Positions 1 through 64,000 of a DNA stretch of 64,000 bases are shown piece by piece. This DNA is from Methylococcus sp. EFPC2 (GTDB lineage Bacteria > Pseudomonadota > Gammaproteobacteria > Methylococcales > Methylococcaceae). A program made the translations under genes and the position numbers. The DNA lies in the NCBI RefSeq assembly GCF_016925495.1, contig NZ_CP070491.1:2356001-2420000 (forward strand), read 5' to 3'. The stretch's first letter is position 1, and each line of letters opens with the position of its first letter. The notes below the pieces were generated by a model. The model saw only the letters and a list, made by a program, of their open reading frames with translations. It had not been told where the DNA came from and did no database searches.

Positions 1-2695
1 GCGCACGCTCGCGCTGCCCCAGATGGACCAAGGCCTCGGCCATGCGGACTTCATAAGGCGTATAGGCCGACCACTCGACCTCGCCGTCGCGGCGCTTTTG
101 GAAATAGTCCCACCACTCGTCCAAGGTGTTTGCCAGTGCCGGCTGAGGAAGACGGGACAATTCCCCCCCCGGAGTGACGAACATGGCCACGGCGTTCGAA
201 TCGAAATCCGCCAGTTCGGCCGAGGCCGGAATATAAGCGATCGCGCGCGCGTTCATGACATTCCGGATGGACGCGTACAAGTCACGGGCGAACTCGTCGC
301 GCAACTCGGCATAGCGCCGCCGATGCTCTTCATCCATCACCCGTTCGGCGAGTTGTGCGGCATCCTTGAGTCCGCGCAGGGTCCAGAAATCGTCCCAGTA
401 GGCGTGTACCGGTCGGGCGGCATAACCTTCATGACTGATGGACTCGGGCATCAAACCGTAAAAGATCCGCTTTTCTTCACGGGTCCGGTACGCGTCGGTC
501 AGGCGCCGTTTCCGCAGGGATTCGATGTAGGACACGGCCTTGGCGATATGCGGCCACATCTCCCTGACGAAGCCGATGTCGTGCGTATAGCGGAAATATT
601 CGGCGATCATGTAGATGAACTCGCCATGGCTGTCGTTTTCCGGCACGCCGTCGGGCCCTCGCCGGTCGACGCAGCAGGGTATCTTGCCGTTGGCAAACTG
701 CTGGCCGGCGTACCAGGTGATGAAACTTCGCGCTTCTTTGGCGTAGCCCATGCCGAGCAAAGCGGAAGAAATGACTGCGCCGTCGCGTATCCAGGCACGG
801 GCATAAGTACGGGATCCCGGCTGTAAGACTGGACCATCGCGATTGATCAGGATCCAGGCCAGATTGCTCTTGAGCGTATCGACAAACTTTCGGGCCATCA
901 GCGGAACCCCGAACTCCACCTGAGCAAGGCGGGAGGCCCAGGCGTCTCGAGCCCGCTGGAGGTGAAAGCGCGCGGCTCTATCACCCTCTTCTCCGACCCA
1001 TTTTGATTCCGGTGTATCCTTCGCCCCACGAAACGGGACGGCCAGAAAAACTTCACGCGACGCACCCGGCGCCAGATCAAAGTCATATTCCAGTGCGCCG
1101 GACGCATAGCCGAAAGCGTCGACGACCTCGGATTCTCCCGGCACCTTGCCCTCCAGCAAATCATCGGTGACGGAGCCTTGTTCGAAGCTGAGCGCTCCGA
1201 AATGCAGAGGCTGGGGCCAAGGAACAACCAGGCGTTCGTCGTTGACCCAGATCGCGCGTCCATCCTGCTTCAGTCGGCCGATGCGCGTCGTACCCCCGAC
1301 CATGTTGAGGGACTGCCACAAGGGATTGACCTGGAAAGGCCGCAAGGCGAGAAACAACCGTGGCTGTACGCGTTCTGTCCGCCCGTTTTCGATGCGGTAG
1401 CGGGCATAGAGCACGCCGTCGTCGGCAAACGCGGTGGTTGTTAGCGCAAGCCCATCGTATTTCCACTTCACCGACGGTATCGGCAGATAGCCCTCGTCGA
1501 GTTCCTGCTCCGGATCGACGTCGTTCCAGGTGATCAACTTGCCGCCAGCGTAAAGAAAAGGCTCGATGGAAAACGCGCCTTTGTCGACCTCCAGTGCGCC
1601 ATCCGCCCCGAGCAGCGCTTCCTGGCGCGCGCCGTCGTCTTCGCCGACGACCGTAAAATAGGCCTGCTCCGCGAAGAAATAACGCGGATAGAGGCCGCGC
1701 GGCGCATCACTCGCGACGGACTGGAAGAATAGGTTGGGCGTGGCGGAGAACTCGAACGGCTGCACGCTTAGGGTATGGATACCATAACCTTGGCCGCGAC
1801 TGCTTTTGCTCAACGCCAAACGTAAAAAGCGTGACTCCGTGTCGGGCAAATAGATGTAATCGCGCCCCCCATTCCCGGCTGTGACGGAATGCACCGGCAA
1901 CCAGTGCACTCCGTCCGCGGAAATTTGCACCTGGTAAGCCCATGCGAAGTCCTCCCGGCTCCAATCGATTATCAGCCCGCCGTACTCGCGACTCTTCCGG
2001 AAATGCAGCATCAACCACTGCCGCTCGGATCGCCCGTCGCTTTTCCAAAAGGTCTCCGGCTTACCGTCGATCACCGCGTCCGGGGTGTAAGCGCCTCTCG
2101 TGGTCGAAGCGGTCACCGTCGGCAAAAAGGGGCCGGTCGTCTCGGGGTCGCGTTTCTCGAGTCGGAGATCGTCCAGCCACAGGCTGCCCTTCCCTTCTTC
2201 CGAAGACGTCAAGACAAACTCGACGGACTCCACTCGTTTGAGCGGTGCTCCTCCGGACGGCCCCCAGGCGAAATCCAGCATCCGCTTCTTCACCCTATAC
2301 TCACGCCAATCCGGGGAAAATGTCTGGTCGTAGCGTCGATTCCACCAGACATCCTGTCCTCCCGCACCCGACAATTTAAACTCCAGATCGCTCGCCGGAG
2401 CTTCTGCCCGAATCTGATAGGTAAACGCATAATTTTCGGGCAGCTTGATACCCAATCGCTTGTGAAAAACAATCTGCCCTCCCCCTTCCGGGAAGGCAAA
2501 GTCGAGCCGTATTGCCTTACCCGTTCGGCCGGCGTCAAGAGTCAGTTTCAAATCGGCTTTCGGGGAACGGGTGGCCAACCATCCGGAAATTGATTCGAAA
2601 TCGTCCAGAACGACGGTATCCGCGCCTTGCGCGGCATTCGCCCCCGCCGTAAGCAGTAAGTATGTCAGGGGAAGTTTTCCTATTTTTCTAATCAT
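1..2695 (-). CDS. Secreted discoidin-domain six-hairpin glycosidase (C-terminus outside window)
   Basis: One uninterrupted reading frame runs from ATG at 2695 to the window edge, about 898 residues without a stop, so the C-terminus is missing. Residues 1-25 look like a signal peptide. Residues about 27-180 form a beta-rich carbohydrate-binding-like module ending in LWLDDLRLEKR, and about 190-325 resemble an F5/8 type C (discoidin) domain. The rest resembles an (alpha/alpha)6 six-hairpin glycosidase of the rhamnosidase/glucoamylase type, with AWIRDGA and ENDSHGEF. The likely role is exported polysaccharide binding or cleavage; the substrate cannot be told. It is divergent from the LuxR gene at 2981. 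The fold call is from motif recognition, with no alignment. Confidence 0.72.
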   Translation of the reverse strand, partial: MIRKIGKLPLTYLLLTAGANAAQGADTVVLDDFESISGWLATRSPKADLKLTLDAGRTGKAIRLDFAFPEGGGQIVFHKRLGIKLPENYAFTYQIRAEAPASDLEFKLSGAGGQDVWWNRRYDQTFSPDWREYRVKKRMLDFAWGPSGGAPLKRVESVEFVLTSSEEGKGSLWLDDLRLEKRDPETTGPFLPTVTASTTRGAYTPDAVIDGKPETFWKSDGRSERQWLMLHFRKSREYGGLIIDWSREDFAWAYQVQISADGVHWLPVHSVTAGNGGRDYIYLPDTESRFLRLALSKSSRGQGYGIHTLSVQPFEFSATPNLFFQSVASDAPRGLYPRYFFAEQAYFTVVGEDDGARQEALLGADGALEVDKGAFSIEPFLYAGGKLITWNDVDPEQELDEGYLPIPSVKWKYDGLALTTTAFADDGVLYARYRIENGRTERVQPRLFLALRPFQVNPLWQSLNMVGGTTRIGRLKQDGRAIWVNDERLVVPWPQPLHFGALSFEQGSVTDDLLEGKVPGESEVVDAFGYASGALEYDFDLAPGASREVFLAVPFRGAKDTPESKWVGEEGDRAARFHLQRARDAWASRLAQVEFGVPLMARKFVDTLKSNLAWILINRDGPVLQPGSRTYARAWIRDGAVISSALLGMGYAKEARSFITWYAGQQFANGKIPCCVDRRGPDGVPENDSHGEFIYMIAEYFRYTHDIGFVREMWPHIAKAVSYIESLRKRRLTDAYRTREEKRIFYGLMPESISHEGYAARPVHAYWDDFWTLRGLKDAAQLAERVMDEEHRRRYAELRDEFARDLYASIRNVMNARAIAYIPASAELADFDSNAVAMFVTPGGELSRLPQPALANTLDEWWDYFQKRRDGEVEWSAYTPYEVRMAEALVHLGQRERA

Positions 2696-2980
2696 GAGCC
2701 TCACCCTATCATCACAAAATCCTGCAAGCACAAGCCGCGACAATATATATAGAGAAAATCCCTATTTTTCCGGTTTTGTTACTCGAATTGGTTCATGTTG
2801 AGGAGGCCTCCGCATACTTCCCCACTAACGGGAAATGACTTACTGCACAAATGACCCAGATTTCGGATAAACTTAGCCCGCCCCCAAAAGGGCGGCGATG
2901 CCATGGAAACCGCGGGCAGGGGACATGGCATCTGCCAGGACTTTCCCCATGCCCCAGAAACACAGGAGCTATCGACCGGT

Positions 2981-3661
2981 ATGATTCGACTCTTATTGAT
3001 CGATCACCACCCCGTCGTGCGCGACGGCCTAACATGCTCGGCCAAACAGTCCTCGGATTTCGTAGTAGTTGGCGAAGCCGACAACGGCTATACCGGCTAC
3101 CAGTCCTACCTGGACTGTAATGCGGACGTCGTGATCATGGAAATGTCCCTGCCGGATATCGGTGGACTGGAAGTCGCGCGCAAAATACTGCAGCGCTCGC
3201 CGGATGCAAGAATCTTGATATTCTCCGCTCATGAGAACGAAATGCTGATCCAGCGCGCGCGGGACATAGGTGTGCGCGGATTCGTTGGCAAAAGAAGAAA
3301 GGTTGCGGAGATTCTGGCCGCCGCCCGCATAGTGGCCGATGGGGGCTCTTATTTCATCGACTCGCCGCCCGTCCAGTCGGGCAAGCTGGGTTGGGGCCTG
3401 CAATTACTGACTCCGCGCGAGTTCGAAGTGTTCCGGCATCTGGCCGAGGGTCGAACGGTCATAGCGATCGCCAAGCTGCTCAACTCCAGCCCCAAGACCG
3501 TGGGCGTACACCAGACGCGCATCCTGAAAAAACTCGGCGTCACCAATTCGGCACAACTCGCTCACTTGGCGCTGGGCGGCGATGTGATCGGGCTGCAGGC
3601 GACTTTGGACAACCTGCAGGAAGGAGAATCGGAAGCCCCCCAGCAGTCTTCGGCAAGCTGA
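2981..3661 (+). CDS. NarL/FixJ-type response regulator with Glu at the phospho-acceptor site
   Basis: A 226-residue protein with a receiver domain (about 3-120) and a LuxR-type helix-turn-helix (about 143-198, LTPREFEVFRHLAEGRT). The start was set at 2981 rather than the in-frame ATG at 2903 because MIRLLLIDHHPVVRDGL matches the family N-terminus and an AGGAG lies about 10 nt upstream. The usual Asp of the MD.SMP motif is Glu54 (IMEMSLP), and the acidic pair reads Asp8-His9 instead of Asp-Asp. Lys104 and Ser82 are retained. This suggests a receiver that mimics the phosphorylated state or does not depend on a kinase. No histidine kinase is adjacent. A strong hairpin follows the stop. Confidence 0.9.
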   Translation: MIRLLLIDHHPVVRDGLTCSAKQSSDFVVVGEADNGYTGYQSYLDCNADVVIMEMSLPDIGGLEVARKILQRSPDARILIFSAHENEMLIQRARDIGVRGFVGKRRKVAEILAAARIVADGGSYFIDSPPVQSGKLGWGLQLLTPREFEVFRHLAEGRTVIAIAKLLNSSPKTVGVHQTRILKKLGVTNSAQLAHLALGGDVIGLQATLDNLQEGESEAPQQSSAS

Positions 3662-3746
3662 GGTCGGCGGAGACATCGCTGGCCGGTCAGGCAGAAGGCG
3701 GCCACCTCCCCATTTCCGTTACATCAGCGACGCCCCACCGCACCAA

Positions 3747-3777
3747 AAAAAACGCCTGGCTATCACCAGGCGTTTTT
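3747..3777. terminator. Bidirectional intrinsic terminator between the regulator and nhaD
   Basis: ACGCCTGG and CCAGGCGT form a stem around a 6-nt loop. It is flanked by an A-run on the left and a T-run on the right, so it can end both the rightward regulator transcript and the leftward nhaD transcript. Confidence 0.85.
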
Positions 3778-3806
3778 GCGTGCAACCGATTACAAGGCTT
3801 TGCGGA

Positions 3807-5177
3807 TCATCCGTTGATCAAATAGTGTGCAAAGATTGCGGCGGCGTAGCCGGCGATCACGGCCGGCGTCCACTTCAGATGACTGAAGAAGGTGTACATG
3901 CCGCGCGAGGTCCCCATCAGCGCCACGCCTGCAGCCGATCCGACCGACAACATGGAACCGCCGACACCCGCGGTCAGCGTCACCAACATCCATTGATAAA
4001 TGTCCATATCGGGATTCATCTGCAATACGGCGAACATCACCGGAATGTTGTCGACGATGGCCGACAATACGCCGATTAGGATATTGGCCGTCGTAGCGCC
4101 CAGACCATCGTACATGGCGGCGGAGGCCAATTGCAGATAGCCGATGTAACCCAGGCCGCCGACCGCGAACACCACACCGAAGAAGAACAGCAAGGTATCC
4201 CACTCGGAATCCTTCACGTGCTGGAACACATCGAACTTTCCGAAGTTGCCGTAATTGAAGACCAGCTTCAACCGGTAGCCGTAGAACATCAGATAGGTCA
4301 GACCGACCATCATGCCTAGGAAAGGCGGGAGGTGGAGGAACTGTTTGAAGCTGACGGCGGTCACTATGGTCAAGAGGAACAGGCCGCAGATCACCAAAGC
4401 GCCCGGCTTGAGATCGACCTTCTCGTCCTCGTCACTGAAGCTCGGCGCTTCGTCGGGTATGGCGAAATGCATGAAGGCTGCAGGAACCGCGAAATTCACC
4501 ACCGAAGGGAGAAACAACTCGAAGAAATCGAAGAACTCGGCTTTTCCGGCCTGCCAAACCATCAGCGTCGTGATGTCGCCGAACGGGCTGAAAGCGCCGC
4601 CGGCGTTGGCCGCGATCACCAAATTGATGAAGCCCAGGGCAACGAATTTCGGGCTGTTGGCACCCACGGCCATGACGACGGCGCCAACCAGCAATGCCGA
4701 AGTCAGGTTGTCGGCTACCGCGGAAAGGAAAAAGGTGATTACGCCGGTGATCCAGAACAGCTTGCGGTAACCGAATCGGCGATTGACCAACCAAGCCCTC
4801 AGAGCCTCGAAGACATTGCGCTCGGCCATGGCGTTGATATAGGTCATCGCCACGAGCAGGAAGAGCATCAACTCGGCAAACTCTGCCAGGTTACGCTCAA
4901 AAGCCGTGTGCACCGCTTCCGCCGGCACGCCATTGGAACTGGCCAGATAGGCGACCTCGGCCCATATGATGCCGGCAGCCAGAATGACCGGCTTGGACTT
5001 ACGCAGGTGCGTAAACTCCTCGGTCATGACGAAGGCGTAGGAAATGATGAAGATCAGAACGCAGTAAAGCCCCCGGTGCGTGTTCGTCAGGCCCAATACG
5101 TCAAATTCTTCGGCCAACGCCACACCTGGCACGACCAGAAGCAGCGAGATAAATGCAAGTGCGCGTAACAAAGCCAA
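3807..5177 (-). CDS. nhaD: NhaD-type Na+/H+ antiporter
   Basis: A 456-residue polytopic membrane protein with an N-terminal cleavable-looking segment (ending ALAEEFDV) and about 12 hydrophobic segments. The stretches SAVADNLTSALL and SAIVDNIPVMFAV carry buried Asp-Asn pairs in opposed half-repeats, as in NhaD/ArsB-type ion transporters. NAGGAFSPFGD is also typical. NhaD proteins exchange cytoplasmic Na+ or Li+ for external protons in alkaline or saline conditions. The gene stands alone, convergent with the regulator at 2981, and shares its terminator. Confidence 0.88.
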   Translation of the reverse strand: MALLRALAFISLLLVVPGVALAEEFDVLGLTNTHRGLYCVLIFIISYAFVMTEEFTHLRKSKPVILAAGIIWAEVAYLASSNGVPAEAVHTAFERNLAEFAELMLFLLVAMTYINAMAERNVFEALRAWLVNRRFGYRKLFWITGVITFFLSAVADNLTSALLVGAVVMAVGANSPKFVALGFINLVIAANAGGAFSPFGDITTLMVWQAGKAEFFDFFELFLPSVVNFAVPAAFMHFAIPDEAPSFSDEDEKVDLKPGALVICGLFLLTIVTAVSFKQFLHLPPFLGMMVGLTYLMFYGYRLKLVFNYGNFGKFDVFQHVKDSEWDTLLFFFGVVFAVGGLGYIGYLQLASAAMYDGLGATTANILIGVLSAIVDNIPVMFAVLQMNPDMDIYQWMLVTLTAGVGGSMLSVGSAAGVALMGTSRGMYTFFSHLKWTPAVIAGYAAAIFAHYLING

Positions 5178-5477
5178 ACCCTCTTGTTAGTAATTGAAAA
5201 ACGATCGCCCGCGCCCCGAAACGCTCCTGCGCCCCGGCAAACGAGCCCCCCTGATTTTCAGCGAAACGGCGCAAACTCTGTTCAGGTCGCGCGGCGAATC
5301 CACGCAAGCGCCCCAAGCCTTCGAATTGATTTCCTATGGCCGCCCTTTATAAAGTAAAATCATAGCCATAGCAATTTCTACGACAGTATCGCAATAAGCC
5401 CCCGAGCCCCTTCCTCCCGGACTCAGGAGCTATTCGCAGAACGTCAGGCTTCCGCCCTCCAACATTTAGATTCCGCC
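5178..5477. other. Divergent intergenic region nhaD / cysI
   Basis: A 300-bp gap between two divergent genes that must hold both promoters. The stretch around 5340-5400 is clearly AT-richer than its surroundings, but I find no convincing -35/-10 pair, riboswitch or RNA gene. Confidence 0.4.
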
Positions 5478-7130
5478 ATGTATCGATACGACGAATACGA
5501 TCAAACTCTGGTCGACGAACGGGTCGCCCAGTTCCGCGATCAGACCCGCCGCTTTCTGGAAGGACAACTGAGCGAAGATCAGTTCAGGCCGCTACGGCTG
5601 ATGAACGGACTCTACATACAACGCCACGCGCCGATGTTGCGAGTCGCGGTGCCTTATGGCCTGTTGTCGTCACGCCAGTTGCGCATGTTGGCGCACCTGG
5701 CCCGCAAATACGACAAGAACTACGGCCACTTCACCACCCGCCAGAACATCCAGTACAACTGGCCCAGGCTGGAGGACGTGCCGGACATGCTGGCCGAGCT
5801 TGCCTCCGTACAAATGCATGCCATCCAGACCAGCGGAAACTGCATCCGCAACGTCACCAGCGACCATCTTGCCGGCGTATGCGTCGATGAACTCGAGGAT
5901 CCGCGTCCCTGGTGCGAGATCATCCGCCAGTGGTCCACCCTGCATCCCGAGTTCGCCTTCCTGCCGCGCAAGTTCAAGATCGCGGTCAGCGGCGCCGCCA
6001 AGGATCGCGCCGCGACGCAGCTTCACGACGTCGGCCTGCACTTGGTCAGGAACGCAAGCGGCGAGATCGGTTTTGAGGTACTGGTCGGCGGCGGCCTGGG
6101 CCGCACCCCCATCATCGGCAAGACCATACGTCCTTACCTCGAAAAACAGCACCTGCTGTCCTATCTCGAAGCCATCTTGCGCGTCTACAACCGCTACGGC
6201 CGGCGCGACAACAAATACAAGGCACGCATCAAAATCCTGCTGAAAGAAGAAGGAATCGAGAAGTTCACCGCGCTGGTCGAGGAAGAGTGGGCTCATATCC
6301 GCGACAGCCTACTGCTCGACGCCCGCGAGATTGAACGGGTCAAGCAGTACTTTCTGCCACCGGCTTACGAAACGATATCCTCGCCGGATTCCGCCTTTGT
6401 CACGCATCAGGAACGCGATCCCGGCTTCGCCGCGTGGGTGCGGCGCAACACCGCGGAACATAAAACTCCTGGCTACCGAGCCGTCTTCATTTCGCTCAAG
6501 GCCCCGGGTGTCGCGCCCGGAGACATCACAGATACCCAAATGGATGCCGTCGCCGATTTGTGCGACCGCTACAGCGGCGGAGAACTGCGCGTAACACACA
6601 CGCAGAACCTGGTGTTCGCCGACGTGAAGGAGTCCGATCTCTATACCTTATGGCAGACGCTCGACGAACTCGGCTTAGCAACCGCGAACATCGGTACCGC
6701 CACCGACATCATCTGCTGCCCGGGGCTGGATTTCTGCTCACTGGCGAATGCCAGTTCCATTTCGGTCGCCCAGGATATTTATTCAAGGCTGGAAAATATT
6801 GACTACCTCTACGACCTGGGCGACTTGCGCATCAACATTTCCGGCTGCATGAACGGATGTGGCCATCATACCGTCGGCCACATCGGCATCCTCGGCGTCG
6901 ATAAGAAAGGCGAGGAGTGGTACCAGATCACCCTGGGTGGCTCCTCTTCCAATGATGCGTCGCTCGGTGAACGCCTCGGCCCTTCGCTGGCCAAGAACGA
7001 GGTCGGAAAAGTCGTCGAGACCATACTCAAAATCTACGCCGACCTGCGCCGGGAAGAAGAAGGTTTCCTGGACACTGTCCGCCGCATCGGCGTCGAACCT
7101 TTTCAGGAGAAAGTCTATGCAGATCATTAA
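5478..7130 (+). CDS. cysI: Ferredoxin-type sulfite (nitrite/sulfite) reductase hemoprotein
   Basis: A 550-residue sirohaem/[4Fe-4S] enzyme that reduces sulfite to sulfide for cysteine synthesis. The two-fold ferrodoxin-like repeat is visible, with FTTRQNIQYNW in the N-terminal half. The cluster ligands are Cys414 and Cys420 (CPGLDFC), then Cys457 and Cys461 (CMNGC). Full length for the family (about 550). The close relatives I recall, including the Pseudomonas CysI with a DUF934 neighbour, are assigned to sulfite reduction; nitrite as substrate cannot be ruled out from sequence. The next gene overlaps its end by 14 bp, so the two are translationally coupled. Confidence 0.88.
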   Translation: MYRYDEYDQTLVDERVAQFRDQTRRFLEGQLSEDQFRPLRLMNGLYIQRHAPMLRVAVPYGLLSSRQLRMLAHLARKYDKNYGHFTTRQNIQYNWPRLEDVPDMLAELASVQMHAIQTSGNCIRNVTSDHLAGVCVDELEDPRPWCEIIRQWSTLHPEFAFLPRKFKIAVSGAAKDRAATQLHDVGLHLVRNASGEIGFEVLVGGGLGRTPIIGKTIRPYLEKQHLLSYLEAILRVYNRYGRRDNKYKARIKILLKEEGIEKFTALVEEEWAHIRDSLLLDAREIERVKQYFLPPAYETISSPDSAFVTHQERDPGFAAWVRRNTAEHKTPGYRAVFISLKAPGVAPGDITDTQMDAVADLCDRYSGGELRVTHTQNLVFADVKESDLYTLWQTLDELGLATANIGTATDIICCPGLDFCSLANASSISVAQDIYSRLENIDYLYDLGDLRINISGCMNGCGHHTVGHIGILGVDKKGEEWYQITLGGSSSNDASLGERLGPSLAKNEVGKVVETILKIYADLRREEEGFLDTVRRIGVEPFQEKVYADH

Positions 7131-7602
7131 GGACGGACTCATCGTCGAGGACGACTGGCGGCATCTGGCCGATGACGAGACCGTGCCGGCGGCAGGCCGT
7201 TATACGGTGTCTAGTCAGCGCTGGCTGGCCGAACATCCGTCTTTGGCATCGGGCCCCGACGAGTTGGGCCTGCGATTGCGGGGTGAAGACAAGCTCGAAG
7301 ACTTGGCCGACGATCTCGGCTACTTCGCCCTCATCGTCATCGAGTTTCCCACCATGGCGGATGGCCGCGGCTTTACGCTGGCTCGCCTGCTGCGCGAGCG
7401 TTATGGCTATCGCGGAGAAATCCGGGCGCGCGGAGAGTATATCCGTGACCAGATTTTTTTCATGAGCCGGGTAGGAATCAACGCTTTCCAATTCGGGGAA
7501 GAGCAATCGCTCGAATCTCTTTTACCGGCGCTATCCGAATTCACCGTCCGCTATCAGGCGGCGGTAGACCAGCCACTCCCCCTATACCGTCGACGCGGTT
7601 AA
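7117..7602 (+). CDS. DUF934 family protein, partner of CysI
   Basis: A 161-residue protein. ATG at 7117 was chosen because CAGGAGAAA lies just upstream and MQIIKDGLIVEDDW matches the family N-terminus; a longer in-frame ORF from 6859 is only read-through of cysI sequence. It overlaps the cysI stop by 14 bp. The compact alpha/beta sequence has conserved-looking stretches (FPTMADGRGFTLARLLRER, GYRGEIRARGEYIRDQ). DUF934 proteins are recurrently encoded beside this type of sulfite reductase and are thought to help sulfite reduction; the biochemistry is not known to me. Confidence 0.85.
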   Translation: MQIIKDGLIVEDDWRHLADDETVPAAGRYTVSSQRWLAEHPSLASGPDELGLRLRGEDKLEDLADDLGYFALIVIEFPTMADGRGFTLARLLRERYGYRGEIRARGEYIRDQIFFMSRVGINAFQFGEEQSLESLLPALSEFTVRYQAAVDQPLPLYRRRG

Positions 7603-7610
7603 ACCAGAGC

Positions 7611-7645
7611 CGCAAAAAAAGGGCGTTGCAAGAACGCCCTTTGGT
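7611..7645. terminator. Intrinsic terminator between DUF934 gene and OmpA-like lipoprotein
   Basis: AAAGGGCGTT (7618-7627) and AACGCCCTTT (7633-7642) make a perfect 10-bp stem with a 5-nt loop. A run of seven A on the left gives a good U-tract for the leftward transcript. It can serve both convergent genes. Confidence 0.85.
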
Positions 7646-7678
7646 GACTGGAATACCGGCTCCTAATCTTTTCGGCCG

Positions 7679-8431
7679 TCAATGTTGGCCGTGCCGGCCA
7701 TGTTCATAGTGGGTGCGATGGCCATGATGCCCTTCGGTAGGCTGATGAACCTGCAAATCGACACGGCGATTTTCTGCACTCGGCCGATTGTCCGGGCCCG
7801 GAGCTTCGCCGACAGCCACATCATGCACGATGGCACTGGCCGGCAATCCTTGCTTGACTAGCAAAGCCCTCACTGCATCGGCTCGACGTTCGGCCAGATG
7901 CTTATTGGCATGAGCCTTTCCGACCGTATCCGTGTAGGCGATCACATCCACCGTCAAATTGGGATAGTCCTTGGCCAGGTGCAATACCGAGTCGATATGT
8001 TCCTGCCTCAAGGACTTGGGTACAGCACTACCAGTATCGAAATAGGCGACCGGCAACAAATTCTCTTTGTGCAGCCCCCCCAACTCGTCCAAACGGTGAC
8101 AGATCTCCTTGTGACGATCACAGTTGTCATGCCAGCGGATCAATGCCTCCTCGGCCAGCTTTCGGTGCTCCGCCGCTTTGCCGGCTGCATCCAGCGCGCA
8201 TTTTTCCAATTCGATGTTCCAATAATGATCGTCCTGCCAGTACTGCTTGATCTTGCGGGCATGGGCGAGATTTTCTTCGGCTAGCGACTCGTGAGCAATA
8301 AACTGACCGAAATCCCCTTGAGTAGCCTCGTCGATCTTAGCATCCAACGCCGCCAGGTTACGGGACGGCGCCGCGCAGGCGCTCAGCAACACGCCGAGCC
8401 CGATGGCCGTTAACACATGTAGTTTGTTCAT
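7679..8431 (-). CDS. OmpA-domain lipoprotein with histidine-rich tail
   Basis: A 250-residue predicted outer-membrane lipoprotein. ATG at 8431 is preferred over the ORF end at 8488: it follows AAGGAG and gives a signal peptide with lipobox LSAC (Cys19). A helical middle section (about 25-130) is followed by an OmpA-C peptidoglycan-binding domain (about 133-235) containing VAYFDTGSAVPKS, AYTDTVGKAHANKHLAERRADAVR and ENRRVDLQV. The last 20 residues are unusually rich in His (GHHGHRTHYEHGRHGQH), which could bind metal; that is inference. It is co-directional with the exosortase-type gene 54 bp upstream and probably in its operon. Confidence 0.88.
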   Translation of the reverse strand: MNKLHVLTAIGLGVLLSACAAPSRNLAALDAKIDEATQGDFGQFIAHESLAEENLAHARKIKQYWQDDHYWNIELEKCALDAAGKAAEHRKLAEEALIRWHDNCDRHKEICHRLDELGGLHKENLLPVAYFDTGSAVPKSLRQEHIDSVLHLAKDYPNLTVDVIAYTDTVGKAHANKHLAERRADAVRALLVKQGLPASAIVHDVAVGEAPGPDNRPSAENRRVDLQVHQPTEGHHGHRTHYEHGRHGQH

Positions 8432-8484
8432 GACTGCTCCTTGAATATCGTAACGGTGGTTAGGGCAGGCCTGACCGGCCAAAC

Positions 8485-8922
8485 TCATTTGGCCCGCAAG
8501 TCTTCGCCTTCATCCAGCGAACCGAAGCTTGTCCAGTACAAGGGGTAGTGCAGACCGAAGTACCGGGTATCCTCGCTATAGCGCTCCCACACATAGCCGG
8601 GCGTCACGAAATCATCGGTCGGTATGGGCGCCGTAATGAACTCGGCAGCGCCGACCAAGGTTCGACTCACCGTATGAAATACCCCGCGCACTACGCCGAC
8701 GGTAAGGCCGGCAAAGATGTTGCTGTCGCTGGTGATGTTGCCAATATTCTTGGGCAGTTCGACGACGCCGGTCGCGACGTTGGCAAGACCATGGGATGCC
8801 TTGCTGACGAATCGCGACCCCCAACTTTGGTCCTGTTGATCGTGTCGGGCATACGAAGGCGCCGAAAAAGCTGTCAGCAAAGCTAGGCTGCCGGCCGTAA
8901 GCAAAGTGCGAAAATGATTCAT
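8485..8922 (-). CDS. Putative exosortase-system-associated exported protein (TIGR04073-like)
   Basis: A 145-residue protein with a signal peptide (cleavage near PSYARHD) and a core rich in Gly, Val and small residues (GLANVATGVVELPKNI, VGVVRGVFHTVSRTLVGA). It ends in an aromatic segment with RYFGLHYPLYW. I recognise this as resembling the TIGR04073 family, found in genomes with PEP-CTERM/exosortase sorting; the window carries such substrates at 39.5 and 61.7 kb. Its function is unknown. It is likely transcribed with the OmpA-like lipoprotein downstream. Confidence 0.62.
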   Translation of the reverse strand: MNHFRTLLTAGSLALLTAFSAPSYARHDQQDQSWGSRFVSKASHGLANVATGVVELPKNIGNITSDSNIFAGLTVGVVRGVFHTVSRTLVGAAEFITAPIPTDDFVTPGYVWERYSEDTRYFGLHYPLYWTSFGSLDEGEDLRAK

Positions 8923-9052
8923 GATCCCCTCCTTAAATCATTATTTGGGAATGACGAAACTGGCCTTGACCAGTTTCTCGAATCAAGTGTAGGAGAGTTC
9001 CCGGGATTCTGCGAAAAACCCTGACCACCATCTCAATCGGGCCGACGAACGG

Positions 9053-9058
9053 TATAAT
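9053..9058 (+). promoter_or_regulatory. Possible -10 box for maf
   Basis: A perfect TATAAT lies 45 bp before the maf start. No good -35 hexamer is seen at the expected spacing, so this is a weak call. Confidence 0.4.
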
Positions 9059-9102
9059 TCCACTCGCTCGCACAAGACCATGCGCATCACCCACGTAATT
9101 CC

Positions 9103-9705
9103 ATGTCCTCACGCCCTTCGCTGGTGCTCGCCTCCAGCTCTCGTTACCGCCGCGGAATCTTGGCCAAACTGGGTCTACCCTTCGAGTGGGCCGCCCCGGC
9201 CGTCGACGAATCCCCGCAGGCGAACGAACTCTTCCCCGCACTAGCCTTGCGCTTGGCGAGCGAGAAGTCCCATGCCCTCGCATCTCGCTACCCACATCAC
9301 TTAATCATCGGGTCCGATCAAGTCGCGACACTCGACAACAAGCAACTGGAAAAGCCGTTGACTCGGGAGCGCGCAATCGAGCAACTTCGGGCAGCATCCG
9401 GAAAATCGGTGAAATTTTTCACCAGCCTTTGCGTTTTAGACTCCAGTAGCGGAGAAAGCCGGCTGGACCTAGATGAAACCATCGTCCGGTTTCGCCCATT
9501 GTCTGAGCGCATGATTGCCGCTTATGTGGAGCGGGAGCAGCCTTACGACTGCGCTGGCGCCTTCAAGTCTGAAGGACTGGGGGTGGTCTTGTTCGAAAAA
9601 CTGGAAATGGAAGATCCCAACGCCCTTGTCGGCCTCCCCCTCATCAGACTAATCCGACTGCTGGAAAGCTTTGGCGTCAACGTCCTCAACGCCGGTAATA
9701 GTTAA
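9103..9705 (+). CDS. Maf/YceF-type nucleoside triphosphate pyrophosphatase
   Basis: A 200-residue Maf-family protein, full length. LASSSRYRRGILAKLGLPF at the N-terminus, VDE near residue 40, and SDQVA around 70 are the family motifs. Maf proteins hydrolyse non-canonical nucleotides; the SDQV variant and overall sequence fit the YceF branch (7-methyl-GTP pyrophosphatase) better than the dTTP/UTP-specific YhdE branch. Its 3' end overlaps the convergent lytic transglycosylase gene by 20 bp. Confidence 0.85.
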   Translation: MSSRPSLVLASSSRYRRGILAKLGLPFEWAAPAVDESPQANELFPALALRLASEKSHALASRYPHHLIIGSDQVATLDNKQLEKPLTRERAIEQLRAASGKSVKFFTSLCVLDSSSGESRLDLDETIVRFRPLSERMIAAYVEREQPYDCAGAFKSEGLGVVLFEKLEMEDPNALVGLPLIRLIRLLESFGVNVLNAGNS

Positions 9706-10306
9706 GGACCCTATCCACATAATCCTGAGTTTCGGCAATGGGAGGAATTTGATTGCCGAATCTTCTCACGGTATTTTCGCCGGAGTTGTATGCGGCGACC
9801 GCAAGACGCACGTCGGAACGAAACATCCCCAGCAACGCACTGAGATATCGTGCGCCACCGTCGATGTTTTCCACCGGATCGAAACGATCACGTACGCCGA
9901 AGCGCTCGGCGGTTCCCGGCATCAACTGCATCAAACCGGCCGCGCCCTTGTTGGAAACCGCTCCCGGATTGTATGCGGATTCCGCTTGAATCACTGCATG
10001 CAGCAAAGCCGGGTCGAGGCGGTAACGGTCCGCGGCGGCCTCTACCAAAGGGGTGTACTGCTGTCGATTTTTTTCGAAGATACGGCTCGAGTATCGAGAG
10101 TGCGCCGATGCCAAGGCACCCGAAGGCGCACTCCGGGAAAACGCAACCGGAGTATGGATGATCAATCGGAAGCCGGAGTGGCGCGGCTTGTCCGTGTAGT
10201 AAACGTGCCCGGCACCGTCAACGTACTTGTACACATCGGCATACGAAATCCCGCTGCCCAGCACCAGCAAAGCCATCACCAGCCATTTCGAGTCTAATCC
10301 ATACAT
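9686..10306 (-). CDS. Lytic transglycosylase (SLT domain) with N-terminal DUF4124
   Basis: A 206-residue exported protein: signal segment to about residue 23, a short DUF4124-like strand (VYKYVDGAGHVYYTDKP), then a goose-type lysozyme/SLT domain (about 80-195). The catalytic Glu lies in HAVIQAESAYNPGAVS, with GAAGLMQLMPGTAERFGV and AVAAYNSGENTV downstream. It cleaves the MurNAc-GlcNAc bond in peptidoglycan in the periplasm. It overlaps the 3' end of maf. MltC/MltE-like housekeeping turnover is the likely role. Confidence 0.9.
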   Translation of the reverse strand: MYGLDSKWLVMALLVLGSGISYADVYKYVDGAGHVYYTDKPRHSGFRLIIHTPVAFSRSAPSGALASAHSRYSSRIFEKNRQQYTPLVEAAADRYRLDPALLHAVIQAESAYNPGAVSNKGAAGLMQLMPGTAERFGVRDRFDPVENIDGGARYLSALLGMFRSDVRLAVAAYNSGENTVRRFGNQIPPIAETQDYVDRVLNYYRR

Positions 10307-10386
10307 CGTCTACCTCGTCGGGGCGAATACGCGCAGCACTGGGAGGCTAGTCTTGCACGTAAGCGCCACATTGCAAGTGCACAACC

Positions 10387-11598
10387 TTATGCCCGAACCG
10401 GCTTAACGCAATCAGCGGCAGCCCGCGCTCGGAAACGGGCCTGCTCGACATCGTCACCCGAAGCCAATGCAACCCCCATGCGGCGACGAGGGAACGACTC
10501 CGGCTTGCCAAATAAGCGTATCTCCGTACCCGGAATAGCAAGAGCCCGCTCTACCCCCTCGAATGCCACGTTCCTTCCTTCTATCTGTCCATAAATAACC
10601 GCACTGGCACCGGGATTCCGCAAAGTTGTGGTGACGGGCAAGCCCAAGACGGCACGTGCATGGAGTTCGAACTCGCTTTGGGCCTGAGTGACCATGGTGA
10701 CCATTCCGGTATCATGCGGTCTGGGACTGACTTCGCTGAACCACACCCGATCGCCCTTCACAAACAACTCCACCCCGAACAAACCTCGTCCACCCAATCG
10801 CTCGCACACGGAATCGGCAATCCGTTGCGCTTCAGCGAGCGCCTCAGCGGACATCGGTTGAGGCTGCCAGCTTTCGACATAGTCGCCATTTTCCTGCCGA
10901 TGCCCGACCGGATCGCAAAAATAAGTGCGCAATTCTCCGTGCACATCGAGCGCTCTAACGGTCAGCAAAGTAATCTCGAAATCAAAATCCACTTTCCCTT
11001 CAACAATCACGCGCCCCCCCTTAACGCGTCCCCCTTCCTGGGCATACGTCCAGGCCCTGCCGATGTCCCCCACCGAACGCAACAACGACTGCCCTTTCCC
11101 GGAAGACGACATCACAGGCTTGACGAAACACGGAAAACCGATAGTCTCAATGGCCGCAAGAAAAGACTCATGGGTATCGGCGAACGCATACCGCGATGTC
11201 GGCAAACCAAGCTCCTCAGCCGCCAGACGTCGGATGCCCTCCCGATTCATGGTAAGCTGGACCGCACTCGCCGTGGGTATGATTTCGGCTAAACCCTCAT
11301 GTTCAATGGATAGCAGAGCATCCGTAGCGATCGCCTCTATTTCCGGAACGACGAAGTGCGGCCGCTCCGACTCGATAAGCCGCCTAAGCGCATGAGGGTC
11401 AGTCATGTCGAGCACATGAGTGCGATGCGCAACCTGATGTGCGGGCGCCAGCGTGTAGCGGTCGGCCGCGACCACCTCCACGCCATAGCGCTGCAATGAA
11501 ATAACCACCTCCTTGCCAAGTTCGCCACTACCCAGTAATAAAACGCGGGTAGCCGCCAAGGAGGAATAAGGAGCAAAATTGATGGGTAATCGGACCAT
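10387..11598 (-). CDS. purT: Formate-dependent phosphoribosylglycinamide formyltransferase
   Basis: A 403-residue ATP-grasp enzyme that uses formate and ATP to convert GAR to formyl-GAR in purine synthesis. The N-terminal pre-ATP-grasp segment has [14 protein letters not shown]. The ATP-grasp core follows, with [18 protein letters not shown] as the nucleotide-binding loop and [19 protein letters not shown] and SPRPHDTG in the metal/ATP site. The usual length is about 390-400. Use of formate fits a C1-utilising host, though PurT is common elsewhere. It appears monocistronic. Confidence 0.95.
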
Positions 11599-11763
11599 GC
11601 GGCTTTCCTCATCTTAAATGATAATTCACATTACGCTGAGACTTGCCAAGATAGTCAAGCACGGAAACCTAAAAGGCCAACAAGCTTATTGCCCTACCGT
11701 TTAAAGGCAACAGTTTTCACTCGAAATCTGCATTATATATTCGTCAACCACGAGCTACCACAC

Positions 11764-12393
11764 ATGACTCCCGTATATAAAGCTTTCCTTGCGGCATTTA
11801 TTTTAACATTTAGCGAATATGCCACAGCAATTGATCCTGCAGCAGGTAACTGGACAGCAGCGGAAGTCCTTCAACTACCACCGCTCTGTAGAGCAGCAAA
11901 GAACTACTTCAGCGAGGAAGCCAAAAAGGCTTTAGGAAATACGACCTCCACACAGGCACCAGGAAGCTGGAATGATGGAAAAGCCAACCACTTCTGCGGG
12001 GGTATCGTGCAAGTCATGCGCGGGGAAAAAGCGTTCAACCCTCCAGAAAAATCGCAATGGCTCTCAGCAGCCATTAGCAACTTCGAAGGCTACACCGACA
12101 TAGGAAAGTTCAAAAGCAGCCCAGCTCAATACCCACCGGCCGCACGCAACTACTTCGCGTTAATTTTATATTATGAAGGCAGAGCCAACAGAGGCTTGGG
12201 CAAATTCGGTCCGATGATATCCAATTACCAGGGTGCCATCAAGGCCAACCCAAAGCTTGAAATAGCATACCGGGACCTCGCGAATTTTCATTTAAAGCAG
12301 GGCGACAAATCGGCAGCTAATGCCATTATAGAGCAAGGCTTAACCAACCTGCCCAATTCTAAATCACTATTGAAACTTAAAGCATCGCTTTGA
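11764..12393 (+). CDS. Exported TPR-like protein, first gene of the glycan region
   Basis: A 209-residue protein. The start at 11764 gives a clean signal peptide (MTPVYKAFLAAFILTFSEYA); the upstream in-frame extension from 11689 reads as non-coding. The mature N-terminal half has two Cys (PPLCRAAKNYF, NHFCGGIVQV) that could form a disulfide. The C-terminal half contains TPR-like helices (ANPKLEIAYRDLANFHLKQGDK, ANAIIEQGLTNLPNSKSLL). It precedes wzm by 54 bp in the same direction. The role is unknown, perhaps a periplasmic scaffold for glycan export. Confidence 0.75.
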   Translation: MTPVYKAFLAAFILTFSEYATAIDPAAGNWTAAEVLQLPPLCRAAKNYFSEEAKKALGNTTSTQAPGSWNDGKANHFCGGIVQVMRGEKAFNPPEKSQWLSAAISNFEGYTDIGKFKSSPAQYPPAARNYFALILYYEGRANRGLGKFGPMISNYQGAIKANPKLEIAYRDLANFHLKQGDKSAANAIIEQGLTNLPNSKSLLKLKASL

Positions 12394-12447
12394 GATTTGC
12401 ATTCGCGATACCCCAAGATCCTGACCCTCTTAACGCCTTAAAAAGAA

Positions 12448-13257
12448 ATGGCTATAAAACTTTTAAGATATCGTGAGCTTATCGCCGTCCTGGCCTGGAA
12501 AAACATATCATTACGCTATAAGCAATCTTACTTGGGAATGTTCTGGGCGCTACTTAAGCCCATTATGCTAATGCTGACGTTTTCACTGGTACGCAGCTTC
12601 GTCGGAATCGATACCGGCGAGTTACCCTATGCGCTCCTCACCTTCGCTGCACTGCTGCCCTGGATACTTTTCCAGGAATCCGCCTCCGAAGGAGTCAGTA
12701 GCGTTACATCCAATGCGGCCCTAATAAAAAAGATTTACTTTCCACGAGAAGTATTTCCGATTACCGCCATGGTGACAAAACTCGTAGAACTCTGCATCAG
12801 CCTTGTTATCCTAGCTGGATTGATGAGCTACTACAGAATAATGCCCACAATTCAAATAGTCTGGCTACCACTGATCATTCTTTACACAATGTTAGTCGCC
12901 CTGACCATTAGTTTTTTTGGCGCAGCATCTAACGTCTACTATCGGGATATCGCCCAAGCATTGCCTGTAACTTTATCCTTGGCCATGTATGCGTCTCCAG
13001 TCATGTATCCACTCACGCTGGTCAAACATAAGCTACTGGTCCAACGCGCTGTTGGCGATTGGTCGGAACCTCTTTACACCATTTACACACTCAACCCATT
13101 GGCCGGCATTATTGATAGCTTTCAACGCGCCTTATTACAAGGCCTACCACCGGATTTTTCCTCTATCTGGCCTGGGTTGGCACTAACCCTGTTGATTTTG
13201 CCCTTGAGCTATATTTATTTCAAGAACGCAGAACGTTACTTCGCCGATATTATATAA
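12448..13257 (+). CDS. wzm: Wzm-type polysaccharide ABC transporter permease
   Basis: A 269-residue ABC-2 type permease with six hydrophobic segments, beginning with the amphipathic WKNISLRYKQSYLGMFWALLKP typical of Wzm/KpsM. It exports an undecaprenyl-linked O-antigen or similar glycan across the inner membrane together with the ATPase encoded 37 bp downstream. Composition is AT-richer than the housekeeping genes to its left. Confidence 0.92.
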   Translation: MAIKLLRYRELIAVLAWKNISLRYKQSYLGMFWALLKPIMLMLTFSLVRSFVGIDTGELPYALLTFAALLPWILFQESASEGVSSVTSNAALIKKIYFPREVFPITAMVTKLVELCISLVILAGLMSYYRIMPTIQIVWLPLIILYTMLVALTISFFGAASNVYYRDIAQALPVTLSLAMYASPVMYPLTLVKHKLLVQRAVGDWSEPLYTIYTLNPLAGIIDSFQRALLQGLPPDFSSIWPGLALTLLILPLSYIYFKNAERYFADII

Positions 13258-13294
13258 CTCAACCGTAAAACATAACATACCCCGGAACAATCGC

Positions 13295-14527
13295 ATGGCG
13301 ATTATTGAAATAGATCACGTAACCAAGGAATACACGCTTGGCCATTTGACAAACTTAAGGGCAACCCTGGCCAATGGAATGAAAAGAATATTGGGACAGC
13401 CAACGTCAAAGCGAGAACGCTTTCTAGCGCTCGACGACATCAGCTTCAACATCGAAACAGGCGAAGTCGTCGGCATAATAGGTCACAACGGCGCGGGCAA
13501 GAGCACCTTGCTTAAGATGCTAGCAAGCATCAGCAGACCTACGCGAGGCCGAGTAACTGTAAACGGTCGGATAGCACCACTGATCGAAGTTGGCGCAGGC
13601 TTCGTACCCGACTTTAGCGGGAGAGAAAATGTTTATCTCAACGGAAGCATCCTGGGCCTTTCAAAAAAAGAAATAGACAAAAAATTTGACGACATTGTCG
13701 ACTTCGCCGAGTTGAGCCAATTCATCGATACACCTGTGAAGCGATACAGCTCAGGCATGCAAGTTAGATTGGCTTTTGCGGTCGCCACCAGTATTGATGC
13801 AGAAATATTAATAGTGGACGAAGTCCTAGCCGTAGGCGACATCGCATTTCAACGCAAATGCTTTGATCGCATGGAAAACATGATCAAGCGAGACCAAAAA
13901 ACAGTCCTAATCGTCTCACACAACATACGACAGATAGAAAGAATCTGCTCAAGAGTTGTCCTTTTAGAGAAAGGCAAGGTTATCGCCGACGGCTCCGCCA
14001 AGGATACCTGCAACCTATTTTACGAGAAGAGTGACGAAAAAATAAAGAAACAAAGCACTAGGGTATCATCCACATGCGGAACAGATGAAATTGACCTAAT
14101 TGGAATTGAGCTTTATAACCAGGACGGCCAGACGACCGATACGTTTGAACATAACGAAGACATTAAAGCCGTCTTAAAATTCAATCTCAAGATGCCGTTA
14201 AAAAGCATGTGTATCGGCGTTGGCGTACATACGCCAGACCTATTATACCTCGCAAATGCAGATAGCATAGACGACATAACATATAGGAATATATCTCCTG
14301 GTATTTTAGAGGTTGTTTGCAACATATCAAAAATCAAACTTTGGCCCGGAATTTACTCCATACGGATCGGCATAGCGGAAGCGGACGCAGATAGAAACAT
14401 CTTTTATGGCGAAAATCTATTCCATTTTCAAATAGTTTCTTCTTCAATTAATAGAACTCGAACAATTGGACAAGGCTTTTTCCCTCTAGAATGCAGCTGG
14501 CAATTGCTTGAGCACAACAAGGCTTGA
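13295..14527 (+). CDS. wzt: Wzt-type polysaccharide ABC transporter ATPase with C-terminal glycan-binding domain
   Basis: A 410-residue protein. The nucleotide-binding domain (1-240) has Walker A GHNGAGKST at 63-71, signature YSSGM at 151-155, Walker B ILIVDE at 171-176 and the switch His in VSHN. The extra region at about 255-405 is a beta-sandwich of the Wzt-C type, which in characterised systems recognises the capped non-reducing end of the glycan. Its presence suggests export of a finished, possibly terminally modified chain; the FkbM methyltransferase downstream could supply a methyl cap. That link is inference. Confidence 0.92.
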   Translation: MAIIEIDHVTKEYTLGHLTNLRATLANGMKRILGQPTSKRERFLALDDISFNIETGEVVGIIGHNGAGKSTLLKMLASISRPTRGRVTVNGRIAPLIEVGAGFVPDFSGRENVYLNGSILGLSKKEIDKKFDDIVDFAELSQFIDTPVKRYSSGMQVRLAFAVATSIDAEILIVDEVLAVGDIAFQRKCFDRMENMIKRDQKTVLIVSHNIRQIERICSRVVLLEKGKVIADGSAKDTCNLFYEKSDEKIKKQSTRVSSTCGTDEIDLIGIELYNQDGQTTDTFEHNEDIKAVLKFNLKMPLKSMCIGVGVHTPDLLYLANADSIDDITYRNISPGILEVVCNISKIKLWPGIYSIRIGIAEADADRNIFYGENLFHFQIVSSSINRTRTIGQGFFPLECSWQLLEHNKA

Positions 14528-14792
14528 AAAACGTCAAGAGCACCTCAATGCCCAAGCAATTTAGATGAACTCTAGAGCTATTGTTAGGCAACTTAAACGT
14601 CCTCTATTTTTTAGGAAAAATTAGATCGTAACCTCATGATTCTACGATATCTGATCTACAAAAACCTAGATTCCGGCATCTCGAAAAGCCTCGGCCTTTG
14701 GTCCCGCACCTGGCAAAATAGGCGCCCGAGTCGGGGTGTTGAACGGTACGATGAGTAACCAAAAAACCTTGAAGCCCCGAAGAGTATGATCA

Positions 14793-15210
14793 AGTCCGAT
14801 TTATTGAGGTGGCGGCAGTGAATAGAGTAGCGCCCCGTCTGGTGAGCTTGCAGGGCGGTCGTCTGCCATTTCCCACTGAGACGATGGTGTGCCTCCTAGT
14901 TCTCAAGCCGGTGAACAATCTCTCAAACGAGTAGATGGAATATCGACGGCGAGAACGGATGACTTACCCGCGTTTCTGCGGATTGTCCGATTCGGCCGGC
15001 GTGCCAGACCGAACCACGGTGGGGACCTTCGAGAACCACATCGAGGAGGCCGGTGCTCAAGCGCTGTCCGAAGGGACCGAACGACACAATTGATCAAAAA
15101 GATTAAGACCGGCACCGCCGCCACCCACACGACAGCCAGCATTTCGAGAAGCGACTGGAGTACCTGAAGCAGGCGGGGGTCACGGCCGTTGAAGCCCGGC
15201 CTTATTGCTA
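14793..15210 (+). pseudogene. Decayed IS5-family transposase relic
   Basis: Within an 840-bp gap, one frame reads VNRVAPRLVSLQGG, GRLPFPTETMVCLLVL and LSNE, then a stop, then MTYPRFCGLSDSAGVPDRT and TFENHIEEAGAQAL before a stop at 15091-15093. A second frame continues with FEKRLEYLKQAGVTAVEARP. These match the order of blocks near the N-terminus of IS5-group transposases (GRPPYPLETML, LSD, RFAGL, VPDxTTI). Stops and a frame change show it is inactive. No terminal repeats are recognisable. The remaining gap, 14528-14792, shows nothing. Confidence 0.65.
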
Positions 15211-15364
15211 AACAACCCAAGGCACCTATCTCACTATAGATTTACTTGGAATCACCCCATACCAGTAGCTCAATGGCTTCACAAGAAAAGAACTGCATCA
15301 GTTTATTTCGCTCGCTCTTCGACTAACAGAAGTATTCTCCTAGTGTGTTGCGCTTATTATACGA

Positions 15365-17098
15365 ATGAAACTTTTCCATAAAGCACAACTGCGTTGTAGA
15401 CGAATCGCCTCATGCCTCTCAGGTGAGCGTCGTGCTAGCGCGCAGTTGTCTGCTGTATTTGTCGGATGTGCAAGAAACGCCGAACCCCATACAAGTAAGG
15501 TTTTACGCAACATCGAGCGCTTCGCAAGCCTTTATGATAAGACCGCCTTCATTTTTGTAGAAAATGACTCATCCGATACCACAAAGGCTACATTGAAGCG
15601 ATGGCTCCGAGGCGTATGCAGAGGACATTTATTGGAATTCGATGGTCTCTTGGAGAGGAAGCCCAAACGCACGGACAGACTCGCGTTTACCAGAAATGCC
15701 TATCTAAATTACATTCGAAATAGTAGATACAAGTCCTACGATCACCTTATAGTTATCGATTTTGACAACGTCAATTCTGTTGAAATTAACCTTAACGGGT
15801 TTAGAGACGCGATGCAGTTCTTACAGAATACACCGGACACACAAGGCGTATTTTGTAATTCATTTCCTTTCTACTACGACATATGGGCACTACGCCAAGC
15901 CGAATGGTGCCCAACAGATTGTTGGCATGAACATAGAACCCGAAAAAATATGACCAGCGATCAAGCAATCGAACGTTATATTTATTCACGTCAAATCCCC
16001 ATATCCACTGGCCATGCGCCTATTCCGGTGCAATCTGCATTTGGCGGATTAGCCATTTACCGGCTGGCATCGGCCCTTCCGTGCGATTACTTAGGACTAG
16101 ATGCCGATGGTCTGGAAACATGCGAGCATGTCTCATTCAATACCAAAATAGCCGAGCGCGGGCCGCTATATATATATCCCTCATTGCGTAATCGCGCTCC
16201 ACAGGAACATCTGAGTGCGAAATGGCAACCTCTAGAAGACGCGCGCGAACTTAAACTTAAAGACAATACCAGAGAATGCCGCCTACTAGCCCCACGCGAC
16301 CACCAATTGGACATCTATCGAGAACAATACCCACTTTATGATCGCCGGCTACCATTCCTTTCACGCCTAGCTTATTTAGCTGCCCCAGACAAGTGCATAA
16401 TTGACATCGGCGCAAACATAGGTGATAGCATCGCTTTGCTCCGCCTGGCTGGCTGCGAATCACACATCATCGCCATAGAACCTTCTCGAAGTTACTTTAC
16501 ATATCTTGAGGCCAATCAGCTGGCATTGCCCGAGATTTTCCATGACGTTGAAATAATACAAGCGTTTGTTGGCCCGCCTGGTCAGCATTTGCACCTAACC
16601 GAAAGTCGCGGAACCGCTACGGTTCGAGTATTGAAAAATTCTGAGCACATAATGCAAAAAGAAGAGTGCCCGCAAACAGTTTCTCTGGATACTCTTACCA
16701 ATAGACCGGTATCCCTCATCAAAACCGATACCGATGGCTACGACGCCACCGTTATTTCAACAAACCTGAGTTTCATCAGAAAGCACCTTCCAATTCTATG
16801 GGTCGAAACAGATACCGGAAAATATGATAACTTACATGAATGGTCACATGTGCTTTCTGATCTCTTAGCCACCCACCCATTTATTTGCGTTTTTGATAAC
16901 TTTGGCTTTTTAATTAATTATGGCCCTGCTATCGACAAGCAACAGCTTGTATTGGACTTAATACAGTATAGTAGACGAACTAAACTTAGCGCATCTGGAG
17001 AGCCTAGAATTTATTACCTGGATTTAGCACTTTTCCCAGCTCAATACGCCGACGTCTATAGTAAATTCACCGCAGAATTAGCGGAGGCAAATCTATAA
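15365..17098 (+). CDS. Glycosyltransferase-like / FkbM methyltransferase fusion
   Basis: A 577-residue two-domain protein. Residues about 28-310 resemble a CAP59-like GT-A glycosyltransferase, with VFVGCARNAEPH, FIFVENDSSDTT and a candidate metal motif in VIDFDN. Residues about 340-530 form an FkbM-type SAM methyltransferase: IIDIGANIGDSIALLRLAG (SAM loop), IIAIEPS, VSLDTLTNRPVSLIKTDTDG. Both activities would act on the exported glycan: sugar transfer and O-methylation. Domain order and fusion are seen directly; specificity is unknown. AT-rich codon use matches the island. Confidence 0.8.
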   Translation: MKLFHKAQLRCRRIASCLSGERRASAQLSAVFVGCARNAEPHTSKVLRNIERFASLYDKTAFIFVENDSSDTTKATLKRWLRGVCRGHLLEFDGLLERKPKRTDRLAFTRNAYLNYIRNSRYKSYDHLIVIDFDNVNSVEINLNGFRDAMQFLQNTPDTQGVFCNSFPFYYDIWALRQAEWCPTDCWHEHRTRKNMTSDQAIERYIYSRQIPISTGHAPIPVQSAFGGLAIYRLASALPCDYLGLDADGLETCEHVSFNTKIAERGPLYIYPSLRNRAPQEHLSAKWQPLEDARELKLKDNTRECRLLAPRDHQLDIYREQYPLYDRRLPFLSRLAYLAAPDKCIIDIGANIGDSIALLRLAGCESHIIAIEPSRSYFTYLEANQLALPEIFHDVEIIQAFVGPPGQHLHLTESRGTATVRVLKNSEHIMQKEECPQTVSLDTLTNRPVSLIKTDTDGYDATVISTNLSFIRKHLPILWVETDTGKYDNLHEWSHVLSDLLATHPFICVFDNFGFLINYGPAIDKQQLVLDLIQYSRRTKLSASGEPRIYYLDLALFPAQYADVYSKFTAELAEANL

Positions 17099-17675
17099 TA
17101 CATTGGCAGCCTCCTCAGCCTTTGACTCCAACATGGCGGAAGCAATCCCATTTATAGTGCACACGCCGATGGAGCATTTATACCGGTGCTGAGCGCATTC
17201 TTCCACAGAAAATAGTGACCAGGTTAATACCAGTTACTGATAAACCTGCTGACTAAAGGAACATTCCATGAATTCAAATAGTTACCAACGAGTGCGGCTT
17301 CGCCGCTCATAGCATACTTCAATCGCCTAAAGCTAACCGCCTTCCTGGCGACCTGCACGTCATACTGTACACCATATACCCGATTGCTCCTGACTTTTCT
17401 GAAATGGTTCGACTTTGATGCGTTTTCCCAACAGTTCACGCCTGTGACTCGCATAATAAACGGTTACATATTTCCGGAGGTCGCCCCGAACGGCATGGCG
17501 CACACAGCGGACTCCCATAACGAGAGTCGCGCACCATTTGCACTACATCCGCCCTAAGCGTCCATGCGGATGGAGCCATTTTGCCTACCAAATCAACATA
17601 TGACTTATATTCATCGGCATCATCCCTCCTCCCGGCTATACTAAATGGCCAGTAAATATAGTCTGCACACTAATA
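17099..17675. other. Intergenic region with diverged repeat copy A
   Basis: A 577-bp gap without a credible gene. A 76-codon open frame on the minus strand (17224-17454) has no recognisable motif or ribosome site. Positions 17158-17220 are similar to 19631-19692 (repeat copy A). Confidence 0.5.
17158..17220 (+). repeat. Diverged direct repeat, copy A
   Basis: It shares CACAC, GATGGAGCAT, TAT.CCG and CTGAGCGC with copy B in the same order and spacing, roughly three quarters identical by eye. The pair flanks the double-GT2 gene and may be ends of vanished insertion sequences. Confidence 0.5.
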
Positions 17676-19298
17676 ATGGATAAAAATAATTTTCTGATCA
17701 CGGCCATTGTCTCTGTTTATAACGCTGAGCGCTTTATTTCAGGATGTTTAGAAGATCTGGAGCGTCAAACAATTGCTTCACAATTAGAAATTATCGTTGT
17801 TGACTCTGGTTCTTCTCAAAGGGAAGGCGAGGTCGTTCGCGCTTACCAAGAAAGGTTTACAAATATTCGTTACATCCGGACGGAAACCCGCGAAACGATT
17901 TACCAAGCCTGGAACCGAGCTATCGCGACTGCACAAGGGAAATACCTCACCAATGCAAACGCCGACGACCGTCACCGTCCCGATGCTTTAGAAAAACTAG
18001 TTGACGCTCTGGAAATCAACTCCAATGCAGCGGTTGCCTACGCAGATAGTTTTGTCACGGACGTTGAAAACGAAGTATGGCCATCTCAGAATATTACAGG
18101 CGTATTCCATTGGCCTAAGTACGAGGCACGTCGGTTATTCCAAATTTGCTTTATAGGACCCCAACCAGTTTGGCGCCGAGATCTGCATGGCACCCACGGA
18201 TTATTCGACGGTAACTTGCGTTCAGCTGGAGATTATGAGTTTTGGCTGCGCATTGCCGCCGCAGGAGTATGCTTTGTACATGTGCCTGAGGTTCTTGGGC
18301 TTTATCTTGCGAGTCCAGTGGGCGTCGAGTTATCTAACAAAACTCTTTCAAATACCGAAGCCGAACATGCGAGGCAGCAACACTGGCCTCGGCGGTGGGG
18401 CGCACTTCCACGTTCTTCGCCATCGTTTCTTTTCCCTTCCTTACACCAAACGCCTTTGGTATCAGTCGTTGTCGCCACGTTCAATAGGCCGCAACTCCTT
18501 AAGGATGCTTTGTCCTCCTTAGCGAACCAAAGCTATAAAAATTGGGAGGCTATAGTCGTCAACGATGGCGGCGAAGATGTAGAGGAATCCGTAAGGAGTG
18601 TCGACCATGGCGGCCGCATACGGCTATTAAATCATTGGGGGCGCCTTGGTCAGGCTGCAGCCCGAAATACCGCGCTGCGCCTGACCCAGGGGCAGATAAT
18701 CTGCTATCTTGATGATGACGACACGTATCTTCCCGAACATCTAGAAGGTATTGTCAAAGCCATGCTGCATAGCGGCAGCCCGTTTCTATATACTGGAGCC
18801 ATAAAAATAACTGAGTCTTTGGAAGGCGGAAACCGGGTTGAATTATCTTCGAACGATATAGAAGACTCACTTAGAACAGACCAGACTAAGTTACTTGCCT
18901 GGAACTTTATACCTCTTCCCACATGGGCTCATCGAAGGGAATGCCTGACGCACGTCGGATTTTTCCATGAGGGCATGTCATCTCACGAAGATTGGGATAT
19001 TCTTATCAGACTTTCTCTGTTATGGGACTTCTTGTATACAAACCGGAAGACTGTCGAAATCCGGGTACGGCCTACCGCGAATGATAGCGTTACCACCCGA
19101 AACACGTTTGCAAAGTTACGAGATTTTCGCATTATTTATGATAGATATCCTACCCCAAATCAGGACATAGCATCAGCGCGGCGCAGGATTCTTTCGGATC
19201 TTGGCGCGAAACATGAAAACTGGCGATCTTACTGTCGGCATAAAATTCGGCAACTATTAGATAGACACATTTTATGGCGTATTAAAGCTCGCTCTTAA
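17676..19298 (+). CDS. Double-domain family 2 glycosyltransferase
   Basis: A 540-residue cytoplasmic protein with two GT-A (GT2) catalytic domains in tandem. Domain 1 (about 7-230): ITAIVSVYNAERFISGCLED, VVDSGSS, and NADDRHRPDALEKL where DxD would be. Domain 2 (about 260-500): LVSVVVATFNRPQLLKDALS, VVNDGGED, CYLDDDDTYLPEHL with a clear DDD metal motif and SHEDWDILIRLS as the likely catalytic-base region. Domain 1 has Asn-Ala-Asp-Asp at its metal site. Two-domain GT2 enzymes often add alternating sugars in a repeat unit. It is flanked by the 17158/19631 direct repeats. Confidence 0.88.
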   Translation: MDKNNFLITAIVSVYNAERFISGCLEDLERQTIASQLEIIVVDSGSSQREGEVVRAYQERFTNIRYIRTETRETIYQAWNRAIATAQGKYLTNANADDRHRPDALEKLVDALEINSNAAVAYADSFVTDVENEVWPSQNITGVFHWPKYEARRLFQICFIGPQPVWRRDLHGTHGLFDGNLRSAGDYEFWLRIAAAGVCFVHVPEVLGLYLASPVGVELSNKTLSNTEAEHARQQHWPRRWGALPRSSPSFLFPSLHQTPLVSVVVATFNRPQLLKDALSSLANQSYKNWEAIVVNDGGEDVEESVRSVDHGGRIRLLNHWGRLGQAAARNTALRLTQGQIICYLDDDDTYLPEHLEGIVKAMLHSGSPFLYTGAIKITESLEGGNRVELSSNDIEDSLRTDQTKLLAWNFIPLPTWAHRRECLTHVGFFHEGMSSHEDWDILIRLSLLWDFLYTNRKTVEIRVRPTANDSVTTRNTFAKLRDFRIIYDRYPTPNQDIASARRRILSDLGAKHENWRSYCRHKIRQLLDRHILWRIKARS

Positions 19299-20150
19299 TT
19301 TAAAAACAAATGCAGCCTAGAAATCTTGACATCGAACTTAATTGACAACCGAAAAATGGCGCTCCAGTAAAAATGGACGGCCTTATTTGGCCGATACTTC
19401 ATGGAATTTAAAAATAGCCAAATACGTGCTATCGCATCAGCGTGTTAAGTGGCGCTCGATAAAATATATTTATGACGACTTCACTCATCCTGTACATAGC
19501 ACGCTTCGCTGCGCCAATGTTGAAAAGTACTGTCGGGCCCACGAAAAACCATAAACTCTGACCCTACGAGCGAGATTCGACTGGCTAGGCAGTTGATGGA
19601 AGAATTTGCTATTAATCCGGCTACTAAATAGCGCACACTGATGGAGCATGTATGCCGATTCTGAGCGCGTTTTTATACGGAAAACTGGGGCCGAGCTACC
19701 ATGAAAGTCACGAAGCGAACACTTTGATCTCCGTCTCCCTCTGGGAAAGGTAAGAGGGGGTGGAAACAGGTTGTGACGTGAGCGCCATAACCTGTTAATA
19801 CCTTAGTAGCATCGCCCGCCCTTGAAATTCAAAACATGGAGGCGCGCAGAATGGAGAACCGCAATCTGCGTTGCAGTTGACTAGTAGCCTATCTTAAATA
19901 CCAGGCTTGAAACATTTCAAGTCAGCGGAGGCTACAAGATAGATCGGCATCCGCATCCTGCATTAAAAATTAACGAGGCACCTAACCATAGTTACCGACA
20001 TATTGTGTCTACTCTTTCCTGGTGCTGCAGCAGGAAGTTTTCGCTTAAACTGAGACGACTGCGTTATCCTGTCCGGCCAAGACCCATCCATGTAAGACTA
20101 AGACTTGGCCGTCACCGATCACGACAAATATCTATTCATTCAACTCAATC
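19299..20150. other. Long intergenic region with gene debris and repeat copy B
   Basis: An 852-bp gap. A 70-codon frame (19342-19554) reads plausibly protein-like (ADTSWNLKIAKYVLSHQR) but I recognise nothing in it. A short open stretch ending at about 19629 reads EIRLARQLMEEFAINPATK before a stop and may be another gene tail. Repeat copy B follows, then a Gly/purine-rich segment near 19740-19760. It looks like decayed mobile-element or gene remnants. Confidence 0.45.
19631..19692 (+). repeat. Diverged direct repeat, copy B
   Basis: Partner of the copy at 17158-17220, in the same orientation about 2.5 kb away. Confidence 0.5.
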
Positions 20151-21218
20151 ATGCCGATTCCAGCTTACTCTAAGACATCCATTACTTGGCCCTTGCATCA
20201 CCACAATGAACCCAAGGTAGCTGTCGTTGTGTTGAACTGGAATGGATGTGTCGACACATGCGAATGTTTAACGTCACTGCGACATTTGAAGTATAAAAAT
20301 CTAGCGATCTTAGTGGTGGACAACGGCTCATCGGATAACTCGGTGAAAGCCATTGCAGAAAAATTTCCCGACACCTATTTGATTGAAACCTTCCACAATC
20401 ATGGCTTTGCCGAGGGTAATAACATAGGAATCCGCTTCGCTCTCGAACAAGGAGCCGACTTCGTCCTACTTCTAAACAACGACACCGTTGTTGACCCATT
20501 ACTAGTAACCGCCTTGGTGGATAGCGGGAAAACATACCCTAATGCAGGTGTATTGTCGGGAAAAATATTTTATTACTCAGAACCGACAAGAATATGGTAC
20601 GCGGGGGGGTATTGGAATGTCGAAAAAAAATGTTTTGAGCATATTGGCGAAGGAAGTGAGGATGACCGCCTATTTAATTCAGCCAAATCGACCGAGTTTG
20701 CGACTGGCTGTTGTATGTTTTTGCGCAGTAGCGCCCTAGCACAATCCGGACTGCTCGACCCTATATTCTTTCTAGATCACGAGGATACGGACTTATCTTT
20801 CAGAATGAGAAAGTTCGGCTGGGAGTGCATGTATATCCCTACCGCCATAGTTTGGCATAAAATCTCGATTTCATTTGGAGGAGAGGAATCCCCATTAAAG
20901 AACTATTATATATTTAGAAATCGTCTACTTTTATCCAAAAGGCATTTCGGCCTATTACAAAGATCTCGCGTTATATCGAGCATCTGTCGAATTGTTTTTG
21001 AACGACTGCTATACTCTGGTATAAAGCTCGCCATGTCCCGGCGCTATCGGGAAAGTTATTGGACCCTAAGGAGCGCTTGGAACCATCCGACAAATCGGGC
21101 CATCTTAGTTGGAATAAGAGATTATTTATTTAACCATTTCGGCCCTTGTTCAGCAAAAATATTTGAATTGCAAAAGTCCTATAAAGATAACCTTGAAAGC
21201 TCCCGACGTAGTATTTGA
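20151..21218 (+). CDS. Family 2 glycosyltransferase, rhamnosyltransferase-like
   Basis: A 355-residue GT2 enzyme. The GT-A domain begins with VAVVVLNWNGCVDTCECLTS; VVDNGSSDNS binds the nucleotide sugar and LLLNNDTVVDP carries the metal site (Asn-Asn-Asp in place of DxD, usual for WbbL/RfbN-like rhamnosyltransferases). FFLDHEDTDLSFRMRKFGW holds the probable catalytic Asp. The C-terminal helical tail may associate with the membrane. The start at 20151 is the only in-frame ATG that keeps the whole domain; its ribosome site is weak. Confidence 0.88.
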   Translation: MPIPAYSKTSITWPLHHHNEPKVAVVVLNWNGCVDTCECLTSLRHLKYKNLAILVVDNGSSDNSVKAIAEKFPDTYLIETFHNHGFAEGNNIGIRFALEQGADFVLLLNNDTVVDPLLVTALVDSGKTYPNAGVLSGKIFYYSEPTRIWYAGGYWNVEKKCFEHIGEGSEDDRLFNSAKSTEFATGCCMFLRSSALAQSGLLDPIFFLDHEDTDLSFRMRKFGWECMYIPTAIVWHKISISFGGEESPLKNYYIFRNRLLLSKRHFGLLQRSRVISSICRIVFERLLYSGIKLAMSRRYRESYWTLRSAWNHPTNRAILVGIRDYLFNHFGPCSAKIFELQKSYKDNLESSRRSI

Positions 21219-21337
21219 TCGCCACCCTATTACGATAGATACTCAATGCGGCCCGCACATTTAATTACAGGCATGGAACTTTAATTGTCCATATCCTTTT
21301 CTTTAGGATTCTCATAGCTTCTCAACCCTCCCCCACG

Positions 21338-22552
21338 ATGATGGCCATCAGTAATATCCAACATCTAAAGATCGGTCTCGTTACCCCATTTTTCCTTCCT
21401 ACGATAGGAGGCGCGAGAATTTATTGCTTCGAACTGGCGAAAGCATTAGCAGCGCAAGGTCACGAAATTCACCTGTTCACTGTAGCCCCGGGATTCGAGG
21501 ATGCGGCATATACCTTACATCCCATACTAACCGGTCGCTTGGGCGAGGATTTAGGAGTTTTGCGTAGCTATAACATGGACATATGGCATGCCTTATATTT
21601 TTTCTATGCCCCGCTGGCCTTGATTAAAAAAAATGTATTCGTGACCGGTCACGGTGACGACTGCTTCAGTTTTAGGGTTCGCTTTCCACTATTTGGTAGA
21701 AAACTGCTTGAACGATATCTGATCTGGCGCATATTTCCTGCCGGTCAACGCGTTATTCGCAATATTATGGGCAAGTTAGAACGTTGGATGAATTACTTGA
21801 TTTACTGGCTAGCCATCATGCGCAGTCGCCGAATTATTATGGTCAGTACGTTCACAAGACGACGGTTGCATGCACTTTATCCATTTGCGTATCGCAAAAC
21901 CACTGTTATCCCACCGGGAGTCAATGAGCGCTTTTTCGCATCCCGCCCTAGCAGATCGATCACGGGTAACAGCAGTCATAAGGTCATTTTGACGGTCACT
22001 CGCTTAGATGAGGCGGACAGAATAAAAAATGTCCACGGTGTCATAGAGGCCTTAGGCATGATGAAAGACCGTTATGACTTCATTTACCGGGTCATTAGCG
22101 GCGACCAGACTGGCAACTACCGCCATGAATTGGAAGAGCAAATTCAGCGTTTGGGCCTAACAGGACGAGTTTTTCTGGAAGGCAGAAAGACCGATCAAGA
22201 ACTGCTCGAATGCTACCATCAGGCCGATTTGTTTATACTGGCTTCTTATGCCGAGCCTCAAAATTTTGAAGGTTTTGGCATTGTATTTCTGGAGGCTAAC
22301 GCATGCGGAGTTCCAGTTATCAGCTCCCGGGAAGGCGGCATGGCAGACTATATTGTCAATGGGGAGAATGGCATTTATGTCGACAATCCGTCCGCCGACG
22401 GGATCCGAAGTGCTTTACAGCTTTTTTTTGATGGGGAATCCCGGTTTGATGCCAATCGCGTGCGCAGCTTTCCCGAAAAGTTCAGATGGCCCCATATCGC
22501 CGAACGCGTGTATGAGGCATACCAGGAATTCGGTAAACATTCGCGACCGTAA
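21338..22552 (+). CDS. Family 4 glycosyltransferase
   Basis: A 404-residue GT-B enzyme. The N-terminal domain has GLVTPFFLPTIGGARIYCFELA (Gly-rich acceptor loop) and a mid-section with basic hydrophobic helices (WMNYLIYWLAIMRSRR) that could contact membrane. The C-terminal domain contains VILTVTRLDEADRIKNVHG, FLEGRKTDQELLECYHQADLF and the donor-site motif EGFGIVFLEANACGVPVI with the paired Glu of retaining GT4 enzymes. Two ATGs are adjacent at the start; either is possible. Confidence 0.9.
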   Translation: MMAISNIQHLKIGLVTPFFLPTIGGARIYCFELAKALAAQGHEIHLFTVAPGFEDAAYTLHPILTGRLGEDLGVLRSYNMDIWHALYFFYAPLALIKKNVFVTGHGDDCFSFRVRFPLFGRKLLERYLIWRIFPAGQRVIRNIMGKLERWMNYLIYWLAIMRSRRIIMVSTFTRRRLHALYPFAYRKTTVIPPGVNERFFASRPSRSITGNSSHKVILTVTRLDEADRIKNVHGVIEALGMMKDRYDFIYRVISGDQTGNYRHELEEQIQRLGLTGRVFLEGRKTDQELLECYHQADLFILASYAEPQNFEGFGIVFLEANACGVPVISSREGGMADYIVNGENGIYVDNPSADGIRSALQLFFDGESRFDANRVRSFPEKFRWPHIAERVYEAYQEFGKHSRP

Positions 22553-22702
22553 TGGGGGCGATGCGTGGTATCAAGGGCGATTAGCTCCCATAGGAGACGA
22601 CCTGCGACGATGGCAAAGGAAACAATGCGGTAGTCGCCGTCCTATCCATATGAGTCGACATCTCAAACGAATCCCGCCAATGCGGCCATCATAGGTACGC
22701 GT

Positions 22703-23617
22703 ATGATCTCCGTCATCATGCCCTGCTTCAATTCCGCCAGCTATATTCGGGATGCGGTCGAAAGCGCATTGGGCCAGACCGTAACCGAGGTCGAACTAAT
22801 TATCGTGGACGACGGTTCATCGGATGAAAGCCTGTTCGTGCTTCGGCAGTTGGAATACGAGCACGGTCAACGCATAACTGTGCTTACCCAGAATAATCAG
22901 GGTCCCTACCCCGCTCGCAACCTGGCCCTAGCACATGCAAAAGGCGAATACATCGCCTTTCTGGATGCGGACGACTGGTGGGATACTCAGTGCCTGGAAA
23001 AACTACGCTTGGCCCTTGAATCATCTGGCGCCGATCTTACCTACTGCGGTTGGCAGAATGTCGGAGCCAGAATCTCGCCTCCTTATTTACCGCCGAAATA
23101 TGAAGAAGGCGACCCGGTGGCAGCTTTTCTCGGCGGCTGTCCTTGGCCGATACACGCGGCCCTGGTCAAACGATCGGTTATCGATAAGGTTGGCGGCTTT
23201 TCCACCCGTTATTTTAGTGCCATGGACTATGATCTATGGCTTCGTATCCTTGCCGTGACACAACACTTTATCCAGGTTCCCGAAGTACTTGCCTACTACC
23301 GGTGGCATGACAAAGGGCAAATTTCATCGAATAAATCACGTCAGGTTAACGATGCCTATTCGGTACGCAGGGATTTCATCGCCGCGCACCCGAAGTTTGT
23401 TAAGCATATTTCCGCTGAATCTCTACGGAAACTGGTTGACGGATTCCTATACGATGCGACATTTACCGCTTTTTGGCAGCGGGACTTACTGACGGCATGG
23501 CGGCTGTCGAGAAAGCTTTTGCGCACAGGCTATTGGAAGTCGAAGGACCTAAAGTACTTGTTACCCAGCCTGCTCCCTCTCAGGCTGTATGAGTGCTTAT
23601 TGGCAAGGCGGGGCTAG
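22703..23617 (+). CDS. Family 2 glycosyltransferase
   Basis: A 304-residue GT2 enzyme with MISVIMPCFNSASYIRDAVE, LIIVDDGSSDES, FLDADDWWD (DxD metal site) and FSAMDYDLWLRILAVTQHF, where the catalytic Asp is expected. It is the last rightward gene of the glycan island and is convergent with the GT-like gene at 23651. The 150-bp gap before it holds no feature I can support. Confidence 0.9.
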   Translation: MISVIMPCFNSASYIRDAVESALGQTVTEVELIIVDDGSSDESLFVLRQLEYEHGQRITVLTQNNQGPYPARNLALAHAKGEYIAFLDADDWWDTQCLEKLRLALESSGADLTYCGWQNVGARISPPYLPPKYEEGDPVAAFLGGCPWPIHAALVKRSVIDKVGGFSTRYFSAMDYDLWLRILAVTQHFIQVPEVLAYYRWHDKGQISSNKSRQVNDAYSVRRDFIAAHPKFVKHISAESLRKLVDGFLYDATFTAFWQRDLLTAWRLSRKLLRTGYWKSKDLKYLLPSLLPLRLYECLLARRG

Positions 23618-23650
23618 TTAGGATTCAATAGCCGAGCAAGCCGCGCCGAT

Positions 23651-24553
23651 TTACGCCGACAGCTCACGTATGATGCGACGAGCTAGTCTCCGGTATACTC
23701 CGCCGTGATACCGGTAAGAGCCAACGAAATGTATGAAATCGCTGCCGTTTTCTACCTCACCCCAGTAATTATAGTATTTTGGGTACGGTAAAACTGCTCC
23801 CCGATCCGAATTCGCAACGATCACATTTGAAGTCGTTTGTTCGCTGCCCCACTCATTCCACTTATTTCCAATCAAGCTGTACATCTGCTGCGAAAATGCT
23901 TCGAGATAAGCAAGATCGAATGATTGGACTGCGAAACCATCAAATCCGGAACATCCCCGAATATATTTTAGGGTGTCGGAACCGGGCAGCCGATCAAAAC
24001 ATTTTTCCGCCAGCATTTGAACGTGCGTTGACTGGTTGGCTTGGGCGGCTATTGCAGCTTCCAGCATGGAGGTCGGCTGCTGGTTTTTCCAGGTACCGAG
24101 TATAAAACTCGTGTCGGTGTCAATGTGCTTCTGCACATCAGGCAGACCGGAACCTACCGTCAAGGTGTCCGAGTCCAACTGTATGGTATACGTATCCTTA
24201 ATATAGCGAGCGATACAGAATAATTTTTTCCAGCTGATATATTCCGGACAATGCGGAGAACTCAAATCGGAGGCTTCAACATACTCACTGGGCTTCACAT
24301 GCAGATTGAGTAGATCGATATCTTTTTGGGTCAAGGTTCCGTCATTGATGATGACGATGCGCCCTCGCCCCAAAGCGCGATAAAACGATTTAATAGCGAG
24401 CAGATACATCCGCACGTCCCGGTGGCACAACATGCTTACGATAACCGGTGAATCGCCTGAGGGCTGCAAGGGATTGGTTTTCAGTACATCCCTGGCCACC
24501 CAATCGAAAAACCTGCGGTTATATTCTTTGGATATAGCCTGTACGAACTGCAT
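23651..24553 (-). CDS. Putative GT-A type glycosyltransferase, family unclear
   Basis: A 300-residue protein if it starts at 24553 (MQFVQAISKEYNRRFFDWV); a longer frame reaches 24661 but its extra residues look non-coding. VIVSMLCHRDVRMYLLAIKSFYR followed by RIVIINDGTLTQKD resembles a nucleotide-sugar fold, and TIQLDSDTLTVG has a DSD motif. I cannot place it in a named family. It is convergent with the preceding GT2 gene and separated by only 33 bp. A transferase for surface glycan is the likely role by context. Confidence 0.65.
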   Translation of the reverse strand: MQFVQAISKEYNRRFFDWVARDVLKTNPLQPSGDSPVIVSMLCHRDVRMYLLAIKSFYRALGRGRIVIINDGTLTQKDIDLLNLHVKPSEYVEASDLSSPHCPEYISWKKLFCIARYIKDTYTIQLDSDTLTVGSGLPDVQKHIDTDTSFILGTWKNQQPTSMLEAAIAAQANQSTHVQMLAEKCFDRLPGSDTLKYIRGCSGFDGFAVQSFDLAYLEAFSQQMYSLIGNKWNEWGSEQTTSNVIVANSDRGAVLPYPKYYNYWGEVENGSDFIHFVGSYRYHGGVYRRLARRIIRELSA

Positions 24554-24691
24554 GTAGATTTCCCAAAGTAAGGTTATTGTTATTTTCCTCGTCAAAACCA
24601 ATCCCGTGGAATAGACGGCATGAGCTGGAGAGCGACTACGCTGCAACCCCAACGCGGCCACAATCTATTCTAGAGGCTGTGTTGGCGAGCG

Positions 24692-24724
24692 CATGCGGCG
24701 ACGCTCGCCGCATGACTCTTTTAA
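24692..24724 (+). terminator. Hairpin with short T-run upstream of tRNA-Leu
   Basis: CATGCGGCGA and TCGCCGCATG form a perfect 10-bp stem with a 3-nt loop, followed by CTCTTTTAATTT. It looks like a rightward terminator, but no rightward gene directly precedes it. Confidence 0.4.
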
Positions 24725-24771
24725 TTTCTCATTAGACTTGATATTCTTGTTATAGCTGATCCATTGCTTAC

Positions 24772-24858
24772 GCCTCGGTGGTGAAATTGGTAGACACAAG
24801 GGACTTAAAATCCCTCGCCTTTACCGGCGTGCCGGTTCGACCCCGGCCCGAGGCACCA
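24772..24858 (+). tRNA. tRNA-Leu(UAA)
   Basis: An 87-nt cloverleaf: acceptor stem GCCTCGG / CCGAGGC, anticodon stem GGGA / TCCC around loop CTTAAAA (anticodon TAA), a long class-II variable arm, T-arm GCCGG-TTCGACC-CCGGC, discriminator A and an encoded CCA. It reads UUA leucine codons. A terminator follows 10 bp downstream, so it is transcribed alone. Confidence 0.97.
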
Positions 24859-24867
24859 TTCAAAATC

Positions 24868-24902
24868 AAAGGCTTACCAGTTTTCTTGGTAAGCCTTTTT
24901 TA
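24868..24902 (+). terminator. Intrinsic terminator of tRNA-Leu
   Basis: AAAGGCTTACCA and TGGTAAGCCTTT form a 12-bp stem with a 7-nt loop and end in a T-run. Confidence 0.9.
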
Positions 24903-25222
24903 TCAACCATGGAATGGTAGCGAACAAACCCTGTCGAGCTCAAGCGAAAATATCGTTCGCAGACAGAGGCGCTCACACTATTGGCCCATACTACCAGCGC
25001 AATATTAAAGAACTAGCACCCCTGATACTCTAGCTAGCGCACAATCCAAAACGGAACTCCTACGATAGGGTCACATATCGATACCGATATTACTCGCGAG
25101 CAGGCGCATATATCCCGTCGCAGCATAATGAATATTATGGGCCATTCGGGACGATGAACTTCATGGCGATATTGATGCAATGCTGAACCGTACGGATATT
25201 CGATCCTACGGCCTTCTGAAAC
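24903..25222. other. Intergenic region, no gene seen
   Basis: A 320-bp gap after the tRNA terminator. The only structure I see is a short palindrome, CATAAT-GAAT-ATTATG, at 25124-25139. No ORF with a ribosome site is present. Confidence 0.4.
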
Positions 25223-26779
25223 TCACTCCGAGCCATTCCCGTTCATGCCGCGTATGCTTTTCAGCTCGACGGTGATATTGTCGTCTTGCGCCGCCTTGGC
25301 GAAATCTTGCAGCGTTTCCAGGATGTCCTGGTCGATGAACTGGGCTCGCCCTCCGTCGATAATCAGGTAACTGTCCTCCTCCACCCGTTCCAGATAGCTG
25401 CGCAGCAAAGCCTTGTTCAAAAACGACACATCCTTTTGCAGTCTAAGCAAATAGTTTTTGCCGTCTTGGGTCAGGCTGATGGCCGCGTGGAAATTGGCTC
25501 GAATCACGAAGTACAGACCGATGGCCACGCCGATCGCCATCCCCTTGAGCAAGTCGGTGAGCAGTATAGCGGCAATCGTGACGACGAAAGGCACGAACTG
25601 ATTAAGACCCTTGCGGTAAAGGTCTTTGAACAGAGCTGGCTTAGCCAGTTTGTAGCCCGTCAGCAAGAGTACGGCCGCCAGGCAAGCCAGTGGGATGAGG
25701 TTCAGATATTGCGCCAAAAACATCACGCTGAGCAACAGGAATATGCCGTGGACGAAAGCCGACATTTTGGTTCGCCCGCCCGCATTCACGTTGGCCGAGG
25801 TGCGGACGATGACGGCCGTCAACGGTATTCCGCCCAGAAACCCGCTGACCAGATTGCCCAGCCCTTGCGCTTTCAGCTCCCGGTTGGTCGGCGCTACGCG
25901 CTTCAGTGGATCGATCTTGTCCGCCGCTTCTAGGCTCAGCAGGGTTTCCAGGCTGGCAACCACGGCGATGGTGCCGGCTATCGTATAAATATCCAACCTC
26001 GCCCACTGGCTGAAATCGGGGAAGGTGAACTGATGCAGGAAGTCGACGGGTCCCATGATGGCGGGCAAGTGAACCAGATGCTCGTTGGCAATGGCTAGCT
26101 GCGGCGCGAAACTCTGACTCCAGAACTGGAAACCGATGCCGAAGAGCACGGCGATGAGCGGACCAGGCAATAGGGATAGCACGGGGATGCGCTTGAGCGC
26201 CCGGCTATCCCAGGCCAGCATGATCAGGATGGACGTGACGCTAACGATGATGGCGCCGGGCGATAAGGCCTGGAGCGAATAAAGAAGCTCGCTGAAGGTC
26301 GTGTGGGCATCGGGCTGGACGAAGGTTTCGTCGCCCTCGAAATCCGCATCATACCCCACCGCGTGAGGCAGCTGTTTCATGATGAGGATGAGGCCTATGG
26401 CCGCCAGCATGCCCTTGATAACGGCAGAGGGAAAATAGGCGCCGATGACGCCGGCTCTCAGAAAACCCAGGACCAACTGAAAAAGCCCAGCCACCATGAC
26501 GCTGAGCAAAAAGGCCTCAAAGCTGCCCAGTTTCTCGATCGCGTGAAACACGATGACGGTCAAGCCGGCCGCCGGCCCGGAAACACTCAACTGCGAACCG
26601 CTGGCCCAAGCTACCACCAGACCGCCGACTATCCCGGCAATAATGCCGGAGAAGAGCGGAGCCCCCGAGGCCAGCGCAACCCCCAAACACAGCGGTAAGG
26701 CAACCAGGAAAACGACTAGGCCGGCGGGGATGTCGTTACCCAGGTGGCGGAGATAATAGCCTATGTGCTTATGTATCAT
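25223..26779 (-). CDS. SulP-family anion transporter, probable bicarbonate uptake
   Basis: A 518-residue SLC26/SulP protein with about 12 membrane segments (SVSGPAAGLTVIV and GLGNLVSGFLGGIPLTAVIVRTSANVNAGG are family signatures). A short STAS domain lies at about 455-510 (DSYLIIDGGRAQFIDQDILETL). Members move sulfate, bicarbonate or other anions with Na+ or H+. The beta-carbonic anhydrase gene 158 bp upstream in the same direction argues for bicarbonate; sulfate cannot be excluded by sequence. Confidence 0.88.
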   Translation of the reverse strand: MIHKHIGYYLRHLGNDIPAGLVVFLVALPLCLGVALASGAPLFSGIIAGIVGGLVVAWASGSQLSVSGPAAGLTVIVFHAIEKLGSFEAFLLSVMVAGLFQLVLGFLRAGVIGAYFPSAVIKGMLAAIGLILIMKQLPHAVGYDADFEGDETFVQPDAHTTFSELLYSLQALSPGAIIVSVTSILIMLAWDSRALKRIPVLSLLPGPLIAVLFGIGFQFWSQSFAPQLAIANEHLVHLPAIMGPVDFLHQFTFPDFSQWARLDIYTIAGTIAVVASLETLLSLEAADKIDPLKRVAPTNRELKAQGLGNLVSGFLGGIPLTAVIVRTSANVNAGGRTKMSAFVHGIFLLLSVMFLAQYLNLIPLACLAAVLLLTGYKLAKPALFKDLYRKGLNQFVPFVVTIAAILLTDLLKGMAIGVAIGLYFVIRANFHAAISLTQDGKNYLLRLQKDVSFLNKALLRSYLERVEEDSYLIIDGGRAQFIDQDILETLQDFAKAAQDDNITVELKSIRGMNGNGSE

Positions 26780-26937
26780 TACACGGACCTCTTAAGTTTG
26801 GGTATGCAGCAACGCCTAGTTGTTGATACGGCGACTCCCCGGCAGGCGTACGGAAGATTCGCTCATTTGGCTACTTAAACCATGGCAAGACTATCGCCAA
26901 CTCGCTTGTGCGGCGCTGGCGAGATCGGACTCGTCGC

Positions 26938-27585
26938 CTAATGTTCGGACGATTCGACGTATTGGTAGATGGAGTCGATTTCGGAATCCGGTGGCAGAGT
27001 GATCAGTTCCTTGATGATGCCGTCGTTCAGCGCGTAGACCCAACCGTGCAATACCGGGCGCTGATCGCGTTTCCAGGCCTGCTGGACGATGGACGTATGA
27101 GACAGGCGCCGCACCTGCTCGATGACGTTCAACTCCACCATGCGATCGATCTGCTTTTCGCGCGTGGGCAGATTTTCGATCTGTGATTGGTGCAAGCGGT
27201 AGATGTCCTTGATGTGCAGCAGCCATTTATTCACGATTACCAAATCCGCATTTTGGCGGGAAAGGGCTGCCCTGATGCCGCCGCAGTTGTAATGACCGCA
27301 GACGATGATGTGCTTCACCTTGAGCACATCGACCGCGTACTGGATGACGCTCAGATTGTTGAAGTCGGTCGCGATCACCTGATTGGCGATATTCCGGTGC
27401 ACGAAGATCTCGCCCGGTGCGGCGTTGACGATAATCTCGGCCGGTACCCGGCTGTCGGCGCAGCCTATCCACAAGAACTCCGGTGTCTGCTCCTGAGCCA
27501 GGCGCTCGAAGTAATCCGGCTGCTTGACTTTAAGCTCTTCGGCCCAGGCCTTGTTTTCCAGCAACAGCTTCTCGAATGGTTTCAT
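26938..27585 (-). CDS. can: Beta-class carbonic anhydrase
   Basis: A 215-residue enzyme interconverting CO2 and bicarbonate. The start at 27585 (MKPFEKLLLENKAWAEEL) is the normal family N-terminus and follows GGGGG; the upstream extension to 27801 is spurious. Zinc ligands are Cys42, His98 and Cys101 (GCADSRVPAE, CGHYNCGG), with Asp44-Arg46 completing the dyad. It precedes the SulP gene and diverges from the two-component regulator at 27743, an arrangement that suggests joint control of inorganic-carbon handling. Confidence 0.95.
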   Translation of the reverse strand: MKPFEKLLLENKAWAEELKVKQPDYFERLAQEQTPEFLWIGCADSRVPAEIIVNAAPGEIFVHRNIANQVIATDFNNLSVIQYAVDVLKVKHIIVCGHYNCGGIRAALSRQNADLVIVNKWLLHIKDIYRLHQSQIENLPTREKQIDRMVELNVIEQVRRLSHTSIVQQAWKRDQRPVLHGWVYALNDGIIKELITLPPDSEIDSIYQYVESSEH

Positions 27586-27742
27586 AATACCCCCAATTGG
27601 TTTTGCCTCGATATCGTAAGGATGCAAGCTTTCAACAACCTTGCAGCAGCCGGGCCGTATCGCAACCGAAACAGCCGGCACCCGTCCGCAGGGTGAGGCA
27701 ATCCGCCCGGGCAGTTGAGACTTTGCCCGTACCGGCTGGATA

Positions 27743-28426
27743 ATGAGCGCCATGAACCTATTGCTCGTGGAAGACGATCCGGTCCTGGCCGACGGCCTCA
27801 CCCAAATCCTGGCGCAATCCGGTTACGCGGTCACCACGGCGACGACCGGCGGTTACGCGGACAGCGCCCTGCGCACCCAGATATACGATCTGGTCGTACT
27901 CGACCTGGGCCTGCCCGATCTGGATGGTCGGGAGGTGTTGCGCAAGCTGCGCGCGCGCAAGAGCCAGGTTCCGGTGCTGATCCTGACGGCGCGCGACGGC
28001 ATCGACGACCGCGTCAACGGCCTGGAGCTCGGTGCCGACGATTACATGACCAAACCTTTCGAGCTCAAGGAACTCGAAGCGCGGATACGGGCGCTAATAC
28101 GGCGCACATACGGCGCCTACGACGATCGTCTGACGGTTGGCTCGCTCACCCTCGACACCCAGAACCGCCGGGTACTGGCCGATGGCGAAGAGCTGGCCTT
28201 GTCGCCCCGCGAGTACGGCGTATTGGAGGCCTTGCTGCTGCAGGCCGGCCGCGTGGTCAGCAAGGATCGCATCGCCCAGCGCCTGGCCGTGCGCAGCGAA
28301 GAATTGGGCGACAATGCCATCGAGGTTTATGTCCACCGCCTGCGCCGGCGGCTGGAACCCTTGGGCACCCGCATCCGCACGGTGCGTGGCCTGGGTTATC
28401 TCCTGGAAAAATCCCGGGATGCCTGA
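27743..28426 (+). CDS. OmpR/PhoB-type response regulator
   Basis: A 227-residue protein (224 if it starts at the second ATG, 27752, which gives the more usual MNLLLVEDD). The receiver has acidic pair EDD, phospho-acceptor Asp54 in VVLDLGLPDLDG, Thr in LILTARD and Lys in MTKPFELKEL. The winged-helix DNA-binding domain covers about 130-222 (LSPREYGVLEALLL, VYVHRLRRRLE, VRGLGYLLE). QseB/TctD-like. Its stop overlaps the kinase gene by 8 bp. Confidence 0.93.
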   Translation: MSAMNLLLVEDDPVLADGLTQILAQSGYAVTTATTGGYADSALRTQIYDLVVLDLGLPDLDGREVLRKLRARKSQVPVLILTARDGIDDRVNGLELGADDYMTKPFELKELEARIRALIRRTYGAYDDRLTVGSLTLDTQNRRVLADGEELALSPREYGVLEALLLQAGRVVSKDRIAQRLAVRSEELGDNAIEVYVHRLRRRLEPLGTRIRTVRGLGYLLEKSRDA

Positions 28427-29816
28427 TACCAAAAGCCTGCGCGACCAGTTGCTGCTGCGGCTGACCCTGCCCTTGGTGGTCATCGTGATGCTGGACGCTG
28501 TGGTTTCCTATTTCGTCGCCCTGCATTACGCCGATCTGGCCTACGACCGCTGGCTGCTGGACTCGGCCCACTCCCTGGTGCAGGAAGTCAAATCGCAACA
28601 GGACGAGGTGACCGTCGATCTGCCGCAAAGCGCCCTGGAAGTCTTCCGCTGGGACGACGTGGATCAAACCTATTTCAGGATCAGCTCCCGCCGGGCCGGT
28701 CTCCTGGCCGGCGATCAAACCGTGCCCGAACCGCCAAGCGGGGAGTGGAATGGAGAAAGCCCCTACTATTTCGACAGCACCATCCAGGACCAAGCGGTTC
28801 GGGTCGTCGCCTTGCTATTGGCGCCTGCGGCCGGCGGCGACGAAGTGTTGATCGCCGTGGCGGAAACGGTCAACAAACGGCGCGCCATGATGAACGATGT
28901 ACTGCTCGCATCGGTGCTCCCGCAACTGCTGCTGATCGTTGCGACCGGCGCCTATGTCTCGCGGGGCGTCGACCGCGGCTTGCGCCCCCTGAAGCAATTG
29001 GCCGGCAGTATCGCCCAGCGCTCGCCGCGCGATCTCGCCGCCATCTCCGACAGCGACGTGCCGCTGGAAGTGCGGGCGCTGACCCATACCATCAACGATC
29101 TGCTGCAACGGCTGGCGCAAGCGATGGCCGCTCAGCGCCGCTTCATCGAAAACGCCGCCCACCAGCTGCGCACGCCCCTGGCCGGCCTCAAGCTGCAGGC
29201 GGAGCGCGCCTTGCGCGGCGACGATCTTGCGACGATAAAACCGGCCCTGAGCCACATCAACAGCAGCGTCGACCGGGTCGCCCATTTGAGCTCGCAACTG
29301 CTGGCCCTGGCGCGCGCAGAGCCCTATATGGAGGGAGGCCGGCGGTTCCGCGAGCTCGATTTGTGTGCACTCAGCCGGGCCTGCTGCATGGACTGGGCGC
29401 CGCGCATGCTGGAACGCAACATCGAACTCAACTTCGAAGGGCCGAACACGCCGATACGGCTCGCCGGAGACGAAACCCTTCTGCGGGAGATGCTCAACAA
29501 TCTGCTCGATAACGCCCTGCGTTATGGTCGCGCCGACGGGACGATCTCGGTCAGCCTGATCGACGGGGACGAGCCGGTACTCGCCGTGGAGGACGATGGC
29601 CCTGGTATTGCGGAGGACGAACTGGACAAGGTACTCGAACGTTTCTACCGCATTTCCGGCAGCCCCGGCGATGGCTGCGGCTTGGGATTACCCATCATCC
29701 GGGAAATCGCCGAACTGCACGGTGCCCGCTTGCGGTTGGAGCGAGCCTGCCCGGAGGGCGGCTTGCGCGTCCGGATCATCTTTCCCGCATACCGCAGGGA
29801 AGTCGCCGCGCATTGA
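28419..29816 (+). CDS. Sensor histidine kinase, cognate of the upstream regulator
   Basis: A 465-residue membrane kinase. ATG at 28419 was chosen since it overlaps the regulator stop and gives a positively charged N-terminus followed by TM1 (about 15-37). A periplasmic sensor region (about 38-160) is followed by TM2, a HAMP-like linker, and a HisKA domain with His248 in NAAHQLRTPLAG. The HATPase_c domain has NLLDNALRYG (N box), VEDDGPGIAEDE (G1) and GCGLGLPI (G2). It resembles the QseC/TctE group, whose members sense small carboxylates or signals. The ligand is unknown. Confidence 0.92.
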   Translation: MPDTKSLRDQLLLRLTLPLVVIVMLDAVVSYFVALHYADLAYDRWLLDSAHSLVQEVKSQQDEVTVDLPQSALEVFRWDDVDQTYFRISSRRAGLLAGDQTVPEPPSGEWNGESPYYFDSTIQDQAVRVVALLLAPAAGGDEVLIAVAETVNKRRAMMNDVLLASVLPQLLLIVATGAYVSRGVDRGLRPLKQLAGSIAQRSPRDLAAISDSDVPLEVRALTHTINDLLQRLAQAMAAQRRFIENAAHQLRTPLAGLKLQAERALRGDDLATIKPALSHINSSVDRVAHLSSQLLALARAEPYMEGGRRFRELDLCALSRACCMDWAPRMLERNIELNFEGPNTPIRLAGDETLLREMLNNLLDNALRYGRADGTISVSLIDGDEPVLAVEDDGPGIAEDELDKVLERFYRISGSPGDGCGLGLPIIREIAELHGARLRLERACPEGGLRVRIIFPAYRREVAAH

Positions 29817-29986
29817 TGCGAAATAACCCGACAACTCTCGCGGTTCTTAGACTGGCGGGTTGATGCGATAATACCGGCCCGGGTGAGTCATGAAAGGCCG
29901 CGCCCGTACGAACATACTCCAGACTTCACCCGGAGCGCCGGCGGTAAGCCGACTTCGTCGAGCTCCTCCCATTTGCACTACGGACC

Positions 29987-32494
29987 ATGCCACATAAACC
30001 TCTCGCCCGCAGCAAACCCACCTCCCGCCTGCCCGATCTGCCGCCCTTGAGCTTTAAAAAAGCCGACTTGGCGCTCGATATCCGCCGGCATTTCAACTGC
30101 ACATTGGGACGCAACAAATTCCACAAATCGGCTTATTACAGCTACGCGGCCCTGGCCCTGACCGTGCGCGACCGGTTGATGGAGCGCTGGAAAAATACCC
30201 AGTACGCCTACAAGGACACCGACTGCAAACAGGCCTATTACCTGTCGCTGGAGTTCCTCATGGGGCGGACGCTGGGCAACGCACTGCTCAATCTCGGCGT
30301 CGAAGAACCGGTGGAAGGTGCTTTGCACGATTTGGGCATCGCCCTGGAGGAATTGATCGACAACGAGGTGGATGCCGGACTCGGCAACGGCGGACTCGGG
30401 CGCTTGGCCGCCTGTTTCGTCGACAGTTGCGCCACCTTGCAACTGCCCGTCATGGGCTACGGTCTGCGCTACGAATACGGCATGTTCCGCCAGCACATCG
30501 AAAACGGCTACCAGATCGAGGAGCCCGATCACTGGCTGCGCAACGGCAATGTGTGGGAGATCGAAAGACCCGAGCTCACCGTGCGCGTCCGTTTCGGCGG
30601 GCACACCGAATACTATGAAGATCACGACCGCAGCCGGCATGTCCGCTGGGTCGATACGCGCGACGTACTCGCCGTGCCCTACGACATTCCCGTTCCCGGC
30701 TACCGCAACGGCACCGTGAACACCCTGCGCCTTTGGAAAGCGGCAGCCACCGACGAATTCGATCTCAACGAATTCAACGCCGGCGATTACGCCGGATCGG
30801 TCGCGGCCAAGAACAGCGCCGAGCACATCTCCATGGTGCTCTATCCCAACGACGCTAGCGAAAACGGCAAGGAATTGCGTCTGCGCCAGCAATACCTGCT
30901 GGCCTCGGCCAGCCTGCAGGACATCATACGCAAGTGGGTGGCGCGTCACGGCGAAGACTTCAGCACCTTCGCCGAGAAGAACTGCTTCCAGCTCAACGAC
31001 ACCCACCCCAGCATCGCCGTCGCGGAACTGATGCGCCTGCTCATGGACGAGCATGATCTGCCTTGGGACGAAGCGTGGAACATCACCAGCCGCACCATGG
31101 CCTACACCAACCACACCCTGCTGCCGGAAGCATTGGAACGCTGGTCGGTGCGCCTGTTCCGGCAATTGCTGCCGCGCGTGCTCGAAATCATCTTCGAGAT
31201 CAATGCGCGCTTCCTGGCCGAAGTGGCCAGCCGCTGGCCCGGCGATCTCGACCGCATCGCCCGCATGTCGCTGATCGAAGAAGGCGACGAGCAGCAGGTG
31301 CGCATGGCCTACCTCGCCATCGTCGGCAGTTTTTCGGTCAACGGCGTCGCCGAACTGCACTCCAACCTGCTGCAACAAGGCCTGTTTCGCGATTTTCACG
31401 AACTGTGGCCGCACAAGTTCAACAACAAGACCAACGGCATCACGCCGCGTCGCTGGCTGGCCTGGTGCAATCCCGACCTGGCCGCGCTGATCACGGCAAC
31501 CATAGGCGACCGCTGGATTACCGACTTGTCCGAACTCGGCAAACTGGCGCCCTACGCCGACGACCCCGATTTCCGCGAGCGCTGGCGCCAGGTGAAGCGC
31601 GCCAACAAGGAGCGTCTGGTCGCTCACAAGAAGGCCGAGTTGGCGCTGGAGGTCGATCCCGACGCGCTGTTCGATGTGCAGGTCAAGCGCATCCACGAAT
31701 ACAAGCGCCAGTTGCTCAACGTGCTGCACGTCATCCATTTGTACGACCGCATCAAGCGGGGCGATACCGCTAACTGGACCAACCGCTGCGTGCTGTTCGG
31801 CGGCAAGGCGGCGCCCGGCTATGTCATGGCCAAACGCATCATCAAGCTCATCAACAATGTCGCCACGGTCGTCAATGGCGATCCGGCCTGCGACAAGCTG
31901 TTGAAAGTAGCTTTTTTGCCCAACTATCGCGTGTCCGCGATGGAGATCATCTCGGCCGGAGCCGACCTGTCCGAGCAGATTTCCACGGCCGGCAAGGAAG
32001 CCTCGGGCACGGGCAACATGAAGTTCATGATGAATGGCGCCCTCACCATCGGCACCCTGGACGGCGCCAACATCGAGATACGCCAGGAAGTGGGCGCGGA
32101 CAACTTCTTCCTGTTCGGCCTCACCGCCGAGGAAGTGGAGGCGGCCCGGGCGCACTATGATCCGGGTGCCATCATCGAAGGAAACGAGGATCTGAAACGC
32201 GTCATGCACCTGCTGGAAGCCGGCCACTTCAACCAGTTCGAGCCCGGCATCTTCGACGCCATCGTCCAGTCCGTCAAAAGCCCCTGGGATCCCTGGCTGA
32301 CGGCCGCGGACTTCCAGAGCTACGTACAGGCCCAGCGCCGCGCGGCGGAAGCCTATCGAGACCAGGACGGCTGGACCCGCATGAGCATCCTCAATACGGC
32401 CGCCAGCGGCAAGTTCTCCACCGACCGCACGATAGGGGAATACAACCGCGACATCTGGAAACTGGAGCCGGTTCCGGCGCCTTCGGTCGAATAA
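29987..32494 (+). CDS. glgP: Glycogen/starch/alpha-glucan phosphorylase
   Basis: An 835-residue PLP enzyme releasing glucose-1-phosphate from alpha-1,4-glucan. All family blocks are present: DAGLGNGGLGRLAACFVDS, QLNDTHPSIAVAELMR, NGITPRRWL, VQVKRIHEYKRQLLN, and EASGTGNMKFMMNG with the PLP Lys at 679 and GALTIGTLDGANIEI. Full length. GlgP lets the cell use stored glycogen. It stands 26 bp before trmL and may be co-transcribed with it. Confidence 0.96.
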   Translation: MPHKPLARSKPTSRLPDLPPLSFKKADLALDIRRHFNCTLGRNKFHKSAYYSYAALALTVRDRLMERWKNTQYAYKDTDCKQAYYLSLEFLMGRTLGNALLNLGVEEPVEGALHDLGIALEELIDNEVDAGLGNGGLGRLAACFVDSCATLQLPVMGYGLRYEYGMFRQHIENGYQIEEPDHWLRNGNVWEIERPELTVRVRFGGHTEYYEDHDRSRHVRWVDTRDVLAVPYDIPVPGYRNGTVNTLRLWKAAATDEFDLNEFNAGDYAGSVAAKNSAEHISMVLYPNDASENGKELRLRQQYLLASASLQDIIRKWVARHGEDFSTFAEKNCFQLNDTHPSIAVAELMRLLMDEHDLPWDEAWNITSRTMAYTNHTLLPEALERWSVRLFRQLLPRVLEIIFEINARFLAEVASRWPGDLDRIARMSLIEEGDEQQVRMAYLAIVGSFSVNGVAELHSNLLQQGLFRDFHELWPHKFNNKTNGITPRRWLAWCNPDLAALITATIGDRWITDLSELGKLAPYADDPDFRERWRQVKRANKERLVAHKKAELALEVDPDALFDVQVKRIHEYKRQLLNVLHVIHLYDRIKRGDTANWTNRCVLFGGKAAPGYVMAKRIIKLINNVATVVNGDPACDKLLKVAFLPNYRVSAMEIISAGADLSEQISTAGKEASGTGNMKFMMNGALTIGTLDGANIEIRQEVGADNFFLFGLTAEEVEAARAHYDPGAIIEGNEDLKRVMHLLEAGHFNQFEPGIFDAIVQSVKSPWDPWLTAADFQSYVQAQRRAAEAYRDQDGWTRMSILNTAASGKFSTDRTIGEYNRDIWKLEPVPAPSVE

Positions 32495-32519
32495 CGACGG
32501 TCCTGCCCGAGGTCAGGCG

Positions 32520-33002
32520 GTGATTCACATCCTGCTTTACGAGCCGGAAATACCGCCCAATACCGGCAACATCATCAGGCTGTGCGCCAATACCGGCGCC
32601 AGCCTGCATCTCATCAAGCCGCTGGGTTTCGAGCTCGACGACGCGAAGCTGCGCCGCGCCGGCCTGGACTACCGCGAATGGGCCTCCATGCGGGTGCACG
32701 AAAACCTCGACGCCTGCCTGGACGCGGTGCGGCCCCGTGCAACCTACGCATTCAGCACCAAGGGCAAACGCTGCTACGCGGACGCGAGATTTCAGGCTGG
32801 CGACGCCCTCCTCTTCGGCCCCGAATCGCGAGGGCTACCCGACATCGTGCGAGCCCGCTTCGACCGCGACCACCTGCTCACCATACCCATGGTGCCCGAA
32901 AGCCGCAGCCTCAACCTCTCCAACACGGTCGCCCTGGCCTTGTTCGAAGCCTGGCGCCAGTGCGGGTTTGCCGGCGCGACCGGTTGTCCGCCCGCCCGCT
33001 AA
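32520..33002 (+). CDS. trmL: tRNA (cytidine(34)-2'-O)-methyltransferase
   Basis: A 160-residue SPOUT methyltransferase starting at GTG 32520. EIPPNTGNIIRLCANTGA, LLFGPESRGLP and IPMVPESRSLNLSNTVALALFE are the three knot motifs forming the SAM pocket. TrmL methylates the wobble ribose of tRNA-Leu(CmAA) and (cmnm5UmAA); a tRNA-Leu(UAA) substrate is encoded at 24.8 kb. Full length for the family. Confidence 0.93.
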   Translation: MIHILLYEPEIPPNTGNIIRLCANTGASLHLIKPLGFELDDAKLRRAGLDYREWASMRVHENLDACLDAVRPRATYAFSTKGKRCYADARFQAGDALLFGPESRGLPDIVRARFDRDHLLTIPMVPESRSLNLSNTVALALFEAWRQCGFAGATGCPPAR

Positions 33003-33095
33003 CCGGCGTTCCGGCCGGCAGGGAATTTATCCCCGTCGATGCGGGTCGAAGATCCTGCCTCGTTCACGGCCGTACTCGCCGGCTCAAGACAGCCC

Positions 33096-33128
33096 CCGGG
33101 TAATGCGGCTCGCGGCGGCATTACCCGG
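33096..33128 (+). promoter_or_regulatory. Hairpin overlapping the ribosome site of the NDH-2-like gene
   Basis: CCGGGTAATGC and GCATTACCCGG form a perfect 11-bp stem with an 11-nt GC-rich loop. The right arm ends in the first two bases of CGGAG, the ribosome site for ATG 33137. There is no T-run, so an intrinsic terminator is unlikely; translational masking is possible. Confidence 0.5.
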
Positions 33129-33136
33129 AGTATGCG

Positions 33137-34282
33137 ATGGCTTTCCTACCCTTCTATGTCCCTGCGGTAACGCCCGATCTGGTCATCGTCGGCGGCGGTT
33201 ATGCGGGCATGGCGGCTCTGGCCGGTTTCCGGCGTTATTGCCCCAAGGCCAGGATCACGCTGATCGATCCGGGCGAGCATCATCTGAAAATCACCCGGCT
33301 GCACGAGGTCTTCCGCACCGAACGAGCCTCCGTCCGCGTTCCCTATGCACACTTGGCCCGGCGCTTCGACTTTCGCCACCTGCGCGCGGCCTTGCCGGTC
33401 GACGACGATCATTTGAGGAAGTGGGGACGGGAAAGCCATGTCGACGTCGACGGCGAACAACTGCCCTTCGACTACCTGCTGATCGCCGTCGGCGTGCCTT
33501 ACGCGGCGGAAGCAGCAACCGACCGGCTTTTCTCCCTGTACGACGTAGCCGGCGAGGAGATCAGCCGGCTGGTCGAACGCCTGCAAATGATCGAACACGA
33601 ACAAGCGGTCAACGTCATCGGCGCGGGACCTACGGGACTCCAGTTTCTATTCGAGCTCGCGGAATTTTTCCGCTCCCGTGGCCGGCACCCCGCCCTGCGT
33701 CTGATCGACGCCGACGACCGGCTATTGAGCCGCTTCTCCGTGGCCATGGGGGCCTATGTCGAGGACCGGCTCGCCGAACTGAATGTGGAAGTCCGGATGA
33801 ACACGCTGTTTCGGGCGGTAGAGGACGACACGCTCCTCGTCGAAAACCGCTCGACCGGCCAGCAAAAGCGCCTGGACGCCGGTCTGAGCTTCAATTTTGC
33901 GGGCAAACGGGCCCGGCGGCTGGAAAGCAACGCCTACGGCCAGATCGTGCTCGACGGCGCGCCCCTGCCCCGGCTGTTTTCGGCCGGAGACTGCACCGTT
34001 TATCGCGGTCCGGGCTGCAATGCCATGACCGCCCAGGCGGCGGTACGCAAAGGAAGCCTATGCGCCCGCAACATCCTGCGTCATGCGGGAGGATGGAAAA
34101 TCCTGGAGCCTTATCTGCATCGCGAACTCGGCTATGTGATCAGCCTGGGACGTCGGGATGCGGTAGGGTGGGTCGGAGCCCGCTGCAACGTCGTCGCCGG
34201 ATCGCCGGCCGTCGTGCTGAAAGACCTGATGGAAACCCGGCACGACTTGACGCTGGCGGGCGTCAATACCTATCTGCCCTGA
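33137..34282 (+). CDS. NDH-2-like FAD-dependent NAD(P)H oxidoreductase
   Basis: A 381-residue two-dinucleotide-binding-domain flavoprotein. PDLVIVGGGYAGMAALAGF binds FAD, NVIGAGPTGLQFLFELAEFF binds NAD(P)H, and LFSAGDCTVY is the third FAD motif. It resembles type II NADH dehydrogenases, although no clear C-terminal membrane-anchor helix is visible. It may pass electrons to quinone, or act as a ferredoxin or sulfide-type reductase; sequence alone does not decide. An RNA hairpin covers part of its ribosome site. SRPBCC and LOV genes follow in the same direction. Confidence 0.82.
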   Translation: MAFLPFYVPAVTPDLVIVGGGYAGMAALAGFRRYCPKARITLIDPGEHHLKITRLHEVFRTERASVRVPYAHLARRFDFRHLRAALPVDDDHLRKWGRESHVDVDGEQLPFDYLLIAVGVPYAAEAATDRLFSLYDVAGEEISRLVERLQMIEHEQAVNVIGAGPTGLQFLFELAEFFRSRGRHPALRLIDADDRLLSRFSVAMGAYVEDRLAELNVEVRMNTLFRAVEDDTLLVENRSTGQQKRLDAGLSFNFAGKRARRLESNAYGQIVLDGAPLPRLFSAGDCTVYRGPGCNAMTAQAAVRKGSLCARNILRHAGGWKILEPYLHRELGYVISLGRRDAVGWVGARCNVVAGSPAVVLKDLMETRHDLTLAGVNTYLP

Positions 34283-34347
34283 GCCTCCGCCATGGCCGCT
34301 CCCTGGTGTACCGCCCGACGTTGCAGGAAAATCCAAGAGGCCCCGTC

Positions 34348-34854
34348 ATGTTCGGCCTAGGCGCGAAAAACCCCGTGGTGGGCCAATCCAGTCTGCCGAT
34401 AGGCTCTTCCCCCGAGGCGATCTTCCGCTTCATCGCGCAGGACTTTTTCGAAAACTACCCTCGCTGGTCGCCCGAGGTCCTATTGCTCCAGAAACTCACG
34501 GACGGCGCCATGGGCCCGGGCACGGTTGCCCGGCAAGTCCGCGTGGATCAGGGCCACCGCTCGGACTCCGAATTCCGGGTGGAAATCTACGAACCCAGCC
34601 GCCGCCTGAGTTTCTCCGGAATCAAGGATCCTTACCGCTGCACCTACGAAATCCAGCCGTTCGATGGGGAAAACTCGCGCCTGACCTTCACGTTCGAGCT
34701 GCTCGAACTGCTCATTTTCATGAGGCCATTCGAAAAACTGGTCAGACTCGTCATACAAGACGGTGCGGAGAGAACCACAAGAAACCTGAAGCGGCTCATC
34801 GAAGCGACGCTATCTCAGCGGGCGCCAACAACAACGTCACCATCCGACCTTTAG
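34348..34854 (+). CDS. SRPBCC (START-like) domain protein
   Basis: A 168-residue protein starting at 34348 after AAGAGG; the much longer open frame to its left is only overlap with upstream genes. SSPEAIFRFIAQDFFENYP begins a helix-grip fold, with SRRLSFSGIKDPYRCTYEIQPF as central strands and a long C-terminal helix (GAERTTRNLKRLIEAT). This fold binds hydrophobic ligands. It is tightly followed by the LOV gene (10 bp). The function is unknown. Confidence 0.78.
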   Translation: MFGLGAKNPVVGQSSLPIGSSPEAIFRFIAQDFFENYPRWSPEVLLLQKLTDGAMGPGTVARQVRVDQGHRSDSEFRVEIYEPSRRLSFSGIKDPYRCTYEIQPFDGENSRLTFTFELLELLIFMRPFEKLVRLVIQDGAERTTRNLKRLIEATLSQRAPTTTSPSDL

Positions 34855-34864
34855 GAGTACGGCC

Positions 34865-35332
34865 ATGGCTTTCGTGGTAGAAAAAGATCCCGCCTTGATT
34901 CCTCAGATACTGGCAAATATCCTCGACGCCTCGGTCAACGGAATCACCCTGGCCGACCCCGACCAGGACGACATGCCCATCATCTACGCCAACAAGTCCT
35001 TCGAAACGATGACGGGTTATACGCAAGAGGAAATCATAGGCCGCAATTGCCGCTTTCTTCAGGGGGAAGACCGGCAGCAGGAGGCCCGTTTCAGCGTGAA
35101 AAAAGCGATTGCGGAATGCCGGCCGGTCGAAGTGGACATCCGCAACTACCGCAAGAACGGCGAGATGTTTCACAATCATCTGGCCTTGACCCCACTCTTC
35201 GATAGCGAAGGCCGGCTGATTTACTATCTGGGCGTGCAGTACGACGTCAGCGCCCAGGTAAAGGCGCAGGAAGAAATCAGGCGGCTCGGCGACGCGCTGG
35301 CGGAAATGACCCTCAAGGCAAAAACCCCTTAA
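34865..35332 (+). CDS. Short LOV-domain blue-light photoreceptor
   Basis: A 155-residue PAS/LOV protein with no effector domain. The photoactive motif GRNCRFLQGEDR carries the flavin-adduct Cys at 62. Asn94, Asn104 and Gln125 (RNYRKNG, FHNHL, GVQYDV) are where the FMN contacts lie in LOV domains. The N- and C-terminal flanks are short helices (SAQVKAQEEIRRLGDALAEM) like the dimerising A'-alpha and J-alpha helices of bacterial short-LOV proteins such as those of Pseudomonas putida. It would act by protein-protein contact. The neighbouring SRPBCC and RatA genes lie 10 and 12 bp away, so an operon is likely. Confidence 0.9.
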   Translation: MAFVVEKDPALIPQILANILDASVNGITLADPDQDDMPIIYANKSFETMTGYTQEEIIGRNCRFLQGEDRQQEARFSVKKAIAECRPVEVDIRNYRKNGEMFHNHLALTPLFDSEGRLIYYLGVQYDVSAQVKAQEEIRRLGDALAEMTLKAKTP

Positions 35333-35344
35333 CGGTGTACCTCC

Positions 35345-35803
35345 ATGGCCCAGATCAGCACCAGCGCCTGCGTTCCCTATACCGCCGAGCAGATGTTCGC
35401 CCTGGTCAACGACGTGGCTGCCTATCCTCGTTACGTGCCCCTGTGCAGCGCCGTGAAACTGCGCTCGGTCGCCCCGGAGCGCCTGGTCGCGACCATGACT
35501 TTTTCCAAGGGTAAGATCAAGTTCGACTTCACGACGGAGAACTCCATGCGCGGGAACCACGCGATCGACATGCGGCTGGTGGATGGTCCTTTCAAATATC
35601 TGAACGGCACCTGGGGATTCGTCGCCAATCCCCATGGCGGATCGGACGTCAGCTTCACCGTCGATTTCGAGTTTTCCAACGCCCTGCTCACCATGGCTTT
35701 CGGCGGATTTTTCAAGAACATCGCCGAATCCATGGTCGGCGCATTTTGCGAGCAAGCCGCGCTGCGTTACGGTTCGCCCGACCGATCGGGACCGAAACGC
35801 TAA
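35345..35803 (+). CDS. ratA: RatA / Coq10-type SRPBCC protein
   Basis: A 152-residue START-like protein with CVPYTAEQMFALVNDVAAYPRYVPLC at the N-terminus and GPFKYLNGTWGF in the middle, the marks of the RatA/Coq10 group. Escherichia coli RatA has been described as inhibiting 70S ribosome association; the homologous Coq10 binds ubiquinone and supports respiration. The usual bacterial neighbours (smpB, ratB) are absent here, so the quinone role is equally plausible. It is the last gene of the SRPBCC-LOV group. Confidence 0.85.
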   Translation: MAQISTSACVPYTAEQMFALVNDVAAYPRYVPLCSAVKLRSVAPERLVATMTFSKGKIKFDFTTENSMRGNHAIDMRLVDGPFKYLNGTWGFVANPHGGSDVSFTVDFEFSNALLTMAFGGFFKNIAESMVGAFCEQAALRYGSPDRSGPKR

Positions 35804-35931
35804 GCCCGGCCGATCCGCATCCTTGGCCGGGGCCGGCCCGGGCGTAAACTCAGCATTCATCCGACCGGCCTCATAGCGCCTGGCGACCTTGGTAAACTGC
35901 CCCCAGTCACCACTCCCACAGGAAACTCCGC

Positions 35932-36669
35932 ATGACATCCAACAGCACACTGTTCAACCTTCCTTTGAAGTTCAAGGTCCTGTTCACCGGTTACCTGCTG
36001 GTGATCGGCGTCGGCCTGTTGATGGCCGGCCTGCAGATCATGCTGACGCACGGCCTGGCCGACGGCAAACCCGGGCTATCCCTCAACGACATCATTTACA
36101 GCTACTACGGCAACCGCTCGGGCTCCAAGCTGGAAGCCATGCTGGAAGGCCAGATGAAACCCATGGCGCCCGACGAGGAACGCTTCAAGATCATACAATG
36201 GGCGCAAGACGGAGCGCCGATCACGGCCTGGTCCGGGAAAATCCAACCCTTGATGGAGAAATACTGCGTCGCCTGCCATAACGCCGGTTCGAACCTGCCC
36301 GACTTCAGCAAATTCGAAAACGTGAAGAAGAGCGCGGAAGTCGATGAGGGCGCCAGCGTCACCCAGCTCACGCGCGTGTCGCACATCCATTTGTTCGGCA
36401 TCGCCTTCATCTTCATGTTCGTCGGCTGGATATTCGGCTATGCCGAATATCCCAAGCGCCTGCAGCTGATCCTGATCGCCACGCCCTTCGCCTTCCTGCT
36501 CATCGATATCCTGTCCTGGTGGCTGACCAAGTACATACCCGTATTCGCCTGGCTGACCATGTTGGGCGGTCTGGGTTATTCGCTCGCTTCCACGGTCATG
36601 ATATTCACCTCGCTGGCCCAGATGTGGCTGCCGCGGAATCAATGGCTGGCGTTTTGGACCAAGGAATAA
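35932..36669 (+). CDS. Membrane protein with a single c-type haem motif
   Basis: A 245-residue protein: one N-terminal membrane helix (about 14-38), a soluble segment of about 110 residues holding CVACH (Cys112-His116), then three or four more hydrophobic helices (VSHIHLFGIAFIFMFVGWIFGYA, LILIATPFAFLLIDILSWW and others). The CxxCH with topology placing it in the periplasm predicts a covalently bound haem. SHIHLFG has additional His residues that could ligate b-type haem. I recall relatives wrongly labelled elongation factor-1 alpha in methanotroph genomes; there is no GTPase motif here. An electron-transfer role is inferred. Confidence 0.72.
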   Translation: MTSNSTLFNLPLKFKVLFTGYLLVIGVGLLMAGLQIMLTHGLADGKPGLSLNDIIYSYYGNRSGSKLEAMLEGQMKPMAPDEERFKIIQWAQDGAPITAWSGKIQPLMEKYCVACHNAGSNLPDFSKFENVKKSAEVDEGASVTQLTRVSHIHLFGIAFIFMFVGWIFGYAEYPKRLQLILIATPFAFLLIDILSWWLTKYIPVFAWLTMLGGLGYSLASTVMIFTSLAQMWLPRNQWLAFWTKE

Positions 36670-36700
36670 GCCGCCTGCCGGGCCGCAGGGTTTGCGCAGC

Positions 36701-37762
36701 CTACCGGGGCGAGGTTCTCGTCCAGTCGATGGGCTGATCCACGAACTTGTCGCGCAGGAAGCGGCCGTGGACCAGCAAACCCTGGGCGTCGTCTCGATAA
36801 AGGCTCACCAGCATCTTGCGCAGGGCGTCGTCCAACACGTCGAACTGCTCGGAGAGCACGTCCTGGGCCGTTCCGCCCCGCGCCAAGGGCTCGGACCGGC
36901 TCAGCTCTCCCGGCAGCGCGAGATATTTTTCGACCGCGTCGGGCAGATACTCCAACGCGATCTGCCTGAGATTGTAAACATTGGGATCGGCGATATCGGC
37001 CGTTTTCCCGAGTCGCGACAAGGCAGCGATCAGGGTCTCCCGCAGATCGCTCAGCTTGGCCAACACGGGCGGGTCCACCCGGCCGGCGATGCGCCGTTCC
37101 AGGTTCGCCAGGCTCTTCCGTATGGCGCGCAACTCGCCATCCGGTTCTGGATCGCTCGGCGAAAACGTCGCCGTACCGGCAAGCGGCTGGTGGAATCGCT
37201 GCTCCACCGCTTGCTGAAAAACGCTTTCCAAACGCTCCAGCTCGCGCACCAGCGCTTCCTCTGCGGCCCAGCCGTTCCCAGACCCGTGCTCGACGGAACG
37301 CGGGATCGGCAGGCGGAGATACTGTTCGAGCAGCCTGGGCAAATCCTTTAATGCCGCCGTTTTCGCGGCCGAGAGCTCCGGCTCCTTGTACAGCAGCCAG
37401 CGGTCGAAGTCCGGCAACAGGGCCAGTACGAGCGTGTGGATATTTTCCAGGACGGCGACGGACCTCCCCCGGCTCAGACGCTCGCGGCTCGCTTCGATCA
37501 GCCGGTCGAGGTGGCGCACCCGCCTGCGCAGCCGCCATGAAACTCCCGCTAACGGCGATTTCCTGACCGGCAACAAGGCCCAAAGCACAAAATAGACCCA
37601 TAGCGTCAAGCTGAAGCTAAAAGCTATCGAGAGCAGAAAAAGCAGCCTTACCACGCCGGTGTTCACGCCGAAATAACGCGCCAGCCCGCTGCACACCCCG
37701 CCTAGCTGACGGCCATCGAGATCGCGCTCCAGCCTGCGTGTTTCGGTAATCAAGGGATACAT
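36701..37762 (-). CDS. PspC-domain membrane protein with long cytoplasmic tail
   Basis: A 353-residue protein starting at 37762 (MYPLITETRRLERD). The PspC domain (about 8-68) reads RQLGGVCSGLARYFGVNTG followed by a single strong hydrophobic stretch ending ALLPVR. The remaining 280 residues are charged and helical, with predicted coiled-coil character (ESVFQQAVEQRF, IRKSLANLERRIAG). PspC proteins take part in envelope-stress responses. It is divergent from the telA-like gene 145 bp away. Confidence 0.82.
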   Translation of the reverse strand: MYPLITETRRLERDLDGRQLGGVCSGLARYFGVNTGVVRLLFLLSIAFSFSLTLWVYFVLWALLPVRKSPLAGVSWRLRRRVRHLDRLIEASRERLSRGRSVAVLENIHTLVLALLPDFDRWLLYKEPELSAAKTAALKDLPRLLEQYLRLPIPRSVEHGSGNGWAAEEALVRELERLESVFQQAVEQRFHQPLAGTATFSPSDPEPDGELRAIRKSLANLERRIAGRVDPPVLAKLSDLRETLIAALSRLGKTADIADPNVYNLRQIALEYLPDAVEKYLALPGELSRSEPLARGGTAQDVLSEQFDVLDDALRKMLVSLYRDDAQGLLVHGRFLRDKFVDQPIDWTRTSPR

Positions 37763-37906
37763 CCTGGTTTCCGTGACAAATGTTCCACCGGTGAATGGAG
37801 CGTTATCATACCGCCTCGTGCTGCGAAAACGATGCCTGGCCTCCCCTTCCGGCCGGGCGGGCGGGCCGCTGGCACCCACCGTAGTCACCAGCCGCAAGGA
37901 ACCCCC

Positions 37907-39107
37907 ATGAGCGACGCCCCCGAACTGACTCCACCCTCTCCGCTCACCCCGCCCGAAGCCGTCAAGCCCGTCGAAAAGGAACAGGCGGCATCCATGATCA
38001 AGCTGGAGCCCGAAGTGGTCGCCCGGCTGGACGAGCGCGTGGGCGAATTCATCGCAGCCATCCTCGGCGAACCGCCGCTGAGTGGAGCCTTCAAAAGCAA
38101 GGTGGACAGCGTGCACAAGCTGGGCCATGCGGAAATTCAGGAAGCCGCAGGCATCTCCAACCGCCTGCTCGAAAGGCCCATCCATGCGATGAACAGCGGC
38201 GTTTTCGACGAAGGCTCCACGATTTCAAAATCGCTGCTCGACCTGCGCAAGCAGATCGAGGAACTGGACCCCGCGCCGCGGCAATCTGCTCGAACCGCGC
38301 AAGCTGCTGGGACTCATCCCCCTGGGCAGCCGTGTCCAGGATTATTTCCGCCAATACCAGTCGGCGCAAACCCACATCAACACCATCATCCAGTCGCTTT
38401 ACAGCGGCCAGGACGAACTCCGCAAGGACAATGCGGCGATCGAGGAGGAAAAGCTCAGGGCCTGGCGGAGCATGGAAAAGCTGGAACAACATGTTTATAT
38501 CGGAAAAAAGATCGATCAGGCCCTGGAACTCAAGCTCGCCGAGATCGAAGCGGTCGACGCCGAAAAAGCCCGCATCGTGCGCGAGGAACTCCAGTTCTAT
38601 CTGCGCCAGAAGGTGCAGGATCTGTTGACCCAACTCGCCGTCACCATCCAGGGCTATCTGGCCATGGACCTGATCCGCAAGAACAATCTGGAATTGATCA
38701 AGGGCGTCGAACGGGCGACCACCACGACGGTCTCGGCCTTGCGCACCGCCGTGACGGTGGCGCAGGCCCTGGCGAATCAGAAACTGGTGCTGGACCAGAT
38801 CGGCGCCCTGCGCACCACCACCGGCAACATGATCGAATCGACCTCCGCCATGCTCAAGCAACAGGCCGGCCGGGTCCACGAGCAGGCTACGAGCGCGGCG
38901 GTCGATCTAAAGCAACTGTCGCAAGCCTTCCAGAACATCTACGACACCATGGACACCGTGGCCACCTACAAGCTGCAAGCCCTGGCCAACATGCAGCAAA
39001 CGGTGGACGCCCTGACGACGGAAATCGGCAAGGCCAAGACCTACCTGGACAAATCGCGCAAGGAAGTCGTTCAGGACGTCAGCGACTCCCTGAACCTATC
39101 CGATTGA
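37907..39107 (+). pseudogene. TelA-like toxic-anion-resistance protein, frameshifted
   Basis: The first frame from ATG 37907 gives a TelA N-terminus (VARLDERVGEFIAAIL, LLDLRKQIEELDPA). At about 38273-38282 the homology jumps to the +1 frame (RGNLLEPRKLLGLIPLGSRV) and runs to a stop at 39107, ending with ATYKLQALANMQQTVDALTTE typical of the family C-terminus. One surplus base in the GC-rich GCGCCGCGGC tract explains the break; removing it gives a protein of about 399 residues. It may be a real mutation, programmed shift or sequencing error. TelA proteins have been linked to tellurite and antibiotic tolerance. Confidence 0.8.
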
Positions 39108-39461
39108 CGCGGCGGTCACCGGGTTCGGGCTGAATTCGGCGGCAATGCTCTGTCGGGTCGGCGACTTGAGGAAACTCTGATTTAGCCCTTCGACAGGACG
39201 AACGCTAAGGGCTTGATTCCGTTCAGGGTGAACGCGTCGAACCCCGACTTATTCAGAGCATCCTTGAGCTATCTCAACCGTGCCCCGGCGCCGGAAGCTT
39301 AACGCCCCGATACAAACGGTGTTTAATCTCCAAACGTCCGGGCTGATCGGGGCTACCGATTTGCCGCGCGGATGAAGCGGGCGGCGCCCGTGCCGCCGAA
39401 CAGGGCATGGGCGGATTCCGCGCGTTCCCATCGACACTCATCAAAGCAGGGGGCTTTGTTT
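39108..39461. other. Intergenic region with an imperfect inverted repeat
   Basis: A 354-bp gap containing the palindromic element at 39169-39272 and, downstream of it, the presumed promoter region of the SGNH hydrolase. No ORF with a ribosome site is seen. Confidence 0.45.
39169..39272. repeat. MITE-like imperfect palindrome
   Basis: The left arm GGAAACTCTGATTTAG..CTTCGACAGG..GAACG matches the inverted right arm GGATGCTCTGAATAAG..GTTCGACG..GAACG. The arms share CTCTGA, AG, TTCGAC and GAACG in order. It resembles small dispersed intergenic repeats; no second copy is seen in this window. Confidence 0.45.
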
Positions 39462-40397
39462 ATGTCCATCCAACGTTTTCTCATCGCCTTGGCGTTCCTG
39501 CCGTGCCTCGCATCGATGGCACACGCCTCGCCTTACAGTGCCGTGGTGGTTTACGGAGACAGCCTGTCCGACAACGGCAACCTGTTCGCCGCAACAGGCT
39601 TACCCGGCACGCCTTATTACAACGGCCGACGTTCCGACGGCCCGCTGGCCGTGGAACACCTGGCCACGTCCCTCGGCGCGCCCCTGGTGGATCTGGCCTG
39701 GATAGGTGCGACGACGGGGGTCGGCAATTTCGGCGACAACGGCAGCGTGACCTCATTCGGGTTCGCCGGCCTGCCCGGCATGACGACAGTGTATGACACG
39801 ACCCGGGGCACGCTAGGACCGCTCTTGAGCGATGGGCTCTTCGTCGTGTGGGGTGGCGCGAACGACTTTTTGGCACCCTCTCCACTCGACGCCGGCGACC
39901 CGCTGGCGATCATAGACAGAGCGGTAAACAACCTGGTTGCCATCATCTCGGACTTGCAGGCGCTGGGGGCGGGCACCATCCTGGCACCGGGTATGCCGGA
40001 CCTCGGCCTGACCCCGGAGTTCAGGTCCTTGGGTCCAGTCGCCGCGGCACAGGCCAGCGCATTTACCGACGCGTTCAATGCGCTGCTGCTGGCCAGCCTG
40101 CCTACGGACGTGCTGTTTTTCGATACAGCCGCCCTGACGCGCGACGTGGTCGCCAACCCGGCCGCTTATGGCCTGACCAATGTGACGGACGCCTGTTTCG
40201 ACGGGGTGACGCAATGTTCGACCCCGGCGAACTACCTCTATTACGACTCTTTTCATCCGACGACGGCGGCCGACGCGATCATCGCCCGCGGTTTCCTGGC
40301 GACCTTGGCGGTCCCCGAGCCTTCTTCCCTGGCGCTAGCCGTCATGGGCTTGGCGCTGGTCGCCGCACGGCGGCGCTTCGGGTTTGCCACGCTCTAG
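39462..40397 (+). CDS. Secreted SGNH/GDSL hydrolase with PEP-CTERM sorting signal
   Basis: A 311-residue esterase/lipase-type protein. The start at 39462 follows GCAGGGGG and gives signal peptide MSIQRFLIALAFLPCLASMAHA. Block I GDSLSDNGN has nucleophile Ser34, WGGANDF is block III and DSFHPT near 270 holds the catalytic Asp-His. The C-terminus VPEPSSLALAVMGLALVAARRR is a textbook PEP-CTERM signal: motif, membrane helix, Arg cluster. The protein should be handed to exosortase and released or anchored at the surface. The substrate is unknown. Confidence 0.92.
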   Translation: MSIQRFLIALAFLPCLASMAHASPYSAVVVYGDSLSDNGNLFAATGLPGTPYYNGRRSDGPLAVEHLATSLGAPLVDLAWIGATTGVGNFGDNGSVTSFGFAGLPGMTTVYDTTRGTLGPLLSDGLFVVWGGANDFLAPSPLDAGDPLAIIDRAVNNLVAIISDLQALGAGTILAPGMPDLGLTPEFRSLGPVAAAQASAFTDAFNALLLASLPTDVLFFDTAALTRDVVANPAAYGLTNVTDACFDGVTQCSTPANYLYYDSFHPTTAADAIIARGFLATLAVPEPSSLALAVMGLALVAARRRFGFATL

Positions 40398-40471
40398 AAG
40401 ACGGGACGCATAACCAAGCGGAGCCTCGGGCGCCACCGCGGTCGTCATAGTCTCCGTGTTTCCGTAAGTGC

Positions 40472-41071
40472 TCAGGCCTTCTGTGCAATGATGTAGACGT
40501 GCAATTCCGGGTACTGGTCGTATTCCAGGTGCCGGCATACACATCCGGCTTCGGTCAGCAGCTTGAGCGTGCCGGGTATGCCCAGCGCGCTGTAGTACAT
40601 GGGCGGGCCCATGGCCGCATCGGTTTTCTCTGCCGCCTCATCCAGGCCGCCCATGGTGAAGATGAACACGCCACCGGGCGCCAACCCCTGCACGATCTTC
40701 CTCAGCACCGGCCCCTGGTCCGCCAGCGGCAGGTGCCAGATGCTGTCCCAGGCGGAAATCAGGTCGTACTGCCGGGTAAAGTGCCAGTGGCGGATATCGG
40801 CGTGATGGAATTCGATCTCCGGGTGCGCCTGTCTCGCCAACGCGATCATGCGCTCCGAGATATCCACGCCTTCCGCCGCGAAACCGTGACTGCCCAGCAG
40901 CTCGATGAGCCGCCCGCTGCAGCCGCAACCGATATCGAGTGCCCGGTGCTTTTCCCGCAAAAAGGCGATCGCCCGCTCGTGCTGCACGATGCCATTTTTC
41001 CTCGGGAAAGTTTCGCCGCGCCAGCGCTCGGCTATCGCGTCGTAGCTTGCCGCGATTTCATCCGGTTGCAT
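40472..41071 (-). CDS. Class I SAM-dependent methyltransferase
   Basis: A 199-residue Rossmann methyltransferase: ALDIGCGCSGRLIELLGSHG (SAM loop), AEGVDISERMIALAR (acidic ribose-binding residue), HADIRHWHF and GLAPGGVFIFTMGG. The substrate is not evident. It is convergent with the SGNH gene and separated from the DJ-1 gene by 148 bp. Confidence 0.88.
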   Translation of the reverse strand: MQPDEIAASYDAIAERWRGETFPRKNGIVQHERAIAFLREKHRALDIGCGCSGRLIELLGSHGFAAEGVDISERMIALARQAHPEIEFHHADIRHWHFTRQYDLISAWDSIWHLPLADQGPVLRKIVQGLAPGGVFIFTMGGLDEAAEKTDAAMGPPMYYSALGIPGTLKLLTEAGCVCRHLEYDQYPELHVYIIAQKA

Positions 41072-41219
41072 TTATCACCTCAGGTTTCACTCTTGCGAAC
41101 AGACGCCATCAGGCCGTTCGACATCGCGGGGACGCGAAGCAACATCCGGCGCGATACACACCTTGCATGGCCGCTAAGCCACTCATCCGACGGAGGATGA
41201 AGAACCGGCGTACGAACCG

Positions 41220-41897
41220 CTAATCCGCGTATTCGATATCGTCCTTGTAGCCGGCATAGGCCTGGCTGTATTCCATCACACGGGCCACCTCCGAGAGGTA
41301 GTCTTCGTCGTATCCGGCGCGGCGCAGCAGGTGGAATCCCAGTTCCATGCCGGAGGCGATACCGCCGGCGCTGACGATGCGACCGCTGTCCACCACCCTC
41401 GCGCGGCTGATGCGGCATTTCGGAGCGATTTTGGCCAGACGGTCGATCGGCACCAGGCCGGCGGCGGACTGCTCGACCCGATCGGGCTCCTTGCGATTGG
41501 TGGCGGCGACACCGTCCAACAGGCCCATGGCGCCATAGATCCAGGAACCGGTGCACACGCTGGTCAGCAGAGTGGATTGCGGCAGGCTGCGGATGTAATC
41601 GTGCAGGCGGGTGTTGTGCGTTTCCTGCCGGGTGCCGAAACCGCCCGGTATCAGAAAGGCGTCCATGGCTGGCCGGTCGTTGAAATCGTAGTTGGGCAGC
41701 ACGGTGAAACCGGCCTGTGCCTGCACCGGCCGCCGCGCGTCGGCGATGAGAAAAACGTCCAGTTCGGGATCGAACCGGCGCGCCACCGAAAATACGCCGT
41801 GGGGCGCGGCGAAATCGACGATTTCGGCGTCCTTGAACACGTAGATGCCGAGGCGGAAGCCGGCGGTCTTGGGATAGGTTTTGTGCACTTGCGGCAT
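41220..41897 (-). CDS. DJ-1/PfpI-superfamily (GATase1-like) protein
   Basis: A 225-residue protein related to the N-terminal domain of GlxA-type regulators but lacking an AraC helix-turn-helix. LGIYVFKDAEIVDFAAPHGVFSVA begins the fold; the nucleophile-elbow Cys lies in LLTSVCTGSWIYGAMGLL. GGIASGMELGFHLL also fits the family. Such stand-alone domains include isonitrile hydratases and glyoxalase-like enzymes. It is 18 bp downstream of the TetR gene, so this repressor probably controls it. Confidence 0.85.
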   Translation of the reverse strand: MPQVHKTYPKTAGFRLGIYVFKDAEIVDFAAPHGVFSVARRFDPELDVFLIADARRPVQAQAGFTVLPNYDFNDRPAMDAFLIPGGFGTRQETHNTRLHDYIRSLPQSTLLTSVCTGSWIYGAMGLLDGVAATNRKEPDRVEQSAAGLVPIDRLAKIAPKCRISRARVVDSGRIVSAGGIASGMELGFHLLRRAGYDEDYLSEVARVMEYSQAYAGYKDDIEYAD

Positions 41898-41915
41898 GGC
41901 TTTCTCCTGCGGAAA

Positions 41916-42479
41916 TCAAGTGTGGGCGTCGAGTACGAGGGCGGCGAGGCACCGGGCTTCTGCCGCGATATTGCTGCCGGGCGTGACCAGTTCGGTGGTG
42001 ATGGCGCCTTCCATCAACAGCCCCAATCGGCGGACCGCCACTTCCGGGTCGTTCAACTCCGCTTGGCGGCAAAGTGTGCGGATGTAGTCGAGCACCAGGC
42101 ACTTGTGATCGGCCGCGATCTGCCGGAAAGGATGCTGGGGATCGGCGAACTCCGCGGCGATGTTGATGAAGGCGCAGCCGTGAAAGTCCGGCTGACTGAA
42201 CCAATCCTGCAGAAAATCGAACAGCGCCAGCAAGCGCTCGCGCGGCGTCTCCGCCCGGGATTCCACGAAGCCTTCCAGCCAGCCGCGCCAGTGCTGGTCG
42301 CGGCGCTTCAGGAACTCCCCGACCAAACCGTCTTTCGACTGAAAATGCTGATAAAGGCTTTGCCGCGCGACGCCCGCCTCATCCAGTATCACCTCGATCG
42401 ACGTGGCATGAACGCCGTCGCGGTAAAACAGGCGGCAGGCCGCTTCCAGCAAGCGCTCTCGGGTATTCAATTGCGGCAC
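41916..42479 (-). CDS. TetR-family transcriptional regulator
   Basis: A 187-residue repressor with the N-terminal helix-turn-helix TRERLLEAACRLFYRDGVHATSIEVILDEAGVARQSLYQHFQSKDGL. The C-terminal ligand domain is AcrR/YxaF-like, with HGCAFINIAAEFADPQHPF. It is first gene of an operon with the DJ-1-like gene. A palindrome overlapping its promoter suggests autoregulation. Confidence 0.92.
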   Translation of the reverse strand: MPQLNTRERLLEAACRLFYRDGVHATSIEVILDEAGVARQSLYQHFQSKDGLVGEFLKRRDQHWRGWLEGFVESRAETPRERLLALFDFLQDWFSQPDFHGCAFINIAAEFADPQHPFRQIAADHKCLVLDYIRTLCRQAELNDPEVAVRRLGLLMEGAITTELVTPGSNIAAEARCLAALVLDAHT

Positions 42480-42512
42480 GGCCCTAGCTCTCCCAGATCA
42501 TTCGTTCCACCT

Positions 42513-42546
42513 AGTAGACCGAGCCGCAAAATAGACTGTCAATCTA
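42513..42546 (-). promoter_or_regulatory. Promoter and palindromic operator of the TetR-DJ-1 operon
   Basis: On the minus strand TTGACA (42542-42537) and TCTACT (42518-42513) are spaced 18 nt apart and end 34 bp before the TetR start. The -35 lies inside the palindrome TAGA-CTGTCAA-TCTA (42532-42546), and a further TAGAC half-site lies at 42515. Such TAGAC/GTCTA sites are typical of TetR repressors. Confidence 0.7.
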
Positions 42547-42571
42547 ATGTCCCTGTCGTTTCGTCTGCCCC

Positions 42572-43450
42572 TCAGGCCCGACGGAAACGGAAGGCGAGGC
42601 GGGCGCCGAAAAGGTTGATGCCCAAGCCCACGACAATCAGCGTCGCCGCGCCTATCTTCCAGGCGTGGAGCGGCTCGCCGAAAACCAGTGCCGAGCTGGC
42701 AAAACCGAACAGCGGCACCAGCAGGGTGAAAGGCGCCACGGTCACCGCCGGATAACGGCTCAGCAGCCAGCTCCACGCGGCGAATCCCAGCAGGGTGGAC
42801 AGGTACACGATGTACGCGACCGCGCCGATACCGGGCCAGGACAGATTCAAAATGCCGGCTTCGGCCCAGCGAGAAGCTTCCAGCAGGAATGACAGGATTA
42901 CCAGCGGCGGCCACGCGACCAGGCTGCTCCAGACCACCAGGGCCAGCATGTCGACCTTGCCGAGCTTCTTGGCGATCAGGTTTCCCAACCCCCATGAAGC
43001 GGCCGCGGCGAGGATCAAGACCAGGCCCGGCAGCGAAATTTCACCGCCGAGATTCACCGCGATCAGTCCGATGCCGGAGAAGGCGGTCGAGGCGCCGACG
43101 ATTTGCCAAACGCTCAAGCGCTCGGCCAAAAACACCACCGCCAGCGCGATGGTGAAGAACACCTGGATCTGGAGTATCAGGGAGGCCAGACCCGCGGTGG
43201 TGCCGGCCTGCATGCCGGTGAACAGCAATGCGAACTGGAGCGTGAACATCACCAGTCCGAAGGCTATCACCCTGGAAAAAGGAACCGCCGGCCGCCTGAT
43301 GAACAAGACTGCGGGAAACGCGGCGAGAAAAAATCGGAGCGCGCAGAACAGCAGCGGCGGAATTTCCGCAAGGCCGATTTTGATCACGACGAAGTTATAT
43401 CCCCAGATCATCGTAACCAGTATCGCCAGCGCCATATGATGTAAACGCAT
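42572..43450 (-). CDS. EamA-family (DMT) transporter
   Basis: A 292-residue inner-membrane protein with ten hydrophobic segments in two EamA repeats (GYNFVVIKIGLAEIPPLLFCALRFFLAA; WSSLVAWPPLVILSFLL onward). RhaT/YdcZ-like exporters of this family carry amino acids or small metabolites. It sits 79 bp after the diiron-protein gene in the same direction and could export its product; that is inference. Confidence 0.9.
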   Translation of the reverse strand: MRLHHMALAILVTMIWGYNFVVIKIGLAEIPPLLFCALRFFLAAFPAVLFIRRPAVPFSRVIAFGLVMFTLQFALLFTGMQAGTTAGLASLILQIQVFFTIALAVVFLAERLSVWQIVGASTAFSGIGLIAVNLGGEISLPGLVLILAAAASWGLGNLIAKKLGKVDMLALVVWSSLVAWPPLVILSFLLEASRWAEAGILNLSWPGIGAVAYIVYLSTLLGFAAWSWLLSRYPAVTVAPFTLLVPLFGFASSALVFGEPLHAWKIGAATLIVVGLGINLFGARLAFRFRRA

Positions 43451-43528
43451 CGTGACTCCTGTTCCCCATAATGCCCGGCCCCTCCACCGGCCCCAGCGAG
43501 GCCACGGTACGGCCCCGCAGCCGGCGCC

Positions 43529-45637
43529 CTACTCCCGGCAGGACGGCATTTTACTCGAGTCCCGCCGGCCCGGCAGAAAGCGCCGGGCGTAAGCCAGTAC
43601 CAGCGCCCATTTGAAGGGGCGCGTGGCGCTGGTCAGGGAACGATAACCTCGCCCGATGCGATCCCAATGCTGCGCAACCGAGGCGGCGCCGGCGCTCCGT
43701 GCGACCTCATCCAGATGACACTGTATTGCCTCCACCGCGAGCGCGGCATGCCCGCCCGCCAGGGTGTCGATGGACTGATGCAGGGTGACGATGGCAGGGT
43801 CCAGGCCCCAATGGCGCAGTTCGTCGGCCAGGCGCCGGTATTGCGCTCCCAAACCGCTCAGCTCGATGGCGAGGTTTAGGCCCAGGACTTCCGGCAGGTA
43901 ACGATGCGGAAAACGGGAGATGGCCAGCAAATAAACCGGCAAATCGAATGCGCTGTCGAGCAAGCGGTCATGGCGGGCGAACTCCGGGCTGTCGAAAGGC
44001 GGCAAGTCCACGCCGACCGATGCCAGCAAAGCCCGATAGACATTGGGATGGTTGCGTTCGACCCGTCCCGCCCCCAGTTCGTCGGCATAGATCCGGTAAA
44101 GCAATCGCCGCACGCGGTCTCCCTGCCACGCCGCCTCGCCCTGATGTTGCAGCCAGCAGCCGTCGACCAGGACGACGGGCGCGAACTGGCAAACGCCCCA
44201 GACATAGCCCGCGCGGCTCAGCCTGGGGCGGCCGTCGAACGGCCGCTCAGCCGCCACCTGTCCGGCATATTGCCGCTCGACCCAGTCAGACAGGGCTTGC
44301 GGGCTATAGTCCGCAAAGACTCCGCCGCGGCCGCTGCGGCGCAATACCCGTTCGACCACGAGGCGAGCCTGCCCCACCGTCGCCTCGGTATCCGGCCCGA
44401 CCAGCAGGCGATGAAACAGGGAACGCGGAGGCTCGCGGGACGAGAAACAGCGCCGCAGCCGGTCTTGCGCACGCTCCATGAAGGTCCTGGCCCGAAATGC
44501 CTGGCCATGGGACGGCTCCGGCCCGGCCGATGTTTTGATCTGCGCGGGCAAGTCTGCCCCGGCATTGTCGCCCGAGTCGTTTAACAGCGGTGTCCGCGTG
44601 GCGGCCTGCTTGCGCCAGGCCGCGATGAGCGCCAACTCCGGCGCGCTGAACACCCCGAACATCGGCCCGCCGAAACCCGCGAGCCGGTCGAACGGACACT
44701 CACCTTCCGGGCCGTCCATCCATGAGGAGGCTGCCAGCTCGGCCAGAAAAGGCGTGGCATCGAACGGCTCGTCGGCGAACCATTGATCCAGGCTACGCCC
44801 ACCCAGGCTTATTCCGCCATGGTGGCCGCGCGCATACGGCGCCTTGCGGCGGAATATCTCGGCTACCTCGTGTGCCGGATTCGCCGACCGGGATTCGCAA
44901 GCGGACCAGGCATGGAAATAACGCGCCTCGGCCCGGGCATACAAGGCCACGCCCGACCGTACGCGTTCGCGCCCGGCGTGCATCTGCAAGGCACGCCTGG
45001 CATGTTCGTCCAATGCCCGAAGAATTCCGCTGCGCCGTGCTCCCGGCGCGGCGAGCAATCGCCAGGGCGCTGCGGAGCAGGCATAAGCCAACGTGTATCC
45101 GATGACTTCGGGCAACAGGCAAGACGCGTGCAAGCCCAAGGCCAGTTGCAGGCAGGAAAACTCCAGCGCGGGAACGCCGATGCGCGTATCGAAAGCGAAT
45201 GGCCGGGTCGTCACGGCCGGCAAAGACACGCCGGCGCCCGCCAGAGCCCCCCGGTAATAAGAGGCCGGGGCGGCGGCTTCATCGGGCCCGAGCAGTTCGA
45301 GATAGGCCGCGAACAACTCGGCGACCTCGGCCAGGTGCCCGTTGCCGGCCAGTGCCACGGACTGCAGCCAGCCGCCTTCGAGCAGGCCTAGGGGGGCGTG
45401 GAAGGCCAGCGCCTCGCCCGTGAAATGCGCGGGTTCCGAATTCGGCGAGGGGGCGGCGGATGGCAGAGATTCGGGATCGAGGCCCGCTCCGCCCGCTTCC
45501 TTGACCTCGGCCAAGGCCCGATCCAGAAAATCACGGGTCTCGGCCAGCACACCGGGGCACTCGCGGGCATGAACCCAGCGATGAAAGCGCCCACGCATCG
45601 CCTCCCCGTTCGCCCCCCAAGGCTCGCCGGAACTCAT
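43529..45637 (-). CDS. Double-domain haem-oxygenase-like diiron oxidase (iron-containing redox enzyme family)
   Basis: A 702-residue protein with two related all-helical domains. The C-terminal one (about 425-660) has the six-ligand pattern of haem-oxygenase-like diiron oxidases: Glu520 and His530 (YADELGAGRVERNHPNVY), Glu583 (LPEVLGLNLAIEL), His620, Asp624 and His630 (LHQSIDTLAGGHAALA). The N-terminal one (about 80-230) aligns by its YLELLG, LPEVIGYTLAYA and GLLEGGWLQ blocks but lacks the matching His residues, so it is probably structural. Known relatives oxidise amines, fatty acids or amino acids with O2. The 5' end overlaps the carbamoyltransferase stop by 4 bp (ATGA). The reaction is unknown. 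Confidence 0.75.
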   Translation of the reverse strand: MSSGEPWGANGEAMRGRFHRWVHARECPGVLAETRDFLDRALAEVKEAGGAGLDPESLPSAAPSPNSEPAHFTGEALAFHAPLGLLEGGWLQSVALAGNGHLAEVAELFAAYLELLGPDEAAAPASYYRGALAGAGVSLPAVTTRPFAFDTRIGVPALEFSCLQLALGLHASCLLPEVIGYTLAYACSAAPWRLLAAPGARRSGILRALDEHARRALQMHAGRERVRSGVALYARAEARYFHAWSACESRSANPAHEVAEIFRRKAPYARGHHGGISLGGRSLDQWFADEPFDATPFLAELAASSWMDGPEGECPFDRLAGFGGPMFGVFSAPELALIAAWRKQAATRTPLLNDSGDNAGADLPAQIKTSAGPEPSHGQAFRARTFMERAQDRLRRCFSSREPPRSLFHRLLVGPDTEATVGQARLVVERVLRRSGRGGVFADYSPQALSDWVERQYAGQVAAERPFDGRPRLSRAGYVWGVCQFAPVVLVDGCWLQHQGEAAWQGDRVRRLLYRIYADELGAGRVERNHPNVYRALLASVGVDLPPFDSPEFARHDRLLDSAFDLPVYLLAISRFPHRYLPEVLGLNLAIELSGLGAQYRRLADELRHWGLDPAIVTLHQSIDTLAGGHAALAVEAIQCHLDEVARSAGAASVAQHWDRIGRGYRSLTSATRPFKWALVLAYARRFLPGRRDSSKMPSCRE

Positions 45638-47382
45638 GTGACACCCGGCTTGACGAACAAATGATCTTCGATGACCAGCGCATCCAGGCCGCTGGTCATG
45701 AACACGGCGATGGCGTCCTCCACCGTATGGACGATGGGCTTGCCCATCACGTTGAAGCTGGTGTTGAGCAGCAAGGGCACCCCCGTGATGCCGTGGAAGG
45801 CCCGTATCAGTTCATGGAAACGCGGATTCCATTCCTTCTCCACCGACTGCAGGCGGCCGGTGCCGTCGGCATGCACCACGGCCGGCACGCGGTCTATCGC
45901 GTCGGCCCGAAATCGCAGCGCCCGCTCCATATAGGGGGCCTTCTGGTAATTCTCGAAATAGTCCGGCCCGTGCTCGTGCAGTATGGACGGAGCGAAGGGC
46001 CGGTATTCCTCGCGGAATTTCACCCGCCCATTAATCCTTTCTTTCATGGCGGGGTCGCGCGGGTCGGCGAGTATCGAGCGGTTACCGAGCGCGCGCGGGC
46101 CGAATTCGGCGCGCCCCTGCACCCAGCCGACCAGTTTGCCGTCTCCCAACAGGCGCGCGGTCTCCCGGCACAGGGTGTCCGGCAGATGACGTATGTGCAA
46201 TCCACCGGCATGCAGAGCCAAGCGGGCCAGGGCGGCCGGTTCCATGGTCGAGCCGAGATAAGGTGAGAGGGGGCCGCCACGCGGGGCAAAATCTGCATGT
46301 TCTTCTCGCCAAGCCAGCCATGCCGCGCCCAGCGCAGCGCCGTCGTCGGCCGGGGCGGGCGGAACGTAGAGTTCGCGAAACGGGGTGCGCTCGAGGATCG
46401 AACCGTTGAACGAAGAATTCAGGGCGCAGCCGCCGGCCAGCACCAGGCGGTCGCAAGGACTCCGCTCGTGCAGGCCTTGCAGAAGTTCGGTCATGATCTC
46501 GTTGAAGAAGAACTGCCCTGTATGGGCAAGATCGACGGCCTTCCGGGCCGGTTCGTCGCGGCGGCGACGCTTGTGCTCCAGCTTGTTCAGCGCGGCGAAA
46601 AAGCCGGCCTGGGGATGAACGACCCCAAGATCGCGCACCCGGACCAGCGTTCGGAACAGCGCCAGCAACTCTTCGTCGAGCCGTCCGTAAGCGGCCAGCC
46701 CCATGACCTTCCATTCTTCGCCCGCGATCCCGTCAAAGCCGCACAGCTCCGTGAGCTTCATATACAGCAATCCCGGACTACCCAGGCCTCGGGCTTCGTG
46801 AAGCCGGGCCAAGCGTCCTTCACGATAACGGTAAAACGCCATGGAACCGTTTTCGCCGTAGGAGTCCACCACGGCGCAAACGGCGTCTTCGTGGGGGCTG
46901 GCGTAACAGGCCGAGGCCGCGTGGGCGGCGTGGTGGGCGTAATCGCGAAAACTCCGATCGCATCCCGGATACCATTCTTCGAGCACCCTGGCCAGGTTCA
47001 AGCCGCCCCGGGCGATACCGGCCCGGTTGCAAGCCATCATGTGATGGATCTGATAATTAGGCAGGGGGGAGCGCAAACGCTTGATGCCAGGCCGCGCCAA
47101 TCCGTCCGGCTTGAGCAAGCCCAGCGCGGCGGCGACGCGTTCGTACCAGGGCCGGCGTGCAAGCCAACTGCGGGCTATCACGAAGCGCCCGGCGTCCGGA
47201 CAATAGCGCCGCAGCAATTCGGGCAGCCGGCTCAGAGTATCCGGCTCGCAGTTGATGGCGCGCTTGAACTGGAGATAACGCTCTGCGCCCTCGGCGAAGA
47301 CCACGTCGCCCGCCTCGTCGACGATGGCGAGAGCCGGGTCGTGGTAGCTGACCGCGAGGCCGATGTAGTAGGTTTTGCTCAT
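45634..47382 (-). CDS. NodU/CmcH-type carbamoyltransferase
   Basis: A 582-residue enzyme that would transfer carbamoyl from carbamoyl phosphate via carbamoyl-AMP to a hydroxyl. The N-terminal Kae1-like domain starts MSKTYYIGLAVSYHDPALAI and has metal-site YAHHAAHAASACYA and LAGGCALNSSFNG. The C-terminal YrdC-like domain has GRAEFGPRALGNRSILADPR and LLNTSFNVMGKPIV. It is full length. It is first in a two-gene operon with the diiron protein and divergent from the AlkB-like gene, 24 bp between starts. Such enzymes decorate antibiotics, Nod factors and sugars. Confidence 0.92.
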   Translation of the reverse strand: MSKTYYIGLAVSYHDPALAIVDEAGDVVFAEGAERYLQFKRAINCEPDTLSRLPELLRRYCPDAGRFVIARSWLARRPWYERVAAALGLLKPDGLARPGIKRLRSPLPNYQIHHMMACNRAGIARGGLNLARVLEEWYPGCDRSFRDYAHHAAHAASACYASPHEDAVCAVVDSYGENGSMAFYRYREGRLARLHEARGLGSPGLLYMKLTELCGFDGIAGEEWKVMGLAAYGRLDEELLALFRTLVRVRDLGVVHPQAGFFAALNKLEHKRRRRDEPARKAVDLAHTGQFFFNEIMTELLQGLHERSPCDRLVLAGGCALNSSFNGSILERTPFRELYVPPAPADDGAALGAAWLAWREEHADFAPRGGPLSPYLGSTMEPAALARLALHAGGLHIRHLPDTLCRETARLLGDGKLVGWVQGRAEFGPRALGNRSILADPRDPAMKERINGRVKFREEYRPFAPSILHEHGPDYFENYQKAPYMERALRFRADAIDRVPAVVHADGTGRLQSVEKEWNPRFHELIRAFHGITGVPLLLNTSFNVMGKPIVHTVEDAIAVFMTSGLDALVIEDHLFVKPGVT

Positions 47383-47406
47383 GACCAGGCGAGAAATCTA
47401 AAACCC

Positions 47407-48549
47407 ATGGCGGCACCCACACGAACCGTCTCCCCGTCGGAGACCGCAGCATGGCGGGGTCCGACGAAGAGCGGGCCTATCGGCAGCAAATGCGGTGACT
47501 CGTTCTTGGGATACATCGCCCCCCTCCTGCCCTTCATGTTGCCATTATGCAATTTGGCCTTTCTTTCGTCCGGCCCGCACGCCTGGTATTCCGCCCTGTT
47601 ATGGACCCTGCCCGTCTGGCTCTGCGTGATTATGGACATCCGGGGTCCGCGCGTGGCGGAAAAAGTCCCTCCCGGCTGGCCGGATCGGGCATACACCACC
47701 CTGCTCTATCCGCTCTTCGCCCTGCAGTTCGTCAACATCGGCCTGTTTCTGAACTACGCCGGCCAACTGTCTTTCGGCACGCTGTTGGCCATCGGCGAAA
47801 GCGCCGCCAATATCGCGGCCCTGCGCATACTGACCGGCACCACCTCCTGTTGTTCCGCCATCGCGGTCGCCCACGAACTCATACACCGGCGCCCCAGGCA
47901 TCACCGCTGGATGGGCAGGATGCTGCTGTGGACCGTGTTGTACGACCACTTCGCCATCGAGCATGTCGGCGGCCACCATCGCCGGGTCGGGACGACGGCC
48001 GACCCCGCCACGGCCCGTTACGGCGAGAGTTTCCGGCAGTTCTGGCCGCGCACGCTCCTGGGCCAATTTTCAGGTGCCTGGCGGCTGGAACGATCCCGCC
48101 TGGCTCGCCGACCCGGGCCGGTCCGCTTTCTGCGGAATCGGGTGATGCACGGGCTGGCGATCCAAAGCGGATTACTGGCGGCGATATTCGCCGTCTTCGG
48201 CCCCATGGCCCTGGTCCTGTTCCTGTACCAGGCCCATGCCGCCGTGCGTCTGCTGGAAACGGTCAACTATTTCCAGCATTGGGGACTCACGCGCCGCCGG
48301 CGCCGCTTCGACGGAACGGCCGCCTGGGCAACCGACTCCTGGTTCAGCCTGCACCTGTTTCTCGGTCTTTCCTGCCACGCGGATCATCACGAACAGCCGG
48401 GCAAGCCATATCAGCACCTGCATCCGGGACCAACCGGCCCGGTCCTGCCTTATGGCTATTTCGCCGCTGCATTGCTGGTGAAGTTCGACGATGGCCGGTT
48501 CCATCGCCTGGCCCGCCGCGAACTGGAGCGCAGCACGGCCAACCCGTAA
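47407..48549 (+). CDS. AlkB-family membrane non-haem diiron hydroxylase
   Basis: A 380-residue integral membrane protein with four or more helices. The His clusters match alkane monooxygenase: His156-Glu-Leu-Ile-His160 (HELIHRR), Glu185-His186...His190-His191 (EHVGGHH) and His324..His327-His328 (CHADHHEQPGKPYQHL), plus VNYFQHWGL (AlkB NYxEHYGL). There is no rubredoxin domain. ATG 47407 keeps the first helix (YIAPLLPFMLPLCNLAFL); the long upstream frame is antisense to the carbamoyltransferase. It would hydroxylate an alkyl chain; the hydroxyl could then be the carbamoylation site, which is inference. The substrate could also be hydrocarbons generally. Confidence 0.85.
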   Translation: MAAPTRTVSPSETAAWRGPTKSGPIGSKCGDSFLGYIAPLLPFMLPLCNLAFLSSGPHAWYSALLWTLPVWLCVIMDIRGPRVAEKVPPGWPDRAYTTLLYPLFALQFVNIGLFLNYAGQLSFGTLLAIGESAANIAALRILTGTTSCCSAIAVAHELIHRRPRHHRWMGRMLLWTVLYDHFAIEHVGGHHRRVGTTADPATARYGESFRQFWPRTLLGQFSGAWRLERSRLARRPGPVRFLRNRVMHGLAIQSGLLAAIFAVFGPMALVLFLYQAHAAVRLLETVNYFQHWGLTRRRRRFDGTAAWATDSWFSLHLFLGLSCHADHHEQPGKPYQHLHPGPTGPVLPYGYFAAALLVKFDDGRFHRLARRELERSTANP

Positions 48550-48683
48550 CCGCCCCATCGGCGCTCGACACCGCGCAGGCCCCGCGCCCGCGCCGTCCGG
48601 CTCAGGGGCGGCGGCCGTGGAGCAATTTTTGAACCGTCTGTGTAATAATGCGTCGCTTTGAATAACACCATACGAGTATTCCC

Positions 48684-49031
48684 ATGAGTTTCTTCATTTC
48701 CGACGCGCTGGCCGAAGCAGCCCCCGCCGCCGCGCAAGATCCGGGTCTCGCCGGCTTGATCCTGCCCGGCGCCATCCTGCTGATTTTCTTTTTCCTGTTC
48801 GTACTGCCCCAGCATCGCCGGGGTCGCGAGCACAAGAAGCTGGTGGATTCCCTGGCCAAAGGCGTCGAAGTAGTCACCAACGGTGGCCTGCTGGGCAAGG
48901 TGGTGGATGTCGACGACAGCTTCGTGCAACTCGAAGTCGGCGACAACACCATCGTCAACGTCCAGAAACACGCTATCTCCGCCCTGATGCCCAAGGGCAC
49001 CTACAAGTCGCGCAAGAAAGCCGAGAAATAA
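48684..49031 (+). CDS. yajC: Sec translocon accessory subunit YajC
   Basis: A 115-residue single-span inner-membrane protein: hydrophobic LIPGAILLIFFFLFVLPQHRR followed by HKKLVDSLAKGVEVVTNGGLLGKVV, the YajC signature. It works with SecD-SecF in proton-driven protein export. secD begins 63 bp downstream. A TAATAAT in the upstream region (48643-48649) may be a -10 box. Confidence 0.95.
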   Translation: MSFFISDALAEAAPAAAQDPGLAGLILPGAILLIFFFLFVLPQHRRGREHKKLVDSLAKGVEVVTNGGLLGKVVDVDDSFVQLEVGDNTIVNVQKHAISALMPKGTYKSRKKAEK

Positions 49032-49094
49032 GCCTCAGGGAACCCGTCGGCGGCTCGGCCCCCTCCATGGATATACATCAAACAGGCACCACAC

Positions 49095-50942
49095 ATGCGT
49101 AACAGCTTTCCCGTCTGGAAAAACATCCTAGTCATCAGCGTGTTAGCCTTGGCGTTCATTTATTCTCTGCCGAACTTCTTCGGCGAGAACCCCTCGGTTC
49201 AGCTCTCGCCCAGCCGCACGGCCAAGGTCGACCAAAGCACGGTGGTTCAAGTCGACAAGCTGCTGGCGGATGCCGGGCTCAAGACCCTGAAAACCGAGCT
49301 GAGCGACAAACGCCTACTGGTGCGTTTTGCCGACGAGGAAGCTCAGCTCAAGGCGGCCGACGTGCTGAAAGTCGCGCTGGGCGACAACTACACGGTGGCT
49401 CTCAACCTCGCGCCCGCGACGCCGTCCTGGCTGCGCGCCATCAACGCCCAGCCCATGTATTTGGGTCTGGACTTGCGCGGCGGCGTGCACTTCCTGCTCC
49501 AGGTCGACATGCCTGCCGCGATCCAGCAAGCCGAGGAACGGTATGCCGAAGACATCCGCACCTTGCTGCGCGACAACAAGATCCGCTACCTGTCGGTGGA
49601 GCGCGAGAAAGGAGTCATCGAGGTCAAGTTCCAGGATGGCGCCACCCTGGGCCAGGGCCGGGACGTGGTGAAAAAGGAACTGCGCGGTCTGGCATTGGAT
49701 GAAAACGCCGGCGACAACCTGCTGGTGGCCAAGCTGGGCGATCCGGAAGTCCGCGAAATCCGCAAGAACGCGGTGAGCCAGAACATCATCACCCTGCGCA
49801 ACCGCGTCAACGAGTTGGGCGTGGCCGAGCCGGTCATCCAGCAGCAGGGCGAAGACCGCATCGTGGTCCAGTTGCCGGGCGTGCAGGACACCGCCCGCGC
49901 CAAGGAAATCCTCGGCGCCACCGCGACCCTGGAATTCCGCCTGGTCGACAGCGAGCACAGCATCGGTCCGGACGGCAAGGCTCCGCTGGGCTCTCGCGTC
50001 TACCGCGACCGTGCCGGCAAGCCCATCCTGCTGCAGCGCAAGATCATAGTGACCGGCGACCAGGTGGTCGACGCGTCTTCGGGCCTGGAACAGCAGTCGG
50101 GCTCATCCGCGGTGTTCATCAATCTCAACAGCGTCGGCGCCAAGAAAATGGCCGACACCACCAAGGACAACATCGGCAAGGCGATGGCGGTGGTGTTCAT
50201 CGAGAACAAGCAGGAAACCAAGGAAGTCAACGGCCAGAAGGTCGTCACCAAAAAGACCGTGGAAGAAGTCATCAACGTCGCCACCATCCGCGACCGTTTC
50301 AGCAAGCGCTTCCAGATCACCGGACTGGACAGCAGCGACGAGGCCCGCAACCTGGCCTTGCTGCTGCGCGCCGGCGCCCTGGTCGCCCCCGTGGACATCG
50401 TCGAGGAACGTACGGTCGGCCCGAGCATGGGCAAGGAAAACATCGAGATCGGTGTCAAATCCAACGTCTATGGTTTCGCGGCCATCGCGATCTTCATGAT
50501 CGTCTATTACCGGGTATTCGGCATCTTCTCGGTCGTCGCCCTGGGCGTGAACGTATTGCTGCTGGTATCGGCCCTGTCGTTGATCCAGGCCACCCTGACC
50601 TTGCCCGGCTTGGCCGGCATCGCCCTGACGGTGGGCATGGCCATCGACGCCAACGTGTTGATCAACGAACGCATACGCGAAGAACTGCGTGCCGGGATCA
50701 GCCCGCAGATGGCCATCTACGCCGGTTACGAGCGCGCGTTCGCGACCATTTTGGACTCCAACGTGACCACCTTCGTCGCCGGCCTCGCGCTGTTCATCCT
50801 GGGCTCCGGACCGATACGCGGATTCGCACTGGTGCTGCTGTTCGGCATATTGACCTCCATGTTCAGCGCCGTGCTGGTGTCTCGCTTCCTGGTCAATCTC
50901 ACCTACGGCCGTCAGCGCAAGCTGAACAAACTCGCCATCTGA
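49095..50942 (+). CDS. secD: Protein translocase subunit SecD
   Basis: A 615-residue RND-fold membrane protein: TM1 near the N-terminus, a large periplasmic P1 domain with LGLDLRGGVHFLLQVDM, and a C-terminal five-TM block with GLAGIALTVGMAIDANVLINERIREEL carrying the conserved Asp for proton movement. An inserted segment with NGQKVVTKKTVEEV is usual for the gammaproteobacterial form. It pairs with SecF 12 bp downstream. Confidence 0.97.
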   Translation: MRNSFPVWKNILVISVLALAFIYSLPNFFGENPSVQLSPSRTAKVDQSTVVQVDKLLADAGLKTLKTELSDKRLLVRFADEEAQLKAADVLKVALGDNYTVALNLAPATPSWLRAINAQPMYLGLDLRGGVHFLLQVDMPAAIQQAEERYAEDIRTLLRDNKIRYLSVEREKGVIEVKFQDGATLGQGRDVVKKELRGLALDENAGDNLLVAKLGDPEVREIRKNAVSQNIITLRNRVNELGVAEPVIQQQGEDRIVVQLPGVQDTARAKEILGATATLEFRLVDSEHSIGPDGKAPLGSRVYRDRAGKPILLQRKIIVTGDQVVDASSGLEQQSGSSAVFINLNSVGAKKMADTTKDNIGKAMAVVFIENKQETKEVNGQKVVTKKTVEEVINVATIRDRFSKRFQITGLDSSDEARNLALLLRAGALVAPVDIVEERTVGPSMGKENIEIGVKSNVYGFAAIAIFMIVYYRVFGIFSVVALGVNVLLLVSALSLIQATLTLPGLAGIALTVGMAIDANVLINERIREELRAGISPQMAIYAGYERAFATILDSNVTTFVAGLALFILGSGPIRGFALVLLFGILTSMFSAVLVSRFLVNLTYGRQRKLNKLAI

Positions 50943-50954
50943 GGGTAAGTTTTC

Positions 50955-51893
50955 ATGGAATTATTCAAGATCAAACACGCCATACCGTTCATGCGGTATG
51001 GCAAGGTCACGACCACCATTTCTCTGGTGACGTTCATCCTGGCCGTACTCGCCCTCGGCTTCCGCGGGCTGAACTTAGGAATCGACTTCACCGGCGGCAT
51101 GCTGCTGGAAGTCACCTACGCCCAGCCCGCCAACATCGAAGCCATACGCGGCAGCCTGGAAAGCCAGCCCGACAAGATACCCGAAGTTGCGGTCCAGATC
51201 TTCGGCACCACCAAGGACGTGTTGATCCGGCTCCCCATCAAGGAAGGCGTCAACGGCTCCCAGCTGCGGGAAGAGGTCTACTCGCTGCTCAAGGCCCAGG
51301 ATCCCAGCGCCGAAATCCGCCGGGTCGAATTCGTAGGCCCCCAGGTGGGCAAGGATCTCTACGAGGGCGGCATCCTGGCACTGCTGCTGGTGGCTGCCGG
51401 CATCGTGGCCTATCTGGCCTTGCGCTTCACCTGGCGCTTCGCGGTGGCGGCCATCGTCGCCAACATGCATGACATCGTGATCATCCTGGGGATGTTCGCC
51501 TTCTTCCAGTGGGAGTTCACCCTGACCGTGCTCGCGGGCGTCCTGGCGATTCTGGGATACTCCGTGAACGAATCCGTGGTGGTATTCGACCGGGTGCGCG
51601 AGAACTTCCGCAAGATGCGCAAGGCCAGCGTCGTCGATGTGATCGACAACGCCATCACGACCACCATGTCGCGTACCGTCATCACCCACGCCATGACCCA
51701 GTTGATGGTACTGGCCATGTTCTTCCTGGGTGGCGAAGCCCTGCATAACTTCGCCCTGGCCCTGACCATAGGCATCGTCTTCGGCATCTACTCCTCGGTG
51801 CTGGTAGCCTGTCCCGTGGCCATGTGGTTGGGCGTCAGCCGCGCCGACCTGTTGCTGCCCGACAAAACCAGCCAGGAAGACGGTCGGCCCTGA
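50955..51893 (+). CDS. secF: Protein translocase subunit SecF
   Basis: A 312-residue partner of SecD with GIDFTGGMLLEVTYAQPA in the periplasmic strand region and GYSVNESVVVFDRVRENFRKM in TM4, the SecF signature. It is full length and the last gene of the yajC-secD-secF operon; a clear terminator follows. Confidence 0.97.
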   Translation: MELFKIKHAIPFMRYGKVTTTISLVTFILAVLALGFRGLNLGIDFTGGMLLEVTYAQPANIEAIRGSLESQPDKIPEVAVQIFGTTKDVLIRLPIKEGVNGSQLREEVYSLLKAQDPSAEIRRVEFVGPQVGKDLYEGGILALLLVAAGIVAYLALRFTWRFAVAAIVANMHDIVIILGMFAFFQWEFTLTVLAGVLAILGYSVNESVVVFDRVRENFRKMRKASVVDVIDNAITTTMSRTVITHAMTQLMVLAMFFLGGEALHNFALALTIGIVFGIYSSVLVACPVAMWLGVSRADLLLPDKTSQEDGRP

Positions 51894-51918
51894 GTTGTCG
51901 CCGCACCGATAAAACCCG

Positions 51919-51946
51919 AAAAGGCCGCTTGATGCGGCCTTTTCCA
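51919..51946 (+). terminator. Intrinsic terminator after secF
   Basis: AAAAGGCCGC and GCGGCCTTTT form a perfect 10-bp stem with loop TTGAT. It is symmetric enough to serve the convergent ATPase gene as well. Confidence 0.88.
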
Positions 51947-51974
51947 TTCTTGTCTTAGGGTAAAAATCCAAGCA

Positions 51975-54900
51975 TCACGCTACTGGTTTGCCGGTACGCG
52001 ACGTTTTATCAAGCACGCCAGCATGCTCATGCACGATGAGCACATCGCATTTCGAATCGGCGAGGATGTGACGGGTTACGCTGCCGAGGAGCATTTCCTC
52101 GACGATAGACAGACCATGCTTACCCATGACGATCAGATCCGCCTCGCACTCTTCTTCTTTGGCGAGGATGAGACGAACCGCATCGCCATGTTCTACGACC
52201 CGGAACAGCCGACGCTGGGTTTCCCCGGCATCCAGCATCAGATTGCCGAGGCGGATCAGCGCCTGCTGCCGAGCTTCGACGCGGTAGGTTTCCAGATCTT
52301 CGTCGGGCACACCGGCCAGTCTCAGCCTCCCTTCGAAAGGCGCGACAAAGGCATGTATCAGCCAGACGTCGGCCTTGGGAGCAATGAGCATCGCCATCTT
52401 CAGCGCGGCGATGGAGTGAGGGGAAAAGTCGACCGGAACGAGCACGCGTCGATAGCCTTCACGCGCCGGGCGCTTGACGACGAGCGTGGGCCTTATGCTC
52501 ATGCGCAGCAGCCTGTCGGCGGTCGTGCCCAGGATCAGGTCGCGCAAGGGATTCAGTCCACGCGCGCCAAGCACCAACAGATTGGCTTGCTCGGCGGCCG
52601 ATAATATTTCCTCCAGCACATTGCCTACCGCCACCCGTGCGCTCGCGGGCACAGGGACCGTCTTGGCCACATCCGACCTCGCTTCCTCCAGTTGGCGCTG
52701 GGCCGCGCCGACCAGTTTGGCTTCGGCCTCGTCGTGCGAGCGGAGCAGTTCGCGCACCGCCTTCAGCGACGACAAGTCCACGACATGCAGCAGATCGAGC
52801 CGGCCCTGATGTTCCGCCGCCAGGCTGGCCGCCCGGCCTGCGGCGTTCCCGGAGTCCGCCGAAAAGTCCGTGGCTACCAGGAACGACCGCGGCGTTTTCC
52901 ACTGTGCTTCCGCTTTGCGCGGGCGATGGGATACCTTTCCTGTTCCCGCGCCGGAGACATGGCGGCGCAACTTCTTGTATCCGCGGATCACGGTCTTTTC
53001 GATTTCCGCGACCACGAAAACCAGTGCCCCGGCGAACGCCACCCTCAGCCACTCGTCGAGCGACAGGTCGGTCGAACCGAACAGCGCCTGCAGCGGCACG
53101 GCATGGGTATAGGCGAGTTGCAGCGCCGCGCAAGCGGCAATGGCGATCAACACATAGCGGTTGCCGAAGATGCCTTCCAGCGACAGGGAGGTCTTGTACA
53201 GGTAACGGCTGCTGATCAAATAGTACATTTCCGCCCCCACGACCGAGCTGACGGCCATGGTGCGCGCGGTTTCCAGGCTGGAGCCCCGGTCCAGCTCCCA
53301 GAGGAACAGGCCCAGCGACCCCGCCATGATGAGCACGGAAACCATCAGCACGCGCCAAGCGAAGAACCAGGACAGCAGCGACTCACGAGCGTCGCGCGGA
53401 GGACGCCGCATCACGTCCCGCTCGGCATGTTCGAATGCAAGAGCCAAGCCCAGGGTGCTGGAGGTCACCATATTGATCCACAACACCTGCGCCGGGGTCA
53501 GCGGCAGCGCCAGTTCGAACAGGATGGCGGCGATCACCACCAGAGCTTCGCCGCCGTTGGTCGGCAGCATGAACAGGATGAATTTGCGGATGTTGTCGTA
53601 GATGCCCCGTCCTTCGCGCACGGCGCTGCCTATGGTGGCGAAATTGTCATCGGCCAACACCACGTCCGCCGCTTCCTTGGCCGCCTCCGTGCCCTTTAGG
53701 CCCATGGCCACGCCGACGTCCGCGCGCTTCAGCGCCGGCGCGTCGTTGACCCCGTCGCCGGTCATGGCAACCACCTGGCCCGCCGCCTGCAGGGCCTGAA
53801 CCAGGCGCAGCTTGTGCTCGGGGCTGGCGCGGGCGTATACGTCCACATCCAGCACCACCTCGCACAGCCTGGCGTCGTCCATCCCCTCGATCTCGGCGCC
53901 GGTCAGAGCCGGCTTGTGTCGGCCGATGCCCAGTTGCTCGCCGATGGCGCGGGCCGTTTCGACATGATCCCCGGTAATCATCTTGACCCGGATACCGGCG
54001 CTGTGACATGCCGCCACGGCGGCCATGGCTTCGGCCCGCGGCGGATCGATGATACCGACCAGTGCCAACAGGGTGAAGCCGGTTTCCAGGTCTGCAAAGT
54101 GCACTTCATGCTGCGACTCCTCGGCGGGCCTCGCGGCGATCGCCAGCAGGCGCAAGCCATGCGCCGCCGCCTCGCTGGCGGCGCGATGCCAATACTCGGG
54201 GTGCAGCGGCGCGTCGGACTCACCGCCCTGCCGGTCGCACATCGCCAATATGCGTTCGGGCGCTCCCTTGACGTAGAGGACGCCTTTGCCGACCACGTGG
54301 TCGTGATGCAGCGTGGCCATGAGTCTGTGTTCGGACTCGAACGGTATGGCGTCGGTGCGCGGCCAGATTTCACGCTCCCATTCGGGGTCGATCCCGGCCT
54401 TGATGGCGAACGCCAGCAGAGCACCCTCGGTGGGATCGCCGACCACCTGCCAGCTCCCGTCGGCCTGCCTGCGCAACCGTGCATCGTTGCACAAAACCGC
54501 GGCGCGGCCTATTTCGACCAGATCCGGACGCTCGCCACCGGTAACGGCCGCGTCTCCCAGGTGTATGCCGCCGTCCGGGGCATAGCCCACCCTACTCACC
54601 TCGAATACATGAGTAGCGGTGATCACCCGTTGCACGGTCATCTCGTTGCGGGTCAGGGTACCGGTCTTATCTGAGCAGATGACGGTTACCGATCCCAGCG
54701 TTTCCACCGCCGGCAGATGGCGGACGATGGCTTTGCGGCCGGCCATACGCCGCATACCTAAGGCCAAGGTAATGGTCATGATCGCCGGCAAGCCTTCCGG
54801 TATGGCCGATGCCGCCAGCGCCACGGCCATCATGAACATCTCGTCGGCAGGATGCCCGTGCCACAGCACGCCGACCGCGAATGTCGCCGCAGACATCACC

Positions 54901-55685
54901 ACGATGGCCAACGCCAGCCAATGCCCGAAGCCGGCGATCTGGCGCAGCAAGGGGGTGGTCGCCGCCTGCACCTGCTCCAGCATCGCGCTGATGCGCCCCA
55001 GTTCGGTGTCGATACCGGTCGCCACCACTACGCCCATGGCCTGTCCGGAAGCGATCAGCGTGCCCGAATAAAGCATGTTGGTGCGATCGCCCAGCAAGGC
55101 GTCGCTCGGCACGGGAGCGATGGTCTTCTCCACCGTCTCGGATTCGCCGGTGAGGATGGCTTCGTTCGCGCGCAAGCCTTTGCCCGCCACCAGACGCAGG
55201 TCGGCGGGCACCTTGTCGCCGGATACGAGCACCACGATATCGCCAGGCACCAGGTCTTCGGCGTCGATTTCCATACGCTCGGCATCGCGTATGACCGTCG
55301 TGCGCAGCGACAACATGCCGCGTATCGCATCCATGGCCTGTTCCGCCTTGCCTTCCTGAATGAAGCCGATGATGGCGTTGACGAAAACGGCAGCCAGCAG
55401 CACGCCGGTGTCGACCCAGTCGCCCAATAGAGCCGTGGTTGCCGCGGCAACCAGCATCACGTAAATCAGAACGTTGTGAAACTGGAGAATGAAGCGCAGC
55501 CAGGCCGGACGTCCGGGCGGTGAGGGGAGCCGATTGCGGCCGTACTGTTTCAGACGGCGGCGGACCTCCGCCGGCATCAGGCCGCGATGCAGATCCGACC
55601 GAAGGCGCTCGACCACGTCATCGGCATCGCTAGCGTGCCAGTCGACCGTTGGCTGGTTTGGGAATGCTTCGCCAGTCGTTGCCAT
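51975..55685 (-). CDS. P-type cation ATPase fused to two universal-stress (Usp) domains
   Basis: A 1236-residue protein. Residues 1-about 920 are a P-type ATPase: cation-ATPase N-terminal domain, TGES at 179-182, PEGLP at 296-300 in TM4, phosphorylated Asp339 in DKTGTLT, KGAPE in the nucleotide domain, and [18 protein letters not shown] points to the type II Ca2+/Na+ group. Two UspA domains follow (about 933-1071 and 1079-1219), each with the ATP-binding GxxG-x9-G(S/T) motif (Gly1040/Gly1043/Gly1053; Gly1188/Gly1191/Gly1201). The Usp part may sense ATP or stress and regulate the pump. It is one continuous frame. Confidence 0.92.
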
Positions 55686-55861
55686 ATCGTACCCCTCATC
55701 TGCTTGAGCGAGACTTCAAGCGCTTACAAACACCGCGCTTGCATCGCAGTTCGACCATACCCCTGTCGGCTTTCATCAACCTTGCACCCGCTAAATCGTC
55801 CGCTCACTTGCCTCGAAAATCCAGCAAGCTACGAAAACCCGGCCGGGGACGCGAGTTCCGG

Positions 55862-55867
55862 TATAAT
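55862..55867 (+). promoter_or_regulatory. Possible -10 box for prfC
   Basis: A perfect TATAAT lies 31 bp before the prfC start; no matching -35 hexamer is evident at 17-18 bp spacing. Confidence 0.45.
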
Positions 55868-55897
55868 CGCCGGTTTATCCGATCCACCCGATCCATC

Positions 55898-64000: not shown

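Follow-up and report, generated by a model that had tools for sequence, protein, structure and literature searches.

A conserved cassette of a tandem heme-oxygenase-like protein, a carbamoyltransferase and an AlkB-type hydroxylase in Methylococcales as a candidate tailoring pathway

The window analysed here, a stretch of 64,000 nucleotides from Methylococcus sp. EFPC2, contains a compact locus in which the genes for a tandem heme-oxygenase-like protein (HDO), a predicted O-carbamoyltransferase (CT) and a predicted membrane hydroxylase (AlkB) lie side by side. The features, in window coordinates, are the following.

42572..43450, minus strand: EamA gene (Pfam EamA), 78 bp downstream of HDO
43529..45637, minus strand: HDO, tandem heme-oxygenase-like protein (Pfam Haem_oxygenas_2), ORF of 702 aa; AF2 model with pLDDT 86 and pTM 0.81; best Foldseek matches HrmI, SznF and RohS
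43553..44494, minus strand: C-terminal heme-oxygenase-like copy of HDO, about residues 382-695, presumed catalytic (Pfam, alignment)
43748..43780, minus strand: presumed HDO ligands H620, D624 and H630 in HxxxIDNxxSGH (alignment; spacing Hx3Dx5H)
43862..43864, minus strand: presumed HDO ligand E592, invariant (33/33)
44048..44080, minus strand: presumed HDO ligands E520 and H530 in the DELGxGx4H helix (profile alignment to RohS)
44597..45637, minus strand: N-terminal heme-oxygenase-like copy of HDO, about residues 1-347, presumed ligands lost; family extension GHH..L.GRSLD.WF..GPMFGVF
45634..45637, minus strand: ATGA overlap of the CT stop and the HDO start (ORF coordinates)
45634..47382, minus strand: CT, predicted O-carbamoyltransferase of the NodU/CmcH/TobZ type, 582 aa; HHxxHA metal motif kept
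47383..47406, no strand: 24 bp separating the start codons of the divergent CT and AlkB genes (ORF coordinates)
47407..48549, plus strand: predicted AlkB-type integral-membrane diiron hydroxylase, at most 380 aa; nine His invariant in 19 orthologues

The ORF coordinates bear out the original prediction as to the positions of the three genes, the overlap of the CT and HDO frames and the divergent AlkB gene 24 bp away. The AlkB frame is open far upstream, from 46297, and the ATG at 47407 is its probable rather than certain start. An EamA exporter had also been counted to the locus. This gene does lie 3' of HDO on the same strand, but it is not conserved beside the trio and was therefore dropped; the TetR, DJ-1, methyltransferase, GDSL lipase and Sec genes were rejected as pathway parts for the same lack of conservation. 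Elsewhere in the window, 51975-55685 (minus strand) encodes a P-type cation ATPase (1236 aa) that carries two universal stress protein domains fused at its C-terminal end, and 39372-40397 (plus strand) a GDSL lipase/esterase that bears a PEP-CTERM sorting signal.

Co-conservation in related genomes had been proposed beforehand as the check on this locus, and it is indeed observed. Among 301 Methylococcales genomes, HDO orthologues occur in 100, CT orthologues in 101 and AlkB orthologues in 101, with the CT and AlkB cut-offs placed at score gaps picked by eye, and 92 genomes hold all three; the exceptions are mostly incomplete assemblies. Co-occurrence gives Fisher P values of 1e-62 to 1e-66, which are not corrected for phylogeny and treat the genomes as more independent than they are. 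By name, the carriers include Methylococcus (with Methylococcus capsulatus), Methylocaldum, Methyloglobulus, Crenothrix, Methylobacter, Methyloprofundus, Methylothermaceae and a Gigantopelta endosymbiont. The complete trio is adjacent in 87 loci, either with AlkB divergent from CT-HDO (41) or in the collinear order CT-HDO-AlkB (46). These are loci and not species, as they come from two overlapping collections (40 HDO loci, and 80 further HDO loci from a scan of genome contigs) in which some genomes appear twice. Given this adjacency and the joint presence of the trio in 92 of some 100 positive genomes, its linkage is far beyond chance.

Only HDO, CT and AlkB form ORF clusters that recur in 39-41 of 41 loci (the 40 loci and the window). 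The clusters that come next, with 23 and 15 loci, appear, from their coordinate overlap, to be antisense frames inside the trio genes, and a pooled Pfam scan of the flanking genes revealed no recurrent function. Throughout Methylococcales, the CT and HDO frames either overlap or come very close to each other. In 57 of 88 loci the end of the CT frame and a possible HDO start share 4, 8 or 14 bp; this count is biased towards overlap because the HDO start nearest to the CT stop was taken. In one genome (G067), HDO is found on a separate contig, with CT and AlkB still paired. The order-wide adjacency, the co-occurrence, the frame overlap and the lack of any other universal neighbour uphold the original proposal of one compact locus and, together with a copy that is split but retained, give good support to the view that the trio functions as a unit. 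In Methylotetracoccus (L106, HDO at 7001-8845) and Methylolobus (L114, HDO at 7001-9076), HDO is not beside CT but upstream of truA-trpB-trpA-accD-folC-like genes; in the Methylolobus genome G089, which is 89% complete, CT and AlkB orthologues were not found.

The AlkB protein could instead serve the catabolism of alkanes or short hydrocarbons, with CT-HDO as an unrelated neighbour through chance or vertical inheritance. The distance matrices of the three proteins are correlated (Mantel r 0.92-0.94), as would be expected for joint vertical inheritance, and since such inheritance alone yields correlated trees, this value does not separate it from functional coupling. However, the trio is kept or lost jointly across a third of the order, it outlasts a rearrangement of gene order, it has no other conserved neighbours, and it is retained in the genome of an animal endosymbiont. 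We therefore consider an accidental neighbourhood extremely improbable.

The CT protein carries both domains of its family, PF02543 (Carbam_trans_N, 104.8 bits) and PF16861 (Carbam_trans_C, 233.3 bits), and matches the solved structures of NovN, GdmN and TobZ with E values of 1e-63 to 1e-70. Both domains and the HHxxHA motif are shared with these three and with NodU and CmcH, over an alignment of residues 148-575; the motif aligns to that of NovN and GdmN, and its H150, H151 and H154 are invariant. Unlike these relatives, the cassette CTs form a Methylococcales group of their own, with 53-70% identity among orthologues, and CT scores 162 bits against the NodU equivalog NF041651 (NCBIfam), whose cut-off is 1000. 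CT is a member of the O-carbamoyltransferase family by its domains and motif, and its predicted reaction is a carbamoyl-phosphate-dependent transfer to a hydroxyl group.

The AlkB protein matches Pfam FA_desaturase and, by phmmer, the solved structures of AlkB alkane 1-monooxygenase (E 2.7e-37). It shares with these membrane proteins (PDB 8f6t, 8sbb) the HExxH, HxxxHH, NYxxH and HxxHH motifs, and H156, H160, H186, H190, H191, H291, H324, H327 and H328 are its invariant histidines. It differs from them in that most cassette members have NYFQHWGL instead of the usual NYxEHYGL and in being tied to CT and HDO. Within the locus, the ORF clusters of the 40 loci include no conserved rubredoxin gene.

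The HDO protein is the sole Haem_oxygenas_2 protein of its genome, and the Pfam match (68.6 bits) covers only its C-terminal half. Its AF2 model is all-helical, and two stretches fit two heme-oxygenase-like copies. A Foldseek search of the PDB with this model placed the N-oxygenases HrmI, SznF and RohS on top (probability 1.00; E 1e-3 to 1e-2, over about one domain), and BesC and CADD also reached a probability of 1.00; the model thus indicates a heme-oxygenase-like fold. On the sequence level, phmmer gave no match of HDO in the PDB, nor do HrmI and SznF match it, and hhalign of the C-terminal domain with CADD/PabS-like HDOs produced no usable alignment. A profile search reached RohS (E 0.0065, 34 residues only), with E520-x9-H530 on the RohS metal helix.

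In an alignment of 33 HDO sequences, H530, H620, D624 and H630 are invariant, as is E592, and E520 is kept in 32, with Asp in one. The same six positions are kept in two single-domain relatives from other Gammaproteobacteria (L200 and L201), and they fit the 3H/3C ligand set described for HDOs (PMC13108848). We presume from alignment and motif, rather than from superposed coordinates, that these three His and three carboxylate residues sit on the core helices. HrmI, the central domain of SznF and RohS have the same fold and a 3H/3C-like invariant set, and the E-x9-H of the first metal helix is as in RohS. In contrast to these enzymes, the cassette HDO is a tandem protein, its N-terminal copy is ligand-less and carries the GHH..GRSLD.WF..GPMFGVF extension, and the spacing on alpha-3 is Hx3Dx5H instead of Hx3Dx2H. 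The longer spacing is found in all cassette members, whereas ordinary HDOs (L186-L196, L199) have the shorter one. Because L200 and L201 also have Hx3Dx5H, we take it as a subfamily variation; H630 is a putative ligand. When these two relatives are aligned to HDO, they share the ligands with its C-terminal half and the GHH..GRSLD.WF..MFGVF extension with its N-terminal half. The best reading of HDO is therefore a tandem duplication in which one copy has a presumptive metal site and the other is degenerate. The earlier description as a double-domain diiron protein holds for the two heme-oxygenase-like domains, but the presumed ligands are confined to the C-terminal one, which gives one presumptive metal site instead of two.

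The ranking of folds does not fix the reaction of HDO, since the N-oxygenases share their fold with HDOs that cleave C-C bonds or desaturate. Tandem-HDO homologues with 30-34% identity occur, without CT or AlkB, in actinobacteria and Myxococcales. In actinobacteria they lie near genes for thioesterase, PEP mutase-like, KAS III-like, acyl-CoA dehydrogenase, P450 and ATP-grasp proteins, and some of these loci also hold genes for Lys/Orn N-oxygenase, DAO and cupin-MetRS. Four such clusters (L149, 4020-11272; L151, 4309-13585; L144; L145) combine thioesterase, PEP mutase-like and KAS III-like genes and the tandem HDO with a P450 or an acyl-CoA dehydrogenase, and L147 has the hydrazine-type set of Lys/Orn N-oxygenase, DAO and cupin-MetRS. 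In Myxococcales (L129, L138 and L152), the tandem HDO is directly followed by an asparagine-synthase-like amidotransferase and an AurF-like oxygenase. The N-oxidising natural-product clusters of both groups place a related tandem HDO beside amide-, amine- or hydrazine-handling enzymes, but they contain no CT or AlkB orthologue and are far larger than the methanotroph cassette.

HDO might also act first, as a UndA-like oxidative decarboxylase or a desaturase of a fatty acid, with AlkB oxidising the alkene or alkane, CT carbamoylating the alcohol and no N-oxygenation taking place. HDO chemistry covers both fatty-acid reactions (reviewed in PMC13108848), and an AlkB-type hydroxylase would be the natural follow-on step for a hydrocarbon. 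UndA belongs to the same superfamily, and AlkB would be a fitting partner for its fatty-acid/hydrocarbon context. However, UndA is a single-domain protein and is absent among the structural matches listed, the best of which are N-oxygenases; moreover, the HDO reading frame is coupled to CT and not to AlkB, and the relatives of HDO reside in nitrogen-chemistry clusters. To our knowledge, UndA has no association with a carbamoyltransferase. We consider this order of events unlikely.

The order that we favour begins with AlkB, which would hydroxylate a membrane-embedded hydrocarbon or lipid precursor. CT would then place a carbamoyl group on the new hydroxyl, giving R-O-CO-NH2, and HDO, with its one presumptive metal site in the C-terminal copy, would oxidise this product, the carbamoyl nitrogen being the most likely target. 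The lipid or hydrocarbon nature of the substrate is suggested by the membrane hydroxylase family of AlkB alone, and oxidation of the carbamoyl nitrogen is favoured by the nitrogen-gene context of the HDO relatives, the fold ranking and the tight coupling to CT. The core scaffold may be drawn from primary metabolism, since the cassette is not accompanied by any conserved gene for building a scaffold. The sublineage additions of typical tailoring enzymes (B12-type radical SAM and CYP107-like P450) and the presence of no second Haem_oxygenas_2 protein in the genome speak for this reading; the Foldseek E values of only 1e-3 to 1e-2 over one domain, the lack of a PDB match to HDO by sequence and the unusual Hx3Dx5H spacing speak against it. 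The trio probably makes one oxidised, carbamoylated metabolite, and the product originally envisaged, a lipid or small metabolite that is hydroxylated, carbamoylated and then oxidised further, is plausible. For the complete reading, in which the trio is one unit and a self-contained Methylococcales tailoring pathway running from AlkB through CT to HDO, with carbamoyl N-oxidation as the most likely last step, we judge the chances to be about even.

In a Methylomonadaceae sublineage, a B12-type radical-SAM protein with DUF4070 directly precedes CT. Its close orthologues are present in 9 of 44 cassette-positive genomes, and the sole cassette-negative genome with close similarity has fragments only. 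These fragments (L213, G137:C18:23000-42000, at 6438-10852) lie in a genome without HDO and AlkB orthologues, possibly at a decayed locus. In Methylocaldum-like genomes, a CYP107-type P450 adjoins AlkB. A CDP-alcohol phosphatidyltransferase gene beside AlkB in a few loci was rejected as a part, since its orthologues are also found in many cassette-negative genomes.

The radical-SAM protein is weakly similar to HpnR/HpnJ, and this raises the question of whether the cassette acts on a hopanoid or other C30-C35 triterpenoid, such that the side chain of a bacteriohopanepolyol would be hydroxylated, carbamoylated and further oxidised. A squalene-hopene cyclase scores above cut-off in all 44 cassette-positive genomes tested, and the 6 cyclase-less genomes all lack the cassette; yet the cyclase is also present in 30 of 36 cassette-negative genomes, so that the test hardly discriminates. 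An identity of the linked protein with HpnR or HpnJ was rejected at 21-30 bits against cut-offs of 650 and 577.6 (TIGR04367, TIGR03471), the HpnR scores being 21-27 bits, and the cassette has no conserved hopanoid gene next to it. These results do not single out hopanoids, and we consider a hopanoid substrate decidedly unlikely. Sterols are unlikely as a general substrate, because an OSC-like cyclase was detected in only 24 of the 44 cassette-positive genomes.

We found no paper on the trio in the open-access literature searched, which leaves out most subscription journals and makes the term undescribed provisional. One methanotroph paper mentions both a carbamoyltransferase and a heme oxygenase, but the former is an ornithine carbamoyltransferase and the latter a Methylomonas LW13 'heme oxygenase' that is not identified as the cassette HDO. 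The enzyme families are all known; what appears to be new is that they occur together, that one copy of the tandem HDO has lost its site and that the set is conserved across the order. The cassette would represent a pathway of the main aerobic methane oxidisers that requires O2, is co-inherited across the order and apparently has no product described so far. Identification of this product would give a new methanotroph metabolite, possibly a biomarker or metal ligand, and the coupling of a tandem HDO to a carbamoyltransferase perhaps reflects a new type of HDO reaction.

A more specific and speculative proposal, which we hold to be very unlikely, is that the cassette makes a lipid-anchored N-hydroxycarbamate, R-O-CO-NHOH, with the alcohol from AlkB, the carbamate from CT and the N-OH from HDO. 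If true, this would be a hydroxamate-like metal-binding lipid of methanotrophs without methanobactin genes, and would bear on a long-standing puzzle, the route by which such methanotrophs obtain copper or iron. None of the 44 cassette-positive genomes has a protein above the cut-off of the methanobactin MbnB equivalog (TIGR04159). The sole true MbnB equivalog among 80 genomes (403 bits) is encoded in G058 at C1:2433942-2434718; among the complete genomes of the same family that were tested, G058 alone lacks the cassette, a single case that could be due to chance.
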